A DNA stretch of 64,000 bases from Ramlibacter tataouinensis. Its GTDB lineage: Bacteria > Pseudomonadota > Gammaproteobacteria > Burkholderiales > Burkholderiaceae_C. This document shows positions 1 to 64,000 of the stretch, in pieces (position 1 is the first letter of the stretch; the number at the start of each line of letters is the position of its first letter). Location: NCBI RefSeq assembly GCF_027941915.1, contig NZ_CP116009.1, positions 2,914,001 through 2,978,000 on the forward strand, written 5' to 3'. A program made the translations under genes and the position numbers. The notes below the pieces were generated by a model. The model was not told the DNA's origin and ran no database searches. It saw only the letters and a list, made by a program, of their open reading frames with translations.

Positions 1-762
1 GCGATGGCGCTCGCGAGCCTCGACGAGCTCGCGCCAGGCCGCGCGGGCGTCGCCGTTGGGGTGGGCAATCCCCTGTTCCTCAAGGAGAACGGGCTGGCGG
101 CCGAGAAGCCGTTGGCCGCCGTGCGCGACTACCTCGAGGCGCTGGGCGGGCTGCTCGCGGGCCAGCCGCAGCACAAGCAGGGGCAGACCTTCTCGCTGGA
201 CGGCGCCAAGCTGGCGTTCACCGGTCCGCAATCGGTGCCGCTGTACGTGGCCGCGATGGGGCCGGCGATGCTGAAGCTCTCGGGCGCGGTTGCCAATGGC
301 GTGCTGCTCTCCGCAGGGCTGTCGACGCAGTACTCCAAGCACCAGCTCGACGCGGTCGCCGGTGCGGCGAAGGAAGCGGGGCGCGACCCGGCAAAGGTGC
401 GCAAGGCGAGCTACGTCTATTTCATGGCTGATTCCGGCGGGACCGCCGCGCGCCAGACCGTGCGCGAGAAGCTTGCCTTCTTGTTCCGCAACGACAAGAT
501 CAAGGAGAACCTCGCGTACTCCGGCATCCAGGTCGACCAGGAAGCCGTGATGGCCGCCATCGCGCGAAGGGACACCGCCGCCGCCGCGAAGCTGGTGCCC
601 GACGAGGCCATCCACCAGCTCACGATCTTCGGCGACGTGGCCACGTGCAGGCGGCGCATCCGCGAGTACCTCGACGCCGGCCTGGAGGAGATTGTCCTCT
701 CGCTCATCGGCAATAAGGAACAGCGCCTCCAGAGCCTTGAGACGCTTCCGCAGATCCATTGA
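1..762 (+). CDS. LLM-class flavin-dependent oxidoreductase (5' end outside window)
   Basis: Partial gene; the reading frame is open to the left edge, so the true start lies before base 1 and roughly the first quarter of the usual 320-340 residues is missing. The visible 253 residues resemble the C-terminal part of bacterial luciferase-like / F420-type monooxygenases: a barrel strand PLYVAAMGPAMLKLSG followed by the GVLLSAG loop, and a family-typical tail FGDVATCRRRIREYLDAG that normally reads G-x-x-x-x-V-x-x-x-L-x-x-Y-x-x-A-G. Such enzymes use FMNH2 or F420 to oxidise or reduce small organic substrates in the cytoplasm. It lies 22 bp upstream of an ABC binding-protein gene and appears to head or continue the same operon. 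Cofactor and substrate cannot be read from the sequence. Confidence 0.85.
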   Translation, partial: AMALASLDELAPGRAGVAVGVGNPLFLKENGLAAEKPLAAVRDYLEALGGLLAGQPQHKQGQTFSLDGAKLAFTGPQSVPLYVAAMGPAMLKLSGAVANGVLLSAGLSTQYSKHQLDAVAGAAKEAGRDPAKVRKASYVYFMADSGGTAARQTVREKLAFLFRNDKIKENLAYSGIQVDQEAVMAAIARRDTAAAAKLVPDEAIHQLTIFGDVATCRRRIREYLDAGLEEIVLSLIGNKEQRLQSLETLPQIH

Positions 763-784
763 CTTCCCCGACAGGAGTGCTTCC

Positions 785-1870
785 ATGATCCAGCGCATCA
801 GAACCCTCGCCCTCGGCGCCTTGCTCGCCGGCGTCGCGTTGTCCGCCAGCGCCGCCGAAACCGTGATTTTCGGCACCGTCACCCGCATCACACTCGGCTA
901 CGCGCCGCTGGTGGCGGCGATGGAGCTCGGCTACTTCAAGCAGGAAGACATCGACCTGCAGATCCGAGAATTCGTCGGCACCGCCGTGCTCATGCCGCAG
1001 ATCGCGACCAAGCAGGTCACCATCGGCTATCCGGCCGCCGACACGCTGATGCTAACGCGCCAGCCAGGCAAGGATCCGCTGCCGGCTAGGTTCTTCTACA
1101 ACGCAATCCGCAGCTCGATCTGGGAGTTCTACGTCCCGGAGAACAGCCCGATCAAGTCGGTGAAGGATCTCAAGGGTAAGAAGATCGGGATAGCCGCGCT
1201 GGCCAACGGCAACGTCCCGATCACTCGCGCGCTGTTCAAGGAGATCGGCCTGGTCGAGGGCAAGGACTTCGAGTTTCACACCATCGGCGTGGGTGCGCCC
1301 GCCTACAACGCCCTGATCAACGGGCAGGTAGACGTCTACAACACTTTCGACGTGAACGCCGCCCAGATGCTGGCCAGCGGCATCAAGGTGCGCAAGCTGG
1401 AGATCCCGGCCAAGTACCAGCAGCTGATGTCCAACGGCTACGTCACGCATGAGGACAACCTGCGCAACAACCCCAAGATGCTCGCCGGCTTCGGCCGTGC
1501 GGCCACCAAAGGCGTGATCGCCTGCGACGAGAACCCGCGCTGGTGCGTCTCCACCTTCTGGAAGCACTATCCGCAGACCAAGCCGCAGCAGGGCACCGAG
1601 GAGGAGAAGATGGCGGCCGCATTGCAGATGCTGGCGGCCCGCCAGCGCGGCAACCTCGACTTCTCCGACGTGGGCAACCAGCGCAAGTTCGGCCTCTACT
1701 CGCCCGAGGTGTGGAAGCGGTACGTACAGGTGCTGCACGACGGCGGCCAGCTCAGCACGACCAACATCGACACGTCTACCCTGTACACCAACTCGTTCGT
1801 CGAAGAGTTCAACAAGTTCGACGAGGCGAAGGTTCGCGCCGATTCCCGCCAGCAGCGGGCCATGCCGTGA
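785..1870 (+). CDS. ABC transporter substrate-binding protein, NMT1/SsuA type
   Basis: Periplasmic solute receptor of 361 residues. The start at 785 is chosen because a Sec signal peptide begins there (charged MIQRIR, hydrophobic core, cleavage near SASA-A at about residue 23) and AGGAG stands 8 bp upstream at 772-776. The mature part has the NMT1/TauA/SsuA fold: VTRITLGYAPLVAAMELGYF near the N-terminus, SVKDLKGKKIGIA in the hinge and NALINGQVDVYNTFD in lobe 2. Relatives bind nitrate, alkanesulfonates, thiamine-pyrimidine or aromatic acids. The stop overlaps the GTG start of the ATPase gene (GTGA), so it belongs to the importer encoded next. The ligand is not predictable here. Confidence 0.9.
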   Translation: MIQRIRTLALGALLAGVALSASAAETVIFGTVTRITLGYAPLVAAMELGYFKQEDIDLQIREFVGTAVLMPQIATKQVTIGYPAADTLMLTRQPGKDPLPARFFYNAIRSSIWEFYVPENSPIKSVKDLKGKKIGIAALANGNVPITRALFKEIGLVEGKDFEFHTIGVGAPAYNALINGQVDVYNTFDVNAAQMLASGIKVRKLEIPAKYQQLMSNGYVTHEDNLRNNPKMLAGFGRAATKGVIACDENPRWCVSTFWKHYPQTKPQQGTEEEKMAAALQMLAARQRGNLDFSDVGNQRKFGLYSPEVWKRYVQVLHDGGQLSTTNIDTSTLYTNSFVEEFNKFDEAKVRADSRQQRAMP

Positions 1871-2715
1871 GCACCGTGAGCGTTGTCTACAAGGAGTTTC
1901 GGCGCGAAGACGCCGCCGCGGCACCGGGCCCCGTGCCGCAGTCCGCGCCGGGGATGCTCGAAGTGCGCGGCCTGGGCGTCACCTACGCGTCCACGCGGGG
2001 GCCGTTCAAGGCCGTGGAGGACTTCTCGCTGCAGGTCCGCAGGGGCGAGTTCGTTTCCGTCCTAGGTCCCTCCGGCTGCGGGAAGTCAACCGTGCTGTCC
2101 ATTGTGGCGGGGCTGCTCAAAGCCACATCGGGCGAGGTGAGGATCGCCGGCACGCCGGTGATCGGGCCGCGCCGCGATGTGGGCGTGGTGTTCCAGCAGG
2201 CCAACCTGCTGCCCTGGAGATCGGTGATCGACAACATCCTGCTGCCTATCGTCGCGATGCGGCTGCCCGTCGCCGACTATCGGCAGAGGGCGGAGCAACT
2301 TCTGGAATTCGTCAACCTGGCCAAGTTCCGCGACCACTACCCGCATGAACTGTCGGGCGGCATGCAGCAGCGGGTGGGCATCGCCCGCGCGCTGATCCAT
2401 GACCCGGAGCTGCTGTTGATGGATGAGCCTTTCGCCGCACTCGACGCCATGACGCGCGAGCGCATGGGGATGGAACTGCAGCACGTCTGGAGCGGCACTG
2501 ACAAGACGGTGCTGTTCATCACCCACAGCATCCCCGAGGCGGTGATGCTCTCTGACCGCGTGGTCGTGATGTCGCCCGTGCCGGGTCGAATCGTGGAAGA
2601 AGTCCGCGTCGACCTCGGCCGTCCGCGCACGGTGGACACGATGGCGCAGCCCCGGTTCTCCGAGGCCTGCAATTACCTGAGGAAGCTTTTCGACCATCTC
2701 GAGGTGCCGGAATGA
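1867..2715 (+). CDS. ABC transporter ATP-binding protein, SsuB/TauB type
   Basis: Cytoplasmic ATPase of the NMT1-type importer, 282 residues from the GTG at 1867, which overlaps the preceding stop codon as GTGA; the ATG at 1954 is a possible internal alternative. Walker A is GPSGCGKST, the Q-loop lies in VFQQANLLPW, the ABC signature is LSGGMQQRVGIARAL, Walker B is LLLMDEPFAALD and the switch histidine is in FITHSI. These are all intact, so an active transporter is expected. The family (nitrate/sulfonate/taurine/thiamine-precursor ATPases) fits the flanking receptor and permease. It is followed after 25 bp by the permease gene. Confidence 0.92.
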   Translation: MSTVSVVYKEFRREDAAAAPGPVPQSAPGMLEVRGLGVTYASTRGPFKAVEDFSLQVRRGEFVSVLGPSGCGKSTVLSIVAGLLKATSGEVRIAGTPVIGPRRDVGVVFQQANLLPWRSVIDNILLPIVAMRLPVADYRQRAEQLLEFVNLAKFRDHYPHELSGGMQQRVGIARALIHDPELLLMDEPFAALDAMTRERMGMELQHVWSGTDKTVLFITHSIPEAVMLSDRVVVMSPVPGRIVEEVRVDLGRPRTVDTMAQPRFSEACNYLRKLFDHLEVPE

Positions 2716-2740
2716 CCGCGCGCAACACGGAGGTTCGCCC

Positions 2741-3523
2741 ATGAACGGACGTACCCAAGCGGTGGTTTTCCCGCTGATCACGCTCACGGTCCTGATCGGA
2801 CTGTGGTTCTTCCTCACCGTTGCGCTGCAAGTTCCGAACTACATCCTGCCGCGCCCCAGCGCGGTGCTGGAGGTGCTTATCAAGGGCTACGTTCAAGGCG
2901 CCTTCTGGAAGGACGTGGGCGCTACGCTCTCAGCGACGCTGATGGGTTACGCAATGGGGTGCGGCGCCGGGATCGTGCTCGGCGCGCTGCTCGCCGAGTC
3001 GAAAACGTTCGAGCGCTTCGTTTACCCGTTCGTGGTGGCACTGCAATCGATGCCTAAGGTGGCGCTCGCGCCCGTGCTGATCGTGTGGTTCGGCTTCGGC
3101 ATGTCTTCCAAGGTCGTCATGGTGGCACTGGTGTGCTTCTTCCCCGTCTTCATCAACACCATCGTGGGCATCCGTCAGACCCCGGCGGCCCTGGTGAACA
3201 TGATGAAGTCGTTCTCGGGTTCGCGGTTCCACGTGTTCCTGCACGTCAAGGTGAAGTCGGCGCTCGGACACATCTTCGCTGGGCTGCAGATCGCGGTGGT
3301 CCTGAGCCTCATTGGCGCTGTCGTGGGCGAGTTCGTGGCGTCCTCGCGCGGGCTCGGCTACCTAATCCAGGTGGCGCAGAGCAACGTCGACCTCGCGACG
3401 ATGTTCGCATCCCTCTTCGGACTCGCCGCCATCGGGATCGTCGGCACGCAGCTCATTCGTCTGGTCCACGCACGCGTCGTGTTCTGGGATCGCGCGGACC
3501 GGCACAGCACCGTCTCTGAATGA
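2741..3523 (+). CDS. ABC transporter permease, SsuC/TauC type
   Basis: Inner-membrane subunit of 260 residues with about six membrane segments, beginning right after the start (VVFPLITLTVLIGLWFFLTV). The BPD_transp_1 EAA-like loop is seen around KSFSGSRFHVFLHVKVKSAL followed by IFAGLQIAVVLSLIGAVVGE, typical of SsuC/TauC permeases that dock on the ATPase. AGGTT precedes the ATG. The gene sits between the ATPase and the molybdenum-hydroxylase FAD subunit, and its stop overlaps the next start (ATGA at 3520-3523), so uptake and oxidation genes are translationally coupled. Confidence 0.92.
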   Translation: MNGRTQAVVFPLITLTVLIGLWFFLTVALQVPNYILPRPSAVLEVLIKGYVQGAFWKDVGATLSATLMGYAMGCGAGIVLGALLAESKTFERFVYPFVVALQSMPKVALAPVLIVWFGFGMSSKVVMVALVCFFPVFINTIVGIRQTPAALVNMMKSFSGSRFHVFLHVKVKSALGHIFAGLQIAVVLSLIGAVVGEFVASSRGLGYLIQVAQSNVDLATMFASLFGLAAIGIVGTQLIRLVHARVVFWDRADRHSTVSE

Positions 3524-4380
3524 TGAACTACGTCTCAGCAGAAACACTGGCCGATGCCGTTCGGCTGCAGAAGGAAACGGGTTACGCCTTCCTAGCGGGG
3601 GGCACCGACGTCTATCCGGCGTTGGAGCACGGCTGGCGGCCGAAGGGGCTGCTCGACATCTCACGCCTGCCCGAACTGTCGGGCGGCATCCGCGCGCAAG
3701 GCGGCTGGTGGGTCATTCCCGCCATGACCACTTGGGCCCAGGTCGCGCAGGCTCAGCTGCCGCCGCAATTCGACGGGCTCCGCGCCGCGGCCGCGGAGGT
3801 CGGCGGCCGGCAGATTCAAAATCAGGGTACGGTGGCCGGCAACATCTGCAATGCCTCGCCCGCGGCAGACGGCGTGACGGCGCTTATCGGACTCGACGCC
3901 CGCGTGGTCGTGGCCGGGGCGGCCGGCGAGCACGAGGTGCCGCTGCAGGAGTTCGTGCTCGGGAACCGCAGGACCGCCGCACGGTCGGGCGAACTGGTCA
4001 CGAGCGTCAAGGTGCCCGCCGCCAGCGGTCCGCACGGATCGAGCTTCAGCAAGCACGGCAGCCGCAGGTACTTGGTTATCTCGCTGGTGATGACCGCGGC
4101 GTTCATCGAGGCAGACGCCCTTGGGCGGGTCGCGCGCTGCTGCATCGCCGTCGGCGCATGCGCTCCGCGATCGCTGCGACTGGTGGCCGCCGAGGCGCGA
4201 CTCACAGGCATGAGCCTCGGGCAGGCGGCCGCGTTCTCGCTTGCCGGGGCCGAGCTGGACGTGCTGACGCCCATCGATGACGTGCGCGCGACGGCCGCGT
4301 TCCGGCGCCGTATGGCGCGCGAGCTGGTCGAGCGCGACATCCGCTCAATCGCCCTGCAACTGCAATCTGACCGCCACTGA
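3520..4380 (+). CDS. Xanthine dehydrogenase family FAD-binding subunit (CoxM/XdhB type)
   Basis: FAD subunit of a molybdenum hydroxylase, 286 residues, the normal size for CoxM/XdhB/HcrB proteins. The FAD-pyrophosphate loops are visible as AGGTDVYP (about residue 27) and GGRQIQNQGTVAGNICNASPAAD-type sequence near residues 90-115, followed by the C-terminal CO-dehydrogenase flavoprotein domain (SFSKHGSRRYLVISLVMTAA). It passes electrons from the iron-sulfur clusters of the partner to NAD+ or another acceptor. The start overlaps the permease stop by 4 bp; ATG codons occur in tandem at 3520 and 3523. The partner fused Fe-S/Mo subunit follows after 3 bp. Confidence 0.9.
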   Translation: MMNYVSAETLADAVRLQKETGYAFLAGGTDVYPALEHGWRPKGLLDISRLPELSGGIRAQGGWWVIPAMTTWAQVAQAQLPPQFDGLRAAAAEVGGRQIQNQGTVAGNICNASPAADGVTALIGLDARVVVAGAAGEHEVPLQEFVLGNRRTAARSGELVTSVKVPAASGPHGSSFSKHGSRRYLVISLVMTAAFIEADALGRVARCCIAVGACAPRSLRLVAAEARLTGMSLGQAAAFSLAGAELDVLTPIDDVRATAAFRRRMARELVERDIRSIALQLQSDRH

Positions 4381-4383
4381 CTT

Positions 4384-7131
4384 ATGAAGAATGACTGGAT
4401 GCCGGCGTTGCTTGTCAACGGCGAAATACGCGAATCGGGCGCGTGCGGCGGCGGTGGCCGTCGGCTCGTGGACGTTCTGCGCAACGACCTCGACCTGACC
4501 GGGACCAAGGTGGGCTGCAATGCGGGAGACTGCGGTGCCTGCACCGTGCTGCTGGAGGACAAGCAGGTGTGCAGTTGCCTCGTGCCCGTCGCACAGGCGG
4601 CCGGCAAGCCGGTGCTCACAGTGGAGGGCATCGCCCGCGACAAGCGCCTGGCCGGCCTCCAGGATGCGTTCGTGGAAGCGGGCGCCGCGCAATGCGGCAT
4701 CTGCACGCCCGGCATGCTGATGGCCGCGGCCGACATCGTGCTCGACCCCACAGTGCGCACGCGCGACGCGATCCTGGACCGGCTGGGTGGCGTGCTGTGC
4801 CGCTGCACGGGCTACATCAAGATCGTCGAGGCGATCGAAGGCTACCTCGGGCTGCGGCCCCGCGTTGCGGCGGAACACGCCGGGGCAGGCCGGGCGGTTG
4901 GCGCGCGCATCCGCAAGGTTGATGGCACGCCCCGTGCGGACGGTTCGGCGAAGTTCGGCGCCGATGTTCGGATGGAAGGCGCGCTGCACTTCAGGGCGAT
5001 CCGCTCGCCGCATCCGCACGCCAGGTTCCGCCTCGGCGACCTTGGCGCCTTCGTCGACCGCCATCCGGGCATCGTGCGCGTCTTCACGGCGGCCGACGTG
5101 CCAGGCAACAACGTGTACGGCATCTTCGCGCGGCTGCGCGATCAGCCCGTGTTCTCCGATGGCTACGTGCGCTACATGGGCGAGGCCATCGCGGGCGTGG
5201 TCGGCGCGCGCGAAGCCATCGAAGCGCTGGACGAGAAGGATTTCCCCGTGGCCTGGGAAGTGCTGCCGCCGCTGTCGGGCGTGGCCGCGGCGCTGGCACC
5301 CGACGCGCCGGACCTGCACGAGAACCGCCCGGGCAACCAGCTGATGGAGGTCAACCAGATCCGCGGCGACGTCGAGAAGTCCCGCGGGCCGAACACGGCG
5401 ACAATCAGCTTCGTCACCTCGTTCGTGGAGCACGCCTACATCGAACCCGAGGCCGGCGTGGCGCGGCGCGTGGGCGACCGCCTGGAGATCGCGGTGTCCA
5501 CGCAGGCGCCGTACATGAACCGCGACGAGATCGCCTGGGTGCTCGGCATCGGGCCAGACCGCGTGCGCGTGCTCCCGACCGCGGTGGGCGGCGGCTTCGG
5601 CGGGAAGATCGACATGTCGCTGCAGCCGATGATCGCGGTGGCGGCTTGGCACCTGGACCGGCCGGTGGCCTGCGTCTACTCGCGCAGCGAGAGCATGCGC
5701 TGCACCACAAAGCGTCATCCGTCCGCAATCACGGCCACCCTTTCGTGTGACGCGCAAGGTCGGCTCGCGACGTATGAGATGCGCGGCGACTTCAACACGG
5801 GACCGTATTCCTCCTGCGGCCCCATCATCGCCAGCCGCGTGCCGATCCATGCAATGGGTCCATACAAGTTCGAGGCCGTGCGCTGCATCACCCGTGCGAT
5901 CCATACGACCGACGCCATCGGCGGAGCCTTTCGAGGCTTCGGCGTGCCTCAGGCAGCAGTCGTGCATGAGGCGCTGATGGACCGGCTGGCCGACAACATG
6001 GGCATTGATCGGTTCGAGTTCCGCCTTCGCAACGCGCTGCGCCCTGGGGACGCCACCGCCACCGGCCAGAAGCTGGAGCACAGCGTGGGCCTGCGCGAGT
6101 GCCTTCAGAAGCTCAAGCCGGTGTGGGATGCGCACAAGGTCGAGGTGCATGCGTTCAACGCGGCGAACGAGCACGTGCGGCGCGGCATCGGCGTGGGCTG
6201 CATGTGGTACGGCATCGGCAACACTTCGCAGCCGAACCCCTCGACCATGCGCATCGGCATCGACCGCGAAGGGCGCATCACGCTCTTCAGCGGCGCCGTG
6301 GACATCGGGCAGGGTGTCAACACCATCATGACCCAGATTTGCGCGGACAGCCTTGGCGTGGAGCCTGCGGCGATCCGGCTTGTGGTGGGCGACACCGACA
6401 GGACGTTCGACGCGGGAAAGAGCTCGGCATCTCGCCAGGCCTTCATCTCTGGTAATGCGGTCAAGCTCGCCGCCGGGCAACTCCTCAAAGCCATACGCCA
6501 GCACGCGAACGTGGAAGACACCGCAGAGGTCTCGTTCGGCCTGGGAGGCGTCCGTCTGAAGACGTCGACGGGCCAAAAGGCGCTGGACTTGGGCGGACTC
6601 GTGCCGGATTCCGAGGGCATGTTGTTGTGGGGCGTCGGCCACTACAACCCCCCGACGACCGACCTCGATGCCGATTACCAGGGCGTGCCCTATGCCACTT
6701 ACGCCTTTGGCGCACAGATGGCGCTGGTCGAGGTCGACAAGCGGTTGTGCAAGGTGACCGTCAAGAAGATCTGGGCCGCGCACGACGTTGGCCGTGCGAT
6801 CAATCCGACGCAGGTGGAAGGCCAGATCCACGGCGGCATTGCGCAGGGCGTGGGCCTCGCCCTCATGGAGGAATACCTCCCCGGCAAGACCGACAACCTG
6901 CACGACTACCTGATCCCGACGGTCGGCGACATGCCCGAGGTGGAGGTCTTCATCGTGGAGTCGGCCGAGCCGCTCGGCCCGTTCGGCGCCAAGGGCGTCG
7001 GCGAGCCCGCGCTCATTCCTACCGCGCCGTCCATCCTGAACGCGGTGGACTTCGCGTGTGGCGTCCGGCCGACGCATGTGCCGCTGACACCGTCGCGGCT
7101 GGCAGAGCTGCTCGACAAGGCGCGTGCGTGA
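4384..7131 (+). CDS. Fused [2Fe-2S]2-molybdopterin subunit of a xanthine dehydrogenase family hydroxylase
   Basis: 915 residues combining two parts that are usually separate in bacteria. Residues 1-160 are a CoxS-like protein: plant-type cluster with Cys45, Cys50, Cys53, Cys65, then the helical cluster with Cys104, Cys107, Cys139 and Cys141 (CGICTPGM, CRCTGY). From about residue 175 on comes the Ald_Xan_dh_C and molybdopterin domain with VGGGFGGK near residue 402, GAFRGFGVPQA and a C-terminal GAKGVGEPAL carrying the expected catalytic Glu. The order Fe-S-Mo without FAD resembles Desulfovibrio aldehyde oxidoreductase (Mop), yet an FAD subunit is encoded just upstream. It should hydroxylate an aldehyde or N-heterocycle using water; the exact substrate is unknown. 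Confidence 0.9.
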   Translation: MKNDWMPALLVNGEIRESGACGGGGRRLVDVLRNDLDLTGTKVGCNAGDCGACTVLLEDKQVCSCLVPVAQAAGKPVLTVEGIARDKRLAGLQDAFVEAGAAQCGICTPGMLMAAADIVLDPTVRTRDAILDRLGGVLCRCTGYIKIVEAIEGYLGLRPRVAAEHAGAGRAVGARIRKVDGTPRADGSAKFGADVRMEGALHFRAIRSPHPHARFRLGDLGAFVDRHPGIVRVFTAADVPGNNVYGIFARLRDQPVFSDGYVRYMGEAIAGVVGAREAIEALDEKDFPVAWEVLPPLSGVAAALAPDAPDLHENRPGNQLMEVNQIRGDVEKSRGPNTATISFVTSFVEHAYIEPEAGVARRVGDRLEIAVSTQAPYMNRDEIAWVLGIGPDRVRVLPTAVGGGFGGKIDMSLQPMIAVAAWHLDRPVACVYSRSESMRCTTKRHPSAITATLSCDAQGRLATYEMRGDFNTGPYSSCGPIIASRVPIHAMGPYKFEAVRCITRAIHTTDAIGGAFRGFGVPQAAVVHEALMDRLADNMGIDRFEFRLRNALRPGDATATGQKLEHSVGLRECLQKLKPVWDAHKVEVHAFNAANEHVRRGIGVGCMWYGIGNTSQPNPSTMRIGIDREGRITLFSGAVDIGQGVNTIMTQICADSLGVEPAAIRLVVGDTDRTFDAGKSSASRQAFISGNAVKLAAGQLLKAIRQHANVEDTAEVSFGLGGVRLKTSTGQKALDLGGLVPDSEGMLLWGVGHYNPPTTDLDADYQGVPYATYAFGAQMALVEVDKRLCKVTVKKIWAAHDVGRAINPTQVEGQIHGGIAQGVGLALMEEYLPGKTDNLHDYLIPTVGDMPEVEVFIVESAEPLGPFGAKGVGEPALIPTAPSILNAVDFACGVRPTHVPLTPSRLAELLDKARA

Positions 7132-7304
7132 GCAAGTCACTGGCTCTGCTGTTCCTCGCCGTCACGGCCGCGTGCAGCGTGGTACTGCAGCGGCTCGCGC
7201 CGGAGTGGCAGCTTTTGGAGTCGCTCGCCGTCGGCGGAGCGATCGGCGTGGTGGCGGTGCTGCTCGCCAGCGTGCAAGCCAGGCTGCAGGGCAGAAAGCG
7301 ATGA
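7128..7304 (+). CDS. Small two-helix membrane protein preceding tctB
   Basis: 58-residue protein from a GTG that overlaps the stop of the molybdenum-hydroxylase gene (GTGA), ending in an ATGA overlap with tctB. Two hydrophobic stretches are seen (SLALLFLAVTAACSVVLQ and LAVGGAIGVVAVLLASVQ) separated by a short polar turn, with a basic tail QARLQGRKR. Perfect coupling on both sides, and retention of its 3' part in the decayed copy at 10937, argue that it is a real gene. I do not recognise the family; it may assist the TctAB membrane complex, which is inference from position only. Confidence 0.6.
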   Translation: MSKSLALLFLAVTAACSVVLQRLAPEWQLLESLAVGGAIGVVAVLLASVQARLQGRKR

Positions 7305-7753
7305 ATCTGGTGGCCGGGGGGTTCCTCCTCGCCTTGGCGGCGCTGGTGCTTGCCGCCACTTGGGACTTGGCGAATCTGGGCAACGGCGAGATCGGGCCCG
7401 GCTTCTTCCCAGCGCTATGCGGCGCTCTGCTGGGCGTCGTCGGCATGGCCCTGCTCGCACTCGGCCTGCGCGAAGTTTCGGCGCAGCGCGTAATACCCAG
7501 CCGTGCGCACATGGGCACCGATGCATGGCGAGCCGCGGTGATCACTGCTTCCGTGCTGCTGTTCGCGCTCGTGCTCAATAGCGGAGGCATGGCGCTCGCT
7601 GTTTTCGCGACAGTGTGGCTGTCCACGCGGGCGGGCGAGGTATCGACCCGCACGGCACTGATGCTGAGCGCCGCCCTCGCGCTGGTGCTCACCGCGATCT
7701 TCATCGCCGGCATGGGCCTGCACATGCCGGCGCTGCCGGCTTTCCTGCGCTAG
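7301..7753 (+). CDS. tctB: Tripartite tricarboxylate transporter small membrane subunit TctB
   Basis: 150-residue four-helix inner-membrane protein of the TctB family (DUF1468). The family-typical start is seen: a first helix followed by GEIGPGFFPALCGALLG. Further helices follow at about residues 75-95 (AAVITASVLLFALVLNSGGM) and at the C-terminus. It works with the large TctA subunit and the TctC receptor to import carboxylates driven by an ion gradient. The ATG at 7301 overlaps the preceding small gene; tctA begins 7 bp after its stop. A degenerate partial copy of this gene lies at 10937-11208. Confidence 0.88.
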   Translation: MNLVAGGFLLALAALVLAATWDLANLGNGEIGPGFFPALCGALLGVVGMALLALGLREVSAQRVIPSRAHMGTDAWRAAVITASVLLFALVLNSGGMALAVFATVWLSTRAGEVSTRTALMLSAALALVLTAIFIAGMGLHMPALPAFLR

Positions 7754-7760
7754 GCTGCCC

Positions 7761-9254
7761 GTGGACCTGATCGACAACCTTGCATTGGGCTTTAGCGTCG
7801 CGGCCACGGCGCAGAACCTCGCCCTCTGCTTCGTGGGGTGCCTGCTCGGCTCTGCAATTGGCGTGCTGCCCGGCATTGGTCCGCTCGCCACGATGTCGAT
7901 GCTGCTGCCGATGACCTTCCACCTTACGCCCGCCGGGGCGCTGATCATGCTCGCGGGCGTGTACTACGGCGCGCAGTACGGTGGCTCGACCACGGCGATC
8001 TTGCTCAATTTGCCCGGCGAGTCGGCGTCCGTGCCCACCTGTCTCGACGGACACGCGATGGCGCGCCAAGGCAAGGGCGGGGTGGCACTCGCAACCGCGG
8101 CGCTCAGTTCGCTGCTGGCCGGCTGCATCGCGACGGTGCTCCTCGCGGCGAGCGCGCCCGCGCTGGCGGCCGTCGCGCTCCGCTTCCAGTCCGCGGACTA
8201 CGTGTCTATCTTGGTTCTGGGGCTGGTGGCGGCCATCGCGCTGTCGCACGGCTCGGTCCTCAAGTCCATCGCTGCGGTGCTGATCGGGCTGACGCTCGGC
8301 CTCGTCGGAACCGACGTGAGCACGGGCGAGTACCGCCTCACGTTCGGGGTTCCGGCGCTCGTCGACGGCATCGGATTCGTGCCAGTCGCCATGGGCCTCT
8401 TCGGGGTGGCCGAGATCATCGGCAATCTGAATCGCACCGATGGGTCGGGTGTTAAGGCGACGCCGGTGACTCGCATCTGGCCGGTGGCGGCGGAGCTCCG
8501 GGCGATGCTGGCGCCGGCCTTGCGTGGTACTGCGCTGGGGGCCTTCTTCGGAATCCTTCCGGGCGGTGGGCCCACCATCGGCGCGTTCTCGGCATACGGG
8601 TTGGAGAAGAAGATCGCCCGCGAGCCGCAGCGCTTCGGCCGCGGCGCCATCGAGGGGGTGGCCGCGCCCGAAGCCGCTAACAACGCCGCTGCCCAGGCTT
8701 CGTTCATCCCGATGCTCAGCCTGGGGGTCCCGCCCAGCGCCCTGATGGCCCTGATGATTGGCGCGATGATGATTCACGGCACCGCCCCGGGGCCGAGTTT
8801 CATCGCCAAGCAACCCGCGCTGTTCTGGGGGCTGGTGGTGAGCATGTGGATCGGTAATGCAATGCTGGTCGTGCTCAACTTGCCTCTCATCAAGCTATGG
8901 GTGCGGCTGCTGGGCGTGCCCTATCTTCTGCTCTATCCCGCGATAGTCGCGCTGTGCTGCATCGGCACGTACACCGTGTCCAACAGCGTGGCCGACGTGG
9001 TGATCATGGCCGTCTTCGGTCTGGCCGGCTGGGGCTTCAACAAGATCGGCATCGAAGCGGCGCCGCTGCTCATGGGCCTGGTGCTCGGGCCGATGCTCGA
9101 GGAGAACCTGCGCCGCGCCATCAGCGTCTCGGGGGGCTTCAGCATTTTCTTCACGCGTCCGATCAGCGCAACCCTGCTCGCCTGCGCTGCGGGCGTGCTG
9201 CTCGCTTCGGCGCTTCCGGCCCTGCGAAGGAACCGGCAGCGTTATTTCAGCTAG
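7761..9254 (+). CDS. tctA: Tripartite tricarboxylate transporter large membrane subunit TctA
   Basis: 497 residues, the normal TctA length, with about twelve hydrophobic segments. Family signatures are clear: GVLPGIGPLATMSMLLP near residue 31, YYGAQYGGSTTAILLNLPGE near residue 70, FGILPGGGPTIGAFSAYGLE near residue 257 and EGVAAPEAANNAAAQASFIPM after it. Translation starts at a GTG, 7 bp after the tctB stop. It forms the ion-coupled translocation path of the TctABC system. No frameshift is present, so the upstream transporter copy is complete and probably active. Confidence 0.93.
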   Translation: MDLIDNLALGFSVAATAQNLALCFVGCLLGSAIGVLPGIGPLATMSMLLPMTFHLTPAGALIMLAGVYYGAQYGGSTTAILLNLPGESASVPTCLDGHAMARQGKGGVALATAALSSLLAGCIATVLLAASAPALAAVALRFQSADYVSILVLGLVAAIALSHGSVLKSIAAVLIGLTLGLVGTDVSTGEYRLTFGVPALVDGIGFVPVAMGLFGVAEIIGNLNRTDGSGVKATPVTRIWPVAAELRAMLAPALRGTALGAFFGILPGGGPTIGAFSAYGLEKKIAREPQRFGRGAIEGVAAPEAANNAAAQASFIPMLSLGVPPSALMALMIGAMMIHGTAPGPSFIAKQPALFWGLVVSMWIGNAMLVVLNLPLIKLWVRLLGVPYLLLYPAIVALCCIGTYTVSNSVADVVIMAVFGLAGWGFNKIGIEAAPLLMGLVLGPMLEENLRRAISVSGGFSIFFTRPISATLLACAAGVLLASALPALRRNRQRYFS

Positions 9255-9277
9255 GACTCGACCGCTTAGGAGGCATC

Positions 9278-10252
9278 ATGTTGGTCCGATTCTCTCGTCG
9301 TGCGTTCGCAGCCGCGTGCTGCGGTGCCGTGCTGGCGCTGCCGGCGGCTGCCGCTGGCTTCCCCGACAAGCCCATAACGTTCGTCATGCCCTGGCCGGCG
9401 GGCGGCGGCAGCGACATCGCCATGCGGCTCGTGGCAGACGCCGCCGGCAAGAAGATCGGACAGCCCATTGTTGTGGTGAATCGTCCCGGCGCCGGCGGCG
9501 CCATCGGCATCAAGGAGATCGCTGATGCCGCGCCCGACGGCTACACCGTCGGCATGATCGGCTCGGGCGCGGTGGCTGCGCAGTACATGAACCCCAATGC
9601 GAATGCGCTGGCCGACCTGCAGCCCATCGCCTTCTTCGGCGAGGATCCGGCAGCCATCACCGCCAGCGCCGCCTTGCCTTACAAGACGGTTTCCGAATTC
9701 GTTGCGGCCGCGAAGGCGTCGCCGGAGAGCATCCGCAACGGAAACGATCAGCCGGGCGGGGCGGCGTTCACGTTCATCTCGCTGTACGAGAAGCAACTCG
9801 GCATCAAGGTGAAGAAAGTGAACTTTTCGGGCTATGCGCCTGCGATCACCGCCTTGCTGTCCGGGGAGGTGCAAACGATATCGATCGCCGTGCCCGATTT
9901 GGCCGAGCACCACAAGGCGGGCAAGGTACGTGTGCTGGGCGTTTCAGGTCCTACGCGCCACTTCATGCTGCCGGATGTGCCGACGTTCAAGGAGCAGGGG
10001 TTCAATGTCATGGTCGGCTCCTGGCGAACAATTGCGGGGCCGAAGGGCATCCCGCCCGAACGGCTTGCCAAGCTTGAGGAGGCGTTCCGCAGCGCGATGG
10101 CCGAACCAGATTTCATCGCGCGCGCAAAGGACCGCGGCTTTTTTGTCTCGCCCGGTGGTGTCAAGGAGGCGGCGCAAGTCTGGAACGACGCAGACAAGAC
10201 ACTGTACCCACTGCTGCTCGACGCGGGCTTGATCAAGGTGCGCCGCAAGTGA
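9278..10252 (+). CDS. tctC: Tripartite tricarboxylate transporter receptor TctC (Bug family)
   Basis: 324-residue periplasmic receptor. The ATG at 9278 is preceded by TTAGGAGG (9266-9273), a very strong ribosome binding site, and starts a signal peptide ending near LPAAAA-G. The mature protein has the Bug hallmarks FPDKPITFVMPWPAGGGSD and VVVNRPGAGGAIGI, the two loops that clamp a carboxylate via water molecules, followed by APDGYTVGM. Bug proteins are greatly expanded in Burkholderiales. It presumably delivers the same or a related substrate as the NMT1-type ABC receptor upstream. The stop overlaps the next start (GTGA). Confidence 0.93.
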   Translation: MLVRFSRRAFAAACCGAVLALPAAAAGFPDKPITFVMPWPAGGGSDIAMRLVADAAGKKIGQPIVVVNRPGAGGAIGIKEIADAAPDGYTVGMIGSGAVAAQYMNPNANALADLQPIAFFGEDPAAITASAALPYKTVSEFVAAAKASPESIRNGNDQPGGAAFTFISLYEKQLGIKVKKVNFSGYAPAITALLSGEVQTISIAVPDLAEHHKAGKVRVLGVSGPTRHFMLPDVPTFKEQGFNVMVGSWRTIAGPKGIPPERLAKLEEAFRSAMAEPDFIARAKDRGFFVSPGGVKEAAQVWNDADKTLYPLLLDAGLIKVRRK

Positions 10253-10617
10253 GCCGAATCGAGCGACTTCCTGCCCGGGCGCCGGGACGCAGCGGCGGCA
10301 GCGCCTACAAGGACCTGGTCTTCGCCGTGGCGACTGCCGACGATCGTTCAGTCGGTCTCAAGGGACAGGCAGCGCAGGCCCTCGCCAAAATCGGCGAACT
10401 GCTCATGGCGCAGGGCTCTGACCGGGCGCGCATCCTGACGGCTTCCGTGTACCTTGCTGATATCTCCCAAAAAGCGGATTTCGAAGCGGCTTGGAGTGAA
10501 TGGGTCACGGCAGATCCCGCCGAGTGGCCCATGCGCTCTTGCGTGCAGGCCGGACTCCCGCCGGGCATTCTCGTGGAAGTAGTGGCGGCAGGCGTGCGCT
10601 CGGCGCCAGTAGAGTAG
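10249..10617 (+). CDS. RidA/YjgF/UK114 family protein
   Basis: 122 residues starting at a GTG that overlaps the tctC stop. The RidA fold is shown by AQALAKIGELLMAQGSDRARILTASVYLAD-type sequence in the middle and the C-terminal active-site strand MRSCVQAGLPPGILVEVVA, which includes the conserved Arg that in RidA binds the carboxylate of enamine/imine substrates. Family members hydrolyse reactive enamines/imines or act in catabolic pathways (RutC, amidohydrolase-like branches). As last gene of the operon it may deal with an unstable nitrogenous intermediate made by the hydroxylase; that link is inference. Its N-terminus is shorter than canonical RidA. Confidence 0.82.
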   Translation: MSRIERLPARAPGRSGGSAYKDLVFAVATADDRSVGLKGQAAQALAKIGELLMAQGSDRARILTASVYLADISQKADFEAAWSEWVTADPAEWPMRSCVQAGLPPGILVEVVAAGVRSAPVE

Positions 10618-10936
10618 GCCAGGGTCAGCAGAGCCGGCCCAGCCCCCTGCCCGGCAGCCAGCGGCAACTGGATGGCGAACTCCGCACGTTGATTGTCCGG
10701 GTCACAGACGGCCCGCACCTCGCTCGCGATGGTTTGGTGGCCACGAGCATCGGCCGGCGCAAGGGCGACGAGCGCCATCTCGTGAAGCAGATGGCGGTGC
10801 GTCCCGGCCCGCGCGAGCTGATCTTTGCAGGATTTGCGCGAGCGTGGCACGCGCGAACTGGTTGCGAGTGCCCGCAGGACAACCTAGCCATGGCCCGGCC
10901 TGGCGCGCGCCGTCGGCCTCTGTCGGTGCGACCGCA
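10618..10936. other. Non-coding / decayed stretch after ridA
   Basis: About 320 bases without a convincing gene. A reverse-strand frame is open through it but has no recognisable motif, and the forward frame running across it is a chance opening in GC-rich DNA. It leads straight into the degenerate tctB copy, so it is best read as eroded operon DNA. Confidence 0.5.
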
Positions 10937-11208
10937 TTGGAGTCGCTCGCCGTCAGCGGAGGGTTCGGCGTGGTGGCGGTGCTGCTCGCCAGCCTGCAGG
11001 GCAGGAAGCAATGAATCTGGTGGCCGGCGGGGTCCTCCTCGTCTTGGCGACGCTGGTGCTTGCGCCACTTGGGACTTGGCGAAGCAGCGGCGAGATCGGG
11101 ACGGGCTTCTTCCCAGCGAGATGCGGCGTTCTGGTGCTCCACCGCGATCTTCATCGCCGGCTCCGAGGCTTCCACATACCGGTGCTGGCGGCTTTCCTGA
11201 ACTAGGCT
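10937..11208 (+). pseudogene. Degenerate, internally deleted second copy of the tctB region
   Basis: Bases 10937-11150 match 7215-7430 closely (end of the 58-residue gene, the ATGA junction and the first ~40 codons of tctB), then the match jumps to 7690-7756, the end of tctB, so about 250 bases are deleted. Shared text includes TTGGAGTCGCTCGCCGTC, ATGAATCTGGTGGCCGG and TTCATCGCCGGC. Small indels break the frame relative to tctB, although 11011-11205 remains a 64-codon open frame (MNLVAGG...VLAAFLN). It lacks two of the four helices and cannot be a working TctB. It is evidence that a second transporter operon once followed here, or of a duplication that has since decayed. Confidence 0.8.
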
Positions 11209-11284
11209 ATCGTGATGGAAACTTATTGGGCTTGCCTGAACTTACTGCAGCCGTGCACCTCGCGGAGTGGGGCAACTGGGACGC

Positions 11285-12658
11285 TCAAAGGAGAGTTCCT
11301 CGCAGGAAGAAGATCGCGCTGCTGAGGTAGATCACAATTCCCAAAACGTCGACTACTGTCGACACAAACGGAGCTGAGGAGCTCGCTGGATCCAGCCCAG
11401 CTGCCTCCATTAAGAACGGGAGCAGGGAACCGACAAGGGAGCCGAACATCACGATTCCCACCAGCGCCGCGCCAACGGTCAGCGCTACCAGCGGCCAGAA
11501 CTCGCCATAGTCGTAGAAGCCTGCGATCTGCCACAGGGTGATCCTGCTCATGCCGATGATGCCGAGCAGTGCCCCGAGAATAATGCCCGTCGGCAACTCG
11601 CGCAGAGCAATGCGCCACCAGTCGGCCGGCCTCACCTCCTGGACAGCAAGAGCCCGAATGATCAGTGACGCGGCCTGTGAACCGGAATTCCCGCCGGAGC
11701 TCATGATTAACGGAATGAACAACGTCAGAACGACAGCCCTTGCGAGGTCATCCTGGTAGTACTGCATGGCGCTCGCGGTGAGCATCTCGCCAATGAAAAG
11801 GACAATGAGCCAGCCGCCCCCTTTTCTTGATCATCTCGGCCAACGGTATGTCCAGATAAGGCTTGGGCATGGCCTCCAGGCCGCCGAGTTTCAGTAAGTC
11901 TTCGGTGCTCTCTTCGATCATGGCGTCGATGAGTCGTCGACGGTTACAAGACCGAGTACCTGGCCCGCTTCGTTCACGACCGGGACCGCGAGCAGGTTGT
12001 ACTTGGCAATCAGACGCGCCACATCCTCCCGGTCCATCATGGGGTCGACCACGACGGGTCGTCGGCGGGGGGCAACGGAGAGGACGGAGGCCTGCGGCTC
12101 ACCGGCAATCAGCCCGCGCAGGCTTGCAACCCGCAGGAGCCTCTGGGTGTTGGGTTCCAGAATGTGGATCGCATCGACTGCCTCGCGGGTACGGCCCACT
12201 TCGCGGATGTGCTGTAGCGTTTGTTCGACCGTGAAGGTCGAGGGGACGCTAACGAACGCGCTGGTCATGATGCTCCCAGCGGTGTCCGGCGGATAGGCGA
12301 GGCTTTGCTCGAGCAAGACCTTGGCCGCGGGATCCAGCTGGCCCAGCCAATGCAGGCGTGCCGGCCTTTCCAGGACACGCAGGATCGCGGCGGCGCGGTC
12401 GGACGACATGGCCTGCAGCAGAGCCACGGCTCTTGGAGCGGGCTGCAGCTTGACAAGCTCGGCCGCGGCGCGGAGGTGCGGCTCATCGAGGATTTCGGCC
12501 GCCTGCTCGAGGGGCAGCCGAGCCAAAATACGGGATGCGACCGGCAGCGGCGTCCGATTTAAGGTCTCGACGATGTCGGCGACGCGTTGCAGTTCCAGGT
12601 CGTCCGCAAGGGCCGCTGGATCGGGTCCGGCCTCGCGGGTAGCGCGGATCTTTGCCAT
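11285..12658 (-). pseudogene. mgtE: Magnesium transporter MgtE, disrupted by two one-base frameshifts
   Basis: Over its length this region encodes a full-size MgtE (about 457 residues): an N-terminal MgtE_N superhelix (LARLPLEQAAEILDEP, LLQAMSSDRAAAIL), a CBS pair (DTAGSIMTSAFVSV, KYNLLAVPVVNEAGQVLGLV) and a five-helix channel domain ([16 protein letters not shown]). The frame is lost at about 11931, where one base is missing after the VTVDD motif, and is restored at the C5 run 11817-11821, which has one base too many; between them the third frame still reads LIDAMIEESTEDLLKLGG. As written only 246- and 166-residue pieces can be made. Two indels 110 bp apart, one in a homopolymer, could be assembly errors rather than true inactivation. 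It lies 78 bp behind ureG on the same strand. Confidence 0.85.
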
Positions 12659-12736
12659 GTCCAGCTCCCATTCCGACAGGGGCTCCGTCGCGAAGCGAAC
12701 ATCGGACCTGGGAGCGTAGTCAGGCGACCCCCCGGT

Positions 12737-13354
12737 TCAAGGGCGAAGCCCGCCCGCACGCTCGATGAAGTCGATCACCACGTCAAGAGAGGTCCCGGTC
12801 TTTAGGTTGGTGAACACGAAGGGCCGGTCCTTGCGCATCCGCTTCGTGTCGCTTTCCATCACCGCCAGACTGGCGCCAACCTGGTCCGCCAGGTCCACCT
12901 TGTTGATGACGAGCAGGTCCGAGCGGGTGATGCCGGGCCCGCCTTTGCGCGGGATCTTCTCGCCGGCGGCCACGTCGATCACGTAGATGGTGATGTCGGC
13001 CAGTTCCGGACTGAAGGTCGCCGCGAGGTTATCGCCACCCGATTCGATCAGGACCAGATCCAGCCCCGGGAAACGTCCGCGCATCTGCGCCACCGCGGCC
13101 AGATTGGCGGATGCGTCTTCGCGGATGGCCGTGTGCGGGCAGCCGCCAGTTTCCACGCCGAGGATGCGCTCGGTCGGCAGGGCGCCCGCGCGCGTCAGGA
13201 TCTCGGCGTCCTCCTTGGTGTAGATGTCGTTGGTGATGGCCGCGATGTCGTAGCGGTCGCGCATGGCCTTGCAAAGGCCCTCCATCAGCGACGTTTTCCC
13301 TGAGCCGACGGGGCCGCCGATGCCGACGCGAAGAGGACCGAATGTGGAGTTCAT
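12737..13354 (-). CDS. ureG: Urease accessory GTPase UreG
   Basis: 205-residue SIMIBI GTPase that powers nickel delivery to urease. P-loop [10 protein letters not shown] near residue 14, the metal-site motif [11 protein letters not shown] (Cys-Pro-His binds Ni/Zn at the dimer interface), [10 protein letters not shown] switch region and the guanine-specific NKVDLA are all intact. The ATG at 13354 overlaps the ureF stop by 4 bp, giving coupled translation. It is the last gene of the ureDAJBCEFG operon and acts with UreD, UreF and UreE on the apo-UreABC complex. Confidence 0.96.
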
Positions 13355-14079
13355 GATCGGAAGAGCCTCGTGTACTGGGTTTCGTGGTTCATGGACGCGA
13401 TGTCCGCGAGGAAGGTGGCCGAGCCGAGGTCGTCGAGCGACGAGGACTGTGCCTCCTGCGCGATCTCGGCGATCAAGGGCTCCAGCGCAGCCATGATCCG
13501 GACGCCGTCCGTCTGCCCCAGGGGAACCAGGCGAACGCCCGCGGAAACCAGGTTGGCCGCGAAGGCATGGAGGCTCGCCACGAGTGCCGAGTCCAACGGC
13601 ACCTCGTGGGCGGCCGTGGCGACGCCAGCCGCCACGGCGTACGACTGCTCCCCGCCGCAACGCGCCTGGAAGGTGTCGATCGCCGCAGCCGGCCACCCGG
13701 CCGCGACCGCGGCGAGAAACGCGCGGCCCTGGTTGAGGCTCTCCAGGCGGCGTTCGTAAGTCGGCTGCAGGGCGGCGGCGAGGACGCTGATCTCGTCCGC
13801 AAGTTCCCAATCCTGCTCGTGAACGGCTCGCCAGAGCTCCGCCAGCAGGATCGCGTCCGAACGGCCAGCACCGTGGCGCAAGGTGCCGGCCACCCATTCG
13901 GCCAGCGACCCGGCATCTCTCACCTCCTGGGCCTCGACCACCCACTCCAGGCCGTGGCTGTAGCCGAAGCTGCCTATGGGAAAGCTCGGCGAGAACCAGG
14001 CCTGCAGCTTGGCCAGCCGGGTGGGTGTAAGCGCAGATCCGGAACCCGGGCGCTCAGCTTCGGTGCGTGTGCAGGCCAT
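13351..14079 (-). CDS. ureF: Urease accessory protein UreF
   Basis: 242-residue all-helical UreF. The conserved entry [20 protein letters not shown] (about residues 26-45) and the tail [17 protein letters not shown] identify it; the C-terminal tail is the segment that binds UreD and UreG. UreF bridges UreD and UreG and is proposed to guard GTP hydrolysis fidelity while CO2 and Ni are loaded. Its start overlaps the end of ureE by 26 bp and its stop overlaps ureG by 4 bp, so all three should be co-translated. Confidence 0.95.
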
Positions 14080-14551
14080 CGTGTTCCCCGTGAATCACCG
14101 CGTGCGCATGGGCCGCTCCGTGCTCGAAAGCCCCGCCTTCGGGATCGAACGGCGCCTGGATCTCCGCCACCTTGCCGCCGAGCCCCTCCACCATCCCGAT
14201 GATCACGTGGTCGTGGCGGATCCGCAGCCTTTTCCCGAGCAACTGCGTGGGCAGGTGGCGGTTACCGAGGTGCCATGCGATGCGCAGGAGCGCATCGGCG
14301 TCGGCCGCGGTGATCTCCGCGAGCCGTTCCGGCGCCGCCTGGACGCGCACGATCCGGCCATCGTCGAGGAGCAGGCCGTCGCCTTCGCGAAGCACCGTCG
14401 CCTGGGGCAGGTCCAGCAGGAAGGCGGTTCCGGCACGGCCCGCCATCGCATGCCGGCGCCGATGCCGGCTATCGAAGTCCAGCACCACGCTGTCCGCTCC
14501 CAAGGCCGCGTCCCAGGTTCCAGCAGCACGCACTTCGCTCGCGATCAGCAT
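14054..14551 (-). CDS. ureE: Urease accessory nickel metallochaperone UreE
   Basis: 165 residues. N-terminal peptide-binding domain with [12 protein letters not shown], then the metal-binding domain with [12 protein letters not shown] and RIRHDHVI, where the central His of RHDHVI is the interdimer Ni ligand. The C-terminal tail is moderately His-rich ([16 protein letters not shown]) and probably stores extra nickel, shorter than the Klebsiella tail. It hands Ni to UreG. The gene follows ureC after 21 bp and runs 26 bp into ureF. Confidence 0.93.
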
Positions 14552-14572
14552 GGGTGCCCTCCGTTAGGCTGT

Positions 14573-16285
14573 TCAGAACAGGAAGTACCGTTGCGCCATC
14601 GGCAGCACGGGCGCGGCTTCGGCCGTGAGCAACTCCCCATCCGCCCGCACCTCGTAGGTCTCGGGGTCCACCTCGATCCGCGGGGTGGCGGCGTTGTGGA
14701 TCATGGAATGCTTACCGATGCCCGCTCGCGTGTTGGTGACCGGCAGGGTGGCCTTGTTGAGCCCCAGCTTCTGCCCGATTCCGGCCTGGTGCGCTGCCGC
14801 GCTCAGGAACATCACGCCCGTGTGGGCCTTGGCCCGCCCATAGGCGCCGAACATGTGCCGGTAGTGCACCGGCTGGGGCGTGGAGATGGACGCGTTCGGA
14901 TCCCCCATTAGCGCGATGCAGACCGTGCCCATCTTCATCACCAAGTCCGGCTTGACCGCGAAAAACGCCGGAGACCACAGCACAAGGTCGGCGAACTTGC
15001 CGACTTCCACGGAGCCGAGGTGCGCCGACAGGCCCTGCGCGATCGCCGGATTGATGGCGACTTTCGCCCAGTACCGCTTCACGCGGAAATTGTCGTTGTC
15101 GCCCGCCTCCTCCGACAGCCGGCCGCGCTGCACGCGCATCCAGTGCGCTGTCTGGAACGTGCGCATGATGACCTCGGCCACGCGACCCATGGCCTGGCTG
15201 TCGGAGGACATGATCGACAGCGCGCCGATGTCATGCAAGATGTCCTCGGCGGCGATCGTCTCCTTGCGGATTCGGCTTTCCGCGAACGCGAGGTCCTCCG
15301 GAATCTTTGAATCCAAGTGGCGCGCGGTCATCACCATGTCCAAGTGCTCATCCACCGTATTCACGGTGTAGGGCATCGTTGGGTTGGTCGAGGCAGGCAG
15401 GATGTAGGGCAGCCCGGCGATGCGGATGATGTCCGGTGCGTGCCCGCCGCCGGCCCCCTCCGTATGGAACGCGTGGAGGGTGCGGCCTTTCATGGCGGCA
15501 ATGGTGGATTCGACGAAACCGGACTCGTTGAGCGAATCGCTGTGCAGCATCACCTGCACGTCGTAGCGGTCGGCTACGCTGAGGCAGCAGTCCAGCGCCG
15601 CGGGCGTTGCACCCCAATCCTCGTGCACCTTCAGGCAGGAGGCCCCGGCTCGGATCTGCTCGGCCAGGGCCTCATCCCGCGAGCAACTGCCCTTGCCGGC
15701 CACCGCGAAATTCATGGGGAAAGCGTCCAGTGCTTGCAGCAGGCGGCCGATGTGCCAGGGCCCGGGCGTGCAGTTGGTCGCGACCGAGCCGGTCGCAGGA
15801 CCCGTGCCGCCGCCGACCATGGTGGTCGTCCCGGCGGCCAGAGCCTCCTCGATCTGCTGCGGGCTGATGAAGTGCACGTGGGTGTCCACGGCCCCGGCAG
15901 TGACGATCTTGCCTTCGCCCGCGACGGCTTCGGTGGCGGCGCCTATGACAATGTCCACGTCGGGCTGCATATCCGGATTGCCGGCCCTGCCGATCCCGCA
16001 GATCAGCCCGTCTTTGATGCCGATGTCTGCCTTGACGATGCCCCAGTGGTCGATGATCAGCGCATTGGTGATGACGGTGTCCACCGCCCCCTCCGCGCGC
16101 GTGGCCTGCGACTGGCCCATTCCATCACGGATCACCTTGCCGCCGCCGAACTTCACCTCCTCGCCGTAGACCGTGAGGTCGCGCTCCACCTCCACAATCA
16201 ATTCCGTGTCCGCCAAGCGCACTCGGTCCCCGGTGGTGGGGCCAAACATGTCGGCATATGCCTGGTGCGAAATTCGAAATGCCAT
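14573..16285 (-). CDS. ureC: Urease subunit alpha UreC, with altered catalytic flap
   Basis: 570 residues, full length. Nickel ligands are present: His136 and His138 in DTHVH, Lys219 (to be carbamylated) in LKVHEDWG, the histidines in [10 protein letters not shown] and [12 protein letters not shown], and the Asp in SSDSQAMGR. Arg of AESRIRKET is also kept. The mobile flap, however, reads [12 protein letters not shown]: residues 321-322 are Ala-Arg where classical ureases have Cys-His (Klebsiella Cys319, His320). The His is a proposed general acid and its mutation in Klebsiella strongly lowers activity, so specificity or rate may differ. All structural and accessory genes are nevertheless intact around it. 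It hydrolyses urea to ammonia and carbamate if canonical. Confidence 0.95.
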
Positions 16286-16306
16286 GCTTGCACTCCCTGC
16301 GGACGC

Positions 16307-16615
16307 TCAGGAGAGGACGCCCATGACTTCCCCGCGGAACCCGAAGACCCGGCGGGCGCCGCGCAAGGGGACGAGCGTCACTTCGCGAGACTGCCCCGGC
16401 TCGAACCGGATCGCGCTGCCGGCAGGGATGTCGAGGCGCATGCCGCGCGCTTGCTGCCTGTCGAAATCCAGGGCGAAGTTGGCCTCGGCAAAGTGGTAGT
16501 GCGAGCCGACCTGCACCGGCCGGTCGCCCCGGTTGGCCACCATGAGGACCAGCGTCGGGCAGCCGGCGTTGAGCTCGATGTCGCCGTCTTTAGGCAGGAC
16601 CTCGCCGGGGATCAT
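16307..16615 (-). CDS. ureB: Urease subunit beta UreB
   Basis: 102 residues from the ATG at 16615, which overlaps the stop of ureJ (ATGA). The family start [18 protein letters not shown] and the core [18 protein letters not shown] are typical; a tail of [12 protein letters not shown] ends it. UreB is the second small structural subunit of the (UreABC)3 enzyme. It is separated from ureC by 21 bp. No unusual residues noted. Confidence 0.95.
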
Positions 16616-17190
16616 GGCGCTGCTCCCAGCAGCACCAAGCCCACATCGGCGATGGCCGCGCCGATGCCGCGGGTGAGGCCGCCGCGCCGGCGCGACGCCA
16701 GCCACTGCCCCAGCGCGAGGCCTGTCGCATGCAGCAGGGCCGTGGCGGCCACCAGGCCGAGGCCGAAGGCGGGCGCTGCGCCCTGCAGGCTGGTGCCGTG
16801 CGCATGTCCATGAAAGACGGCAAGCGCTCCGACCAGAAGGGCCGAGAGCGCTGGTGGCAGCCGCCCCGCGATGGCGATTAGGGCGCCCAGCACGAAGACC
16901 GAGCCCGCAACGAGCGGCTCGACGAGGGGCAAGCCGGCTCCCGCCACGGCCAGGGTCCATCCGCCGACCATGCAGAGGACGAAGCACGTTGGCAGCAGCC
17001 ACAAGGCCTTGCCGCCCAGCACGCGGGCCCACAGCCCGACGGCCAGCATCGCGACCACATGGTCGATGCCCAGCAGCGGGTGCGTAAAACCCTCGGCGAA
17101 GGCATGGTGCCCGGCGCCCTCTCCGGTATGCGCTAGCACAGGCAGCGAGAGCACGGCCAGCGACAGTGCGGGTAGCAGCGAACGGCGCAT
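16612..17190 (-). CDS. ureJ: HupE/UreJ family nickel transport protein
   Basis: 192-residue membrane protein with an N-terminal signal-like segment followed by the HupE/UreJ motif [19 protein letters not shown] (about residues 37-55), where His and Asp are thought to bind Ni2+, and FHGHAHG near residue 125, plus about six helices in all. UreJ proteins are nickel permeases or efflux/uptake facilitators encoded inside urease operons of beta- and alphaproteobacteria. Its position between ureA and ureB matches the Bordetella/Cupriavidus arrangement. The stop overlaps ureB; the start lies 16 bp after the ureA stop. Confidence 0.92.
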
Positions 17191-17206
17191 GGGAGCCTCC
17201 TTCGAA

Positions 17207-17509
17207 TCAGCGGATAGGATGGTGCACCGTGACGAGCTTCACACCGTCCGGAAAGGTGGCTTCGACCTGCACGTTCGGGATCATCTCGGCCACGCCCTCC
17301 ATGACCTGGCTGCGTGAGCAGACCAGCGCGCAACCTTGCATCAGTTCGGCTACCGACCGCCCGTCGCGCGCGCCTTCGAGCACGTAGTCGCAAATGAGCG
17401 CGACGGCTTCCGGGTGGTTCAGCTTGACCCCCCGCTCGAGGCGGCGCCGCGCGACGTGGGCAGCCAGAGCGATCAGAAGCTTGTCCTTCTCGCGCGGTGT
17501 GAGCTGCAT
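17207..17509 (-). CDS. ureA: Urease subunit gamma UreA
   Basis: 100 residues, exact family length. It opens with [12 protein letters not shown], the near-invariant UreA start, and ends with [20 protein letters not shown]. The ATG at 17509 is preceded by AAAGGGA as ribosome binding site; an in-frame upstream extension to 17557 is not needed. UreA is the smallest structural subunit of urease. The gene starts 13 bp after the ureD stop. Confidence 0.95.
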
Positions 17510-17522
17510 AGCGCATTCCCTT

Positions 17523-18449
17523 TCAGCAGAGCCAACTGCGCGGCAGTGGCCGCGCACCGCGCAGTGGAACCAGGGCCTGGTTCAAGGCCGAGCGAAGTGC
17601 CATCCCGGTGCAGGCCACCATGCGCGCGACGAGGACCCCGTTGACCAAGGAGGCTCCCGCGGTTGCGCAGTCAAGTTTTGTGAAGGAAGAGCGCAGGGCG
17701 TCTCTCTTGGCCTCCAAGTCCGGCCCAACATGTGCCAAGCTGGCCATCGCAACATGCGAGCGCAATGCAGTGGGCGAGGCCATCGTGGCCTGAAACGCGT
17801 CACAAATGCGAATGACGTCGGTGAAAACCAGCCGTCCCGCGCGTCGTATCGCCCAGGCGTCCGAGAAAAAGCCGCTCTTCACGGTTTCCCCCATCGCGGC
17901 GCGGCCAAACAGGATCGCTTCCGCCAGCGTGAGTTCCGCCCCGCGATCCAGCTGCACCTCCGTGCGGCGCTTGAGGCGGCTGCCGTCGAACAGGATGGTT
18001 TCCTGCGGCACCCAATCGAGCCGCGCGCTGCGCCCGACCCGCAGGTGCTGCTCGATGACGGCTTCGCCCCCGGCAGAGCGATAGATGCGCTCGCAGCCCG
18101 GCGTCGTCGCGCAGGCGCGCGCGCCCTCACCGATCTCGATCTCGACCGAGAGCACGTCCCCGCCGGTCAATCCTCCGGAGGTGTTGATGATCACGGCTTC
18201 CAGCACCCGATCCGATTCGGGGCGTGGCAGGCGAACCTTGAGGCAGCCTTCCTGCAGCAGGTCGCTCAAGCGCGTCCTGCGATCATCGCAGCAGCTTAGC
18301 CTGACGCGCGCTCGCCCACGGGAGCGCTGCAGGGCCGGAGCAAGCTTCGCGGCAGCGGCGGCGCCGTACGAGGATGCCAGCTCATCCCGTGACTCTTCAT
18401 GTTCTTCGACACGGGAAACGCAACGTAAAGACACTGTGAGCCCGCGCAT
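17523..18449 (-). CDS. ureD: Urease accessory protein UreD
   Basis: About 308 residues if the ATG at 18449 is used; the GTG at 18434 is an alternative and the first ~45 residues do not match the family well, so the start is uncertain. The core is typical: [44 protein letters not shown] and FGRAAMGE. UreD is the scaffold that binds apo-urease and forms the tunnel through which Ni passes from UreG. It opens the ureDAJBCEFG operon, and its upstream region is not shared with another intact gene. Confidence 0.9.
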
Positions 18450-18532
18450 GCGGAACCGCTGTTTCGACGTGCGTCTATGCTTGAAAGGCAAGTTACTTGA
18501 CAGCTGTGACTTCCAGAGGGAGCCATGCTGGA

Positions 18533-18644
18533 TCACCGGCCTCCAAGCAGCGCGACGACCTCGGCAACGCCGGGCAGATTGGCAAGGCACGCCGATCTGG
18601 TTGCAGTCCCTGCACACCTGGCCTGCGCCGACGACCCCGATGCG
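18533..18644 (-). pseudogene. Possible remnant of a Gfo/Idh/MocA-type oxidoreductase N-terminus
   Basis: Reading the minus strand from 18644 gives RIGVVGAGQVCRDCNQIGV, which looks like the Rossmann GxGxxx entry of Gfo/Idh proteins; after a frame switch near 18587 it continues LANLPGVAEVVALLGGR and stops at 18533. No start codon or remainder of the enzyme is visible. This is a short similarity judged by eye, so it is only a suggestion that the region upstream of ureD is a gene graveyard. Confidence 0.3.
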
Positions 18645-18741
18645 AATCCACGATCTACCGAGTGACCTTGGGTACGCGGGGGAACTGGTCGGCGTGGTTT
18701 GGGAGCGTCCCCCCTTCGAGTACGGCCAGTTTGGGGGAAGC

Positions 18742-19914
18742 TCAGGCCCGTTCCCTCGGCACCGTAAAGTGAAAGGCACTTCCTTCACCGACGACACTCT
18801 CCACCCACAACTGTCCGCCGTGCGCTCGGACAATGCCCTCCGAGATGAAGAGGCCGAGCCCAGTCCCTCGCCTGGTGTGCCCCCTGCCCGACCAATAAGG
18901 ATCGAACAAGTGGGCAAGCGCCTCAGCCGGAATGCCCGGGCCGGTGTCGATGACCGAGAAGCGCACCATAGCGCCCTCGGGTGCCGCCAGCACCCGAATC
19001 TTGTCTCCGGGACTGCAGAACTTGATCGCATTCCCGATCAGATTGGCGAAGACCTGCTGGATCCTCCCCTGGTCACAGCTGACGCTCTCACCATGCAAGT
19101 CGAAATGAGCGTCCAGCTTGGCGCCTTTTTCCGTAGCGAACGGCGCGTGCGCCTCGACCGCTTCATTCACCAGCGACTTCGCGTCGCAAGCAGATCGCTC
19201 CACTACGAGGTGCCCTGTCCGGGTGATGGCCATGTCCAGCAGATCCCCGATCAGCTGTTTCATCCGGTTGCCGGCGCGCTTGATGGTGTCAAGGGGCTTG
19301 CGGATTCTGGCATCGCCGCCGGCATGGATACCGCGCTCCAACAACTCTGCTGCGAGGCTAATCGAATTCAGGGGGGTGCGCAGGTCGTGGGAGACGATGG
19401 CGAGCAGGTCGTCCCGCATGCGGACCGCCTGCTCGAGCTCTCGCAAGAGCCGCTCGCGCTCCAGTTCGGCGTGCTTGCGCTCGGTGTTGTCCGCGACGAT
19501 ACCGATGAAGCGTCGCGGGCGCCCCGCAGGATCGAACAGCACCTGCCCGCGTTCAGATACCCATCGCTCGGGACTGCCGTCAGCCGGCACAACCCGGTAC
19601 TCAGCTTGGTAGGCCCCTCCGCTGGCCGGCTCCGCCGCAGCCGCGAACAGGCCCAACGCTCGCCCGCGGTCGTCGGGATGGATCAGCGAAGCCCGCGTCG
19701 CTTGAGTCAAGGGCACATCTGCCGGCAAGCCGAACATTTCGCGCACCTTGCCCGACCAGTGGATCATGCCGGCCGGCAGGTCCCAGTCGTATTTGCCGAG
19801 ATCAGCCACGTCCATGGCGAGCCGCAGGCGCTCCAGGTCCTCCCGAATCGTCTCCCTTTCGCCCAGCCGTCCGATGGTGTCCGTCGCCGGTCCGCTGTCT
19901 TGATCGCGCGTCAT
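18742..19914 (-). CDS. PAS domain-containing sensor histidine kinase (orphan)
   Basis: 390 residues from the ATG at 19914; a longer open frame upstream is low-complexity and not protein-like. A PAS fold with PAC motif occupies about residues 30-148 (GKYDWDLPAGMIHWS, IHPDDR, FIGIVADNTERK). HisKA follows with the phosphoacceptor His176 in LAIVSHDLRTPLN, then HATPase_c with N-box NLIGNAIKFC, G1 DTGPGIP and G2 GTGLGLFIS. There are no membrane segments, so it is a soluble sensor. No response regulator lies next to it. It reads toward ureD on the same strand, but 290 bp of debris separates them, so a role in urease control is not supported. Confidence 0.9.
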   Translation of the reverse strand: MTRDQDSGPATDTIGRLGERETIREDLERLRLAMDVADLGKYDWDLPAGMIHWSGKVREMFGLPADVPLTQATRASLIHPDDRGRALGLFAAAAEPASGGAYQAEYRVVPADGSPERWVSERGQVLFDPAGRPRRFIGIVADNTERKHAELERERLLRELEQAVRMRDDLLAIVSHDLRTPLNSISLAAELLERGIHAGGDARIRKPLDTIKRAGNRMKQLIGDLLDMAITRTGHLVVERSACDAKSLVNEAVEAHAPFATEKGAKLDAHFDLHGESVSCDQGRIQQVFANLIGNAIKFCSPGDKIRVLAAPEGAMVRFSVIDTGPGIPAEALAHLFDPYWSGRGHTRRGTGLGLFISEGIVRAHGGQLWVESVVGEGSAFHFTVPRERA

Positions 19915-20544
19915 GGCCACCCTCACGCAGTACTCTGCACATTCTGCGACGGAGGGGGCGGTTCGCGGAAGACAGCGCGAAAACTCACGCTCGTTATGGG
20001 GGCAGCAACTTCGCTCATGAGATTTTTGCGAGCAGAAGGTAGCTGCCGTCGCAGGAGGAGGAAAGCTATTCATCCGCGGGCAGCTACTTCGGTCAGCTTG
20101 GTGCCTTCCTCGTCCACATGCTTGCGCACACGGACTGCTCGGCCAGAATCCACGCCCTGAACTCCGACCTCCACCTGCTCCTCCGTCGCGGGGATGAGCA
20201 ACCTTCCGAGCGCGGCAGGCGGCGACTTGCCCGGGCGCGGTGATGGTCTGCACCATGGCCGCCCTGGCATTGGCGCTGAGGGTGAGGCTGGCGCGCCACC
20301 CCGCTGCGCCGCTTGCCGCCGCTCAACGCAGCCAGCGGCCAACGGCCAACGGAGCGGTCTTAGTCGCCGGCTGCGTACTTCGCCGGCCCAAGCCAAGTAC
20401 TCGTGCACCGGGCCGAATGCAGATTGCGGCGCGGCCGGGAGCCTACGGTGGTACCGCCTGGCGACGCCGAGGCCGGCACCACGCAATAGTGATTGCATGC
20501 AGCAGCGCCTCACAAAGTGTGAGGCGCGTGCTACGCGAAGGTGC
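19915..20544. other. 630-bp gap with gene fragments only
   Basis: No intact gene is seen between the histidine kinase and the hypothetical frame at 20545. The only recognisable piece is the short YsnF-like fragment at 20070-20198. Other open frames on both strands have skewed, Arg/Pro-rich compositions typical of chance openings in GC-rich DNA. Confidence 0.55.
20070..20198 (-). pseudogene. Fragment resembling the YsnF/DUF2382 domain
   Basis: The minus-strand frame ending at 20070 reads IPATEEQVEVGVQGVDSGRA then VRVRKHVDEE, close to the DUF2382 repeat pattern (P-x-x-E-E-x-x-x-V-x-x-x-x-V-x-x-G-x-V-x-V-x-K), a stress-related domain. Upstream of it the frame loses all similarity and there is no start. 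It appears to be a relic of a longer protein. Confidence 0.35.
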
Positions 20545-20856
20545 TCACCCGGCGCGCTGTGCGAGCCGCCGCGAGTAGCTCGACTCGATCAGCCCTTTAT
20601 CGTGGGCGCGTCGGATGCCAGCCATGAACTGTGCGACGCGCCGCTTCGACACGAGCGCCATGATCCGCGGGAAGGTCCCGCGCAGCCAGGGTTCGAGCAC
20701 GGCGTTGTCGTGAACGAACGAGCAGAGTCGGTCGAGTTCGGTGGCCCATTCGCCTAGGGCATCGAGCGGCGACTGGTCGTCCAAGTGGCGGCCGAGCGTG
20801 AAGCCGGCTTCCTCATAACCACTGCCCCCCCTTGAGCGGCGGCAGTGAGCTGGCAT
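20545..20856 (-). CDS. Hypothetical protein
   Basis: A possible 103-residue protein from the ATG at 20856. Its C-terminal 80 residues look protein-like (SPLDALGEWATELDRLCSFV, FPRIMALVSKRRVAQFMAGI, RRAHDKGLIESSYSRRLAQ) with amphipathic helices, while the first 20 are low quality and precede a poly-C run. I do not recognise a family. It may be the tail of a larger, truncated gene, since the same frame stays open to 21306 without meaningful sequence. Confidence 0.3.
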   Translation of the reverse strand: MPAHCRRSRGGSGYEEAGFTLGRHLDDQSPLDALGEWATELDRLCSFVHDNAVLEPWLRGTFPRIMALVSKRRVAQFMAGIRRAHDKGLIESSYSRRLAQRAG

Positions 20857-21230
20857 CGCATGAAGGACGGCAGTCCGCGATGAACGGATGTTGAAGGCAT
20901 GGTGGTTCTTACCCAAATCCCGCCGCCCAGTAAAGCGGGAGGAACTTTGGAGGCCTCGGGGATCGATGGACCGAGCGTCACCCCGAAAACCTATGCGCAC
21001 TAGGCGCCCATGCGTTGCCGCAAGTCCCACCGGCGGTAGCCGGTGAATCGGTCCATGCAGGGAACAGTGTACGGCTCTGCCTTCGGAGGTGACCCGTTCG
21101 GCGCGCTCGCTGTGCGCAGTGGGGTGGGCGCGCCGTGCAGGCGCTCCTATGCACTCCTGGTGCAGCAGCAGGTCCAAGCGGTTGCACCGTGTAGTTGCTC
21201 CTCCAGAGTGGCGTTGACGCCTTGAGCAAG
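20857..21230. other. Gap without recognisable gene
   Basis: About 370 bases in which neither strand shows a convincing coding frame. A reverse frame passes through it but is Arg/Ser/Pro-rich. The end is marked by the terminator hairpin at 21231-21250, so something was once transcribed rightward through this stretch. Confidence 0.5.
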
Positions 21231-21250
21231 ACCGGCGGTGTGCCGGTTTT
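21231..21250 (+). terminator. Rho-independent terminator
   Basis: Perfect 6-bp stem ACCGGC/GCCGGT (21231-21236 and 21242-21247) with a 5-base loop, followed by TTT after the stem's last T. It is oriented for rightward transcription and has no intact gene upstream. Confidence 0.65.
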
Positions 21251-21277
21251 CTAGTGGTGCCTTTCGGTGTACCGTGG

Positions 21278-21346
21278 AGGGGCGCGGAGTCCGGCGCGGG
21301 ACTCATAATCCCTTGGTCGCTGGTTCAAGTCCAGCACGCCCTACCA
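21278..21346 (+). pseudogene. tRNA(CAU)-like sequence with degenerate D-arm
   Basis: The 3' half is a canonical tRNA: anticodon loop CTCATAA (anticodon CAU, tRNA-Met or tRNA-Ile2) on a GGGA/TCCC stem, a 5-base variable loop, T-arm GCTGG-TTCAAGT-CCAGC at 21319-21335, acceptor strand ACGCCCT, A and encoded CCA at 21344-21346. The 5' side AGGGGCGC can pair only partly, and just about a dozen bases remain where a 4-bp D-stem and loop should be, so the total is 69 instead of 76-77 bases. It is more likely a decayed tRNA or a site left after integration than a working tRNA. Confidence 0.6.
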
Positions 21347-21491
21347 GTAGAACCCGCCTGGATCAAGGACTTGCCGCAGTCCTCCGCATCCGCGGGAGCC
21401 GGAATGCCTGTCGAGTAAGCAGAAGGCTCTTTCCCCCTCTATTCGGGCAATCGGGCTGGCGCGCGCTTCCTACAGTCGAGGGCGCGCGCCG

Positions 21492-22712
21492 ATGGTCGGC
21501 CGCGCCCGCGCCGTCATGACCTGTATCGTCCGTCTTCCCCTGCTCGGTCCCCGGCAGAAGGTGCTTGGCTACAAGCTCGCCTGGCAAGCCACGTCCGGTG
21601 ATTCGGCGAGCCGACCCGATCTGCCGATGCTGGCCGCGACGGTGGCGCGGCGCTTCGAGGGCACCGACACGGCCGGCAACGGCAGCCTGATTTTCCTGCA
21701 GGCGCCGCCGGGCCGGCTGGCCCCGGACAGCCTGCAGGGGCTCACGCCCGCCGGCACGGTCCTCAGCCTGACGGCCGCCGAACTCGACGAACCTGCAGTC
21801 TTTGCAGCCGTCCAGCATCTGCGCGAGCAGGGCTTCGGCCTGTGCGTGCGCGAGCTGGATTTGCAGCCGGACCCGCGGCCTGCCTGGCTGCCGCTGCTGA
21901 CGCACCGCGAATTCGACTGGGGTGGGGCCGCCCGCGCCCGGCAACTGCCGTCTTCGGGCGAAGTCGCCGCGGCGCAGCCTTGCCTGGTCGCGTCCGGGCT
22001 GGCGCACCCGGAGGAATTCCAGGCGTGCGACGCCCTGGGTGTGCACGCCTTCGTCGACCCGCTCCTGACGGCGCCCGTCGGGGCCGCGGACGCCGCCCGG
22101 CTCAGTCCGGAAAGCCTGCTGATCCTCCAGCTGATGCAGATGGTGCAGGCCAACGCCGACCTGCGCCACATCGAGTCGGCGCTCAAGCGCGACGCCGCGC
22201 TGGCCTACCAGCTGCTGCGCTACCTGAACTCGGCCAGCTTCGGCCTGGGAGTCGAGGTGCAGTCGCTCCGGCATGCCCTCACGATGGTCGGGTACGGGCC
22301 GTTGCACCGCTGGCTGGCGGTGCTGCTGGCCGGCAGCAGCGCCCACCCCGGATCGCAGGCGCTGCTGGTGGCGGCGATCGTCCGCGGCCGCTTCACCGAG
22401 CTGCTCGGGCAGGGCATGCTGCCGCAGAGCGACGCCGAGAACCTGTTCATCACCGGCATGTTCTCCTTGCTCGACCGCCTGCTGGGGGTTCCCATGGCCA
22501 GCATCCTGGAGCGGATCCAGCTGCCCGAGACGGTGGTGCAGGCGCTGCTCACGCGCGAAGGCATGTACGGGCCGTTCCTGCGCCTGGTCGAGGCCTGCGA
22601 GCGGTCCGACGGCGATGCCGCGGCGCTGGCCGACTCGGCCTTTCTCACGGGCGAGCAGGTCGATCGCGCGCACGTGGCGGCCCTCGCCTGGTCGCTCGAG
22701 CTGCGCGTCTGA
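21492..22712 (+). CDS. HDOD domain protein with degenerate EAL-like N-terminus
   Basis: 406 residues. The N-terminal 190 residues follow the YuxH/EAL-like plan (LLGPRQKVLGYKLAWQ, FAAVQHLREQGFGLCVREL, GVHAFVDPLL) but lack the E-x-L metal and catalytic residues, so no phosphodiesterase activity is expected. Residues ~200-400 are an HDOD domain (LSPESLLILQLMQMVQANAD, ALAYQLLRYLNSASFGL, ALTMVGYGPLHRWLAVLL). HDOD proteins are signalling scaffolds often found beside chemotaxis genes. The ATG at 21492 has GAGGG 9 bases upstream; ATG 21516 is an alternative. It heads the chemotaxis/flagellar island, 122 bp before cheR. Confidence 0.82.
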   Translation: MVGRARAVMTCIVRLPLLGPRQKVLGYKLAWQATSGDSASRPDLPMLAATVARRFEGTDTAGNGSLIFLQAPPGRLAPDSLQGLTPAGTVLSLTAAELDEPAVFAAVQHLREQGFGLCVRELDLQPDPRPAWLPLLTHREFDWGGAARARQLPSSGEVAAAQPCLVASGLAHPEEFQACDALGVHAFVDPLLTAPVGAADAARLSPESLLILQLMQMVQANADLRHIESALKRDAALAYQLLRYLNSASFGLGVEVQSLRHALTMVGYGPLHRWLAVLLAGSSAHPGSQALLVAAIVRGRFTELLGQGMLPQSDAENLFITGMFSLLDRLLGVPMASILERIQLPETVVQALLTREGMYGPFLRLVEACERSDGDAAALADSAFLTGEQVDRAHVAALAWSLELRV

Positions 22713-22834
22713 GCGACGCGGCGAACAGGCGCCGTTCCACCCCGCTTATCGGGCGATTGCAGCGCGCACCGGCCGATACAGTGGCCTCATCAGCGGCGGC
22801 CGGCACATCCGCGTCCCCGCGGAGCCCTGACGCC

Positions 22835-23641
22835 GTGCATCCCGACTTTGACCTGAGCGACCGAGACTTCGACCGCGTGCGCGCCCTGATCCACGCGCGT
22901 GCCGGCATCGCGCTGGGCGCGCAGAAGCGGCAGATGGTCTACAGCCGGCTGTCGCGGCGCCTGCGCGAACTCGGCCTGGTGGCATTCGGCCCCTACCTCG
23001 ACCATCTGGAAGGCGCACCGCAGGACGGCGAGTGGCAGTCGTTCATCAACGCGCTCACGACCAACCTCACCTCCTTCTTCCGCGAGGCGCACCACTTTCC
23101 GCTGCTGGCGCAGCACGTCGCCGGCCGCCCGCACCCGCTGCAGATCTGGTGCGCCGGCGCCTCCACCGGCGAGGAGCCGTACTCGGTCGCGATGACGCTG
23201 ATGGAGACCCTCGGCAGCCGCGCCGCGGCCTGCACGGTGCTGGCCACCGACGTCGACACCGAGGTGCTGGCAAAAGGCCAGGAGGGCGTGTTCACGATGG
23301 AGCAGGTCGCCAGGCTGCCGCGCGAGCAGCTGCAGCGCTTCTTCCTCAAGGGCGTGGGCGGCAACGAGGGCAAGGCGCTGGTGCGCCCCGAGCTGGCCGC
23401 CATGGTGAAGTTCGCCCCGCACAATCTCCTGAGCCCCGACTGGCCCGAGGGCCCGTTCGACGCCATCTTCTGCCGCAACGTGATGATCTATTTCGACAAG
23501 CCGACGCAGGCAGCCATCCTGCAGCGCTTCGCGCGGCACATGAAGCGCGGCGCGCTGCTGTTCGCCGGCCACTCGGAGAACTTCTCCTTCCTCGACAAGA
23601 TCCTGCGCCCGCGCGGCCAGACGGTCTACGGACTTGCCTGA
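22835..23641 (+). CDS. cheR: Chemotaxis protein methyltransferase CheR
   Basis: 268 residues from the GTG at 22835, which has GGAG at 22821-22824. The N-terminal helical domain (FDRVRALIHARAGIALGAQK) is followed by the SAM-binding Rossmann fold with IWCAGASTGEEPYSVAM near residue 110 and FDAIFCRNVMIYFD near residue 215. It methylates glutamates of chemoreceptors using SAM. Two receptors in this window carry the C-terminal xWxxF tether that CheR binds. A GCCGATAC at 22772-22779 resembles a sigma-28 -10 box but lacks a matching -35. Confidence 0.95.
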   Translation: MHPDFDLSDRDFDRVRALIHARAGIALGAQKRQMVYSRLSRRLRELGLVAFGPYLDHLEGAPQDGEWQSFINALTTNLTSFFREAHHFPLLAQHVAGRPHPLQIWCAGASTGEEPYSVAMTLMETLGSRAAACTVLATDVDTEVLAKGQEGVFTMEQVARLPREQLQRFFLKGVGGNEGKALVRPELAAMVKFAPHNLLSPDWPEGPFDAIFCRNVMIYFDKPTQAAILQRFARHMKRGALLFAGHSENFSFLDKILRPRGQTVYGLA

Positions 23642-23655
23642 AGCGGGGAGCAAGC

Positions 23656-24255
23656 ATGGAGCGGCATTCGCGGGCCACCCACCACTACTTCGACCGGCAG
23701 TTCGGCGTGCCGGCCGTCAAGCTGCTGGCAAGCGAGTACTACGTCGGCGCCGGCGACCTGGTGCTGACGACGGTGCTCGGCTCCTGCGTGTCGGCCTGCC
23801 TGTTCGACCTGGGCGCAGGCGTCGGCGGCATGAACCACTTCATGCTGCCCGGCGAGGCGGAGGATGCGCAGCCCGGGAACGTGGACACGCGCTACGGCGG
23901 CCATGCCATGGAGGTCCTCGTCGCGGAGCTGCTCAGGGCCGGTGCCCGCCGCGAGCGGCTGACCGCCAAGGTGTTCGGCGGCGGCGCGGTGCTGCCCGGC
24001 ATGACGCAGCTGAACATCGGCGAGCGCAACACCGAGTTCGCGCTGCAGTACCTGCGGCGGCACGAGGTGCCGGTGATGGCGCAGGACGTCGGCGGCACGC
24101 TGCCGCGGCGCATCGGCTGCTTCCCCGGCAGCGGCCGCGTTGCCGTGCACACGCTGCGGCGCCAGGAGGACCTGGCGGAGGTGCAGCAGAACGAGCAGCG
24201 CCTGATCGGCCTGGCCCCGCCGGCGGCGCCCGGCTCCGACGCCGGGCGGGGGTGA
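23656..24255 (+). CDS. cheD: Chemoreceptor glutamine deamidase CheD
   Basis: 199 residues from the ATG at 23656, after GGGGAG. The catalytic Cys-His pair is visible in [14 protein letters not shown] and [24 protein letters not shown] and [10 protein letters not shown] follow. CheD deamidates specific glutamines of receptors and may interact with CheC-like partners, none of which is seen here. It is 14 bp from cheR and 4 bp from cheB, in the usual cheR-cheD-cheB order. Confidence 0.94.
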
Positions 24256-24259
24256 TCGC

Positions 24260-25336
24260 GTGGCCAGGGACAAGATCAAGGTGCTGTGCGTCGACGATTC
24301 GGCGCTGATCCGCAGCCTGATGACGGAGATCATCAACAGCCAGCCCGACATGTGCGTGGTGGCGACGGCGTCCGACCCGCTGATCGCGCGCGACCTGATC
24401 AAGCGCACCGGGCCCGACGTGCTGACGCTGGACGTCGAGATGCCGCGCATGGACGGGCTGGACTTCCTCGAGAAGCTGATGCGCCTGCGGCCGATGCCGG
24501 TGCTGATGGTGTCCTCGCTCACCGAGCGCGGCTCGGAGATCGCGCTGCATGCGCTGGAGCTGGGCGCGGTGGACTTCGTGACCAAGCCCAAGCTGAGCAT
24601 CCGCGAGGGCCTGCTCGCCTACACCGACCTGATCGCCGACAAGATCCGCGCCGCCGCTGCCGCCACCCTGAGGCCGGCCCGCGCGGCGCGCGCGGCGCCG
24701 CAGGCCGCGCCGGCGCAGCCGTTGCGCAGCCCGCTGCTGAGCACCGAGAAGCTGATCATCATCGGCGCCTCGACCGGCGGCACCGAGGCGATCCGCCAGG
24801 TGCTCGAGCCGATGCCGCCGGACGCGCCCGGCATCCTCATCGCGCAGCACATGCCTTCGGGCTTCACCCACTCGTTCGCGCAGCGCCTGGACGGCTGCTG
24901 CCGCATCACCGTCAAGGAGGCGGCGCACGGCGAGCGCGTGCTGCCCGGCCACGCCTACATCGCGCCGGGCGGATACCACCTGTCGCTGGCGCGCAGCGGC
25001 GCCAACTACATGGTGCACATCGACCAGGAGCCGCCCGTGAACCGGCACCGGCCCTCGGTCGACGTGCTGTTCGATTCCGTCGCGCGCGAGGCCGGCCGCA
25101 ACGCCATCGGCGTGCTGCTCACCGGGATGGGGCGCGACGGCGCCGAAGGCCTGCTGCGCATGCGCCGGGCCGGCGCCTACACGCTGGCGCAGGACGAGGC
25201 GAGCTGCGTGGTGTTCGGCATGCCGCGCGAGGCCATCGCCCTGGGTGCCGCCGACGAGGTGGCATCGGTGCAGGACATGAGCCATCGCGTGATGGCGCAC
25301 CTCCGCTCGCTGGGCGAGCGGGCCCACCGCGTGTAG
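24260..25336 (+). CDS. cheB: Chemotaxis response regulator protein-glutamate methylesterase CheB
   Basis: 358 residues, GTG start 4 bp after cheD. The receiver domain has CVDDSALIR and phospho-acceptor Asp58 in DVEMPRMDG; the linker is Ala/Arg-rich (about residues 130-155); the methylesterase domain has the catalytic triad Ser171 (GASTGG), His197 (AQHMPSG) and Asp293 (GMGRDGAEG). It removes methyl groups added by CheR and so resets receptors. Phosphorylation requires CheA, which is not in the window. Confidence 0.96.
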
Positions 25337-25366
25337 CGGCAACACACATATCTAGCTGGAGAGAGC

Positions 25367-25765
25367 GTGGTAGACAAGAACGTCAGGATCCTGGTCGTGG
25401 ACGATTTCCCGACCATGCGCCGCATCGTGCGCAACCTGCTCAAGGAGCTGCAGTTCGTCAACGTCGACGAGGCCGAGGACGGCGCCGCCGGGCTGGAGAA
25501 GCTGCGCAGCGGCAACTACGGCTTCGTGGTCTCGGACTGGAACATGCCCAACATGGACGGCCTCACGATGCTGCAGCACATCCGCGCCGATCCGGTGCTG
25601 GGCAAGCTGCCGGTGCTGATGGTCACGGCCGAGGCGAAGAAGGAGAACATCGTGGCGGCGGCCCAGGCCGGCGCCAACGGCTACGTCGTCAAGCCCTTCA
25701 CCGCCGCGACGCTGGAAGAGAAGATCGGCAAGATCTTCGAGAAGCTCGAGAAGAACGGCGCGTGA
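25367..25765 (+). CDS. cheY: Chemotaxis response regulator CheY
   Basis: 132-residue single-domain receiver: acidic pair in [10 protein letters not shown], phospho-acceptor Asp57 in [11 protein letters not shown], switch Thr in VTAEAK and Lys in VVKPFT, all as in enterobacterial CheY. GTG start with GGAGAG upstream. Phospho-CheY binds FliM, whose N-terminal CheY-binding peptide is present in this window, and reverses or stops the motor. It is followed by its phosphatase cheZ with one base between. Confidence 0.96.
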
Positions 25766-25766
25766 C

Positions 25767-26402
25767 ATGGCCGCCGAAATCGACAAACCCGGCGACGGCG
25801 AGTCGCAGGAACTGATCAACCGGATCGGCCAGCTCACGCGCGAGTTGCGCGAGAGCCTGCGCGAGCTGGGCCTGGACAAGGGCATCGCCAAGGCCGCCGA
25901 GGCCATCCCGGACGCGCGCGACCGCCTCAACTACGTGGCGACCATGACCGAGCGGGCGGCGGAGCGCGCGCTCAACGCGATCGACGCCGCGCAGCCGATC
26001 CAGGACGAACTCGCGCGCCAGGCGAGCAGCCTGCACCGGCGCTGGGAGGAGTGGTTCGCCAGCCCCATCGGCCTGGACAGCGCGCGCGAGCTGGTGCTCG
26101 ACACGCGCAGCTACCTGGCCGGCGTGCCGCAGCAGGCGTCCGCGATCAATGCGCAGCTGCTGGAGATCATGATGGCGCAGGACTTCCAGGACCTGACGGG
26201 CCAGGTGATCAAGAAGATGATGGACGTGGTGCAGGAAGTCGAGACGCAACTGCTGCAGCTGCTGATCGACTACGTGCCCGCGGAGAAACGGCCCGAGGCC
26301 GGCAGCGGCCTGCTGAACGGCCCGCAGGTGAAGTCCGGCGGCGCCGAGGCCGTGGTGGACCAGGCGCAGGTCGACGACCTGCTCTCCAGCCTGGGCTTCT
26401 AG
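25767..26402 (+). CDS. cheZ: CheY phosphatase CheZ
   Basis: 211 residues forming a long four-helix bundle. The catalytic segment [19 protein letters not shown] (about residues 135-153) carries the Gln that positions water for CheY dephosphorylation, and the C-terminal tail [14 protein letters not shown] is the CheY-binding helix. One base separates it from cheY. Presence of CheZ is typical for beta- and gammaproteobacterial chemotaxis systems. Confidence 0.95.
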
Positions 26403-26518
26403 GCCGCCCCCGCGGCGCTGGCGCCGCAACGGGATGTCCCGCGCCGGCCGGCTCCGATTGGGTGAGATGCCGCATGCATCCCATCCTGTTCCGGCGATCG
26501 CCGCAGCGGGCGCGCACG

Positions 26519-26537
26519 AATAATTTCCCCATTGGGG
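26519..26537 (+). promoter_or_regulatory. Candidate -10 box and palindrome upstream of flhB
   Basis: The 166-bp gap between cheZ and flhB contains the only AT-rich spot nearby: AATAAT (26519-26524) followed by the palindrome CCCC-ATT-GGGG (26527-26537), 32 bp before the flhB start. No convincing -35 is seen. It may be the promoter/operator of the flhB-flhA-flhF-flhG-fliA operon. Confidence 0.35.
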
Positions 26538-26568
26538 CGCCCCGGCTGCCGAGGGCGACCCGCAGCAC

Positions 26569-27711
26569 ATGGCCGAACAAAGCGACCTGGAAAAAACCGA
26601 ACCTGCGTCACCGCGGCGCCTGGAGAAGGCGCGCGAGGAAGGCGACGTCGCCCGTTCGCGCGAGCTGGTCACGTTCGTCCTGCTGGCAACCGGTGCCGCA
26701 GGCCTGTGGTTCACGGCCGCCGGACTTCGCGAGCGCCTCGCCGCGTCGCTCGCGCGGGCGCTGCGCGTCGACCGCGCCGGCGCCTTCGATCCCACGCGCA
26801 TGACCGACCAGGCCGTGTCAGCGGCCACGGGGGTGTTGCCGGCCCTGGCGCCCGCGCTCGGCCTCACCCTGGTCGCCGCCCTGGTCGCGCCCGTGCTGCT
26901 GGGCGGCTGGATGGTGTCGACCAAGCGCCTGCTGCCGGACTTCGGCCGGCTCGATCCGCTCAAGGGCCTGGGCCGGCTGGTCTCGCTCGACGCACTGGCC
27001 GAACTGGTGAAGGCGGTGCTCAAGCTGCTGCTGGTCGGCGGCGTCGCCGCCTGGGTGATCGCCGCCCAGAGCGAGGCGCTGCTGTCGCTGATGGGCGAGG
27101 CGACGCAATCGGGTCTCGAGCACGCCGTGCGGCTGGTGGCCTTCAGCTGCGCCGCCATCGTCGCTTCGCTGCTGCTGATCGCGAGCGTCGACGTGCCCTG
27201 GCAGCTCTGGCGCTACCACCAGCGCCACCGCATGTCGCGCGAGGACCTGCGCCAGGAGCAGAAGGAAAGCGACGGCGACCCGCACGTCAAGGCGCAGATC
27301 CGCCGCCAGCAGCAGGCGATGGCGCGCCGCCGCATGATGTCCGAGGTGCCCAGGGCCGACATCGTGGTGACCAACCCGACGCACTTCGCCGTGGCGCTGC
27401 GCTACCGCGACGGCGAGATGGGCGCGCCGCGCGTGGTCGCCAAGGGCACCGAGCTGGTGGCGCTGCGCATCCGCGAGCTGGCGCGCGAGCACGGCGTGCC
27501 GCTGCTGGAGGCGCCGCCGCTCACGCGCGCGCTGTACCGCCACTGCGACCTGGGCGCGGAGATCCCCGCCGCCCTGTACACGGCCGTTGCCGAGGTGCTG
27601 GCCTGGGCCTTCCAGCTCCACCGCTGGCGCAGCAGCGGCGGCGCCGAGCCGCGCACGCCGCGCGACCTGCCGGTGCCCGCCGCGCTGGACCCGGCCGCGA
27701 GTCCCGCATGA
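26569..27711 (+). CDS. flhB: Flagellar type III export protein FlhB
   Basis: 380 residues. Four membrane helices occupy about residues 30-215, and the cytoplasmic domain carries the self-cleavage site Asn269-Pro270-Thr-His (TNPTHFAVALRY), the same numbering as in Salmonella. Autocleavage lets FlhB switch export from hook to filament substrates together with FliK. The N-terminus is the standard EKTEPASPRRLEKAREEGDV. Its stop overlaps the flhA start (ATGA), and it opens the export-gate operon after a 166-bp gap. Confidence 0.96.
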   Translation: MAEQSDLEKTEPASPRRLEKAREEGDVARSRELVTFVLLATGAAGLWFTAAGLRERLAASLARALRVDRAGAFDPTRMTDQAVSAATGVLPALAPALGLTLVAALVAPVLLGGWMVSTKRLLPDFGRLDPLKGLGRLVSLDALAELVKAVLKLLLVGGVAAWVIAAQSEALLSLMGEATQSGLEHAVRLVAFSCAAIVASLLLIASVDVPWQLWRYHQRHRMSREDLRQEQKESDGDPHVKAQIRRQQQAMARRRMMSEVPRADIVVTNPTHFAVALRYRDGEMGAPRVVAKGTELVALRIRELAREHGVPLLEAPPLTRALYRHCDLGAEIPAALYTAVAEVLAWAFQLHRWRSSGGAEPRTPRDLPVPAALDPAASPA

Positions 27712-29825
27712 GGGGCATGGATCCCCACCGGCCGGCCGCGGCCTGGTCGCAGATGGCCCGGCAATGGCTGCGCGGCGGCCAGGCGCAGGGCCTGGTCGGC
27801 CCCGTCCTGATCGTCATGATCCTGGCGATGATGGTGCTGCCGCTGCCGCCCATCCTGCTGGACCTGCTGTTCACCTTCAACATCGCGCTGTCCATCATGG
27901 TGCTGCTGGTGAGCATGTACACCATGAAGGCGCTGGACTTCGCGGCCTTTCCCTCGGTGCTGCTGTTCACCACGCTGCTGCGGCTGTCGCTGAACGTCGC
28001 CTCCACCCGCGTGGTGCTGATGGAGGGCCACACCGGCCCGGACGCGGCCGGCAAGGTGATCGAGGCCTTCGGCCATTTCCTGGTCGGCGGCAACTTCGCG
28101 GTCGGCACGCTGGTGTTCCTCATCCTGGTGGTGATCAACTTCATGGTGATCACCAAGGGCGCCGGCCGCATCGCCGAGGTCGGCGCGCGCTTCGCGCTGG
28201 ATGCCATGCCGGGCAAGCAGATGGCGATCGATGCCGACCTCAATGCCGGCCTGATCACCGAGGAGGTCGCCCGCACCCGCCGCGCCGAGGTGGCCCAGGA
28301 GGCGGACTTCTACGGCTCGATGGACGGCGCCAGCAAGTTCGTGCGCGGCGACGCGGTCGCCGGCCTGCTGATCATGGGCATCAACATCGTCGGCGGCCTG
28401 GTCGTCGGCATGCTCCAGCATGACCTCGACTTCGCAACCGCCGGCCGCACGTACACCCTGCTGGCGATCGGTGATGGCCTGGTGGCGCAGATCCCCGCGC
28501 TGGTGATCTCCACCGCCGCCGGCGTGGTCGTCTCGCGCGTCGCCACCGACCAGGACGTCGGCAGCCAGCTCACCAGCCAGCTGTTCTCCAACCCGCAGGT
28601 GCTGTTCCTGGCGGCGGGCATCGTCGGCCTGCTGGGCCTGATCCCCGGCATGCCCAACCTGTCCTTCCTGCTCATCGCCGGCGGCCTGGCCTGGTTCGGC
28701 CGGCGGCTGGCGCTGCGCAGCGCTGCCCCGGCGCCGGCGCCGGGCGGCAGCGCGCCCGCCCTGGCGCAGGCGGCGGCCGCGGCCGAACCGCAGGAGGCCA
28801 GCTGGGACGACGTGGCGCTGGTCGATCCGCTGGGGCTGGAGGTCGGCTACCGGCTGATTCCGATGGTCGACCACAGCCAGAGCGGCGAGCTGCTGGGCCG
28901 CATCAAGGGCATCCGCAAGAAGTTCGCGCAGGAGGTCGGCTTCCTGGTGCCGGTGGTCCACGTCCGCGACAACCTCGAATTCAAGCCCAACGCCTACGCC
29001 GTCACGCTCAAGGGCGTGCAGATCGCGCGCGGCGAGGCCTGGCCGGGGCAGTGGCTGGCCATCGATCCCGGCCAGGTGAGCGCGCCGCTGCCCGGCACGC
29101 CCACGCGCGACCCGGCCTTCGGCCTGCCGGCGGTCTGGATCGCCGCCGAACTGCGCGAGCAGGCGCAGGTCTACGGCTACACCGTGGTCGACGCCAGCAC
29201 GGTGGTCGCGACCCACCTGAACCACCTGCTGCACCAGCATGCGGCGGAGCTGCTGGGCCGCCAGGAGGTGCGCCAGCTGCTGGACCGCGTCGGCAAGGAG
29301 GTGCCCGGGCTGGTCGACGACCTGGTGCCCAAGGTGCTGCCGCTGGCCACCGTGCAGAAGGTGCTGCAGAACCTGCTGGAGGAGGGGGTGGCGATCCGCG
29401 ACATGCGCACCATCCTCGAGACGCTGGCCGAGCATGCGGCGACGGTCACCGATGCCACCGAGCTCACTTCGCTGGCGCGCCTGGCGCTGGGCCGCGCGAT
29501 CGTGCAGCAGGTCTTCCCGGGCGACGAGGAGCTGCAGGTCATCGGCCTGGACGGCACGCTGGACCGCGTGCTGCTGCAGGCCCTGGGCAGCGGCGGCGGG
29601 CTGGAGCCCGGCCTGGCCGACAAGCTGCTGCGCCAGGCCGAGGCCGCCATCGCCCGGCAGGCGCAGCTCGCGCTGGCGCCGGTGCTGGTCGTGCAGCACC
29701 CGCTGCGGGTGCTGCTGGCGCGCTTCCTGCGCCGCAGCCTGCCGCAGCTGAAGGTGCTCTCGCACGCGGAAATACCTGACGGCCGCACCCTCAAGGTGAC
29801 GGCGACTCTCGGAGGAACAGCTTGA
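27708..29825 (+). CDS. flhA: Flagellar type III export gate protein FlhA
   Basis: 705 residues. Eight membrane segments fill the first ~320 residues (e.g. LDLLFTFNIALSIMVLLV), with the FHIPEP-family loop GAGRIAEVGARFALDAMPGK and EADFYGSMDGASKFVRGDA between helices. The rest is the cytoplasmic ring domain that binds chaperone-substrate complexes. The ATG at 27708 overlaps the flhB stop; a second ATG at 27717 is possible. It conducts the proton-driven export of flagellar proteins. The stop overlaps flhF. Confidence 0.95.
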   Translation: MRGMDPHRPAAAWSQMARQWLRGGQAQGLVGPVLIVMILAMMVLPLPPILLDLLFTFNIALSIMVLLVSMYTMKALDFAAFPSVLLFTTLLRLSLNVASTRVVLMEGHTGPDAAGKVIEAFGHFLVGGNFAVGTLVFLILVVINFMVITKGAGRIAEVGARFALDAMPGKQMAIDADLNAGLITEEVARTRRAEVAQEADFYGSMDGASKFVRGDAVAGLLIMGINIVGGLVVGMLQHDLDFATAGRTYTLLAIGDGLVAQIPALVISTAAGVVVSRVATDQDVGSQLTSQLFSNPQVLFLAAGIVGLLGLIPGMPNLSFLLIAGGLAWFGRRLALRSAAPAPAPGGSAPALAQAAAAAEPQEASWDDVALVDPLGLEVGYRLIPMVDHSQSGELLGRIKGIRKKFAQEVGFLVPVVHVRDNLEFKPNAYAVTLKGVQIARGEAWPGQWLAIDPGQVSAPLPGTPTRDPAFGLPAVWIAAELREQAQVYGYTVVDASTVVATHLNHLLHQHAAELLGRQEVRQLLDRVGKEVPGLVDDLVPKVLPLATVQKVLQNLLEEGVAIRDMRTILETLAEHAATVTDATELTSLARLALGRAIVQQVFPGDEELQVIGLDGTLDRVLLQALGSGGGLEPGLADKLLRQAEAAIARQAQLALAPVLVVQHPLRVLLARFLRRSLPQLKVLSHAEIPDGRTLKVTATLGGTA

Positions 29826-32104
29826 TGATCCCTGGCGCCGCCCCGGCCCCTCTCCGCTTCCTGGCCCGCTCCGGCCGCGAGGCCCTGCGCCTCGCGCGCG
29901 AGGCGCTCGGCCCGGAGGCGGTCATCGTCTCCAACCGCATCACCGCCGACGGCGTGGAGATCCTGGCCGCGCCGCCGCTGGTGCCGGCGCCAGCGGCGGC
30001 GGCCGCGATCGCCGCCGCGCCGCTGCCGCTGTCCCTGCCATCGCAGCCCCTGGCCGCGGCGCCGTCGACGCCCGACGCCGTGCTGCGGGAACTGCTGTCC
30101 ATGCGCAGCATGATCGAGGAGCAGCTCGCCGGGCGCGCCTGGAGCGAGGAGCAGCGGCGCGATCCGCTGCGCGGCCACCTGCTGCGCCTGATGCTGGGCG
30201 CCGGCTTCAGCGCGCGGCTGGCCCGCGCCACCGTCGATGCGCTGCCCGCCGGACTCACGCACGCCGACGGCCTGGCCTGGCTGCGCAACGAACTGGCGGG
30301 GCGGCTGCCCGCGATCGCGGGCGACGACGCGTTGCTGGACGCGGGCGGCGTGTTCGCGCTGGTGGGTCCCACCGGCGTAGGCAAGACCACCACCACCGCC
30401 AAGCTCGCCGCGCGCTGCGTGCTGCGCTTCGGCGCCGGGAAGCTGGCGCTGGTCACCACCGACAGCTACCGGATCGGCGCCTACGAGCAGCTGCGCATCT
30501 ACGGCCGCATCCTGGGCGTGCCGGTGCACGCCGTGAAGGACGCGGGCGACCTGCGGCTGGTGCTGGAGGACCTGCGCGACAAGCACATGGTGCTGATCGA
30601 CACGGTCGGCATGAGCCAGCGCGACCGCGCGGTCTCCGACCAGGTGGCGATGCTGTGCGACGCCCAGCGGCCGGTGCGCCGGCTGCTGCTGCTCAACGCC
30701 ACCAGCCACGGCGACACCCTGGACGAGGTGGTGCACGCCTACCGCCGCGGCGGCCGCGAGGGCGCCGACGACCTGGCCGGCTGCATCCTGACCAAGGTCG
30801 ACGAGGCCACCCATCCCGGCGCCGTGATCGATACGGTGATCCGCCACGGCCTGCCGCTGCACTACGTCTCCAGCGGCCAGAAGGTGCCCGAGCACCTGTC
30901 GCTGCCCGATCCGCAGCGCCTGGTCGAGGCGGCGTTCCAGGCCCGCAGCCGCACGGCGCTGTTCGTGCCGGGCGAGATCGTGGCGCAGGAGCAGCTGGCG
31001 AGCCTGCGCACCGAGGCCGACGTCGCCCTCGCGCAGTCGGTGGCCAGCCGCCTGCGCGCGCAATGCCACCAGCTGGTGCGCGCGCTGGCGAGCGATGCGC
31101 GCGAACTGGCCGGCCACGCGAGCGCGCTGGCGGACGGCGGCATCGGCTTCGAGCATGCGCGGGCGCTGTGGCGCGGCGTGGAAGGCGGCGCCACAGCGCC
31201 GCCGGACCCGCAGCCCGCCGCGCCGGATCCGGCCGCCGCCGGCGCGCAGTGCGACAGCCACCTGCTCGCCACCTGCGGCAGCGTGGAGCGGCTCGACGAG
31301 GATGGACGGCGCCAGCGGCAGGAGGTCGCGCTGCTGCTGTCCGACCGCACCGGGCTGCCGCTGGCAGCGACGCTGCGCGCGGCGCTGGCCGCGCCCGATC
31401 CCGGCCGCCCGGTGGTGCTGCTGCTGGGTGCGCCGCCCGCCGCCGCGGCGGGCGAAGGCACCCCCGCGCTGGCCTGGCTGGCGCGCGCGCCGGCCCGCCT
31501 GCGCGTGCGCACCGAAGCGGACCGCAGCGCGACGCTCGCCGGCGTCGCGGCCGGGCTGGCGTTCGGCCCCGCGCAGGCGGTCGCGCACCGCGGCCGTCCG
31601 GCGCTGCAATCGCTGGCCGAGGCGCGGGTCGCGCTGGCCGCCGGCCAGCCGCTGCAGCGCCTGGTTGTCGTCCGCACGCTCGACACCCGCGGCCAGCTGC
31701 TCGCCCAGCGCTACCTGCTGGCGAGCGGCGCGCTGGCGGTCGACGCGGCGCGGCTGGTCCAGTGGCAGGCCTGGCGGGCGGCGGTGCAGCCGTGCTTTCG
31801 CCTGATGAAGGAGGCGCACCAGCAGCTGGCCGCCTCCGGGCCGCCCGAAGCCGATCGCGCGCAGCCGATGCTCGTCGCACAGGCCAGCACCACCGTGTGG
31901 CGCCTGGCGCAGGCGCGCGAGGGCTGGGCGCAGCCTGCGCGCGCGCTGCTGGCGCAGCTGGCCGGCCGGCGCCTGCGCCCCGGGCGCGCCATTCCGCCGG
32001 CGGTCCTGTTCGAAGGGCTGGGCAAGTTCTGCGTGCTGCTGGACGCGCTGGCGCAGGACGAAGCGCCGGCGCCCGCCGGGCGGCTCGCTGCCGGGTGCGC
32101 GTGA
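29825..32104 (+). CDS. flhF: Flagellar biosynthesis SRP-family GTPase FlhF, with long C-terminal extension
   Basis: 759 residues, start ATG sharing one base with the flhA stop. The N-terminal B domain and an Ala/Pro-rich linker (to about residue 85) precede the NG GTPase domain: P-loop VGPTGVGKTTTTAKLAA near residue 178, TTDSYRIGAYEQL, LIDTVGMSQRD and LTKVDEA. In most homologues the protein ends soon after this domain (about residue 375); here another ~380 residues follow without a motif I recognise. FlhF fixes the position and number of polar flagella. It is followed by flhG and fliA. Confidence 0.92.
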   Translation: MIPGAAPAPLRFLARSGREALRLAREALGPEAVIVSNRITADGVEILAAPPLVPAPAAAAAIAAAPLPLSLPSQPLAAAPSTPDAVLRELLSMRSMIEEQLAGRAWSEEQRRDPLRGHLLRLMLGAGFSARLARATVDALPAGLTHADGLAWLRNELAGRLPAIAGDDALLDAGGVFALVGPTGVGKTTTTAKLAARCVLRFGAGKLALVTTDSYRIGAYEQLRIYGRILGVPVHAVKDAGDLRLVLEDLRDKHMVLIDTVGMSQRDRAVSDQVAMLCDAQRPVRRLLLLNATSHGDTLDEVVHAYRRGGREGADDLAGCILTKVDEATHPGAVIDTVIRHGLPLHYVSSGQKVPEHLSLPDPQRLVEAAFQARSRTALFVPGEIVAQEQLASLRTEADVALAQSVASRLRAQCHQLVRALASDARELAGHASALADGGIGFEHARALWRGVEGGATAPPDPQPAAPDPAAAGAQCDSHLLATCGSVERLDEDGRRQRQEVALLLSDRTGLPLAATLRAALAAPDPGRPVVLLLGAPPAAAAGEGTPALAWLARAPARLRVRTEADRSATLAGVAAGLAFGPAQAVAHRGRPALQSLAEARVALAAGQPLQRLVVVRTLDTRGQLLAQRYLLASGALAVDAARLVQWQAWRAAVQPCFRLMKEAHQQLAASGPPEADRAQPMLVAQASTTVWRLAQAREGWAQPARALLAQLAGRRLRPGRAIPPAVLFEGLGKFCVLLDALAQDEAPAPAGRLAAGCA

Positions 32105-32114
32105 GGGCAGCGCC

Positions 32115-32912
32115 ATGACGCTCAAGACCGGCAGCGACCAGGCCGACGGCCTGCGCCGGCTGATGGGCCGCGACCGCGGCCGGCTGGTCGCCGTCGTCGG
32201 CAGCCACCCGCGCGTGGGCGCCACCAGCACCGCGCTCCATCTCGCGGCGGCCCTGTGGCAGCAGGGCCAGAACGTGCTGGTGCTGGACGAGCACGGCGGT
32301 GCCCGCTCGGCCAGCGCCGCCTGCAGCGAACCGGCGCGGGCGAGCTGGCCGGAGGTGGCGGCGCAGAGCGTGTCGCTGGCCGCCGCCGCGGGCCGCGCCT
32401 GGGGCGCGGTGCCGGTGCTCGCGGCCCAGCCCGACCGCATGCCGGCGGCCCTCGACCCGCGGCGCGCCATCGCCGGGCGCATCGCGCTGGTCGACGCCGC
32501 GCTGGATGAGCACGGCCGGCTGTCGCCGCTCGCGCGCCGGGCCGACGACGTCCTGGTGGTCCTGCAGCCGCAGCCGCATTCGCTGCAGGCCGCCTATGCG
32601 CGCATCAAGGCCCTGCACCACGCGCACGCGCTGCTGCAGCTGCGCATCCTGCTCACCCAGGCCGGCGACGCCGCCGAGTCCGATCGCATCTGCGGCAACC
32701 TGGTGCGCACCGGCGGCCGCTACCTGGCCATGGCGCTGGAGCCGGCCGGCTGCATCCGCGCCGACGCGCAGCTGCCGCAGGCCCAGCGGCTCGGCCTCGG
32801 CGTGGTGCAGGCCTTCCCGGCCGCGCCGTCGGCGGCCGACCTGCGCCGCATCGCCGCCGAGCTGCTGCACTGGCCCGTGCGCGCCGCCCCGGCGGCGGCC
32901 GCGGCAGCCTGA
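32115..32912 (+). CDS. flhG: FlhG/FleN-like ParA-type ATPase with degenerate nucleotide site
   Basis: 265 residues with the MinD/ParA layout and placed, as usual, between flhF and fliA. The deviant Walker A motif, KGGVGKT in active FlhG, reads HPRVGAT here (VVGSHPRVGATSTALHLA), so both lysines are missing; the DAD motif after LVL is LDEHGG, and the switch Asp lies in LVDAA. ATP hydrolysis and ATP-driven dimerisation are therefore doubtful. FlhG normally limits flagellar number by acting on FlhF. It may be a structural variant that still binds partners. Confidence 0.85.
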   Translation: MTLKTGSDQADGLRRLMGRDRGRLVAVVGSHPRVGATSTALHLAAALWQQGQNVLVLDEHGGARSASAACSEPARASWPEVAAQSVSLAAAAGRAWGAVPVLAAQPDRMPAALDPRRAIAGRIALVDAALDEHGRLSPLARRADDVLVVLQPQPHSLQAAYARIKALHHAHALLQLRILLTQAGDAAESDRICGNLVRTGGRYLAMALEPAGCIRADAQLPQAQRLGLGVVQAFPAAPSAADLRRIAAELLHWPVRAAPAAAAAA

Positions 32913-32947
32913 ACGGGTCCCCCCGCGGGCCGCATTCACCGACCGAC

Positions 32948-33679
32948 ATGTACACATCGCAGGGCAAGATCGACAAGGCGGCGCAGTCCGACCTGCTGAC
33001 GCACTATGCGCCGCTGGTGCGGCGGCTGGCGCTGCGGCTGGCGGCCCGGCTGCCGGCCAGCGTGGAGGTGGACGACCTGATCCAGGCCGGCATCCTCGGC
33101 CTGCTCGACGCCGGCTCGCGCTACCAGGACGGCCACGGCGCGAAGTTCGAGACCTTCGCCACCCAGCGCATCCGCGGCGCCATGCTGGACGAACTGCGCG
33201 CGCACGACTGGGTGCCGCGCGGGCTGCGCCAATCGGGCCGGAAGGTCGAGGAGGCGATTCGCGCCGCCAGCCAGAAGCAGGGCCGCGCCCCGACCGAGCC
33301 GGAGGTGGCCGAGGCCCTGGGCCTGCCGCTGGAGGCGTACCAGGCCCTGCTGCAGGAGCTGCAGGGCTGCCAGCTGGTCTACTACGAGGACTTCGAGGCG
33401 GCCGAGGGCGGCAACAGCTTCCTGGACGACCACGCCGCCGACGGCGAGGCGCGCTTCGGTCCGCTGGAGCAGCTGGTGGAGAGCCGCTTGCGGCGCCAGC
33501 TGGTGGCGGCCATCGAGGCGCTGCCGGAGCGCGACCGCCTGCTGCTGAGCCTGTGCTACGAGCAGGAACTCAACCTGCGCGAGATCGGCGCCATCATGGA
33601 GATCAGCCAGTCGCGCGTGTGCCAGCTGCACGGTCAGGCGATCAGCCGGCTGCGCGCCAGCCTGCGCGACGCGCTGTAG
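32948..33679 (+). CDS. fliA: RNA polymerase sigma-28 factor FliA
   Basis: 243 residues. Region 2 is seen in LTHYAPLVRRLALRLAARLP, VDDLIQAGILGLLDA and FETFATQRIRGAMLDELR; region 3 in APTEPEVAEALG; region 4 in RDRLLLSLCYEQELNLREIG with helix-turn-helix ISQSRVCQLHGQAISRLR. FliA transcribes late flagellar genes; two matching promoters are present at 34474-34500 and 50023-50049. Its inhibitor FlgM is encoded convergently less than 1 kb away. Confidence 0.96.
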   Translation: MYTSQGKIDKAAQSDLLTHYAPLVRRLALRLAARLPASVEVDDLIQAGILGLLDAGSRYQDGHGAKFETFATQRIRGAMLDELRAHDWVPRGLRQSGRKVEEAIRAASQKQGRAPTEPEVAEALGLPLEAYQALLQELQGCQLVYYEDFEAAEGGNSFLDDHAADGEARFGPLEQLVESRLRRQLVAAIEALPERDRLLLSLCYEQELNLREIGAIMEISQSRVCQLHGQAISRLRASLRDAL

Positions 33680-33685
33680 GCGAAT

Positions 33686-33701
33686 GGGCGGCTCGCCGCC
33701 C
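33686..33701. terminator. Bidirectional hairpin between fliA and flgN
   Basis: GGGCGG and CCGCCC arms around a CTCG loop fill the 22-bp gap between the convergent stops of fliA (33679) and flgN (33702). There is no T-run, but a strong hairpin at a convergent junction is likely to help end both transcripts. Confidence 0.45.
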
Positions 33702-34187
33702 TCAGCCGGCGGCGTAGCGCGCGCTGCTGCCCGCCGGCGCCCGGTACTGGCCGTCCGGCCCGTAGAGCGGCCGATTGCCGGTCTGCAGGAAGGCGATGCT
33801 CTGGCGCGTGAAGTCCAGGTGCGCGTGGATCATCACGCCGTTGCGGTGGTTCTGGTCGCGCGCGCGCGCCGCCAGCGCCAGCAGGCGTTCCCAGGCCTGC
33901 TGCAGCGCCGGGCCGCCGGCTGCGGCCGCGGCGCCGGCCCGATCGCCTGCGTGGCCCAGCGCCTGCAGCAGCTGCTCGCGCACGGCGTCGGCCGCGGCCA
34001 GCCGCTCGGCAGCCTCGTCCTTGCGGCGCGTGATGCCGGGCAGCGCCTCGAAACGGCTGCCGGTGAGTGCGGCAGCCTCCTCGTCCAGCAGGGCCAGGAA
34101 GGCCTCCACCAGCGCGGTCTCCGCGCTCACCTGGCGCAGCAGTGCGCGCATGCGGGGATCGCCGGCGGGCGGCCGGGCGGCATTCAT
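33702..34187 (-). CDS. flgN: Flagellar export chaperone FlgN
   Basis: 161 residues, predominantly helical. The C-terminal [22 protein letters not shown]-type sequence, ending in LYGPDGQ, is characteristic of betaproteobacterial FlgN; the middle holds [20 protein letters not shown], like other FlgN proteins. It is the chaperone for hook-associated proteins FlgK and FlgL, encoded further on. The start overlaps the flgM stop by 4 bp, giving a flgM-flgN unit. Confidence 0.85.
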
Positions 34188-34447
34188 GGCCGCTTGCCGA
34201 GCAGCTCGCGCACGCTGGCCAGCACCCCGTCGGCGATCCGGCCGGCGTCCATCGGGTAGCGGCCGGCGGCGATCGCCTCGCGGATCTGCGCCACCCGCAC
34301 GGCATCGAACTCGCCGCCGGAGCCGACCTGCAGCCGCGTCGCGACCGCGCCGCCCGGCGCCGGCGCCCCGGCCGCGCCCTTTCCCCGGGGGGCGCCCGCG
34401 GGACCGGCCGCGTTCTTCAGCGCTATGACGTTCTGGTCTATCTTCAA
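34184..34447 (-). CDS. flgM: Anti-sigma-28 factor FlgM
   Basis: 87 residues. Start [12 protein letters not shown] is similar to other short FlgM proteins, and the C-terminal sigma-binding helices [37 protein letters not shown] match the family well. It holds FliA inactive until the hook is complete and FlgM itself is exported. A strong FliA promoter lies just upstream (34474-34500), giving the known autoregulatory loop. Confidence 0.9.
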
Positions 34448-34473
34448 GAGGGTCCTCGCAGGGTTTCCAGGTT

Positions 34474-34500
34474 CTATCGGCAGCGGCGGCGGAAACTTGA
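34474..34500 (-). promoter_or_regulatory. Sigma-28 (FliA) promoter of flgM-flgN
   Basis: On the minus strand, TCAAGTTT (34500-34493), an 11-base spacer and GCCGATAG (34481-34474). The consensus is TAAAGTTT-N11-GCCGATAA, so 7 of 8 bases match in each box with exact spacing. The -10 box ends 27 bases before the flgM ATG. Confidence 0.85.
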
Positions 34501-34528
34501 GGGCGCCGCCGGAAAAGGGTCCGGCCCG

Positions 34529-35248
34529 TCAGTGGGCGCGCTCGACGGCGCCGTCCTCGCGCACCACGCCGCTGAGCACCTTGCCGTTGCGGGCCCGCAC
34601 CTGCACGGTGGCGCCGACGGCGGCGTCGCTGAGCGCCTTGCCCTCGATGCCGGCCACGAAGCCGGGACCGTGCACTACCACCCGCACGTCCTGGTTCTGC
34701 CGGATCACCAGCGCCCCCCGCAGCAGCTCGCGGCGCAGCGGCGCACCGGCGGCGATGCGGTTGACCGCCACCTTGCCGGCCAGTTCCGCCGGATCGGACA
34801 CCACCCCGGCGGGCAGCGCGGCCAGGTCGCCCTCGCGCGTCGCGGCGGCGTCCTCGCCCAGCAGCTCACCGGGAGCGATGGACCGGGCGGCGACCTGGTA
34901 AGGCGCCATGACCGCGACGTAGGCCGAGGCGTAGCGGGTCCATGGCACGGGGGCGGCGCAGCGCACGCCGACCGACACGCGGCCCCAGGCACGCGCGCCC
35001 GCGGGCAGGAAGGGCTGCGGTTCGGCGCACGCGGGCCAGTCGGCGGTGGCGCGCGCGGCCAGCTGGATCTGCACCCGCCCCGGCAGGCCTTCGGCCGCCT
35101 GCCGCAGGAAGCGCTCGATCGCGCCCTGGGGGCCGGCAGCGCCGGCGTGGGCCGCGCCCAGCGCCAGCAGCAGGGCCGCGCCTGCGCGCAGCTTCGATCG
35201 CAGAAGGTTCGTCGCCAACAAGACTCCCGTCGGGATGTTCGTGCGCAC
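34529..35248 (-). CDS. flgA: Flagellar P-ring assembly chaperone FlgA
   Basis: 239 residues with a signal peptide ([20 protein letters not shown] at about residues 20-39) and the C-terminal SAF-like domain: [51 protein letters not shown] and [19 protein letters not shown]. FlgA acts in the periplasm on FlgI during P-ring formation. It is transcribed away from flgB; the 200-bp region between them carries paired promoter-like elements. flgM follows after 81 bp with its own promoter. Confidence 0.93.
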
Positions 35249-35294
35249 GCTCGCGCGTGGGCAAAACGGGCGCGCGAGCGCGTGCCCTGCGGCG

Positions 35295-35390
35295 CAATTC
35301 TAGGCAGCGACCCCCGCGCGCAAACGCGGAAATGCGCGCCAAAGCCCCGTCTGTTCCGATCATTGCGCGAGCGACCCGTTCCTAGAATCA
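35295..35390. promoter_or_regulatory. Divergent flgA/flgB promoter region with mirrored -10-like boxes
   Basis: CCTAGAAT occurs at 35381-35388 on the + strand, 63 bp before the flgB start, and in inverted orientation at 35297-35304, about 47 bp before the flgA start on the - strand. TAGAAT fits a sigma-70 -10 box; -35 boxes are weak. The two copies face outward, as expected for a shared control region of two divergent class II flagellar operons. Confidence 0.4.
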
Positions 35391-35450
35391 ATTTCCATCC
35401 CGGGCCTGCGTCCGCCTCTCGCGGGCGCGGCACCGAACGATGGAGAACCC

Positions 35451-35858
35451 ATGATCGACAAGCTGGATGCGGCGCTGCGATTCCACCAGGAAGCGCTGAA
35501 CCTGCGGGCGCGGCGGCAGGAGGTGCTGTCGGCCAACATCGCCAACGTCGACACGCCCCACTACAAGGCGCGCGACTTCGATTTCGCGGCCAGCCTGTCG
35601 CAGGCGGTGGAGCGCGGCCGCCAGGCCGGCTCGGTCGCGCTGGCCCTCACCGCCGGCCGGCACCTGGCCGGGCAGGCGGTGCCGGCCGCCGCCGGGGAGC
35701 TCGCTTACCGCGTGCCCGCGCAAGCCAGCATCGACGGCAACACGGTGGAGATGGACCTCGAGCGCGTCGCGTTCGCCGACAACGCCGTGCACTACGAATC
35801 CAGCCTGACCGTGCTGGGCGGGCAGATCCGCACGCTGCTGGCGGCGGTGCAGCAGTAA
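35451..35858 (+). CDS. flgB: Flagellar basal-body rod protein FlgB
   Basis: 135 residues. The rod-protein N-terminus [20 protein letters not shown] (about residues 22-41) and the C-terminal helix [20 protein letters not shown] are typical. FlgB is a proximal rod subunit exported by the type III machinery. The ATG is preceded by GGAGAA. It opens the flgBCDEFGHIJ series; flgC follows after 8 bp. Confidence 0.95.
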
Positions 35859-35866
35859 GGACGGCC

Positions 35867-36283
35867 ATGCCCATCGCCAGCACCCCCGTGAGCATCTTCG
35901 ACATCGCCGGCTCGGCGATGACCGCGCAGTCGCAGCGCATGAACGTCACCGCCAGCAACCTCGCCAACGCCGACAGCACGGTCGGCCCCGACGGGCTGCC
36001 CTATCGCGCGCGCCAGGTGGTCTTCGAGACCGCCGCCGCAGCCGGCCACGACGTCGGCGGCGTGCGCGTGGCCCGCGTCGTCGAGGACCCCTCGCCGCTG
36101 CGCCGGGTCCACGACCCGAAGAACCCGGCGGCCGATGCCGACGGCTACGTCGACCTGCCCAACGTGAACGTGGTGGAGGAGATGGTCAACATGATTTCCG
36201 CCTCGCGCTCCTACCAGGCGAACGTCGAAGTCCTCAACACCGCCAAGACCCTGATGCTCAAGACCCTCTCGGTCGGGCAGTAA
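35867..36283 (+). CDS. flgC: Flagellar basal-body rod protein FlgC
   Basis: 138 residues from the ATG at 35867 (AAGGA upstream). It shows the rod motif [19 protein letters not shown] and the FlgC C-terminus [20 protein letters not shown], then [20 protein letters not shown]. Proximal rod subunit. Spacing to flgB is 8 bp and to flgD 13 bp. Confidence 0.95.
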
Positions 36284-36296
36284 GGAGTCGCAAGCC

Positions 36297-36953
36297 ATGG
36301 CCGTCACCGACATCCGTTCCGTCACCGGCGCCGCCGGCCAGGCCGCGTCCGCTGCTTCCGCCGCCGACAGCGAGCAGCGCTTCCTGAAGCTGCTCGTCAC
36401 GCAGCTGAACAACCAGGACCCGCTGAACCCGCTGGACAACGCGCAGCTCACCTCGCAGCTGGCGCAGATGAGCACCGTCAGCGGCATCGAGAAACTCAAT
36501 GCCGCGCTGCAGGCGCTGCTCGCGCAGAGCGGCACCGGCCAGGTGCTGCAGGCCGCCTCGCTGATCGGCCGCGACGTGCTCGTGCCGGGCAACGCGCTCG
36601 TGCTGCAAGCGGGCCAGCCGGTGGCCTTCGCGATCGAGCCGACCGGCGCGGCGGACAGCGTCGTCCTCGACATCGTCGACGACAAGGGCCGCGTGGTGCG
36701 CCAGATCGACGCCGGTGCGCTGCCCCGGGGGCTGCACCAGCTGGCCTGGGACGGGCTCGACGGCGAAGGCCAGGCCCTGCCCGAGGGCCGCTACCGCTTC
36801 GTCGTGAACGCCAGCCAGGGCAGCACGCCCGTGGCCACCCTGCCGCTCGTGTTCGAGCGCGTGCAAAGCGTCGTGCAGGGGGCCGGCGGACCGACGCTGG
36901 ACTTCGGCAGCGGCTATCCGGCCACGCTCGGCGAAGTCAGGCTGATCCAGTGA
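36297..36953 (+). CDS. flgD: Flagellar hook capping protein FlgD
   Basis: 218 residues. The N-terminal part has RFLKLLVTQLNNQDPLNPLD and QLTSQLAQMSTVSGIEKLN, the classic FlgD signature; the C-terminal part holds a FlgD Ig-like/Tudor fold (VVLDIVDDKGRVVRQIDAG, HQLAWDGLDGEGQALPEG). FlgD caps the growing hook and directs FlgE polymerisation. It precedes flgE by 48 bp. Confidence 0.95.
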   Translation: MAVTDIRSVTGAAGQAASAASAADSEQRFLKLLVTQLNNQDPLNPLDNAQLTSQLAQMSTVSGIEKLNAALQALLAQSGTGQVLQAASLIGRDVLVPGNALVLQAGQPVAFAIEPTGAADSVVLDIVDDKGRVVRQIDAGALPRGLHQLAWDGLDGEGQALPEGRYRFVVNASQGSTPVATLPLVFERVQSVVQGAGGPTLDFGSGYPATLGEVRLIQ

Positions 36954-37001
36954 GACCGGGCACGCCCAGTCTCCGCTCTCCATCACATTGAAGGCACCAC
37001 C

Positions 37002-38231
37002 ATGGGTTTCGCACAAGGGGTCAGCGGCATCAACGCCGCCGCCAACAACCTGGACGTCATCGGCAACAACATCGCCAACTCCAGCACCGTCGGCTTCAAG
37101 GCGGGCGGGGTGCAGTTCGCCGACGTCTATGCCGGCTCGAAGGTCGGCCTGGGCACCTCGGTGGCCAGCGTCACGCAGAACTTCAACCAGGGCTCGGTGC
37201 AGACCAGCTCGCGCGCGCTGGACATCGCCATCGTGGACGGCAGCGGCTTCTTCCGGCTGACCAGCCCCGGTGGCGAAGTCGCCTACAGCCGCAACGGCCA
37301 GTTCGACCGCGACAAGGACGGCTACATCGTCAATGCCGCCGGCATGCGCCTGACGGGCTACCCGGTGGGCGCCAACGGCGCCGTGGCCGGGGGCATGCCG
37401 GGCCCGCTGATGATCCCGACCACGGAGATGCCGCCCAAGCCCACCGGCAACATCAGCGCGGCCTTCAACATCGATGCCCGCGCCACGGCCCCGACCCTGC
37501 CGTTCGACCCGGCGGACTCGGCCACCTACAACTACCCCAACGCGGTGACGGTGTACGACTCGCTGGGCAACCCGCACGAGTTCGCCACCTTCTTCGTCAA
37601 GACCGGCGCCAACAGCTGGGACGTGTACGCCACGGTGGACGGCGCGATCACGCCGGCCGTGGTGCCGCCCGCGCTGCCGGCACCCATGGGCTCGCTCGGC
37701 TTCGACACCGCCGGCCAGATGGTGCTGGTGCCGCCCGCCACCGGCACGTTCGCCACGACGGTGGCGATGACCAACGGCGCCGCGCCGCTGAACCTCACGC
37801 TGGACCTGAACGGGACCACGCAGTACGGCAACGTCAACGACGTGCGCAACCTGTCCCAGGACGGCTACGCCTCGGGCTCGCTGATCGGCTTCGAGGTCGC
37901 CGACGACGGCCGCATCGTCGGCAAGTACGGCAACGAGCAGAGCGCGCTGCTGGGCCAGGTGGTGCTCTCCACCTTCATCAATCCGGGCGGCCTGGTCTCG
38001 CAGGGCGGCAACCTGTGGGCCGAATCGGCCGCCTCCGGCGCCCCGCTGACCGGCACCCCGGGCAAGGGCAGCAAGCTGGGCGCGCTGGTGTCCGGCGCGC
38101 TCGAGAGCTCCAACGTGGACCTGACGGCGGAACTGGTCAACCTGATCGTTGCCCAGCGCACCTACCAGGCCAACACCCAGACCGTGAAGACGCAGGACCA
38201 GGTGGTCCAGGCGCTGATCAACATGCGCTGA
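37002..38231 (+). CDS. flgE: Flagellar hook protein FlgE
   Basis: 409 residues. The N-terminal D0 segment GINAAANNLDVIGNNIANSS, the central FlgE D2 region with AVTVYDSLGNPHEFATFFVK and the C-terminal SSNVDLTAELVNLIVAQRTY, QANTQTVKTQDQVVQALINM identify it. It forms the universal-joint hook. Length is normal. The gene lies centrally in the flgBCDEFGHIJ operon. Confidence 0.96.
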   Translation: MGFAQGVSGINAAANNLDVIGNNIANSSTVGFKAGGVQFADVYAGSKVGLGTSVASVTQNFNQGSVQTSSRALDIAIVDGSGFFRLTSPGGEVAYSRNGQFDRDKDGYIVNAAGMRLTGYPVGANGAVAGGMPGPLMIPTTEMPPKPTGNISAAFNIDARATAPTLPFDPADSATYNYPNAVTVYDSLGNPHEFATFFVKTGANSWDVYATVDGAITPAVVPPALPAPMGSLGFDTAGQMVLVPPATGTFATTVAMTNGAAPLNLTLDLNGTTQYGNVNDVRNLSQDGYASGSLIGFEVADDGRIVGKYGNEQSALLGQVVLSTFINPGGLVSQGGNLWAESAASGAPLTGTPGKGSKLGALVSGALESSNVDLTAELVNLIVAQRTYQANTQTVKTQDQVVQALINMR

Positions 38232-38268
38232 TGGCGCGGCGCAGCCGGCCTGAACGAGAGGGGATCCC

Positions 38269-39012
38269 GTGGACAGGATGATTTACGTGGGCATGGGCGG
38301 AGCCCGCCACGCGCTCGAGCAGCAGGCCGCCGTCGCGCACAACATGGCGAACGTGGCGACGCCGGGCTTCCGGGCCCAGATCAACAGCTTGCGCGCCGTG
38401 CCCGTCGACGGCGAGGCGCTGCCGACCCGGGCCCACGTGGTGGCGGCGACGGTCGGCGCCGATTTCGATGCCGGCCCGGTCACCCACACCGGCCGGGCGC
38501 TGGACGTGGCCATCCGCGGGGACGGCTGGCTGGCCGTGCAGGCCGGCGCCGGCGAGGCCTACACCCGCGCCGGCAGCCTGCAGCTGGGCGCGAACGGCGA
38601 GGTGCTCACTCAGGACAGCCGCCCGGTGCTGGGCGACGCCGGCGCACTGGTGGTTCCGCCGGGCTCCGAAGTGGCCATCGGCAGCGACGGCCTGGTGACG
38701 GCACGCGCGCCCGGCGCGGCGCCGTCGGAAACCGCCGCCGTCGGGCGCCTGAGGCTGGTCAATCCGCGCACGGCCGACCTGGTGCGCGGCGACGACGGCC
38801 TGTTCCGCATGAAGCCCGGCCTGCCGGCCCCGCTGCCGGACCCCGCGGTGGCCGTCCTCGGCGGCGCCGTGGAAGGCAGCAACGTCAATCCCGCCGAGGT
38901 GCTGGTGCAGATGATCGCCAGCGCCCGCCACTTCGAGATGCAGATGAAGACGGTGCGGACCGCCGACGACAACGCGCAGGCCGCCAACCGCCTGCTGTCC
39001 GCCGGCGCCTGA
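38269..39012 (+). CDS. flgF: Flagellar basal-body rod protein FlgF
   Basis: 247 residues from the GTG at 38269 ([20 protein letters not shown] as protein start). Rod motif [14 protein letters not shown] near residue 25 and C-terminal [20 protein letters not shown] are present. FlgF joins the distal rod below FlgG. The start is preceded by GAGAGGGG. It lies 37 bp after flgE and 50 bp before flgG. Confidence 0.93.
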
Positions 39013-39062
39013 CCCTTCCTCCTTCCCAACCGCGGCCGCAAGGACGCCCAGGACGCACCCCC

Positions 39063-39845
39063 ATGATCCGCTCCCTTTCCATCGCCCGCACCGGCCTCGA
39101 CGCCCAGCAGATGCAGCTCGACGTGGTCGCCAACAACCTGGCCAACGTCGGCACCACCGCCTTCAAGCGCAGCCGCGCCGTGTTCGAGGACCTGATGTAC
39201 CAGAACCTGCGGCAGTCGGGCGGCCAGAGCTCCGACCAGACGCGGCTGCCCTCGGGCCTGCAGGTCGGCACCGGCGTGCGCGTGGTGGCGAGCGAGCGCA
39301 TCCACACCCAGGGCAACCTGAGCAAGACCGACAACCCCAAGGACGTGGCCATCCACGGCGACGGCTTCTTCCAGGTGCTGATGCCGGACGGCAGCACCGC
39401 CTACACGCGCGACGGGTCGTTCCAGACCGACGCCAACGGCCAACTGGTCACCGCCAGCGGCTACCCGATCCAGCCCGGGATCACGCTGCCGGAGAACGTC
39501 ACCAGCCTGACCATCGGCAAGGACGGCACGGTGTCGGTGACGCAGGCGGGCAGCAGCGCCACCGTGCAGGTCGGGCAGCTGCAGCTGGCCACCTTCGTGA
39601 ACCCGTCCGGGCTGGAAAGCCGCGGCGAGAACCTGTACGTGCAGACCGATGCCTCCGGCGAGCCCAACCAGACCGCGCCCGGCCAGAACGGCGGCGGCGT
39701 GCTCAGCCAGGGCTACGTGGAGTCCTCCAACGTCAACGTGGTGGAGGAGCTGGTCAACATGATCCAGACCCAGCGCGCCTACGAGATCAACAGCAAGGCC
39801 GTGCAGACCTCCGACCAGATGCTCGCTCGTCTGGCGCAGCTGTGA
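39063..39845 (+). CDS. flgG: Flagellar distal rod protein FlgG
   Basis: 260 residues, the canonical FlgG length. It starts [20 protein letters not shown], followed by [20 protein letters not shown] and [11 protein letters not shown]; the end is [20 protein letters not shown] with [20 protein letters not shown]. FlgG builds the distal rod. The stop overlaps the GTG of flgH. Confidence 0.96.
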
Positions 39846-40597
39846 AGCCGCCGGCGATCGCGCGCCGGGCGCCGGCGGCCGGCCGCTGCGCCGCGGGCGT
39901 CTGCGCCCTGCTGCTGCTGTCGCTCGCCGGCTGCGCGTACGCACCGAACCGCGAGGCGCTCCAGCATCCGGCGCCGGTCCCGGTTCCGGTCACGGTCCCG
40001 ATGCCGGGCCCGATGCCCGAAGCGGTCGCGGCGGCCGAGCCGGCAGCGCCGCGCGGCGCGATCTTCCGACCGGTGGCCGCGAGCAGCGGCTGGGCGCTGT
40101 TCGAGGACCGTCGGCCGCGCAACGTCGGCGACGTGCTGACCATCGTGCTGCGCGAAAGCAGCAGCGCCAGCAAGTCCTCGGCCGCCAACGCCAGCCGCAA
40201 CGCCGGCACCAACGTGGAGCTGGGCGTGCTGCCGCGGGCGCTCGGCGGCCTGCTGCGCAACCAGGACGCCGACATCTCGGGCAGCAACGCCCTCACCGCC
40301 AAGGGCGGCGCCAACGCCAGCAACAGCTTCAACGGCGTCATCTCGGTCAAGGTCGTGGGCCTGCTGGCCAACGGCAACCTGGTGGTCAGCGGCGACAAGC
40401 AGATGCTGATCAACCAGGGTACGGAGACGATCCGGTTTTCCGGCCTGGTGGATCCGCGCACGGTGGGCCCCAACAGCACCGTGCTGTCGACCCAGGTGGC
40501 CGATGCCCGCATCGAGTACAGCGCGCGCGGCTACATCGACGAGGCGCAGACCATGGGCTGGCTGCAGCGCTTCTTCCTCAACGTGCTGCCGCTGTGA
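39842..40597 (+). CDS. flgH: Flagellar L-ring lipoprotein FlgH
   Basis: 251 residues from a GTG overlapping the flgG stop. A lipoprotein signal is seen ([14 protein letters not shown], lipidated Cys near residue 31), then the FlgH core [39 protein letters not shown] and [18 protein letters not shown]. It forms the L-ring in the outer membrane around the rod. The region between lipobox and core is Pro/Ala-rich. Confidence 0.94.
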
Positions 40598-41709
40598 GCA
40601 GCATGGGCCGCACCCTCGTTCTCGCTGCGGCGCTGCTGGCGGCATTGGGCGCGCCGGCCGTGCCGGCCGAGCCGCTCAAGAGCCTGGCCAGCGTGCAGGG
40701 CGTGCGCGACAACCCGCTGATCGGCTACGGGCTGGTGGTCGGCCTGGACGGCAGCGGCGACCAGACCCAGCAGACGCCGTTCGCCACCCAGAGCGTCGCC
40801 AACATGCTGACCCAGCTGGGCATCAGCCTGCCCCCCAGCGCCGGGCAGATGCAGCTGAAGAACGTGGCGGCCGTGATGGTGACGGCCAGCCTGCCGCCCT
40901 TTGCCGCGCCCGGCCAGACCATCGACGTGACCGTCTCGTCGGTCGGCAGCGCCAAGAGCCTGCGCGGCGGCACGCTGCTGATGACGCCGCTCAAGGGCGC
41001 CGACGGCGCGGTCTACGCGGTGGCGCAGGGCAACCTGGTGATCGGCGGCGCCGGCGCCTCGGCCAGCGGCAGCAGCGTGCAGGTCAACCAGCTCAGCGCC
41101 GGGCGCATCCCCGGCGGCGCGACGGTGGAGCGCAGCGTGCCCACCGCGCTCGCCGAGGGCGACCTGCTCACGCTGGAGCTGCGCCAGGCCGATTTCGGCA
41201 CGGCGCAGCGCGCCGTCGAGGCGATCGACCGCAGCTTCGGCGCCGGCACCGCGCTGGCCCAGGATGCCCGCGTGATCCGGGTGCGCGCGCCCGCCGGTGC
41301 GGGTGCGCAGGTGGCCTTCCTGGCCCGGCTGGAGGCGGTGGACGTGACGCCGGCGCCGGCGGTCGCCAAGGTGATCGTGAATGCGCGCACCGGCTCGGTG
41401 GTGATGAACCAGGCGGTGCGCGTGCAGGACTGCGCGGTGGCGCACGGCAACCTCTCGGTGGTCGTCAGCAGCCAGCCGGCGGTGAGCCAGCCCGGGCCGC
41501 TGTCCGGCGGCCGCACGGTCGAGTCCCGCACCGCCCAGATCGCGGTGAGCCAGGAAGGCGGCGCGCTGCAGGGCGTGCGCGGCGGCGCGTCGCTGGCCGG
41601 CGTGATCAAGGGGCTCAACGCGCTGGGGGCCAACCCGCAGGACCTCGTCTCGATCCTGCAGGCCATGAAGGCCGCAGGCGCGTTGCGCGCCGAGCTGGAG
41701 GTGATCTGA
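40594..41709 (+). CDS. flgI: Flagellar P-ring protein FlgI
   Basis: 371 residues if the GTG at 40594 (overlapping the flgH stop) is used; ATG 40603 is an alternative with the same signal peptide ([18 protein letters not shown]). FlgI hallmarks: [54 protein letters not shown] and the C-terminal [20 protein letters not shown]. It forms the P-ring in the peptidoglycan layer, assisted by FlgA. Confidence 0.95.
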
Positions 41710-41711
41710 CC

Positions 41712-42638
41712 ATGCGCGCCGACGCGGCTTCCGCCCTCGACCAGCGCTTCGCCCTGGACGTGCAGGGCGTCGATGCGCTGCGCCGCACGGTGCGCAGCTC
41801 GCCCGAGGAGGGCCTGCGCCAGGTGTCGCGCCAGTTCGAGGCCGTGTTCATGCAGATGGTGCTGCGGAGCATGCGCGAAGCCACGCCGGCCGACGGCGGC
41901 GTGTTCGGCAGCCAGCAGGAGAGGCTGTACACGTCCATGCTGGACCAGCAGCTCGCGCAGGGCCTCTCGGGCCGCGGCGTCGGGCTGGCCGAGGCGATGC
42001 TCGCGCAGCTGGCCCGCAGCACCGCCGCGCCGGCGGCGGGCCCCGCTGCGGCGCCCGCTGCGGCGGCACCCGAGCCGCACGCCGTTTCCCGGCCCGACGC
42101 TGCGCAGCCGCTCGCCGTGCCGCGGGACCTGCGCCAGGCGCCGGAAGCGCCGCCGGCACCGGCGACCGGCGCCGGCGGGGCGGTCCCGGCGCACGTCGAG
42201 CAGTTCGTCGCCCGCATGCTCCCCGCCGCGCAGGCCGCCAGCCGCGCGAGCGGCGTGCCGGCCCGGCTGATCCTGGCCCAGGCGGCGCTGGAATCGGGCT
42301 GGGGCCGGCGCGAAATCCGCGCCGGGGACGGCAGCCCCTCCTTCAACGTGTTCGGCATCAAGGCCGACCGCCGCTGGGCCGGCCGCGTCGTCGAGGCCGC
42401 GACCACCGAGTACGTCGACGGCGCCGCCCAGCCCACCCACGCGGCCTTCCGCGCCTACGGCTCCTACGAGGAGGCTTTCGCCGATTACGCGAAGTTCCTC
42501 CAGGCCAATCCGCGCTACGCCGCCGTGCGCGCCGGCGGCGATCCCGCGCAGGCCGCGCAGGCCCTGCAGCGGGCCGGCTATGCAACCGACCCGGACTACG
42601 CCGCCAAGCTGGTCCGGATCATGGACCGCTTCGCCTGA
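41712..42638 (+). CDS. flgJ: Flagellar rod-cap and peptidoglycan hydrolase FlgJ
   Basis: 308 residues from the ATG at 41712. N-terminal rod-binding domain ([38 protein letters not shown]) and, after an Ala/Pro-rich linker of about 60 residues, a C-terminal glucosaminidase-type domain with the catalytic Glu in [12 protein letters not shown] and [12 protein letters not shown]. This dual form is typical of beta/gammaproteobacteria and opens the peptidoglycan for the rod. It closes the rod/ring operon; cheW follows after 52 bp. Confidence 0.95.
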
Positions 42639-42690
42639 GACCCAGGCGCGCCGTCCGTCCCCCAGACCCCTTCGACAAAGGAAACCCCTG

Positions 42691-43194
42691 ATGCAGGCTC
42701 CCTCCACCGCTACCGCCGCACCGGCGCTGGCCACTCCCGCCGCACCGCACGAATTCCTGGCCTTCACCCTGGGCCAGGAGGAATACGGCATCGACATCCA
42801 GAAGGTGCAGGAGCTGCGCGGCTACGACGCCGTCACGCGCATCGCGAACGCGCCCGAGTACCTCAAGGGCGTGGTGAACCTGCGGGGAATCATCGTGCCC
42901 ATCGTCGACATGCGGATCAAGTTCAACCTGGGCACGCCCAGCTACGACCAGTTCACGGTGGTGATCATCCTCAACGTGGCCGAACGCGTGATGGGCATCG
43001 TGGTCGACAGCGTGTCCGACGTGATCACGCTGTCCCCCGAGCAGGTCAAGCCAGCGCCCGAGATGGGCTCGGTGCTCGACACCGACTACCTCATCGGGCT
43101 GGGCACGCTGGACCAGCGCATGCTGATCCTGGTGGACATCGACAAGCTCATGACGAGCGAGGAGATGGGCCTGATCTCGCAGGCCGTGCAGTAG
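42691..43194 (+). CDS. cheW: Chemotaxis coupling protein CheW
   Basis: 167 residues from the ATG at 42691, with AAAGGA upstream. CheW core: [55 protein letters not shown] and [13 protein letters not shown]. It links receptors to CheA. Unusually it sits between flgJ and flgK with four receptor genes behind it, away from the cheRDBYZ block. The first 20 residues are an Ala/Pro/Thr extension. Confidence 0.95.
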
Positions 43195-43232
43195 GCGCGC
43201 CGCGCCCCCGGACGACTCCGAAGGACCCTCCC

Positions 43233-44819
43233 ATGCAACTCCAGAACGTCAAGATCGGCACGCGCCTGGGCGCGGCTTTCATCCTCCTGCTGGCGCTCAC
43301 CGCCGGCATCGCCGCAACCGGCGCGTGGCGCCTGCAGCAGCTGTCGCAGCGGGCTGAGACCCTGGCCGGCGAGGACCATGAGCGTCTGACCCAGGTCCTG
43401 GTCTGGCGGCAGTCGGTCGACCTGAACTGGACCCGCACCCGCATCCTGGCGATGAACGCCGACGCCCGCGTCGTGCAATCGGTCAAGGCCGACATGGACC
43501 GGACCTCGGAGGTCATCACCAGCGCGCAAAAGCGGGTGGACACGCTGGTGCGGCGCCCGGAGGTGCGCAAGATGCTGGGCGACATCAATGCGGCCCGCGA
43601 ATCCTATCGTTCCGCACGCGCCGCGTTGTTCAAGCGCAAGGAGGCGGGCGAGGACGTGAGCGGTGCCATCGACGGCGAGCTCACGCCCCTGGCGGATGCC
43701 TACCAGAAGACGCTGCTCGCGCTGGAGGACCGCCAGAAGCAGATCTACGCGCAGTCGCTGGAGATCGCGCGCGAGAACGCAAGCCTCGGCCGCACGGTGC
43801 TGATCGCGGGGACGGTGCTGGCGCTCCTGTTCGGAACGGGCGCTGCACTGTTGCTGTCCCGTTCGGTCACGGGCCCCCTGCGGCGCGCGGTGGACACGGC
43901 CCGGGTGATTGCCGCGGGCGACCTCACGCAGCGCGTCGAGGTCATCGGCCGCGACGAGACGGCCGAGCTCGCCGGGGCGCTGAAGGAGATGCAGGAGGGC
44001 CTGTCGAGGATCGTGGGCGAGGTGCGCCAGGGCACGGACGCGATCGGCATTGCCTCCAGCCAGATTGCCTCGGGCAACCAGGACCTGTCCTCGCGCACCG
44101 AGGAGCAGGCCAGCTCGCTGCAGCAGACGGCGGCCTCGATGGAGGAGCTCACCAGCACGGTCAAGCAGAACGCCGACAACGCGCGCCAGGCCAACCAGCT
44201 GGCGATGAACGCCTCCGAGGTGGCGGTCAAGGGCGGCGACGTGGTGGCGCAGGTGGTGGACACCATGGGCTCGATCGATGCGTCCTCGCGCAAGATCGTG
44301 GACATCATCGGGGTGATCGACGGGATCGCGTTCCAGACCAACATCCTGGCGCTCAACGCGGCGGTGGAAGCGGCGCGGGCCGGCGAGCAGGGCCGCGGCT
44401 TCGCGGTGGTGGCCGCCGAGGTGCGCAACCTGGCGCAGCGCTCGGCCGCTGCCGCCAAGGAGATCAAGGGCCTGATCGACGACTCGGTGGGCAAGGTCGA
44501 CGAAGGCAGCAGGCTGGTGGGCCAGGCGGGCCAGACCATGAGCGAGATCGTCGACAGCGTCAAGCGGGTGACCGACATCATGGCGGAGATCACGGCGGCC
44601 AGCCAGGAGCAGACCACCGGCATCGAGCAGATCAACCAGGCGGTCACGCAGATGGACCAGGTGACGCAGCAGAACGCGGCGCTGGTGGAGGAGGCCTCCG
44701 CCGCGGCTCAGTCGCTGCAGCAGCAGGCCCAGGGCCTGACCGCGGCGGCCAGCGCGTTCAAGCTGGAGCGGCATGCCGCGGCGCCGGGCTTGCCGCGCGT
44801 CGAATGGGCGCCTGCCTGA
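43233..44819 (+). CDS. Methyl-accepting chemotaxis protein (receptor 1)
   Basis: 528 residues. Membrane helix near residues 10-30, a periplasmic helical-bundle sensor of about 160 residues, second helix near 190-210 ([20 protein letters not shown]), HAMP, then the signalling hairpin with [20 protein letters not shown] and [20 protein letters not shown]. Methylation helices are Gln/Glu-rich ([14 protein letters not shown]). The C-terminus VEWAPA lacks the CheR/CheB tether. Bases 44001-44733 are nearly identical to receptors 2 and 3. The ligand is unknown. Confidence 0.93.
44001..44733 (+). repeat. Receptor signalling-module repeat, copy 1
   Basis: About 730 bases shared with 45732-46464 (offset 1731) and, from 44052, with 47538-48219 (offset 3486). 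Against copy 2 only a few substitutions are seen, including GGGATCGCG versus GGGATCGCC and GCCGCTGCC versus GCCGCCGCC. Confidence 0.85.
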
Positions 44820-44848
44820 CGAGCGAGCGCTAGCAAGGTGGGCAGCTT

Positions 44849-44872
44849 GCTGCCCGCCGCGCGGCGGGCAGC
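44849..44872. repeat. Perfect inverted repeat between receptor genes 1 and 2
   Basis: Arms GCTGCCCGCC and GGCGGGCAGC, 10 bp each, around a GCGC loop, in the 135-bp gap after receptor 1. No T-run follows. It may act as a terminator-like or transcript-stabilising hairpin between the two receptor genes. Confidence 0.55.
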
Positions 44873-44954
44873 AGTGGTCGCGGTGGCCAGGCCAGCCCGC
44901 CCACCCTGGCGGCTTGGCGCCGCCTTCCCCTTCTTCTTCCAGCAGTTCTTCATC

Positions 44955-46661
44955 ATGCAAGCCTTCCACAACCTCAGGATCGCGACCAAGCTGATCCTCT
45001 CCTTTTCCGCGGCCCTGGTCCTCACGGCCGTGATCGGCGCCTTCGCAACGGTGCAGCTCGCCAGGGTCAACGCGAGCGCCGTCGAGATGGCGCAGAACTG
45101 GCTGCCGTCCACCCGGGCCGTGCTGGACATCAAGTCGGACTTCGCCCGCTACCGCACCCTGGAGATGCAGCACGTCCTGTCCGGCACGATCACGGAAAAG
45201 AGCCAGTACGAGAAGCTGCTGGCCGACACCTGGGGGCACCTGGGCGGCGCCCGCGCCGAGTACGAGAAGCTGATCAACACGCCGCAAGAGAAGGCAGCTT
45301 ACGAGGGGTTCGACAAGGCGGTCGCGAAGTACGCCGAGGAGCACGGCAAGATCGTTGCCCTGTCGCGCAGCATGCGCAGCGACGACGCCACCGAGGTGCT
45401 GCGCGAGGAATCCCTGCGCCTGAACCAGGAGGCGAACGCCCATCTGGACAAGCTGGTCGAGATCAACGAGCAAGGCGCCGCCGAGGCGGCTGCTCGCGCC
45501 GACGCCCTGTACCAGAACGCCAAGCTCTGGGTCGCGGGCCTGCTGGCCGCGGCCATTGCCATCGGCCTGGCGCTGGCCGTGTGGGTGGCGCGCACGGTGT
45601 CCCGTCCGCTCGCCAGCGCCGTGGAAGTGGCGCAGGCCGTTGCCGCGGGCGACCTCACGACGCGCATCGAAGCGAACACCACCGACGAGACCGGCCGCCT
45701 GCTGCAGGCCCTCAAGGCCATGAACGAGAACCTGTCGAGGATCGTGGGCGAGGTGCGCCAGGGCACGGACGCGATCGGCATTGCCTCCAGCCAGATTGCC
45801 TCGGGCAACCAGGACCTGTCCTCGCGCACCGAGGAGCAGGCCAGCTCGCTGCAGCAGACGGCGGCCTCGATGGAGGAGCTCACCAGCACGGTCAAGCAGA
45901 ACGCCGACAACGCGCGCCAGGCCAACCAGCTGGCGATGAACGCCTCCGAGGTGGCGGTCAAGGGCGGCGACGTGGTGGCGCAGGTGGTGGACACCATGGG
46001 CTCGATCGATGCGTCCTCGCGCAAGATCGTGGACATCATCGGGGTGATCGACGGGATCGCCTTCCAGACCAACATCCTGGCGCTCAACGCGGCGGTGGAA
46101 GCGGCGCGGGCCGGCGAGCAGGGCCGCGGCTTCGCGGTGGTGGCCGCCGAGGTGCGCAACCTGGCGCAGCGCTCGGCCGCCGCCGCCAAGGAGATCAAGG
46201 GCCTGATCGACGACTCGGTGGGCAAGGTCGACGAAGGCAGCAGGCTGGTGGGCCAGGCGGGCCAGACCATGAGCGAGATCGTCGACAGCGTCAAGCGGGT
46301 GACCGACATCATGGCGGAGATCACGGCGGCCAGCCAGGAGCAGACCACCGGCATCGAGCAGATCAACCAGGCGGTCACGCAGATGGACCAGGTGACGCAG
46401 CAGAACGCGGCGCTGGTGGAGGAGGCCTCCGCCGCCGCGCAATCGCTGCAGCAGCAGGCCCAGGGGCTGACCGTGGCGGTCGGCGTCTTCAAGCTCGATG
46501 GTGCCGCGCACGGCGCGCCGGCGTTCACCAGCGTGACGCCGCTGCCGGCGAGGGCCAAGGCGCCGGCCAAGCCCACCGCGACGCGCGCGGGCGCCAAGCT
46601 GCCGGCGCCGCCGTCGGCGCCCAGGCTGGCCGCCGCGGGGGCCGACTGGACCGAGTTCTAA
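44955..46661 (+). CDS. Methyl-accepting chemotaxis protein (receptor 2)
   Basis: 568 residues from the ATG at 44955; the longer frame from 44838 adds an implausible N-terminus across the intergenic hairpin. TM1 near residues 10-32 ([18 protein letters not shown]), four-helix-bundle sensor domain, TM2 near 195-213, HAMP ([20 protein letters not shown]), and a signalling module almost identical in DNA to receptors 1 and 3. The C-terminus ends DWTEF, matching the xWxxF pentapeptide (NWETF in Tsr) that tethers CheR and CheB, after a basic Ala/Pro linker. Ligand unknown. Confidence 0.93.
45732..46464 (+). repeat. Receptor signalling-module repeat, copy 2
   Basis: Second copy of the ~730-bp module. 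Its distal part differs from copies 1 and 3 at GCCGCCGCGCAATCG (others GCCGCGGCTCAGTCG), whereas the tail behind it (46472-46661) is shared with copy 3 (48227-48416) and not with copy 1. Confidence 0.85.
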
Positions 46662-46712
46662 ACGGAGCGCGCCCAGCGCGCTCCCCGACAGCGACCAACA
46701 CAAGGAATTCGA

Positions 46713-48416
46713 ATGAACTTAGCCAACCTGAAAATCGGAACGCGCCTGGGCCTGGGCTTCGGCGTGCTGGGCCTGCTGCTGCTGGTCGTGATCGGGCTGA
46801 GCATCACCATGCTTGGCCGTGTCAGCGACGGCACCTCCGACATCGTCAGCGACAACGTGCCGAAGATGCAGCAGTCGAACCGCATCAACAGGTCCCTCAA
46901 CGAGGTGGCGATCGCGCTGCGGAACATGATGCTGACCAACAGTGACGCGGACCGCCAGAGGCAGCTGGCCGTCATCGCGGAGTCCAGGAAGCTCATGGGC
47001 GAAGACCTCAAGCAGCTGGAACGGACCCTGTTCACGCCCAGGGGCAAGGAGATCCTGCGCCAGTTGATGGAAATGGACGCCATCTACGGCACGTCCCTGG
47101 ACGGACTGCTGAAGCTGATCGCCGCGGACGACCTGGAGGGTGCCAAGACGTACCTGAGCCAGGAGCTGCGCCCCAAGCTGGATGCCTACAAGGCCTTGAT
47201 CGCCGCTCAGGTCAAGTTCCAGGAAGACCGGATGGACGCGGCCGGAGCGGCCGCGAGCCAGACCTATCTGGACACCCGCAACCAGATGCTGGGGCTGGGC
47301 GGCCTGGCCCTGTTGTTCGGTGCCGCCATCGCCTTCTGGATCACGCGCTCGATCACCCGTCCGCTGGGGCAGGCCGTGACCATCGCCGACACGGTGGCCG
47401 GCGGCGACCTGAGCAGCCGGATCGAGGTTTCGACCACCGACGAGACCGGCCAGCTGCTGCTGGCCCTGAGGAAGATGAACGAAAGCCTGGTGGACGTGGT
47501 CAGCCGGGTGCGGGGCAGCACCGACGCGATCGGCACGGCCTCCAGCCAGATTGCCTCGGGCAACCAGGACCTGTCCTCGCGCACCGAGGAGCAGGCCAGC
47601 TCGCTGCAGCAGACGGCGGCCTCGATGGAGGAGCTCACCAGCACGGTCAAGCAGAACGCCGACAACGCGCGCCAGGCCAACCAGCTGGCGCAGAGCGCCT
47701 CCGAGGTGGCGGTCAAGGGCGGCGACGTGGTGGCGCAGGTGGTGGACACCATGGGCTCGATCGATGCGTCCTCGCGCAAGATCGTGGACATCATCGGGGT
47801 GATCGACGGGATCGCGTTCCAGACCAACATCCTGGCGCTCAACGCGGCGGTGGAAGCGGCGCGGGCCGGCGAGCAGGGCCGCGGCTTCGCGGTGGTGGCC
47901 GCCGAGGTGCGCAACCTGGCGCAGCGCTCGGCCGCCGCCGCCAAGGAGATCAAGGGCCTGATCGACGACTCGGTGGGCAAGGTCGACGAAGGCAGCAGGC
48001 TGGTGGGCCAGGCGGGCCAGACCATGAGCGAGATCGTCGACAGCATCCGGCGGGTGACCGACATCATGGCGGAGATCACGGCGGCCAGCCAGGAGCAGGC
48101 CACCGGCATCGAGCAGATCAACCAGGCGGTCACGCAGATGGACCAGGTGACGCAGCAGAACGCGGCGCTGGTGGAGGAGGCCTCCGCCGCGGCTCAGTCG
48201 CTGCAGCAGCAGGCCCAGGACCTGACCGTGGCGGTCGGCGTCTTCAAGCTCGATGGTGCCGCGCACGGCGCGCCGGCGTTCACGAGCGTGACGCCGCTGC
48301 CGGCGAGGGCCAAGGCGCCGGCCAAGCCCACCGCGACGCGCGCGGGCGCCAAGCTGCCGGCGCCACCGTCGGCGCCCAGGCTGGCTGCCGCCGGCGCCGA
48401 CTGGCAGGAGTTCTGA
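46713..48416 (+). CDS. Methyl-accepting chemotaxis protein (receptor 3)
   Basis: 567 residues. TM1 near residues 12-34 ([20 protein letters not shown]), a helical-bundle sensor with [20 protein letters not shown] typical of 4HB_MCP domains, TM2 near 190-210, HAMP ([20 protein letters not shown]), then the shared signalling module. It ends DWQEF, again an xWxxF CheR/CheB tether. The linker and tail are nearly identical to receptor 2, while the sensor is unrelated at DNA level. It follows receptor 2 after 51 bp. Confidence 0.93.
47538..48219 (+). repeat. Receptor signalling-module repeat, copy 3
   Basis: Third copy of the module. It combines copy-1 features (GGGATCGCG, GCCGCGGCTCAGTCG) with copy-2 features (GCCGCCGCC and the shared tail), plus its own changes (CTGGCGCAGAGC, AGCATCCGGCGG). 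Confidence 0.85.
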
Positions 48417-48424
48417 GCCCGCCC

Positions 48425-50086
48425 ATGCGACTGAACCTGCCCGTCACTCCGAACGAATATGTGCTTGCCGCCGACGCGGCGCTGGTTTCGTGCACCGACC
48501 TCAAGGGTCGCATCAGTTATGCCAACCCGGCCTTCATCGAAGCCAGCGGCTTCGAGGCCGGGGAGCTGTATGGCAAGGCGCACAACATCGTGCGGCACCC
48601 GGACATGCCACCCGAGGCCTTCGCGGACATGTGGGACAGCCTCGGCCGGGGGCTGCCCTGGACCGGCCTGGTGAAGAACCGTCGCAAGAACGGCGACTTC
48701 TACTGGGTGCGCGCCAACGTGACGCCGATCCGCCGCCGCGGCCGCATCGAGGGCTACATGTCCGTGCGCAGCCGACCCGACCCCGCCGAAGTGCAGGCCG
48801 CCGAAGACGTCTACCGGGTGCTGGGCCAGGGGAAGGCGAAAGGCATTGCGATCCGCCAGGGCGAGGCGGTGCGGCTGGGCTGGACCAACCCCCTGGACGC
48901 GCTGCGCCGCATCCCGGTGCAGCGCCGGGTGGCGGCCGTCACCGGCGGCTTCGCGCTGCTTTCGCTCGCGGCCGCCGGCGCCGGCCTGGTGAGCGGCGGG
49001 CTGCCGCGCGCGGCCTGCGCCGGACTTGCGGCCTCGGGCCTGGCCTGGGCCGGCTTCGGCCACTTCCTCAACCGGACGGTGTTCCGGCCGCTGGAGCGGG
49101 CCACCCAGGTGGCGCGCGCGATCGCCGGCGGCGACCTGCTGCGCTTCCAGATCCACCCGCACGACGAGACCAAGGACCTGCTGAAGGCCCTCAACCAGAT
49201 GAGCGCCAACCTGTTCGGCATCGTCGCCGACGTCGGCGTCAACGTCGCGGGCGTCCTGGATGCGTCGGGGCGGATCACCACCGGCAACCAGAACCTGTCG
49301 GCGCGTACCGAGGCCCAGGCCAGCGCGCTGGAGGAGACCGCCGCGGCGATGGAGGAGCTCACCAGCACGGTCAAGCAGAACGCCGACAACGCCCTGCAGG
49401 CCAACGCATTGGCGGTGTCCGCCTCCGACGTCGCGCTGCGGGGCGGCGACCTGGTGGCGCGGGTGGTGGACACCATGGGCTCGATCGACGCGTCCTCGCG
49501 CAAGATCGTGGACATCATCGGGGTGATCGACGGGATCGCGTTCCAGACCAACATCCTGGCGCTCAACGCCGCGGTGGAAGCGGCGCGGGCCGGCGAGCAG
49601 GGCCGCGGCTTCGCGGTGGTGGCCGGCGAAGTGCGCAACCTGGCGCAGCGCTCGGCCGCGGCGGCCAAGGAGATCAAGGGCCTGATCGGCGACTCGGTCG
49701 GCAAGGTCGACCAGGGCAGCCAGCTGGTGGGCGAGGCCGGCCGCACCATGACGGAGATCGTCGAGAGCGTGCGGCGGGTGACCGACATCATGGCGGACAT
49801 CACGGCGGCCAGCCGGGAGCAGACCATCGGCATCGAGCAGATCAGCCAGGCCGTCACCCAGATGGACCAGGTGACGCAGCAGAACGCGGCGCTGGTGGGC
49901 GAGGCCCTGGCCGCCGCGCAGTCGCTGCAGGCGCAGGCGCGTGGCTTGTCGGTGGCCGTGGGCACCTTCCGCCCTGCCGGCGCCCGCGACCCGGCGGCGG
50001 CGCCGCGCCTGCCGCGCCGCCCTCAAGCTTTCGCGCCGGCTGCCGATATCAGGAAGGAAGCCCTTTCCATGGAAGACCATGTCTAA
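48425..50086 (+). CDS. PAS-domain (Aer-type) chemotaxis receptor (receptor 4)
   Basis: 553 residues. The N-terminal PAS domain ([57 protein letters not shown]) is of the Aer kind, which binds FAD and senses redox or energy state in the cytoplasm. A hairpin of membrane helices lies at about residues 165-215, then HAMP and a signalling domain with the same [20 protein letters not shown] tip, more diverged in DNA than receptors 1-3. No C-terminal tether (ends SMEDHV). Its last 8 bases overlap the flgK start and its 3' end contains the flgK sigma-28 promoter. Confidence 0.92.
50023..50049 (+). promoter_or_regulatory. Sigma-28 (FliA) promoter of flgK-flgL inside the receptor-4 gene
   Basis: TCAAGCTT (50023-50030), an 11-base spacer and GCCGATAT (50042-50049), against TAAAGTTT-N11-GCCGATAA: 6 and 7 of 8 matches with exact spacing. 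The -10 box ends 29 bases before the flgK ATG, the same layout as at flgM. Confidence 0.8.
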
Positions 50087-52046
50087 CCTGTTCAGCACCG
50101 GCCTCAGCGGCCTGGCCGTCGCGCGCGCCGCCTTGCAGACCACGGCGCACAACACCGCCAACGTGTACACGGAGGGCTACAGCCGTCAGACCGCGCAGGT
50201 GGTTTCCAGCGGCGGGATCCTGCGGCCCGGCATCGGCTTCTTCGGCTCCGGCGCGCAAGTGACCACCATCGCGCGCAGCTACGACCAGTACCTCGTCTCG
50301 CAGCTGGTGCAGGCGCAGGCGGGCAGCGCCGCGCTGTCCACCTACCACGCGCAGATCGGCCGCATCGACAACCTGCTGGCCGACCCCGAAGCGGGCCTGG
50401 CGCCGCTGCTGCAGGGCTTCTTCGCCGGCGTGCAGGGCGTGGCCAATGCCGCCGCCGACCCCGCCGCGCGCCAGCAGCTGGTGAGCGCGGCCCAGACGCT
50501 GGCCGGCAAGTTCCGCTCCGTGGACCAGTACCTCAACGAGCTCCATGCCAGCGTCGACAGCCAGGTCGAGGGCACGGTCGGCCAGATCAACAACTTCGCC
50601 CGCGAGATCGCCGGCCTCAACAAGCAGATCTCGATGATGCGCGCCAATGCCGGCGGGCTGCCGCCCAACGACCTGCTGGACCAGCGCGACCAGCTGGTGA
50701 GCGCGCTGAGCAAGCTGGTGGGCACCCGGGTGGTGGTGCAGGACGGCGGCCAGTACAACGTGTTCATCGGCAACGGCCAGACGCTGGTGCTGGGCGACAC
50801 TGCCCGCCAGATGCAGGTGGGCCCCTCGCACGCGGACCCCAGCCGCCAGATGGTGTCGCTCACCATGGCCAGCGGCGCGGCGGTCGAGCTGCGCGATGCC
50901 GACCTGGCCGGCGGATCGCTGGGCGGGCTGCTGCAGTTCCGCTCCGAAACCCTGGTCCAGGCGCAGAACTCGCTGGGCCGGATGGCGATCGCCCTGGCCG
51001 ACAGCTTCAACCGCCAGCACCAGCTGGGCGTGGACCTGCACGGGGCGGCCGGCCAGGCCTTCTTCACGCAGTCCACGCCGGCGGTGATCGCCAACGACCG
51101 GAACCAGGGCAACCTGCAGCTGCAGGCCGCCTTCGCCAGCACGTCGGACCTGACCGCCAGCGACTACGTGATCTCGGTGCAGGACGTGGCCGGCGTGCTG
51201 CAGTACACCGCCACGCGCTTGTCCGATGGCCAGGTGTTCCCGCCGGCGGCGGGCTTTCCGATGACGCTGGACGGCGTGACGCTGTCGGTCAGCGGCGGCA
51301 CGGCGCAGGCCGGCGACTCCTTCCTGCTGCAGCCCACGCGCACCGGCGCGCGCGACCTGGCGGTGCGGGTGACGGACCCGACGCAGGTCGCCGCCGCCGT
51401 GCCCATCCTGGTCGAGCCGGCGCCGGGCAACCGCGGCGGCGCCGGCATCAGCGCGGGCGCGGTCGACCCCAGCTACCTGCACGGCACGCCGGCGGCGCCG
51501 GTCACGCTGCAGTACGCGGGCGGCCAGCTCACCGGCTTTCCGGCCGGCGCGGCCGTGAGCGTGACGCTGCCCGACGGCTCGCCGGCCGCCGGCAGCCCGT
51601 ACGCGCCCGGCGCGGCGGTCACGCACGTGCCCGGGGCCACGGTGAGCTTCGAGGGCATGTCCTTCGTCCTGAGCGGCGCGCCCGCCGAGGGCGACAGCTT
51701 CACGGTCAGCCGCAACGGCGCCGGCGTCTCCGACGGCCGCAACGCGCTGCTGCTGCGCGCGCTGCAGGGCGCCAAGACCATGGACGGCGGCACCGCCAGC
51801 TTCGCCCAGGCCTACGCGCAGCTGGTCAGCAGCGTGGGCAACCGCTCCAACCAGCTCGGGATCGCGAGCGAGGCGCAGGCCAGCGTCACGGCGCAGATCC
51901 GCGCCGCCCAGCAATCGGTGTCCGGCGTCAACCAGGACGAGGAGACCGCCAACCTGCTGATGTTCCAGCAGATGTACCAGGGCAACGCCAAGGTGATCCA
52001 GACGGCGGCGGCCATCTTCGACGCCATCCTCGCCATCGACCGTTGA
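50079..52046 (+). CDS. flgK: Flagellar hook-associated protein 1 FlgK
   Basis: 655 residues from the ATG at 50079. D0/D1 start [39 protein letters not shown]; the central part carries [20 protein letters not shown]; the C-terminus [20 protein letters not shown] with [18 protein letters not shown] is typical. It is larger than Salmonella FlgK (about 550) owing to an added region at about residues 380-560 rich in Gly/Ala/Val. It joins hook and filament. Its start lies inside the end of the receptor-4 gene. Confidence 0.95.
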
Positions 52047-52070
52047 CGCCCGCCGGCCCAGGGGACCCAC

Positions 52071-53282
52071 ATGCGAATCAGCACGCAATCCTTCTACGAA
52101 CAAAGCCAGCTCGCGATGAACTCGCAGCAGGGCAGCCTGCTGCGCTCGCAGCAGAAGATCGGCGCCATGACGCGCATCCTCACGCCGGCCGACGACCCGG
52201 TCGGCGCGGCGCGGGCGCTGGGGGTGTCCGAATCGCTGGCGGTCAACGCCCAGTACCAGGCGACCCGCGGCGAGGCCATCCATACGCTGTCGCTGGAGGA
52301 GAACGCCCTGCAGGCGGTCACCGGCGTGCTGCAGGACGTCAAGACGCTGATCGTGCAGGCCGGCAATGGCGTGATGACCGACGCCGACCGGCGAGCCCTC
52401 GCCACCACCCTGGAGAGCGCGCACGCGCAGCTGCTGGGCCTGGCCAACACCGACGACGGCAACGGCCAGTACCTGTTCGCGGGCTTTCGCAGCGGCAGCC
52501 CGCCCTTCGTGCGCGACGCCGCCGGCGCCGTGAACTACCAGGGGGACCAGGGACAGCGCCTGATGCAGGTCGACGTCTCGCGCCAGGTCGCCGGCACCGA
52601 TGACGGCCGGACCCTCTTCCAGTCGGTCCAGGGCGCCGCGGGCTACGTCACCTCCGAGGCCGGCGGCAATGCCGGCAGCGCCGTGTACGGCGCAGTCAGC
52701 GTGATGGACGCGGGCGACCCGCTGTACGGCCGCGACTTCAGCATCAGCTTTGCCGGCGGCAACTACACGGTGGAGACCCAGGACGCGCCGCCGGTGGTGG
52801 TCGCCTCCGGCGCCTTCACCGCCGGGGTGCCGATCGACTTCGGCGGCCTGCAGATCAGCATCGCCGGCACGCCCGCCGACGGCGACGTGGTGGAAGTCAG
52901 GAACGCGCGCAACGCCGGCACCGACGTGTTCGCCACCCTCTCCGAGCTGGTGGCGGCGCTGCGGGCGCCGCTGGCGGGCGGCGGCGATGCCGCCCAGGCG
53001 CGCCTGCTCAATGCCTTGAGCACCGCCAACGTGCGCATCACCAACGCGCACGACAACGTGCTGACGGTGCGCTCCTCGGTCGGCTCGCGCCTGAAGGAGC
53101 TCGACATCCTCAACGGCGGCGGCCAGGCGCGCGCGCTGATGGACAAGAGCCACCTGTCGGACCTGCAGGACCTGGACTATGCGAGCGCGATCACCGATTT
53201 CTACCAGCGCCAGTCGGCGCTGCAGGCGACCCAGCAGACCTTCCTGCGGATCCAGCAGATCTCCCTGCTGAACCTCCTGTAG
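52071..53282 (+). CDS. flgL: Flagellar hook-associated protein 3 FlgL
   Basis: 403 residues. Flagellin-like N-terminus MRISTQSFYEQSQLAMNSQQ and LTPADDPVGAARALGVSESL, GQYLFAGFRSGSPPF, and a C-terminal D0 helix YASAITDFYQRQSALQATQQ then TFLRIQQISLLNLL. It is longer than enterobacterial FlgL (about 317) because of a larger central domain. It sits at the hook-filament junction. The stop lies one base from the stop of the convergent fliR. Confidence 0.95.
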   Translation: MRISTQSFYEQSQLAMNSQQGSLLRSQQKIGAMTRILTPADDPVGAARALGVSESLAVNAQYQATRGEAIHTLSLEENALQAVTGVLQDVKTLIVQAGNGVMTDADRRALATTLESAHAQLLGLANTDDGNGQYLFAGFRSGSPPFVRDAAGAVNYQGDQGQRLMQVDVSRQVAGTDDGRTLFQSVQGAAGYVTSEAGGNAGSAVYGAVSVMDAGDPLYGRDFSISFAGGNYTVETQDAPPVVVASGAFTAGVPIDFGGLQISIAGTPADGDVVEVRNARNAGTDVFATLSELVAALRAPLAGGGDAAQARLLNALSTANVRITNAHDNVLTVRSSVGSRLKELDILNGGGQARALMDKSHLSDLQDLDYASAITDFYQRQSALQATQQTFLRIQQISLLNLL

Positions 53283-53283
53283 G

Positions 53284-54081
53284 TCAGGGGCGCAGCGCCT
53301 GCAGCACCCGCAGCGTGGCGTCGAACGCGGCCGCGAAGCGCGGCTCCAGGAAGGCGGGCAGCTGCTGCACCACCAGCTGCAGCAGCACCAGGCCGGCCAG
53401 CAGCGTCATCGGGAACCCGACCGAGAAGATGCTGATCTGGGGCGAGACCCGGGTCAGCACCCCCATGGTCAGGTTCAGGATCAGCAGCGCGGCCACCATC
53501 GGCAGCGCCAGCATCAGGCCGCCGGCGATCACCTGGGTGCCGGCCGCGGCCAGCACCATCCAGCCGCGCGCGGCCAGCGGCTCGGTCGACACCGGCAGCG
53601 CCTCGAAACTGTGCACCAGCACGGCAACGACCATCAGGTGGCCATCGAACGCGAGGAAGGCCAGCATCGCCAGCGCGTTCAGCAGCCGTCCCAGCACCAT
53701 GGTCTGCCCGCCGGAGCCGGGATCGAAGAAGGAGGCGAACGACAGGCCCATCTGCAGGCCGGCATACTCGCCGGCCGCCTGCACCATGGCGAACACCAGG
53801 CGCATCGAGAAGCCCATCGCGAGGCCGACCAGGACCTGCTGCGCGGCCAGCCAGGCCCCGTCGCCCGACACCGGCGGCACCTGCGGCATCGGCCCCAGTA
53901 CCGGCGCGACCGCCAGCGTCAGCAGCGCGGCGGTCGCGACCTTGTGGCGGCGCGGCACCGCGCGTTCGCCGAACACGGGCGCCATCGACACCAGCGCCAG
54001 CATGCGCAGGAAGGGCCACAGGAAGGCCGCCATCCAGCCGGCCAGCTGGGCCGAGGTGACCGCGATCGGGCTGCCCATCAA
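53284..54081 (-). CDS. fliR: Flagellar export gate protein FliR
   Basis: 265 residues, about six membrane helices. Typical pieces: FLRMLALVSMAPVFGERAVP near residue 20, AGEYAGLQMGLSFASFFDPG near residue 100, LILNLTMGVLTRVSPQISIF and FSVGFPMTLLAGLVLLQLVV toward the end. With FliP and FliQ it forms the core export gate. The start overlaps the fliQ stop by 4 bp. It is the last gene of the fliF-fliR operon and converges on flgL with a single base between stops. Confidence 0.94.
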   Translation of the reverse strand: MMGSPIAVTSAQLAGWMAAFLWPFLRMLALVSMAPVFGERAVPRRHKVATAALLTLAVAPVLGPMPQVPPVSGDGAWLAAQQVLVGLAMGFSMRLVFAMVQAAGEYAGLQMGLSFASFFDPGSGGQTMVLGRLLNALAMLAFLAFDGHLMVVAVLVHSFEALPVSTEPLAARGWMVLAAAGTQVIAGGLMLALPMVAALLILNLTMGVLTRVSPQISIFSVGFPMTLLAGLVLLQLVVQQLPAFLEPRFAAAFDATLRVLQALRP

Positions 54082-54347
54082 CCCACCAGCTGCGGGATGC
54101 TGGCGAACAGGTTGCGGATGTAGTCGAGGGCGACGCCCAGCATCCAGGGGCCGGCGACCACCAGCGTGGCGAACACGGCCAGCAGCTTGGGGATGAAGGA
54201 CAGCGTGGCCTCGTTGATCTGCGTGGCCGCCTGGAACAGGCTCACGACCAGGCCCGTCACCAGCGCGACCAGCAGCAGCGGCGCGCCGAGCAGCAGCGAA
54301 ACCTTCATCGCCTCGTGGCCCAGGGTGGTGACGGTCTCGGGGGTCAT
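54078..54347 (-). CDS. fliQ: Flagellar export gate protein FliQ
   Basis: 89 residues with two membrane helices. [20 protein letters not shown], then [20 protein letters not shown] and [19 protein letters not shown] are the usual FliQ pattern. Four-base overlaps with fliP and fliR show coupled translation. It is a small subunit of the FliPQR export channel. Confidence 0.95.
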
Positions 54348-55111
54348 GGGTGGAAGCTTTGCGCCAGCGAGCCCACCAGCAGTTGCCAGCCGTCCACCAG
54401 GACGAACAGCATCAGCTTGAACGGCAGCGAGATGGTCGCCGGCGGCACCATCATCATGCCCATGGACATCAGCACGCTGGCGACCACCAGGTCGATGATC
54501 AGGAAGGGGATGAAGATGGTGAATCCGATCTGGAAGGCGGTCTTCAGCTCGCTGATCACGAATGCCGGCACCAGGATGCGCAGGGGCACCTGCTCGGGGC
54601 CCTGCATCGGCGGCACGTCGGCCAGCCGCGCGAACAGGCCCAGGTCGGCCTCGCGCGTCTGCTTCAGCATGAACTCCTTGAAGGGCTCGACGCCGCGCTC
54701 CATCGCCTGCTGCGCCCCCAGGGTGCCCTTGGAGTAGGGCAGGTAGGCGTCCTGGTAGGCCTTGTCGAACACCGGCGACATCACGAACAGCGTCAGGAAC
54801 AGCGACAGGCCCACCAGCACCTGGTTGGGCGGCGTGGACTGCGTGCCCAGCGCCGTGCGCAGCAGGCCCAGCACGATGAGGATGCGGGTGAAGCTGGTCA
54901 TGGCCAGCAGGGCGGCGGGCAGGAAGGACAGCGCCGTCAGCAGCACCAGCAGCTCGATGCTGAGGGACCAGGTCTGCGCGCCGCCGGGGCCCTGGCTGCT
55001 GGTCAGGCCGGGCAGGCCCTGCGCCCAGGCCAGCGCCGGCAGCGCGCCCAGCGCGAGCAGGGCGAGCGGGCGCCAGGGGCGGCGCGCCGGCTGCTGCGGG
55101 GCGCGGGCCAT
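54344..55111 (-). CDS. fliP: Flagellar export gate protein FliP
   Basis: 255 residues with a cleavable signal peptide ([15 protein letters not shown]) and four membrane helices. Family signatures: [40 protein letters not shown] and [20 protein letters not shown]. Its Met-rich C-terminal part [20 protein letters not shown] is also typical. FliP forms the pentameric core of the export gate. The start shares one base with the fliO stop. Confidence 0.96.
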
Positions 55112-55578
55112 CAGCTGCGTCCCTTCAGGGCGTCGAGGGAGGCGCGCAGCTTGTGCGCGAAGGCTGCGGCATCGAAGGCCGGGGCGGTCGCGCCAGGCGC
55201 GGCGGCATCGGACGATTGCGCCGCCGCCGGCAGCGTGTGCAGGTGGCGCACCTGGCCGGCGGCCACCCCCAGCACCAGCCAGGAACCGCCCACTTCCACC
55301 ATCACCACCCGTTCGCGCTGGCCGACCGCGGCGCTGGCGACCACCTTCAGCAGGTGCCCGCCGCCGGCCGCCGGCACGCCCAGCCGGCGCACGACCCAGG
55401 CGCAGGCGAACACCAGGGCCAGCACCAGCACCAGGCCGACGCCGGCCTGCAGCAGTCCGGCCGCCGCCGAAGGCGGTTGCGCCGCTGGCGCGGCCACGGT
55501 GGGCAGCGCCGCGCGCACGGCGGCGGGCGCCAGCGCCGCCAGCGGCAGGCCGGCCCGGAGCAGGCGCGCCGGGGTCAT
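55111..55578 (-). CDS. fliO: Flagellar protein FliO
   Basis: 155 residues with an N-terminal hydrophobic segment (signal-like), a membrane helix near residues 45-65 ([20 protein letters not shown]) and the FliO cytoplasmic domain [40 protein letters not shown]. FliO assists FliP assembly. The gene lies between fliN and fliP with overlapping starts, as expected. Confidence 0.88.
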
Positions 55579-55988
55579 CGATTCAGCTTCTGGATGCGCT
55601 CGGACGGCGTGATGATGTCGGTCAGCCGGATCCCGAACTTGTCATTCACGACCACCACCTCGCCCTGGGCGATCAGGTAGCCGTTGATCAGCACCTCCAT
55701 GGGCTCGCCGGCCAGCCCGTCGAGCTCGACGACGGATCCCTGCTGCAGCTGCAGCAGGCGCTTGATGGTGATGCGCGCACGCCCGAGTTCGGCCGTGATC
55801 GTGACCGGCACGTCCAGGATGCGGTCGATATCGGCCTTGACCGCGGCGGCGCCGGCGGCCTCCAGCGGGGGGAAGGCCGCGGCGCCGGCGGCGACCGGCT
55901 GCCGGGAGGCCATGGCCTGCGCGGCCAGGGCGCTTTCCCAGTCGTCCGCCGCGTCGTCGACGCCGTCCGGGGTGCCTTGTTCATTCAT
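55575..55988 (-). CDS. fliN: Flagellar motor switch protein FliN
   Basis: 137 residues. The C-terminal SpoA domain is clear: [60 protein letters not shown] and [15 protein letters not shown]. The N-terminal ~55 residues are Ala-rich and acidic. FliN forms the bottom of the C-ring and binds FliH. The start overlaps the fliM stop by 8 bp. Confidence 0.95.
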
Positions 55989-56985
55989 GCTCGCTCCCCT
56001 TGCTCGATTCGGGGTCCTGGTGCTTGATCATCTTTTCCACCCTCAGCGCGTAGCGGTCGCTGGAGGTGCCGTAGCCGCATTCCATGACGGGGATGCCGCC
56101 GACCTTGCCGACGATGGTCCGGGGCAGCTCGATCGGCAGCACGTCGCCGGCCTTGAGCGCGAGCGCCTTGCCGATGGTCGTGTGCAGGGTGACGAACTCC
56201 GCGCGCAGCTCGACGTCGGCGCTCTGCATCTGGTTGGTCAGCTGCTTGACCCAGCGCTTGTCGACCTCGATCTCGTCCTGCAGCGGATTCGACAGCAGGG
56301 CGCGGATCGGCTCGATCATCGAGTAGGGCATGCACACGCGCAGCGCCCCGCCGATGGGGCCGAACTCGATCTGGAAGGTGGTGCTGATCACCACTTCCGT
56401 CGGCGCCACGATGTTGGCCATCTTGGCGTGCATCTCGGCGCGCACGTACTCGAACTCCAGCGGGTACACCGCCTGCCAGGCCACGCCGTAGCTGTCCAGC
56501 GTGGTGTCGAGCAGGCGCTTGATGATGCGCTGCTCGGTGGGGGTGAAATCGCGCCCCTCCACCCGCACGTGGTAGCGGCCGTCGCTGCCGAACAGGTTGT
56601 CCACCACCAGGAACACCAGCTGCGGGTCGAACACGAACAGGGCGGTGCCGCGCAGCGGCTTCATGTGCAGCAGGTTGATGTTGGCCGGCACCGGCAGGTG
56701 CCGGATGAAGTCGCCGTACTTCTGGATCTGCACGGTGCCGACCGAGATGTCGGCATTGCGGCGCATGAAGTTCAGCAGCGCGCCGCGCAGGTGCCGGGCA
56801 AAACGCTCGTTGATGACCTCGAGCGTGTGCATCCGGCTGCGCACGATGCGCTCCTGCGCGCCCAGGTTGAACCGGGGCGGCGCCTCGCCGTCGGGCTCGG
56901 ACCGGGCCGCCGGCTCCGCGGCGCCGGTGACGCCCTGCATGAGGGCATCGACCTCGTCCTGGGACAGCGGTTGCTCATTGGCCAT
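55981..56985 (-). CDS. fliM: Flagellar motor switch protein FliM
   Basis: 334 residues. The N-terminal CheY-P binding peptide LSQDEVDALMQGV (residues 7-19) is present; the middle domain has RMHTLEVINERFARHLRGAL and RNADISVGTVQIQKYGDFIR; a C-terminal SpoA domain ends it (LALKAGDVLPIELPR, GKVGGIPVMECGYG). FliM links FliG and FliN in the C-ring and receives the CheY signal. fliL lies 22 bp upstream in the operon. Confidence 0.96.
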   Translation of the reverse strand: MANEQPLSQDEVDALMQGVTGAAEPAARSEPDGEAPPRFNLGAQERIVRSRMHTLEVINERFARHLRGALLNFMRRNADISVGTVQIQKYGDFIRHLPVPANINLLHMKPLRGTALFVFDPQLVFLVVDNLFGSDGRYHVRVEGRDFTPTEQRIIKRLLDTTLDSYGVAWQAVYPLEFEYVRAEMHAKMANIVAPTEVVISTTFQIEFGPIGGALRVCMPYSMIEPIRALLSNPLQDEIEVDKRWVKQLTNQMQSADVELRAEFVTLHTTIGKALALKAGDVLPIELPRTIVGKVGGIPVMECGYGTSSDRYALRVEKMIKHQDPESSKGSEHE

Positions 56986-57007
56986 GGATCGTGCGGGCGC
57001 GGCGTGC

Positions 57008-57478
57008 CTACTGCAGCACGAAGGCGGTGAACATCGCGTGGGTGATGCGCTGTTCGGGCAGGCCGGCGGCGAACGGCCGGTTGACGGTGGCGACGATCTC
57101 GTCGGCCAGCTGCGCCTTGCCGGCCGCGCTGGCCAGCGTTTCCGCCTCGCGGTTCGACAGCAGCGTCAGCACGCGGCTGCGCACCTCGGGCAGGTATTGG
57201 GCGATGCGCTCCTGCGACGCCGGGTCGGCCGACTTGAGCGTCAGGCTCACGTGCAGGAAGCGGCCGCGGCCGTCGGCGTGCAGGTTGACGGTCATGGGCT
57301 CCAGCGCCACGAAGATCGGCGGCGGCGCGGCGGGCGCGGCGGCCGGGGGCTGCGCCCGCGTGAGCAGCAGGTAGCCGCCGGCCAGGATGGTCAGCAGCGC
57401 CGCCACGAGCAGCGCCACCAGCACCAGGTTGATCTTGGAGGAAGGGGGCGTGCCGCCCGGTCTGGAACTGGTAGCCAT
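57008..57478 (-). CDS. fliL: Flagellar basal body-associated protein FliL
   Basis: 156 residues. One membrane helix near residues 18-38 (INLVLVALLVAALLTILAGG), a Pro/Ala linker, then the periplasmic FliL domain with VALEPMTVNLHADGRGRFLH and RSRVLTLLSNREAETLASAA. FliL stabilises stator units under load. The ATG at 57478 is chosen for the N-terminal basic/polar stretch before the helix. A 99-bp gap separates it from fliK. Confidence 0.92.
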   Translation of the reverse strand: MATSSRPGGTPPSSKINLVLVALLVAALLTILAGGYLLLTRAQPPAAAPAAPPPIFVALEPMTVNLHADGRGRFLHVSLTLKSADPASQERIAQYLPEVRSRVLTLLSNREAETLASAAGKAQLADEIVATVNRPFAAGLPEQRITHAMFTAFVLQ

Positions 57479-57577
57479 GGTTGCCGCAAGTGGATGGACG
57501 AGATTCTTTTTCAGCAGGGGCCGAACCTATAGGGCGATGAGCAGCTGGAATCGCGCTCAGCTCCGGGCTTTGCGTCC

Positions 57578-58855
57578 TCAGGCGAAGGTGTCGACGGCAT
57601 GGCCGCCGGAGCCTCCTCCGGCCGGGGGCCGGGTCGCGGCAGCCGGCACTTCGGCGGGGGCCTGGCCCGGGCTGGCCGGACGGCGCTGCGCCGACGGGTC
57701 GTGCTGGGACTGCGGGGAGCCTCCGGAGGCCGGCTGGTGCTCGGCGCCGACCGAGGCCTGCCCCAGGGCGATGCCGCTGTCGGCGAGCGCCGCGCGCAAC
57801 TGCGGCAGGGCCGCTTCCAGCGCGGCGCGCACCGCCGCGTGCGGCGAGACGAAAAGCGCTTGCGCCTGCTGGTCGGCCACCGACAGCGTCACCGACAGCG
57901 GGCCCAGGCCGGGCGGGTTGAGCTCCAGCTGTGCCTGTCCCTGGCCGCGGTGGTGCATGCCGGTGAGCGCCTGGCCCAGGGCGGAAGGCCAGGCACGGCT
58001 GCCGACCGGCGGCTCGACGGCGGCCTGGCCGGCGAGTGGCAGCTCGGCGGCGGCGGCGGGGAACCCGGTCGCTGCCGGCGCGGCCGCAGCGGCTGCGAAG
58101 GGCGCCGCCGGCGCAGTGCCGGATCCCGGCAGCACCGGCGCATCGCTGCCGGCGGCGGGGCCGGCTGCGGCATCGGGATCGGCCGGCGCGGCCAAGGTGA
58201 ACGACGCGCCGGTGGCGCTGGTGTCCGGCCGGCGGGCCGCGGCCTCGGCCTCGGCCGGCCGCCCCTGCGGCGGCACGGCGCCGGCGGCCGCTTGCGCGGC
58301 GTGGCCGCCGCCGGCCACGGGGCGCGCCGCGGGCGTCGCGGGCAGGAAGGCGGGCGCAAAGGCTGCGCGCCCGGCCCGGTCGCCGACGTCGTGCTCGGTG
58401 GCGCCGGCAGCCGCTGCCCCGGCCGCCGCCTGCGACAGCGGGGCCGCCACTGGTTCGGCTTCACCACCGCGGGGCGCCGGCCGAAGGGCTTGCGCGCCGG
58501 CCGTGTCCAGCCGAGGCCCGGCGGGAGCGTCGTGGACGCCCGTCGCGAGTGCCGTTCGGACCGGCCCGGCGGCCGCCACGGCGCCGCCCGCTGCGGCCTG
58601 GCGCGGGTCCAGCGCTGCCGCGATCAGCGGCGGCGACATGCCGGCCTCCAGTGCTTCGCGTTCGCCGGCCTCTTGCGGGCGCCGGGTGCGCGCGGGGCGG
58701 GCCAGGGGCGTGGCGAGGTCCTCCCGCACGGCGTCCGACCGCGTCTTCATGCGTCGCTCCAGGACTTCGGCGAAGGCGCCGGATTCGCCCGCCGGCGGAA
58801 CATCGTTGCGCGCGGCGGCATTGACGGTGGGACTCAGGACGGCTGGGACGTTCAT
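57578..58855 (-). CDS. fliK: Flagellar hook-length control protein FliK
   Basis: 425 residues. The first ~280 are Ala/Pro/Gly-rich and low complexity, as expected for the export-ruler part. The C-terminal Flg_hook domain is clear: LELNPPGLGPLSVTLS near residue 310, then LFVSPHAAVRAALEAALPQL and ALADSGIALGQASVG. FliK measures hook length and triggers the FlhB switch. The start lies 15 bp after the fliJ stop. Confidence 0.88.
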   Translation of the reverse strand: MNVPAVLSPTVNAAARNDVPPAGESGAFAEVLERRMKTRSDAVREDLATPLARPARTRRPQEAGEREALEAGMSPPLIAAALDPRQAAAGGAVAAAGPVRTALATGVHDAPAGPRLDTAGAQALRPAPRGGEAEPVAAPLSQAAAGAAAAGATEHDVGDRAGRAAFAPAFLPATPAARPVAGGGHAAQAAAGAVPPQGRPAEAEAAARRPDTSATGASFTLAAPADPDAAAGPAAGSDAPVLPGSGTAPAAPFAAAAAAPAATGFPAAAAELPLAGQAAVEPPVGSRAWPSALGQALTGMHHRGQGQAQLELNPPGLGPLSVTLSVADQQAQALFVSPHAAVRAALEAALPQLRAALADSGIALGQASVGAEHQPASGGSPQSQHDPSAQRRPASPGQAPAEVPAAATRPPAGGGSGGHAVDTFA

Positions 58856-58870
58856 GACGGTTCCGGTGGG

Positions 58871-59326
58871 TCAGCTGGCGAACGCGGAGGAGCGCAGCTG
58901 GAAGCGGGTGGCGGAGCGCTCGTCGCCCTCGCGCTGTTCCTGCCGGCCGGCGGCCAGCGCCTGCTGGCTGCGCATGCGCCCGGCCAGCGTGTCGAAGGCG
59001 CCGAGCCGGCGCCGGCTGTCCTGCCAGTGGCTGCGGCCCTGCGCCAGGCGGGCCTCCGCCTGCTGCGCCAGCGCGCGCTGCTGCTCGATGGCGCCGTCGA
59101 GCGTGGCGACGAAGAGCTGGAAGTTGCGCAGCTCGGAGGCGGGCAGCCCGGCGCGCATGCGCTCGTGCAGCCGCGCCAGGTACTCGTCGCGGTACTGCTG
59201 CAGCAGCGCCAGCTTCTCGGCCGCGCCGGCCTGCGCCTTCAGCAGCTCGGCCAGGCGGCGTGCCGCCTGATCCGTGCGCTCGCTCGCGAGCTCGATCAGG
59301 GTGTCCAGGGGGAGCTTGCTGCTCAT
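58871..59326 (-). CDS. fliJ: Flagellar export protein FliJ
   Basis: 151 residues forming two long antiparallel helices rich in Gln, Arg, Leu and Ala ([60 protein letters not shown]). FliJ is the stalk-like component that links FliI to FlhA. Start overlaps the fliI stop by 4 bp. Confidence 0.9.
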
Positions 59327-60726
59327 GCGTTTCCTTGGAAGAGGGCGTGCAGGCCGCCGATGGCGGCCGGGTAGTCGGAGCGCTCGTGCATTTCCTGCTG
59401 CAGGAAGGCCTCGATGCGCGGGTACAGGGCCACCGCCTGGTCCAGCTGGGCGTCGTGGCCGGGCGCGTAGGCGCCCACGCTGATCAGGTCGCGGTTGCGC
59501 TGGTAGCGCGAGAGCATCTGCTTCATGCGGCGCACCAGGGCGAACTGCTGCGGCTCGATCAGCGCGGTCATGGCGCGGCTGATCGATGCCTCGATGTCGA
59601 TCGCCGGATAGTGACCGGCCTCGGCGAGCGCGCGCGACAGCACCACGTGGCCGTCCAGGATGGCGCGCGCCGCGTCGGCGATCGGATCCTGCTGGTCGTC
59701 GCCTTCGGTCAGCACGGTGTAGAAGGCGGTGATCGAACCGCCGCGACCGGACGCATCGACGGCGCCGTTGCCCGCACGCTCCACCAGCGCCGGCAGCTTG
59801 GCGAACACGGACGGCGGATAGCCCTTGGTGGCGGGCGGCTCGCCCACGGCCAGCGCGATCTCGCGCTGCGCCATGGCGTAGCGGGTCAGTGAATCCATGA
59901 TCAACAGCACGTCCTTGCCACGGTCGCGGAAGTCCTCGGCCAGGCGCGTGGCATAGGCGGCGCCCTGCATGCGCAGCAGCGGCGAGGTGTCGGCCGGCGC
60001 CGCCACCAGCACGGCGCGCGCCAGGCCCTCGGCGCCGAGCGTGTGCTCGATGAACTCCTTGACCTCGCGGCCGCGCTCGCCGATCAGGCCCACCACGATG
60101 ACGTCGGCGCTGGTGTAGCGCGCCATCATCCCGAGCAGCACGCTCTTGCCGACGCCCGAGCCGGCGAACAGGCCCATGCGCTGGCCGCGGCCGACCGTGA
60201 GCATGGCGTTGATCGCGCGCACGCCGGTGTCCAGCACCTGCTCGATGGGCGCGCGCGTGAGCGGGTTGAGCGGCGCGGCGCCCAGCGTGACCTGGATGGT
60301 GGCGGCGAGCGGACCCAGTCCGTCGAGCGGCCTGCCGGTGGCGTCCACCACCCGGCCGAGCATGCCGTCGCCGACCGGCAGGCGCTTGGTGCTGTCCTGC
60401 CCCGGGGGGGCGCCGGGATCCTCCGGCGGATAGACGCGCGCGCCGGGCAGCAGGCCGGCGACCTCGCTGCGCGGCATGAGGTAGAGGCGGTCGCCGGAGA
60501 AGCCGACCACTTCCGCTTCGGCGGTGGGCTGCGCAAAGCCGGGCGGCAGTTCCACCAGGCAGTCGCTGCCCACGGCCAGGCGCAGCCCGACGGCTTCCAG
60601 CACCAGGCCGACGGCGCGCGTCAGGCGCCCGTGGGCCCGCACCGGCCGGCAGGCCGCGACGTCGGCGCGGGCCTGGCGCAGCGTTTCCTGCCAGGCGCCG
60701 ACGTGGGGATTGCCTTCAGGCCGCAC
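59323..60726 (-). CDS. fliI: Flagellum-specific ATP synthase FliI
   Basis: 467 residues from the GTG at 60726, which overlaps the fliH end by 11 bp; no ATG fits, and the longer open frame to 60852 is not family-like. Walker [35 protein letters not shown], and Walker [21 protein letters not shown] are intact, followed by [18 protein letters not shown] and [14 protein letters not shown]. It is the F1-beta-like ATPase of the export apparatus. FliH, encoded just upstream, is its regulator. Confidence 0.94.
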
Positions 60727-61447
60727 AGCGCTCGCGGTCCGGCAGGCGGCAGGTGAGCGCGGCTTCCACCCGCTGCCAGCGCGTTTCCACGCTGGCGTCG
60801 AGTTCGCCGACGGCCGACTTGACCCGGCAGCCGCCGCGCGTGACCGCGGCATCGGCCTGCAGCGACCAGCCGGCCTCGCGCAGTTCCTCGCCCAGCTGCT
60901 CGCGCACCAGCGCAGCGTCGTCCGGATGCAGCAGCAGGCGCGGCGAGCCGCTCAGTTCCGGCGCGGACGCCAGCAGGTCGCGCACCACCGCGAGCACGCA
61001 GTCGGGATCCGTCTTCAGCGCGGTGCCGGCCAGCTGCCGGCCCAGGTCCAGCGCCAGCCCCAGCACGCCCTCGGCCAGTTCGCGCTCGGCGATGCGCAGG
61101 GCCGCCGGCAGGGCCTGCGCCAGGGCCAGCAGCTGCGCGGCTTCCTGGCGCATTTCCTCCAGGCCCGCGGCCCGGCCTTCCAGGCGGCCCTGGGCCAGGC
61201 CCTGGGTCCGCCCTTCGGCGGCGCCGGCCTGGCGGGCCGCCTCGCGCAGGCGCTCCAGCTCGGCCTCGTCGAACCGGCGCACCGGCTCGAGCGGCGTCAG
61301 CACGGGCGCCGGCGCCGGCTTCGGCGGCGGCGGCGGGGCCGGCACCGCCTGCCGATCGGGGCCGGCGAAGGAAGCCATCTCCCAGCGCTGCCAGGCGGTC
61401 AGGGTGACGGCCGGCGCGGCGGCCGTTGGCGCGTCGCTGCTAGACAT
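60716..61447 (-). CDS. fliH: Flagellar assembly protein FliH
   Basis: 243 residues. An N-terminal Pro/Ala-rich part is followed by a long helix with Ala/Gly-spaced repeats ([37 protein letters not shown]) and the C-terminal domain [40 protein letters not shown]-like sequence. FliH holds FliI and binds FliN. The start overlaps the fliG end by 8 bp; the stop lies within the fliI start region. Confidence 0.92.
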
Positions 61448-62435
61448 AGGAGTCGTCGCCCGAGGCGCTGATCACGATATCGCCGGCCTCGGCCAGGCGG
61501 CGCACGACGGCCAGGATGTTCTTCTGCTCGGCTTCCACCTGCGACACGCGCACCGGGCCGCGCATCTCCAGGTCCTCGCGCAGCAGCTCGGCGGCGCGCT
61601 GCGACATGTTGCGCAGGAACTTCTCGCGCAGCTCCTCGGGCGAGCCCTTGAGCGCGACGATCAGCGACTCCGATTCCACTTCCTTGAGCAGCAGCTGGAT
61701 GGAGCGGTCTTCCAGTTCCAGCAGGTTCTCGAACACGAACATCTCGTCGACCATGCGCTGGGCCAGCGCTTCGTCCTGCTCGCGCAGGTACTTGATCACC
61801 GCCTCCTCGTGCGCGGTGCTCATCTGGTTGACGATCTCGGCGGCCGCGCGCACGCCGCCCAGGCGGCTGCGCTTGACGCCTTCGCCGGACAGCATGTTGG
61901 TGAGCACGTCCGTGAGTTCGGCCAGCGCGCTGGGCTGCAGGCCGCCGAAGGTGGCGATGCGCTGCACCACGCCGTGGCGCGTGCGCTCGGGCAGCTGCTC
62001 CAGCACCGCCGAGGCCTTCGGGCGGTCCATGTGCACCAGCAGCGTGGCGACGATCTGCGGGTGTTCGTCGCGGATCAGCTCGACGATCTCGTTGGGCTCC
62101 AGCTGGTTCAGGCGCTCCAGGCCGGTGGTGGTGTCGTCCTGCTTGAGGATGTGGTCCAGCAGGTCGGCGGCCCGGTCATCGCCGAGCGCCTTGGTCAGCA
62201 CCGCGCGCAGGTAGCCGCCGGAGTCCAGGTGCAGCGCGGAGTACTGCTCCGTTTCCAGCCGGAAGTCCTCCAGCACCTCGCTGACCTGGGTCCGGGTGAC
62301 GTGGCCCAGGCGGGCCATCGCCGCGCCCAGCGCCTTGACTTCGCCGGCCGGCAGGTGCTGCAGCACCTTGGCGGCCGCGTCCTCGCCGAGCGACATCAGG
62401 AGGATGCCGGCGCGGCGGATGCCCTCACCGTTCAT
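61440..62435 (-). CDS. fliG: Flagellar motor switch protein FliG
   Basis: 331 residues. N-terminal domain GIRRAGILLMSLGEDAAAKV, middle EHPQIVATLLVHMDRPKASA, and C-terminal torque helix LREQDEALAQRMVDEMFVFE then NLLELEDRSIQLLLKEVESE, carrying the charged residues that face the stator. The C-terminus [14 protein letters not shown] is typical. FliG sits on the MS-ring and transmits torque. It overlaps fliF by 11 bp. Confidence 0.96.
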   Translation of the reverse strand: MNGEGIRRAGILLMSLGEDAAAKVLQHLPAGEVKALGAAMARLGHVTRTQVSEVLEDFRLETEQYSALHLDSGGYLRAVLTKALGDDRAADLLDHILKQDDTTTGLERLNQLEPNEIVELIRDEHPQIVATLLVHMDRPKASAVLEQLPERTRHGVVQRIATFGGLQPSALAELTDVLTNMLSGEGVKRSRLGGVRAAAEIVNQMSTAHEEAVIKYLREQDEALAQRMVDEMFVFENLLELEDRSIQLLLKEVESESLIVALKGSPEELREKFLRNMSQRAAELLREDLEMRGPVRVSQVEAEQKNILAVVRRLAEAGDIVISASGDDSYV

Positions 62436-64000
62436 GCTGGGCCATCCAGTTCTTCAGCAGCACCGCCACCATCAGCGGCTCCTTGCCGGCGATCTCGCGG
62501 GCGTACTGCAGGTTGTCGGCGTGGCGCGCGGCGCTGTCCTCCTGCGCCGGGTCCGGCCCTGCTGCCAGGGCGGGGGCCGCCGTGGCAGCGGCCACCTGGG
62601 CCGGCGCGGCCGGCTGCAGGTGCTTGCGCAGGAGCGGACGCACCACCGACAGCCAGGCGTACAGGCCCAGCAGCGCCAGCAACAGGGTCCAGCCCGCGGA
62701 CTTGGCCAGGGCGACGTTCTCCGGCTGCTTCCACAAGGGCAGTTCGGGGGCGGGACTTTCGGCCACGAACGCGCTGTTGACCACGTTGAGCGAATCCCCG
62801 CGCTCGGCGCTGAAGCCCACGGCCTCCTTCACCAGGTTGCGGATCTGCTCGAGTTCGGCCGGCGCCAGCGCCTGGGTGACGCGCTTGCCCTGCGCGTTGG
62901 TGGTGTCGCGATGGTTCACCACCACGGCCACCGAGACGCGACGCACCGCGCCGGGGGCCTGCTGCACGTGGCGCAGCGTGCGATCCACTTCGTAGTTGAT
63001 GGTGGCGTCGCGGCGCGCGTTGCCGGCGCGGGTGCCGGCCAGGCCGGCGAGCTCGGTGCTCATCTGCAGCTGGCCTTCGACGCGCGGCGCGTCGGGCGGC
63101 CGGGTGAGCGGCGCCGTCGGGGTGGCCGGCGGCTGGTTGGACAGCGCGCCGGGCACGCCCGCGGCCGCCATGCCGGCCTGCTGCACCGATTCGCTGGACT
63201 GCTGGCTGCGCACCGCGGCGCTGCCGGGCTCCTGGTTGGGACGGTGCTTCTCGTCCGTCGCCTCGACGATCGAGAAGTCGATGTCGGCGGCCACCTGGGC
63301 GTGCACGTTGCCGGCGCCCAGCAGCGGCTGCAGGATCGCCTCGATGCGGCGGGTGTAGGCCTGCTCGATCTCCTGCACGTATTTCAGCTGGCTGCCGTCC
63401 AGTCCGCGGGCGGCGGCCGGCGAGGTCAGCAGCTTGCCGTGCTGGTCCACCACGCTGATGCTCTTGGGCGACAGCTCCGCGACGCTGCTGGAGACCAGGT
63501 GCACGATGGCGTTGACCTGGGCGTCGTCGATCGCCCGCCCGCGGTGCAGCGTCAGCACCACGGAGGCGCTGGGCTTCTTCTGGTCGCGCACGAACAGGGC
63601 CGGCTTGGGCAGCGCCAGGTGCACCCGCGCCGATTCGACCGCCGAGATGGCGTTGATGGAGCGGGCCAGCTCGCCTTCCAGCGCCCGCTGGTAGTTGATC
63701 TGCTCGGCGAACTGGCTGGTGCCGAACTTCTGGTTGTCCATCAGCTCGAAGCCCACCGCGCCGCCCTTGGGCAGGCCTTGCGAGGCCAGCCGCAGCCGCA
63801 CCTCGGCCACCTTGCCGGCCGGCACCATGAGCGCCGTGCCGCCCTCGGCGAAGCGGTAGGGCACGTTCATCTGCTGCAGCGCGGTCATGATGGCGCCGCC
63901 GTCGCGGTCGGACACGTTGCCGTACAGGACCCGGAAGTCGGGGGCGCGGCTCCACAGCCACAGCGCCGCCAGCGCGGCGACGGCCAGCGCGGCGGCCACC
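62425..64000 (-). CDS. fliF: Flagellar MS-ring protein FliF (5' end outside window)
   Basis: Partial: 524 residues are visible and the frame is open to the right window edge, so the first ~30 residues are missing. The start of the visible part is the end of the first membrane helix followed by the ring-building motif RVLYGNVSDRDGGAIMTALQ, MNVPYRFAEGGTALMVPAGK and LPKGGAVGFELMDNQKFGTS. RALEGELARSINAISAVESA and a second membrane helix near the C-terminus follow, with a FliG-binding tail. FliF forms the MS-ring. It heads the fliFGHIJKLMNOPQR order in the window. Confidence 0.95.
   Translation of the reverse strand, partial: VAAALAVAALAALWLWSRAPDFRVLYGNVSDRDGGAIMTALQQMNVPYRFAEGGTALMVPAGKVAEVRLRLASQGLPKGGAVGFELMDNQKFGTSQFAEQINYQRALEGELARSINAISAVESARVHLALPKPALFVRDQKKPSASVVLTLHRGRAIDDAQVNAIVHLVSSSVAELSPKSISVVDQHGKLLTSPAAARGLDGSQLKYVQEIEQAYTRRIEAILQPLLGAGNVHAQVAADIDFSIVEATDEKHRPNQEPGSAAVRSQQSSESVQQAGMAAAGVPGALSNQPPATPTAPLTRPPDAPRVEGQLQMSTELAGLAGTRAGNARRDATINYEVDRTLRHVQQAPGAVRRVSVAVVVNHRDTTNAQGKRVTQALAPAELEQIRNLVKEAVGFSAERGDSLNVVNSAFVAESPAPELPLWKQPENVALAKSAGWTLLLALLGLYAWLSVVRPLLRKHLQPAAPAQVAAATAAPALAAGPDPAQEDSAARHADNLQYAREIAGKEPLMVAVLLKNWMAQHER

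Follow-up and report, generated by a model that had tools for sequence, protein, structure and literature searches.

Accounts of the conserved two-NTPase switch make FlhG its ATPase half, and a review of the FlhF/FlhG switch from December 2025 calls it an ATPase (PMC12826062; here and below, such numbers stand for passages of the sources and not for whole papers). ATP-dependent FlhG dimers bind the membrane through a C-terminal MTS, and the conserved glutamine of the DQAxxLR motif serves as a co-catalyst for the FlhF dimer, activating its GTPase (PMC12826062). In Vibrio, FlhG Walker A mutants lose function and are hyperflagellate and the hydrolysis mutant D60A is mild; binding of FlhG to C-ring proteins can be nucleotide-independent (PMC7226244). 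Here we describe an FlhG in which the ATPase motifs are replaced and the FlhF-activating motif is kept.

The flhG gene in the Ramlibacter window

The window, by which we mean the whole stretch of 64,000 nucleotides of Ramlibacter tataouinensis DNA that was analysed, carries flhB (26569–27711), flhA (27708–29825, start approximate, named from sequence and gene order alone), flhF (29822–32104), flhG (32115–32912) and fliA, encoding sigma-28 (32948–33679), in this order and all on the + strand. Thus flhG lies directly after flhF and before fliA, the gene position of FlhG/FleN. The flhF product is a 760-residue SRP-type GTPase whose P-loop, GPTGVGKTTTT, is intact. Taken singly, the 265-residue FlhG falls below the Pfam and NCBIfam cut-offs; a profile of 46 sequences from its order, which we take to be the old betaproteobacteria (Burkholderiales), with the window protein leading and three canonical members, matches the solved structures of FleN (E 1.1e-87) and FlhG (E 2.3e-56). 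The AlphaFold model (mean pLDDT 90.7) finds its best Foldseek matches in FleN, FlhG and MinD, and VIA gives Z 25.9 to 5j1j, at 3.1 Å over 236 residues. Open reading frame, context, profile match and predicted fold together mark the window gene as a genuine orthologue of flhG, its product having a body of the MinD type.

Residues 30–37 read SHPRVGAT (32202–32225) where FlhG has GKGGVGKT, and residues 58–62 read DEHGG where it has DADLG, so the changes from KGGVGKT to HPRVGAT and from DADLG to DEHGG pointed out in the first-pass annotation are there letter for letter. H31 stands at the position of the signature lysine and A36 at that of the P-loop lysine (presumably the 'catalytic' one, as we apply these labels here), which leaves neither the GKGGxGK[ST] motif of FlhG/FleN nor the deviant Walker A of MinD/ParA ATPases with its two lysines. 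In DEH (32286–32294) the first aspartate, D58, is present and H60 occupies the place of the catalytic second one, and by alignment the Walker B aspartate is retained as D127 (32493–32495). The N-terminal enhancer motif is retained as DQADGLR (residues 8–14, 32136–32156); homologues conserve it, and the model places it on a helix (residues 9–16) within a less certain N-terminal stretch. A further helix, residues 154–171 (32574–32627), bears Y161 and K165. The C-terminal tail (32865–32909) lacks the amphipathic motif of most canonical relatives, and its hydrophobic moment is 0.33 versus 0.53–0.61 in three relatives; no amphipathic membrane-targeting helix was thus recognised. Its residues give good support to the view that this protein is unable to act as a normal ATPase.

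One further position may be of interest. A159 (32589–32591) seemingly corresponds to what we take to be D171 of Vibrio FlhG; this position is Asp in 12/12 canonical proteins of the order, in 18 of 70 homologues without the P-loop lysine, and Ala in the window. In Vibrio, FlhG D171A is hyperactive (PMC7226244).

The first-pass annotation had named a second canonical flhG elsewhere in the genome as what might do the job instead. Queried with the window protein and with a canonical FlhG, the whole 4.47-Mb genome yielded no second FlhG. The canonical query matched 11 other places, of which six, named by eye, are presumably MinD, ApbC/Mrp, ParA/Soj, another ParA-like protein and, at two places, one ArsA-like protein; the remaining five either show nothing FlhG-like as far as visible or are too weak to tell.

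Distribution and history across the order

We call an FlhG canonical if it has GKGGxGKT with DAD, P-loop only if it has GxxxxGK[ST] without the full canonical set, and assign the remainder, with no P-loop lysine, to a third class. Among 125 homologues from the order linked to flhF or fliA, 12 are canonical, 26 are P-loop only and 87 lack the P-loop lysine, the canonical set being broken by varied residues in 113; the comparison with related genera that the first-pass annotation had proposed thus turned up the same kind of change. Of the 130 linked FlhG read from the remainder of the class, 129 are canonical, and the single exception has DAN for DAD. This contrast (113/125 versus 1/130) argues against chance or a sequencing slip. 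The motif change is general across the portion of the order that was read and not peculiar to the window genome, and the first-pass reading, whose claim of a lost normal ATPase function holds up well, has to be widened from one genome to an order.

The 200 genomes of the order survey comprise 125 non-window genomes with a match, of which 109 matches were read and 16 unread, and 74 without one. From 132 linked loci, 25 of 27 of Caballeronia type (L070 and L096 were kept) and the truncated L154 were removed, giving a main set of 106 (12 canonical, 24 P-loop only, 70 without the P-loop lysine), and 24 loci unlinked to flhF or fliA stayed outside the order set. An added check of 20 weak matches contributed 19 linked loci (2 P-loop only, 17 without the P-loop lysine, none canonical) and one unlinked ParA-like protein (L341). 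The trees, column counts and tail test below are based on the 106, or on its 70, and not on the 125. All 12 canonical proteins belong to the window's own family, where 17 were read and 5 are non-canonical; outside this family, 108/108 are non-canonical. The family is thinly sampled (38 loci from other genomes, 16 of them linked, with more than 100 further matches unread), and it was queried with a degenerate FlhG, so that 12 canonical among 17 is a figure for this sample and not for the family. In the class sample, 130 FlhG were read from 152 genomes with a match (22 unread); the search profile held both canonical and degenerate types and scored the window protein at 4.8e-87, and a degenerate FlhG in the class would therefore have shown.

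For the history of the change we used two trees, both quick searches. The first was built from the FlhF G domain and FliA, without FlhG residues (121 of 128 rows with both genes, taking in 22 of the 130 class loci); on it 1 change (SH-aLRT 95) accounts for canonical versus non-canonical, and 10 changes are needed for the losses of the P-loop lysine, at least 6 of them forced by well supported branches. In the second (76 rows, mixture model, long branches out) the numbers are 1 change (support 90) and 9 changes, at least 4 forced. As the trees give 1 change against about 10, with canonical outgroups, we infer, the direction included, that the lineage of the order left the canonical set once and early, and that the P-loop lysine was afterwards lost repeatedly.

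Within the window's genus, matches to the window FlhG at E ≤ 1e-3 occur in only 10 of 59 genomes, the window's own included, and the same FlhG type in just one other (L003, 43%), so the flagellar set appears patchy there. Seven loci of the window's genus or family (L004–L008, L029, L035) carry a different flhF–flhG–fliA set with canonical FlhG, mostly without DQAxxLR; six of them form a long separate branch in the tree, which would be a second flagellar type or a transfer.

DQAxxLR is present in 112 of the 113 degenerate FlhG of the order, the exception (L338) having HQASGLQ, with the glutamine kept. Across the 70 proteins without the P-loop lysine, D8, Q9, A10, L13, R14, Y161 and K165 are invariant, while both lysine positions and that of the catalytic aspartate are variable; position 36 is R in 16, Q in 12, T in 10, V in 8 and A in 7, plus others, and six show K36 solely through a rewritten, glycine-poor loop aligned across the position. 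D58 and D127 are each kept in 62/70 and the pair G35 plus T/S37 in 55/70. The 15 without this pair all have DQAxxLR, and eleven of them read as lacking a glycine-rich loop. One clade (L016, L018, L121, L123, L125, L127, L132–L134, L138) has no recognisable glycine-rich loop and a kept DQAxxLR helix.

Two simple rules of loss do not survive these counts. The MTS-like tail motif is kept in 32/70, by a crude pattern that misses 4/12 canonical tails, so that loss of the MTS together with the P-loop is no general rule; because the motif is kept there, membrane binding may survive in many of these relatives. Lys at position 31 remains in 4/24 P-loop-only and 6/70 lysine-less proteins, and Asp at position 60 in 0/24 and 7/70, which makes it too strong to say that the signature lysine and catalytic aspartate went first in all.

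The reverse combination exists as well. DQAxxLR is found in 5/12 canonical FlhG of the order (6/12 if the entire open frame is scanned, which admits chance matches), and in the class outside the order 57 of 129 canonical FlhG lack the strict form and 54 a looser one, a few having close variants such as DQAxGMRR or DQAxGIRR. Helix module and ATPase module thus come apart in both directions. Class proteins that reverse the window's situation include L241, L250, L258, L262, L264, L265, L273 and L279, among others. Two proteins bear on a loss of both modules: L338 of the order (HQASGLQ) and L281 of the class, which has GKGGVGKS with DAN and is without DQAxxLR.

Selection was measured in 26 records of Caballeronia type, part of them labelled Burkholderia, in which FlhG has no P-loop lysine. 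The median dN/dS of flhG as a whole is 0.24; it is 0.0 for the 12 codons from DQA onward, 0.23 for columns 13–60 around the former Walker A, 0.15 for columns 60–250 and 0.70 in the tail. The FlhF NG domain of the same set has 0.09. This pattern is unlike that of a decaying gene, and flhG is a still working gene under purifying selection in these records.

The FlhF extension and the flagellar regulators

The window FlhF continues for about 375 residues beyond its GTPase domain (residues 386–760, 30977–32101, + strand), with no Pfam family match. This extension was seen in six genomes (the window's, L169–L172 and L310) and in 4 of 189 FlhF frames measured at other loci; 399 order genomes surveyed gave eight with any match, namely five with the extension, one with a free-standing transposase (L311) and two weak. 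Over its full length the extension is related in sequence to Tn5-like DDE transposases: BLASTP against L311 gives 7e-25 for L171 and 1e-14 over 150 residues for the window, named plasmid transposases align with it too, and hhalign of profile against profile reaches a probability of 99.9 (E 1.8e-33 over 363 columns). All three comparisons are independent of the AlphaFold model of the extension, a weak one (pLDDT 63.4) whose underlying alignment held one real transposase, L311, and for which Foldseek at E ≤ 0.001 hits nothing but the Tn5 transposase inhibitor and Tn5 transposase. The DDE domain is recognised by Pfam in L311, the free transposase, and not in the extensions of FlhF. Judged by what we take to be the catalytic residues of Tn5, the first aspartate is absent in 6/6 extensions, a full triad occurs in none and the window has none of the residues; at the place of the first aspartate, one free transposase also has Asn and one is unaligned. 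The extension is thus derived from a transposase of the Tn5-like kind, and its DDE residues are broken.

In two genomes of one genus the extensions are 63% identical with pN/pS 0.54, and the NG domains 87% with 0.21; pN/pS for distant extension pairs is near saturation. The NCBIfam family NF011312 spans long FlhF, and its name gives no origin for the extension. No description of an FlhF–transposase fusion was found in the open-access literature, among the matches listed; with such a fusion, a transposase would have become part of the machinery that places flagella. In the five cases with both genes read, the extension adjoins an FlhG without the P-loop lysine. Most such FlhG have no extended FlhF alongside, so that the extension cannot be the general replacement.

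FleQ-type regulators are the published transcriptional target of FlhG/FleN; their distribution and that of FlhC were surveyed in order and class. The window genome has flhC about 7 kb past the window's end, behind an ORF that we presume to encode FlhD, and its FleQ-family match is weak (28.2 bits, with the Pfam cut-off at 22), most class genomes scoring far higher. For 79 of the 105 order genomes chosen and for 80 class genomes (including G595, the bearer of L281), FleQ-family matches at E ≤ 1e-8 occur in 63/80 class versus 0/79 order genomes, and FlhC at E ≤ 1e-70 in 0/80 versus 30/79, a contrast at strict thresholds that would fit loss of the FleQ job in the order. At Pfam cut-offs it is weaker (FleQ 77/80 class versus 35/79 order, the window genome included; FlhC 6/80 versus 33/79), which speaks against FleQ loss or FlhDC gain as a single cause. 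Inside the order, strong FlhC matches do not follow motif class (22/50 genomes without the P-loop lysine, 6/17 P-loop only, 2/12 canonical), and FlhDC was rejected as the cause there; the 12 canonical genomes are likewise without a strong FleQ match. FleQ loss and FlhDC gain are at best part of the cause.

Published flagellation in the order offers a loose point of comparison. In Burkholderia glumae the flagella are multiple and polar, flhF depends on FlhDC, and co-transcription is described for flhBAFG and fliA (PMC3885665), and B. cenocepacia has single or multiple flagella depending on the medium (PMC4905959). By analogy, both would be compatible with an FlhG that has ceased to be an ATPase; they are no test of it, the motif state of their flhG lying outside the survey.

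A pseudo-ATPase reading and its place among known systems

Because the helix is intact, the ATPase residues are gone and the tail motif is absent, we consider it probable (roughly 0.72) that the window FlhG is a pseudo-ATPase that serves FlhF as an ATP-independent activator or scaffold; the intact P-loop of FlhF and the presence of FlhC in the window genome are on the same side. Such a protein would lack canonical FlhG's ATP-dependent dimerisation and its cycle at membrane and pole. Without ATP it would activate GTP hydrolysis by FlhF constitutively, through the helix and with Q9 as the co-catalytic glutamine, as an always-on brake on FlhF, and perhaps also act as a scaffold or make contacts for C-ring proteins. 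Transcription (FlhDC in the window genome) and the levels of FlhF and FlhG would then determine how many flagella form and when, and the nucleotide state of FlhG no longer would. The first-pass annotation had held that FlhG needs ATP binding, which agrees with the Vibrio Walker A mutants (PMC7226244), but the element published as activating FlhF is the DQAxxLR helix (PMC12826062), and that helix is intact here; its suggestion of a different control of flagellar number is plausible and goes further than the sequence establishes.

Against our reading, Vibrio FlhG without ATP binding is non-functional (PMC7226244), so by analogy the window protein must be either rewired or reduced. Weak nucleotide binding through D58, D127 and G35 plus T/S37 is possible, the retention of these residues being the chief sign of a pocket that may still be occupied, and a pseudo-ATPase that senses nucleotide, binding ATP or ADP weakly through D58, D127 and the GxT loop as a switch without hydrolysis, is an unlikely alternative. 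The retention of D58 and D127 in most, and of the G35 and T/S37 pair in over three-quarters, of the lysine-less proteins would fit it, as would the mild D60A phenotype in Vibrio beside the failure of Walker A mutants (PMC7226244), whereas the window protein has neither lysine, and the proteins without the pair, eleven of them without a glycine-rich loop, keep DQAxxLR all the same. We regard as doubtful a rebuilt switch in which FlhG is purely a constitutive activator and the dead Tn5-like domain of FlhF has taken over part of the control, for example by holding FlhF dimers or by tying FlhF to DNA or partners.

Decay of the gene seems improbable by a similar measure, or slightly more so. Here flhG would be dispensable as FlhDC takes over and would drift toward loss as in enterobacteria, whose flagella, said to be betaproteobacterial in origin, are without flhF and flhG (PMC12826062); repeated loss of the P-loop lysine on the tree and the near-neutral tail in the Caballeronia-type records lean that way. 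Against it stand open reading frames in all linked order loci classed, purifying selection, a helix kept almost without exception and a fold predicted with high confidence. We give very little credence to ATP supplied in trans, in a mixed dimer of FlhG with the cell's intact MinD or another ParA: the genome does hold MinD-like and ParA/Soj-like proteins with intact Walker A, but the mixed dimer is speculation and the signature lysine that would act in trans is also gone. An error of sequencing or annotation can practically be dismissed, and so can a redundant copy accompanying a canonical FlhG at another locus; nothing found favours either. For the 4.47-Mb genome this reading is refuted: independent relatives have the same state through different residues, and no second FlhG turned up.

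If FlhG is indeed a pseudo-ATPase, a textbook switch driven by ATP may run without it here. No description of a pseudo-ATPase FlhG was found in the open-access literature, among the matches listed, and the string 'degenerat' is absent from the text of the review PMC12826062; within that open-access scope, a pseudo-ATPase FlhG as the general state of an order, in the portion of it that was read, appears to be new. Were the whole order to use an ATP-less FlhG, FlhF activation and ATP cycling would be separable functions, and its bacteria would be naturally occurring separation-of-function mutants in which the purpose of the ATPase could be studied. The state also points to an intermediate between the complete switch and the lack of it in enterobacteria, which reportedly have their flagellar genes from betaproteobacteria (PMC12826062).

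Among described systems, the best structural and profile matches of the window FlhG are to FleN, the Pseudomonas FlhG (PDB 5j1j, 7ejw, 8p53), and the flhA–flhF–fleN–fliA order of Pseudomonas (PMC6424431) is that of the window. FleN, however, restrains FleQ (PMC7226244), and the window genome has instead FlhC and just a weak FleQ-family match. Geobacillus-type FlhG/YlxH (PDB 4rz2/4rz3) resembles the window protein in profile and fold match, in its linkage to flhF and in its N-terminal DQAxxLR helix, the role of which comes from PMC12826062. With MinD/ParA the window FlhG has the fold in common, and it differs in having no deviant Walker A and in bearing the FlhF-activating helix. In canonical FlhG the dimer depends on ATP and the C-terminus carries an MTS (PMC12826062), whereas the window protein is without both Walker lysines, the catalytic aspartate and the MTS motif. 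It is the natural counterpart of the Walker A mutants and D60A of Vibrio alginolyticus FlhG, both changes together; the Vibrio Walker A mutants are hyperflagellate (PMC7226244), while in the window's lineage the same state appears to be the evolved norm.
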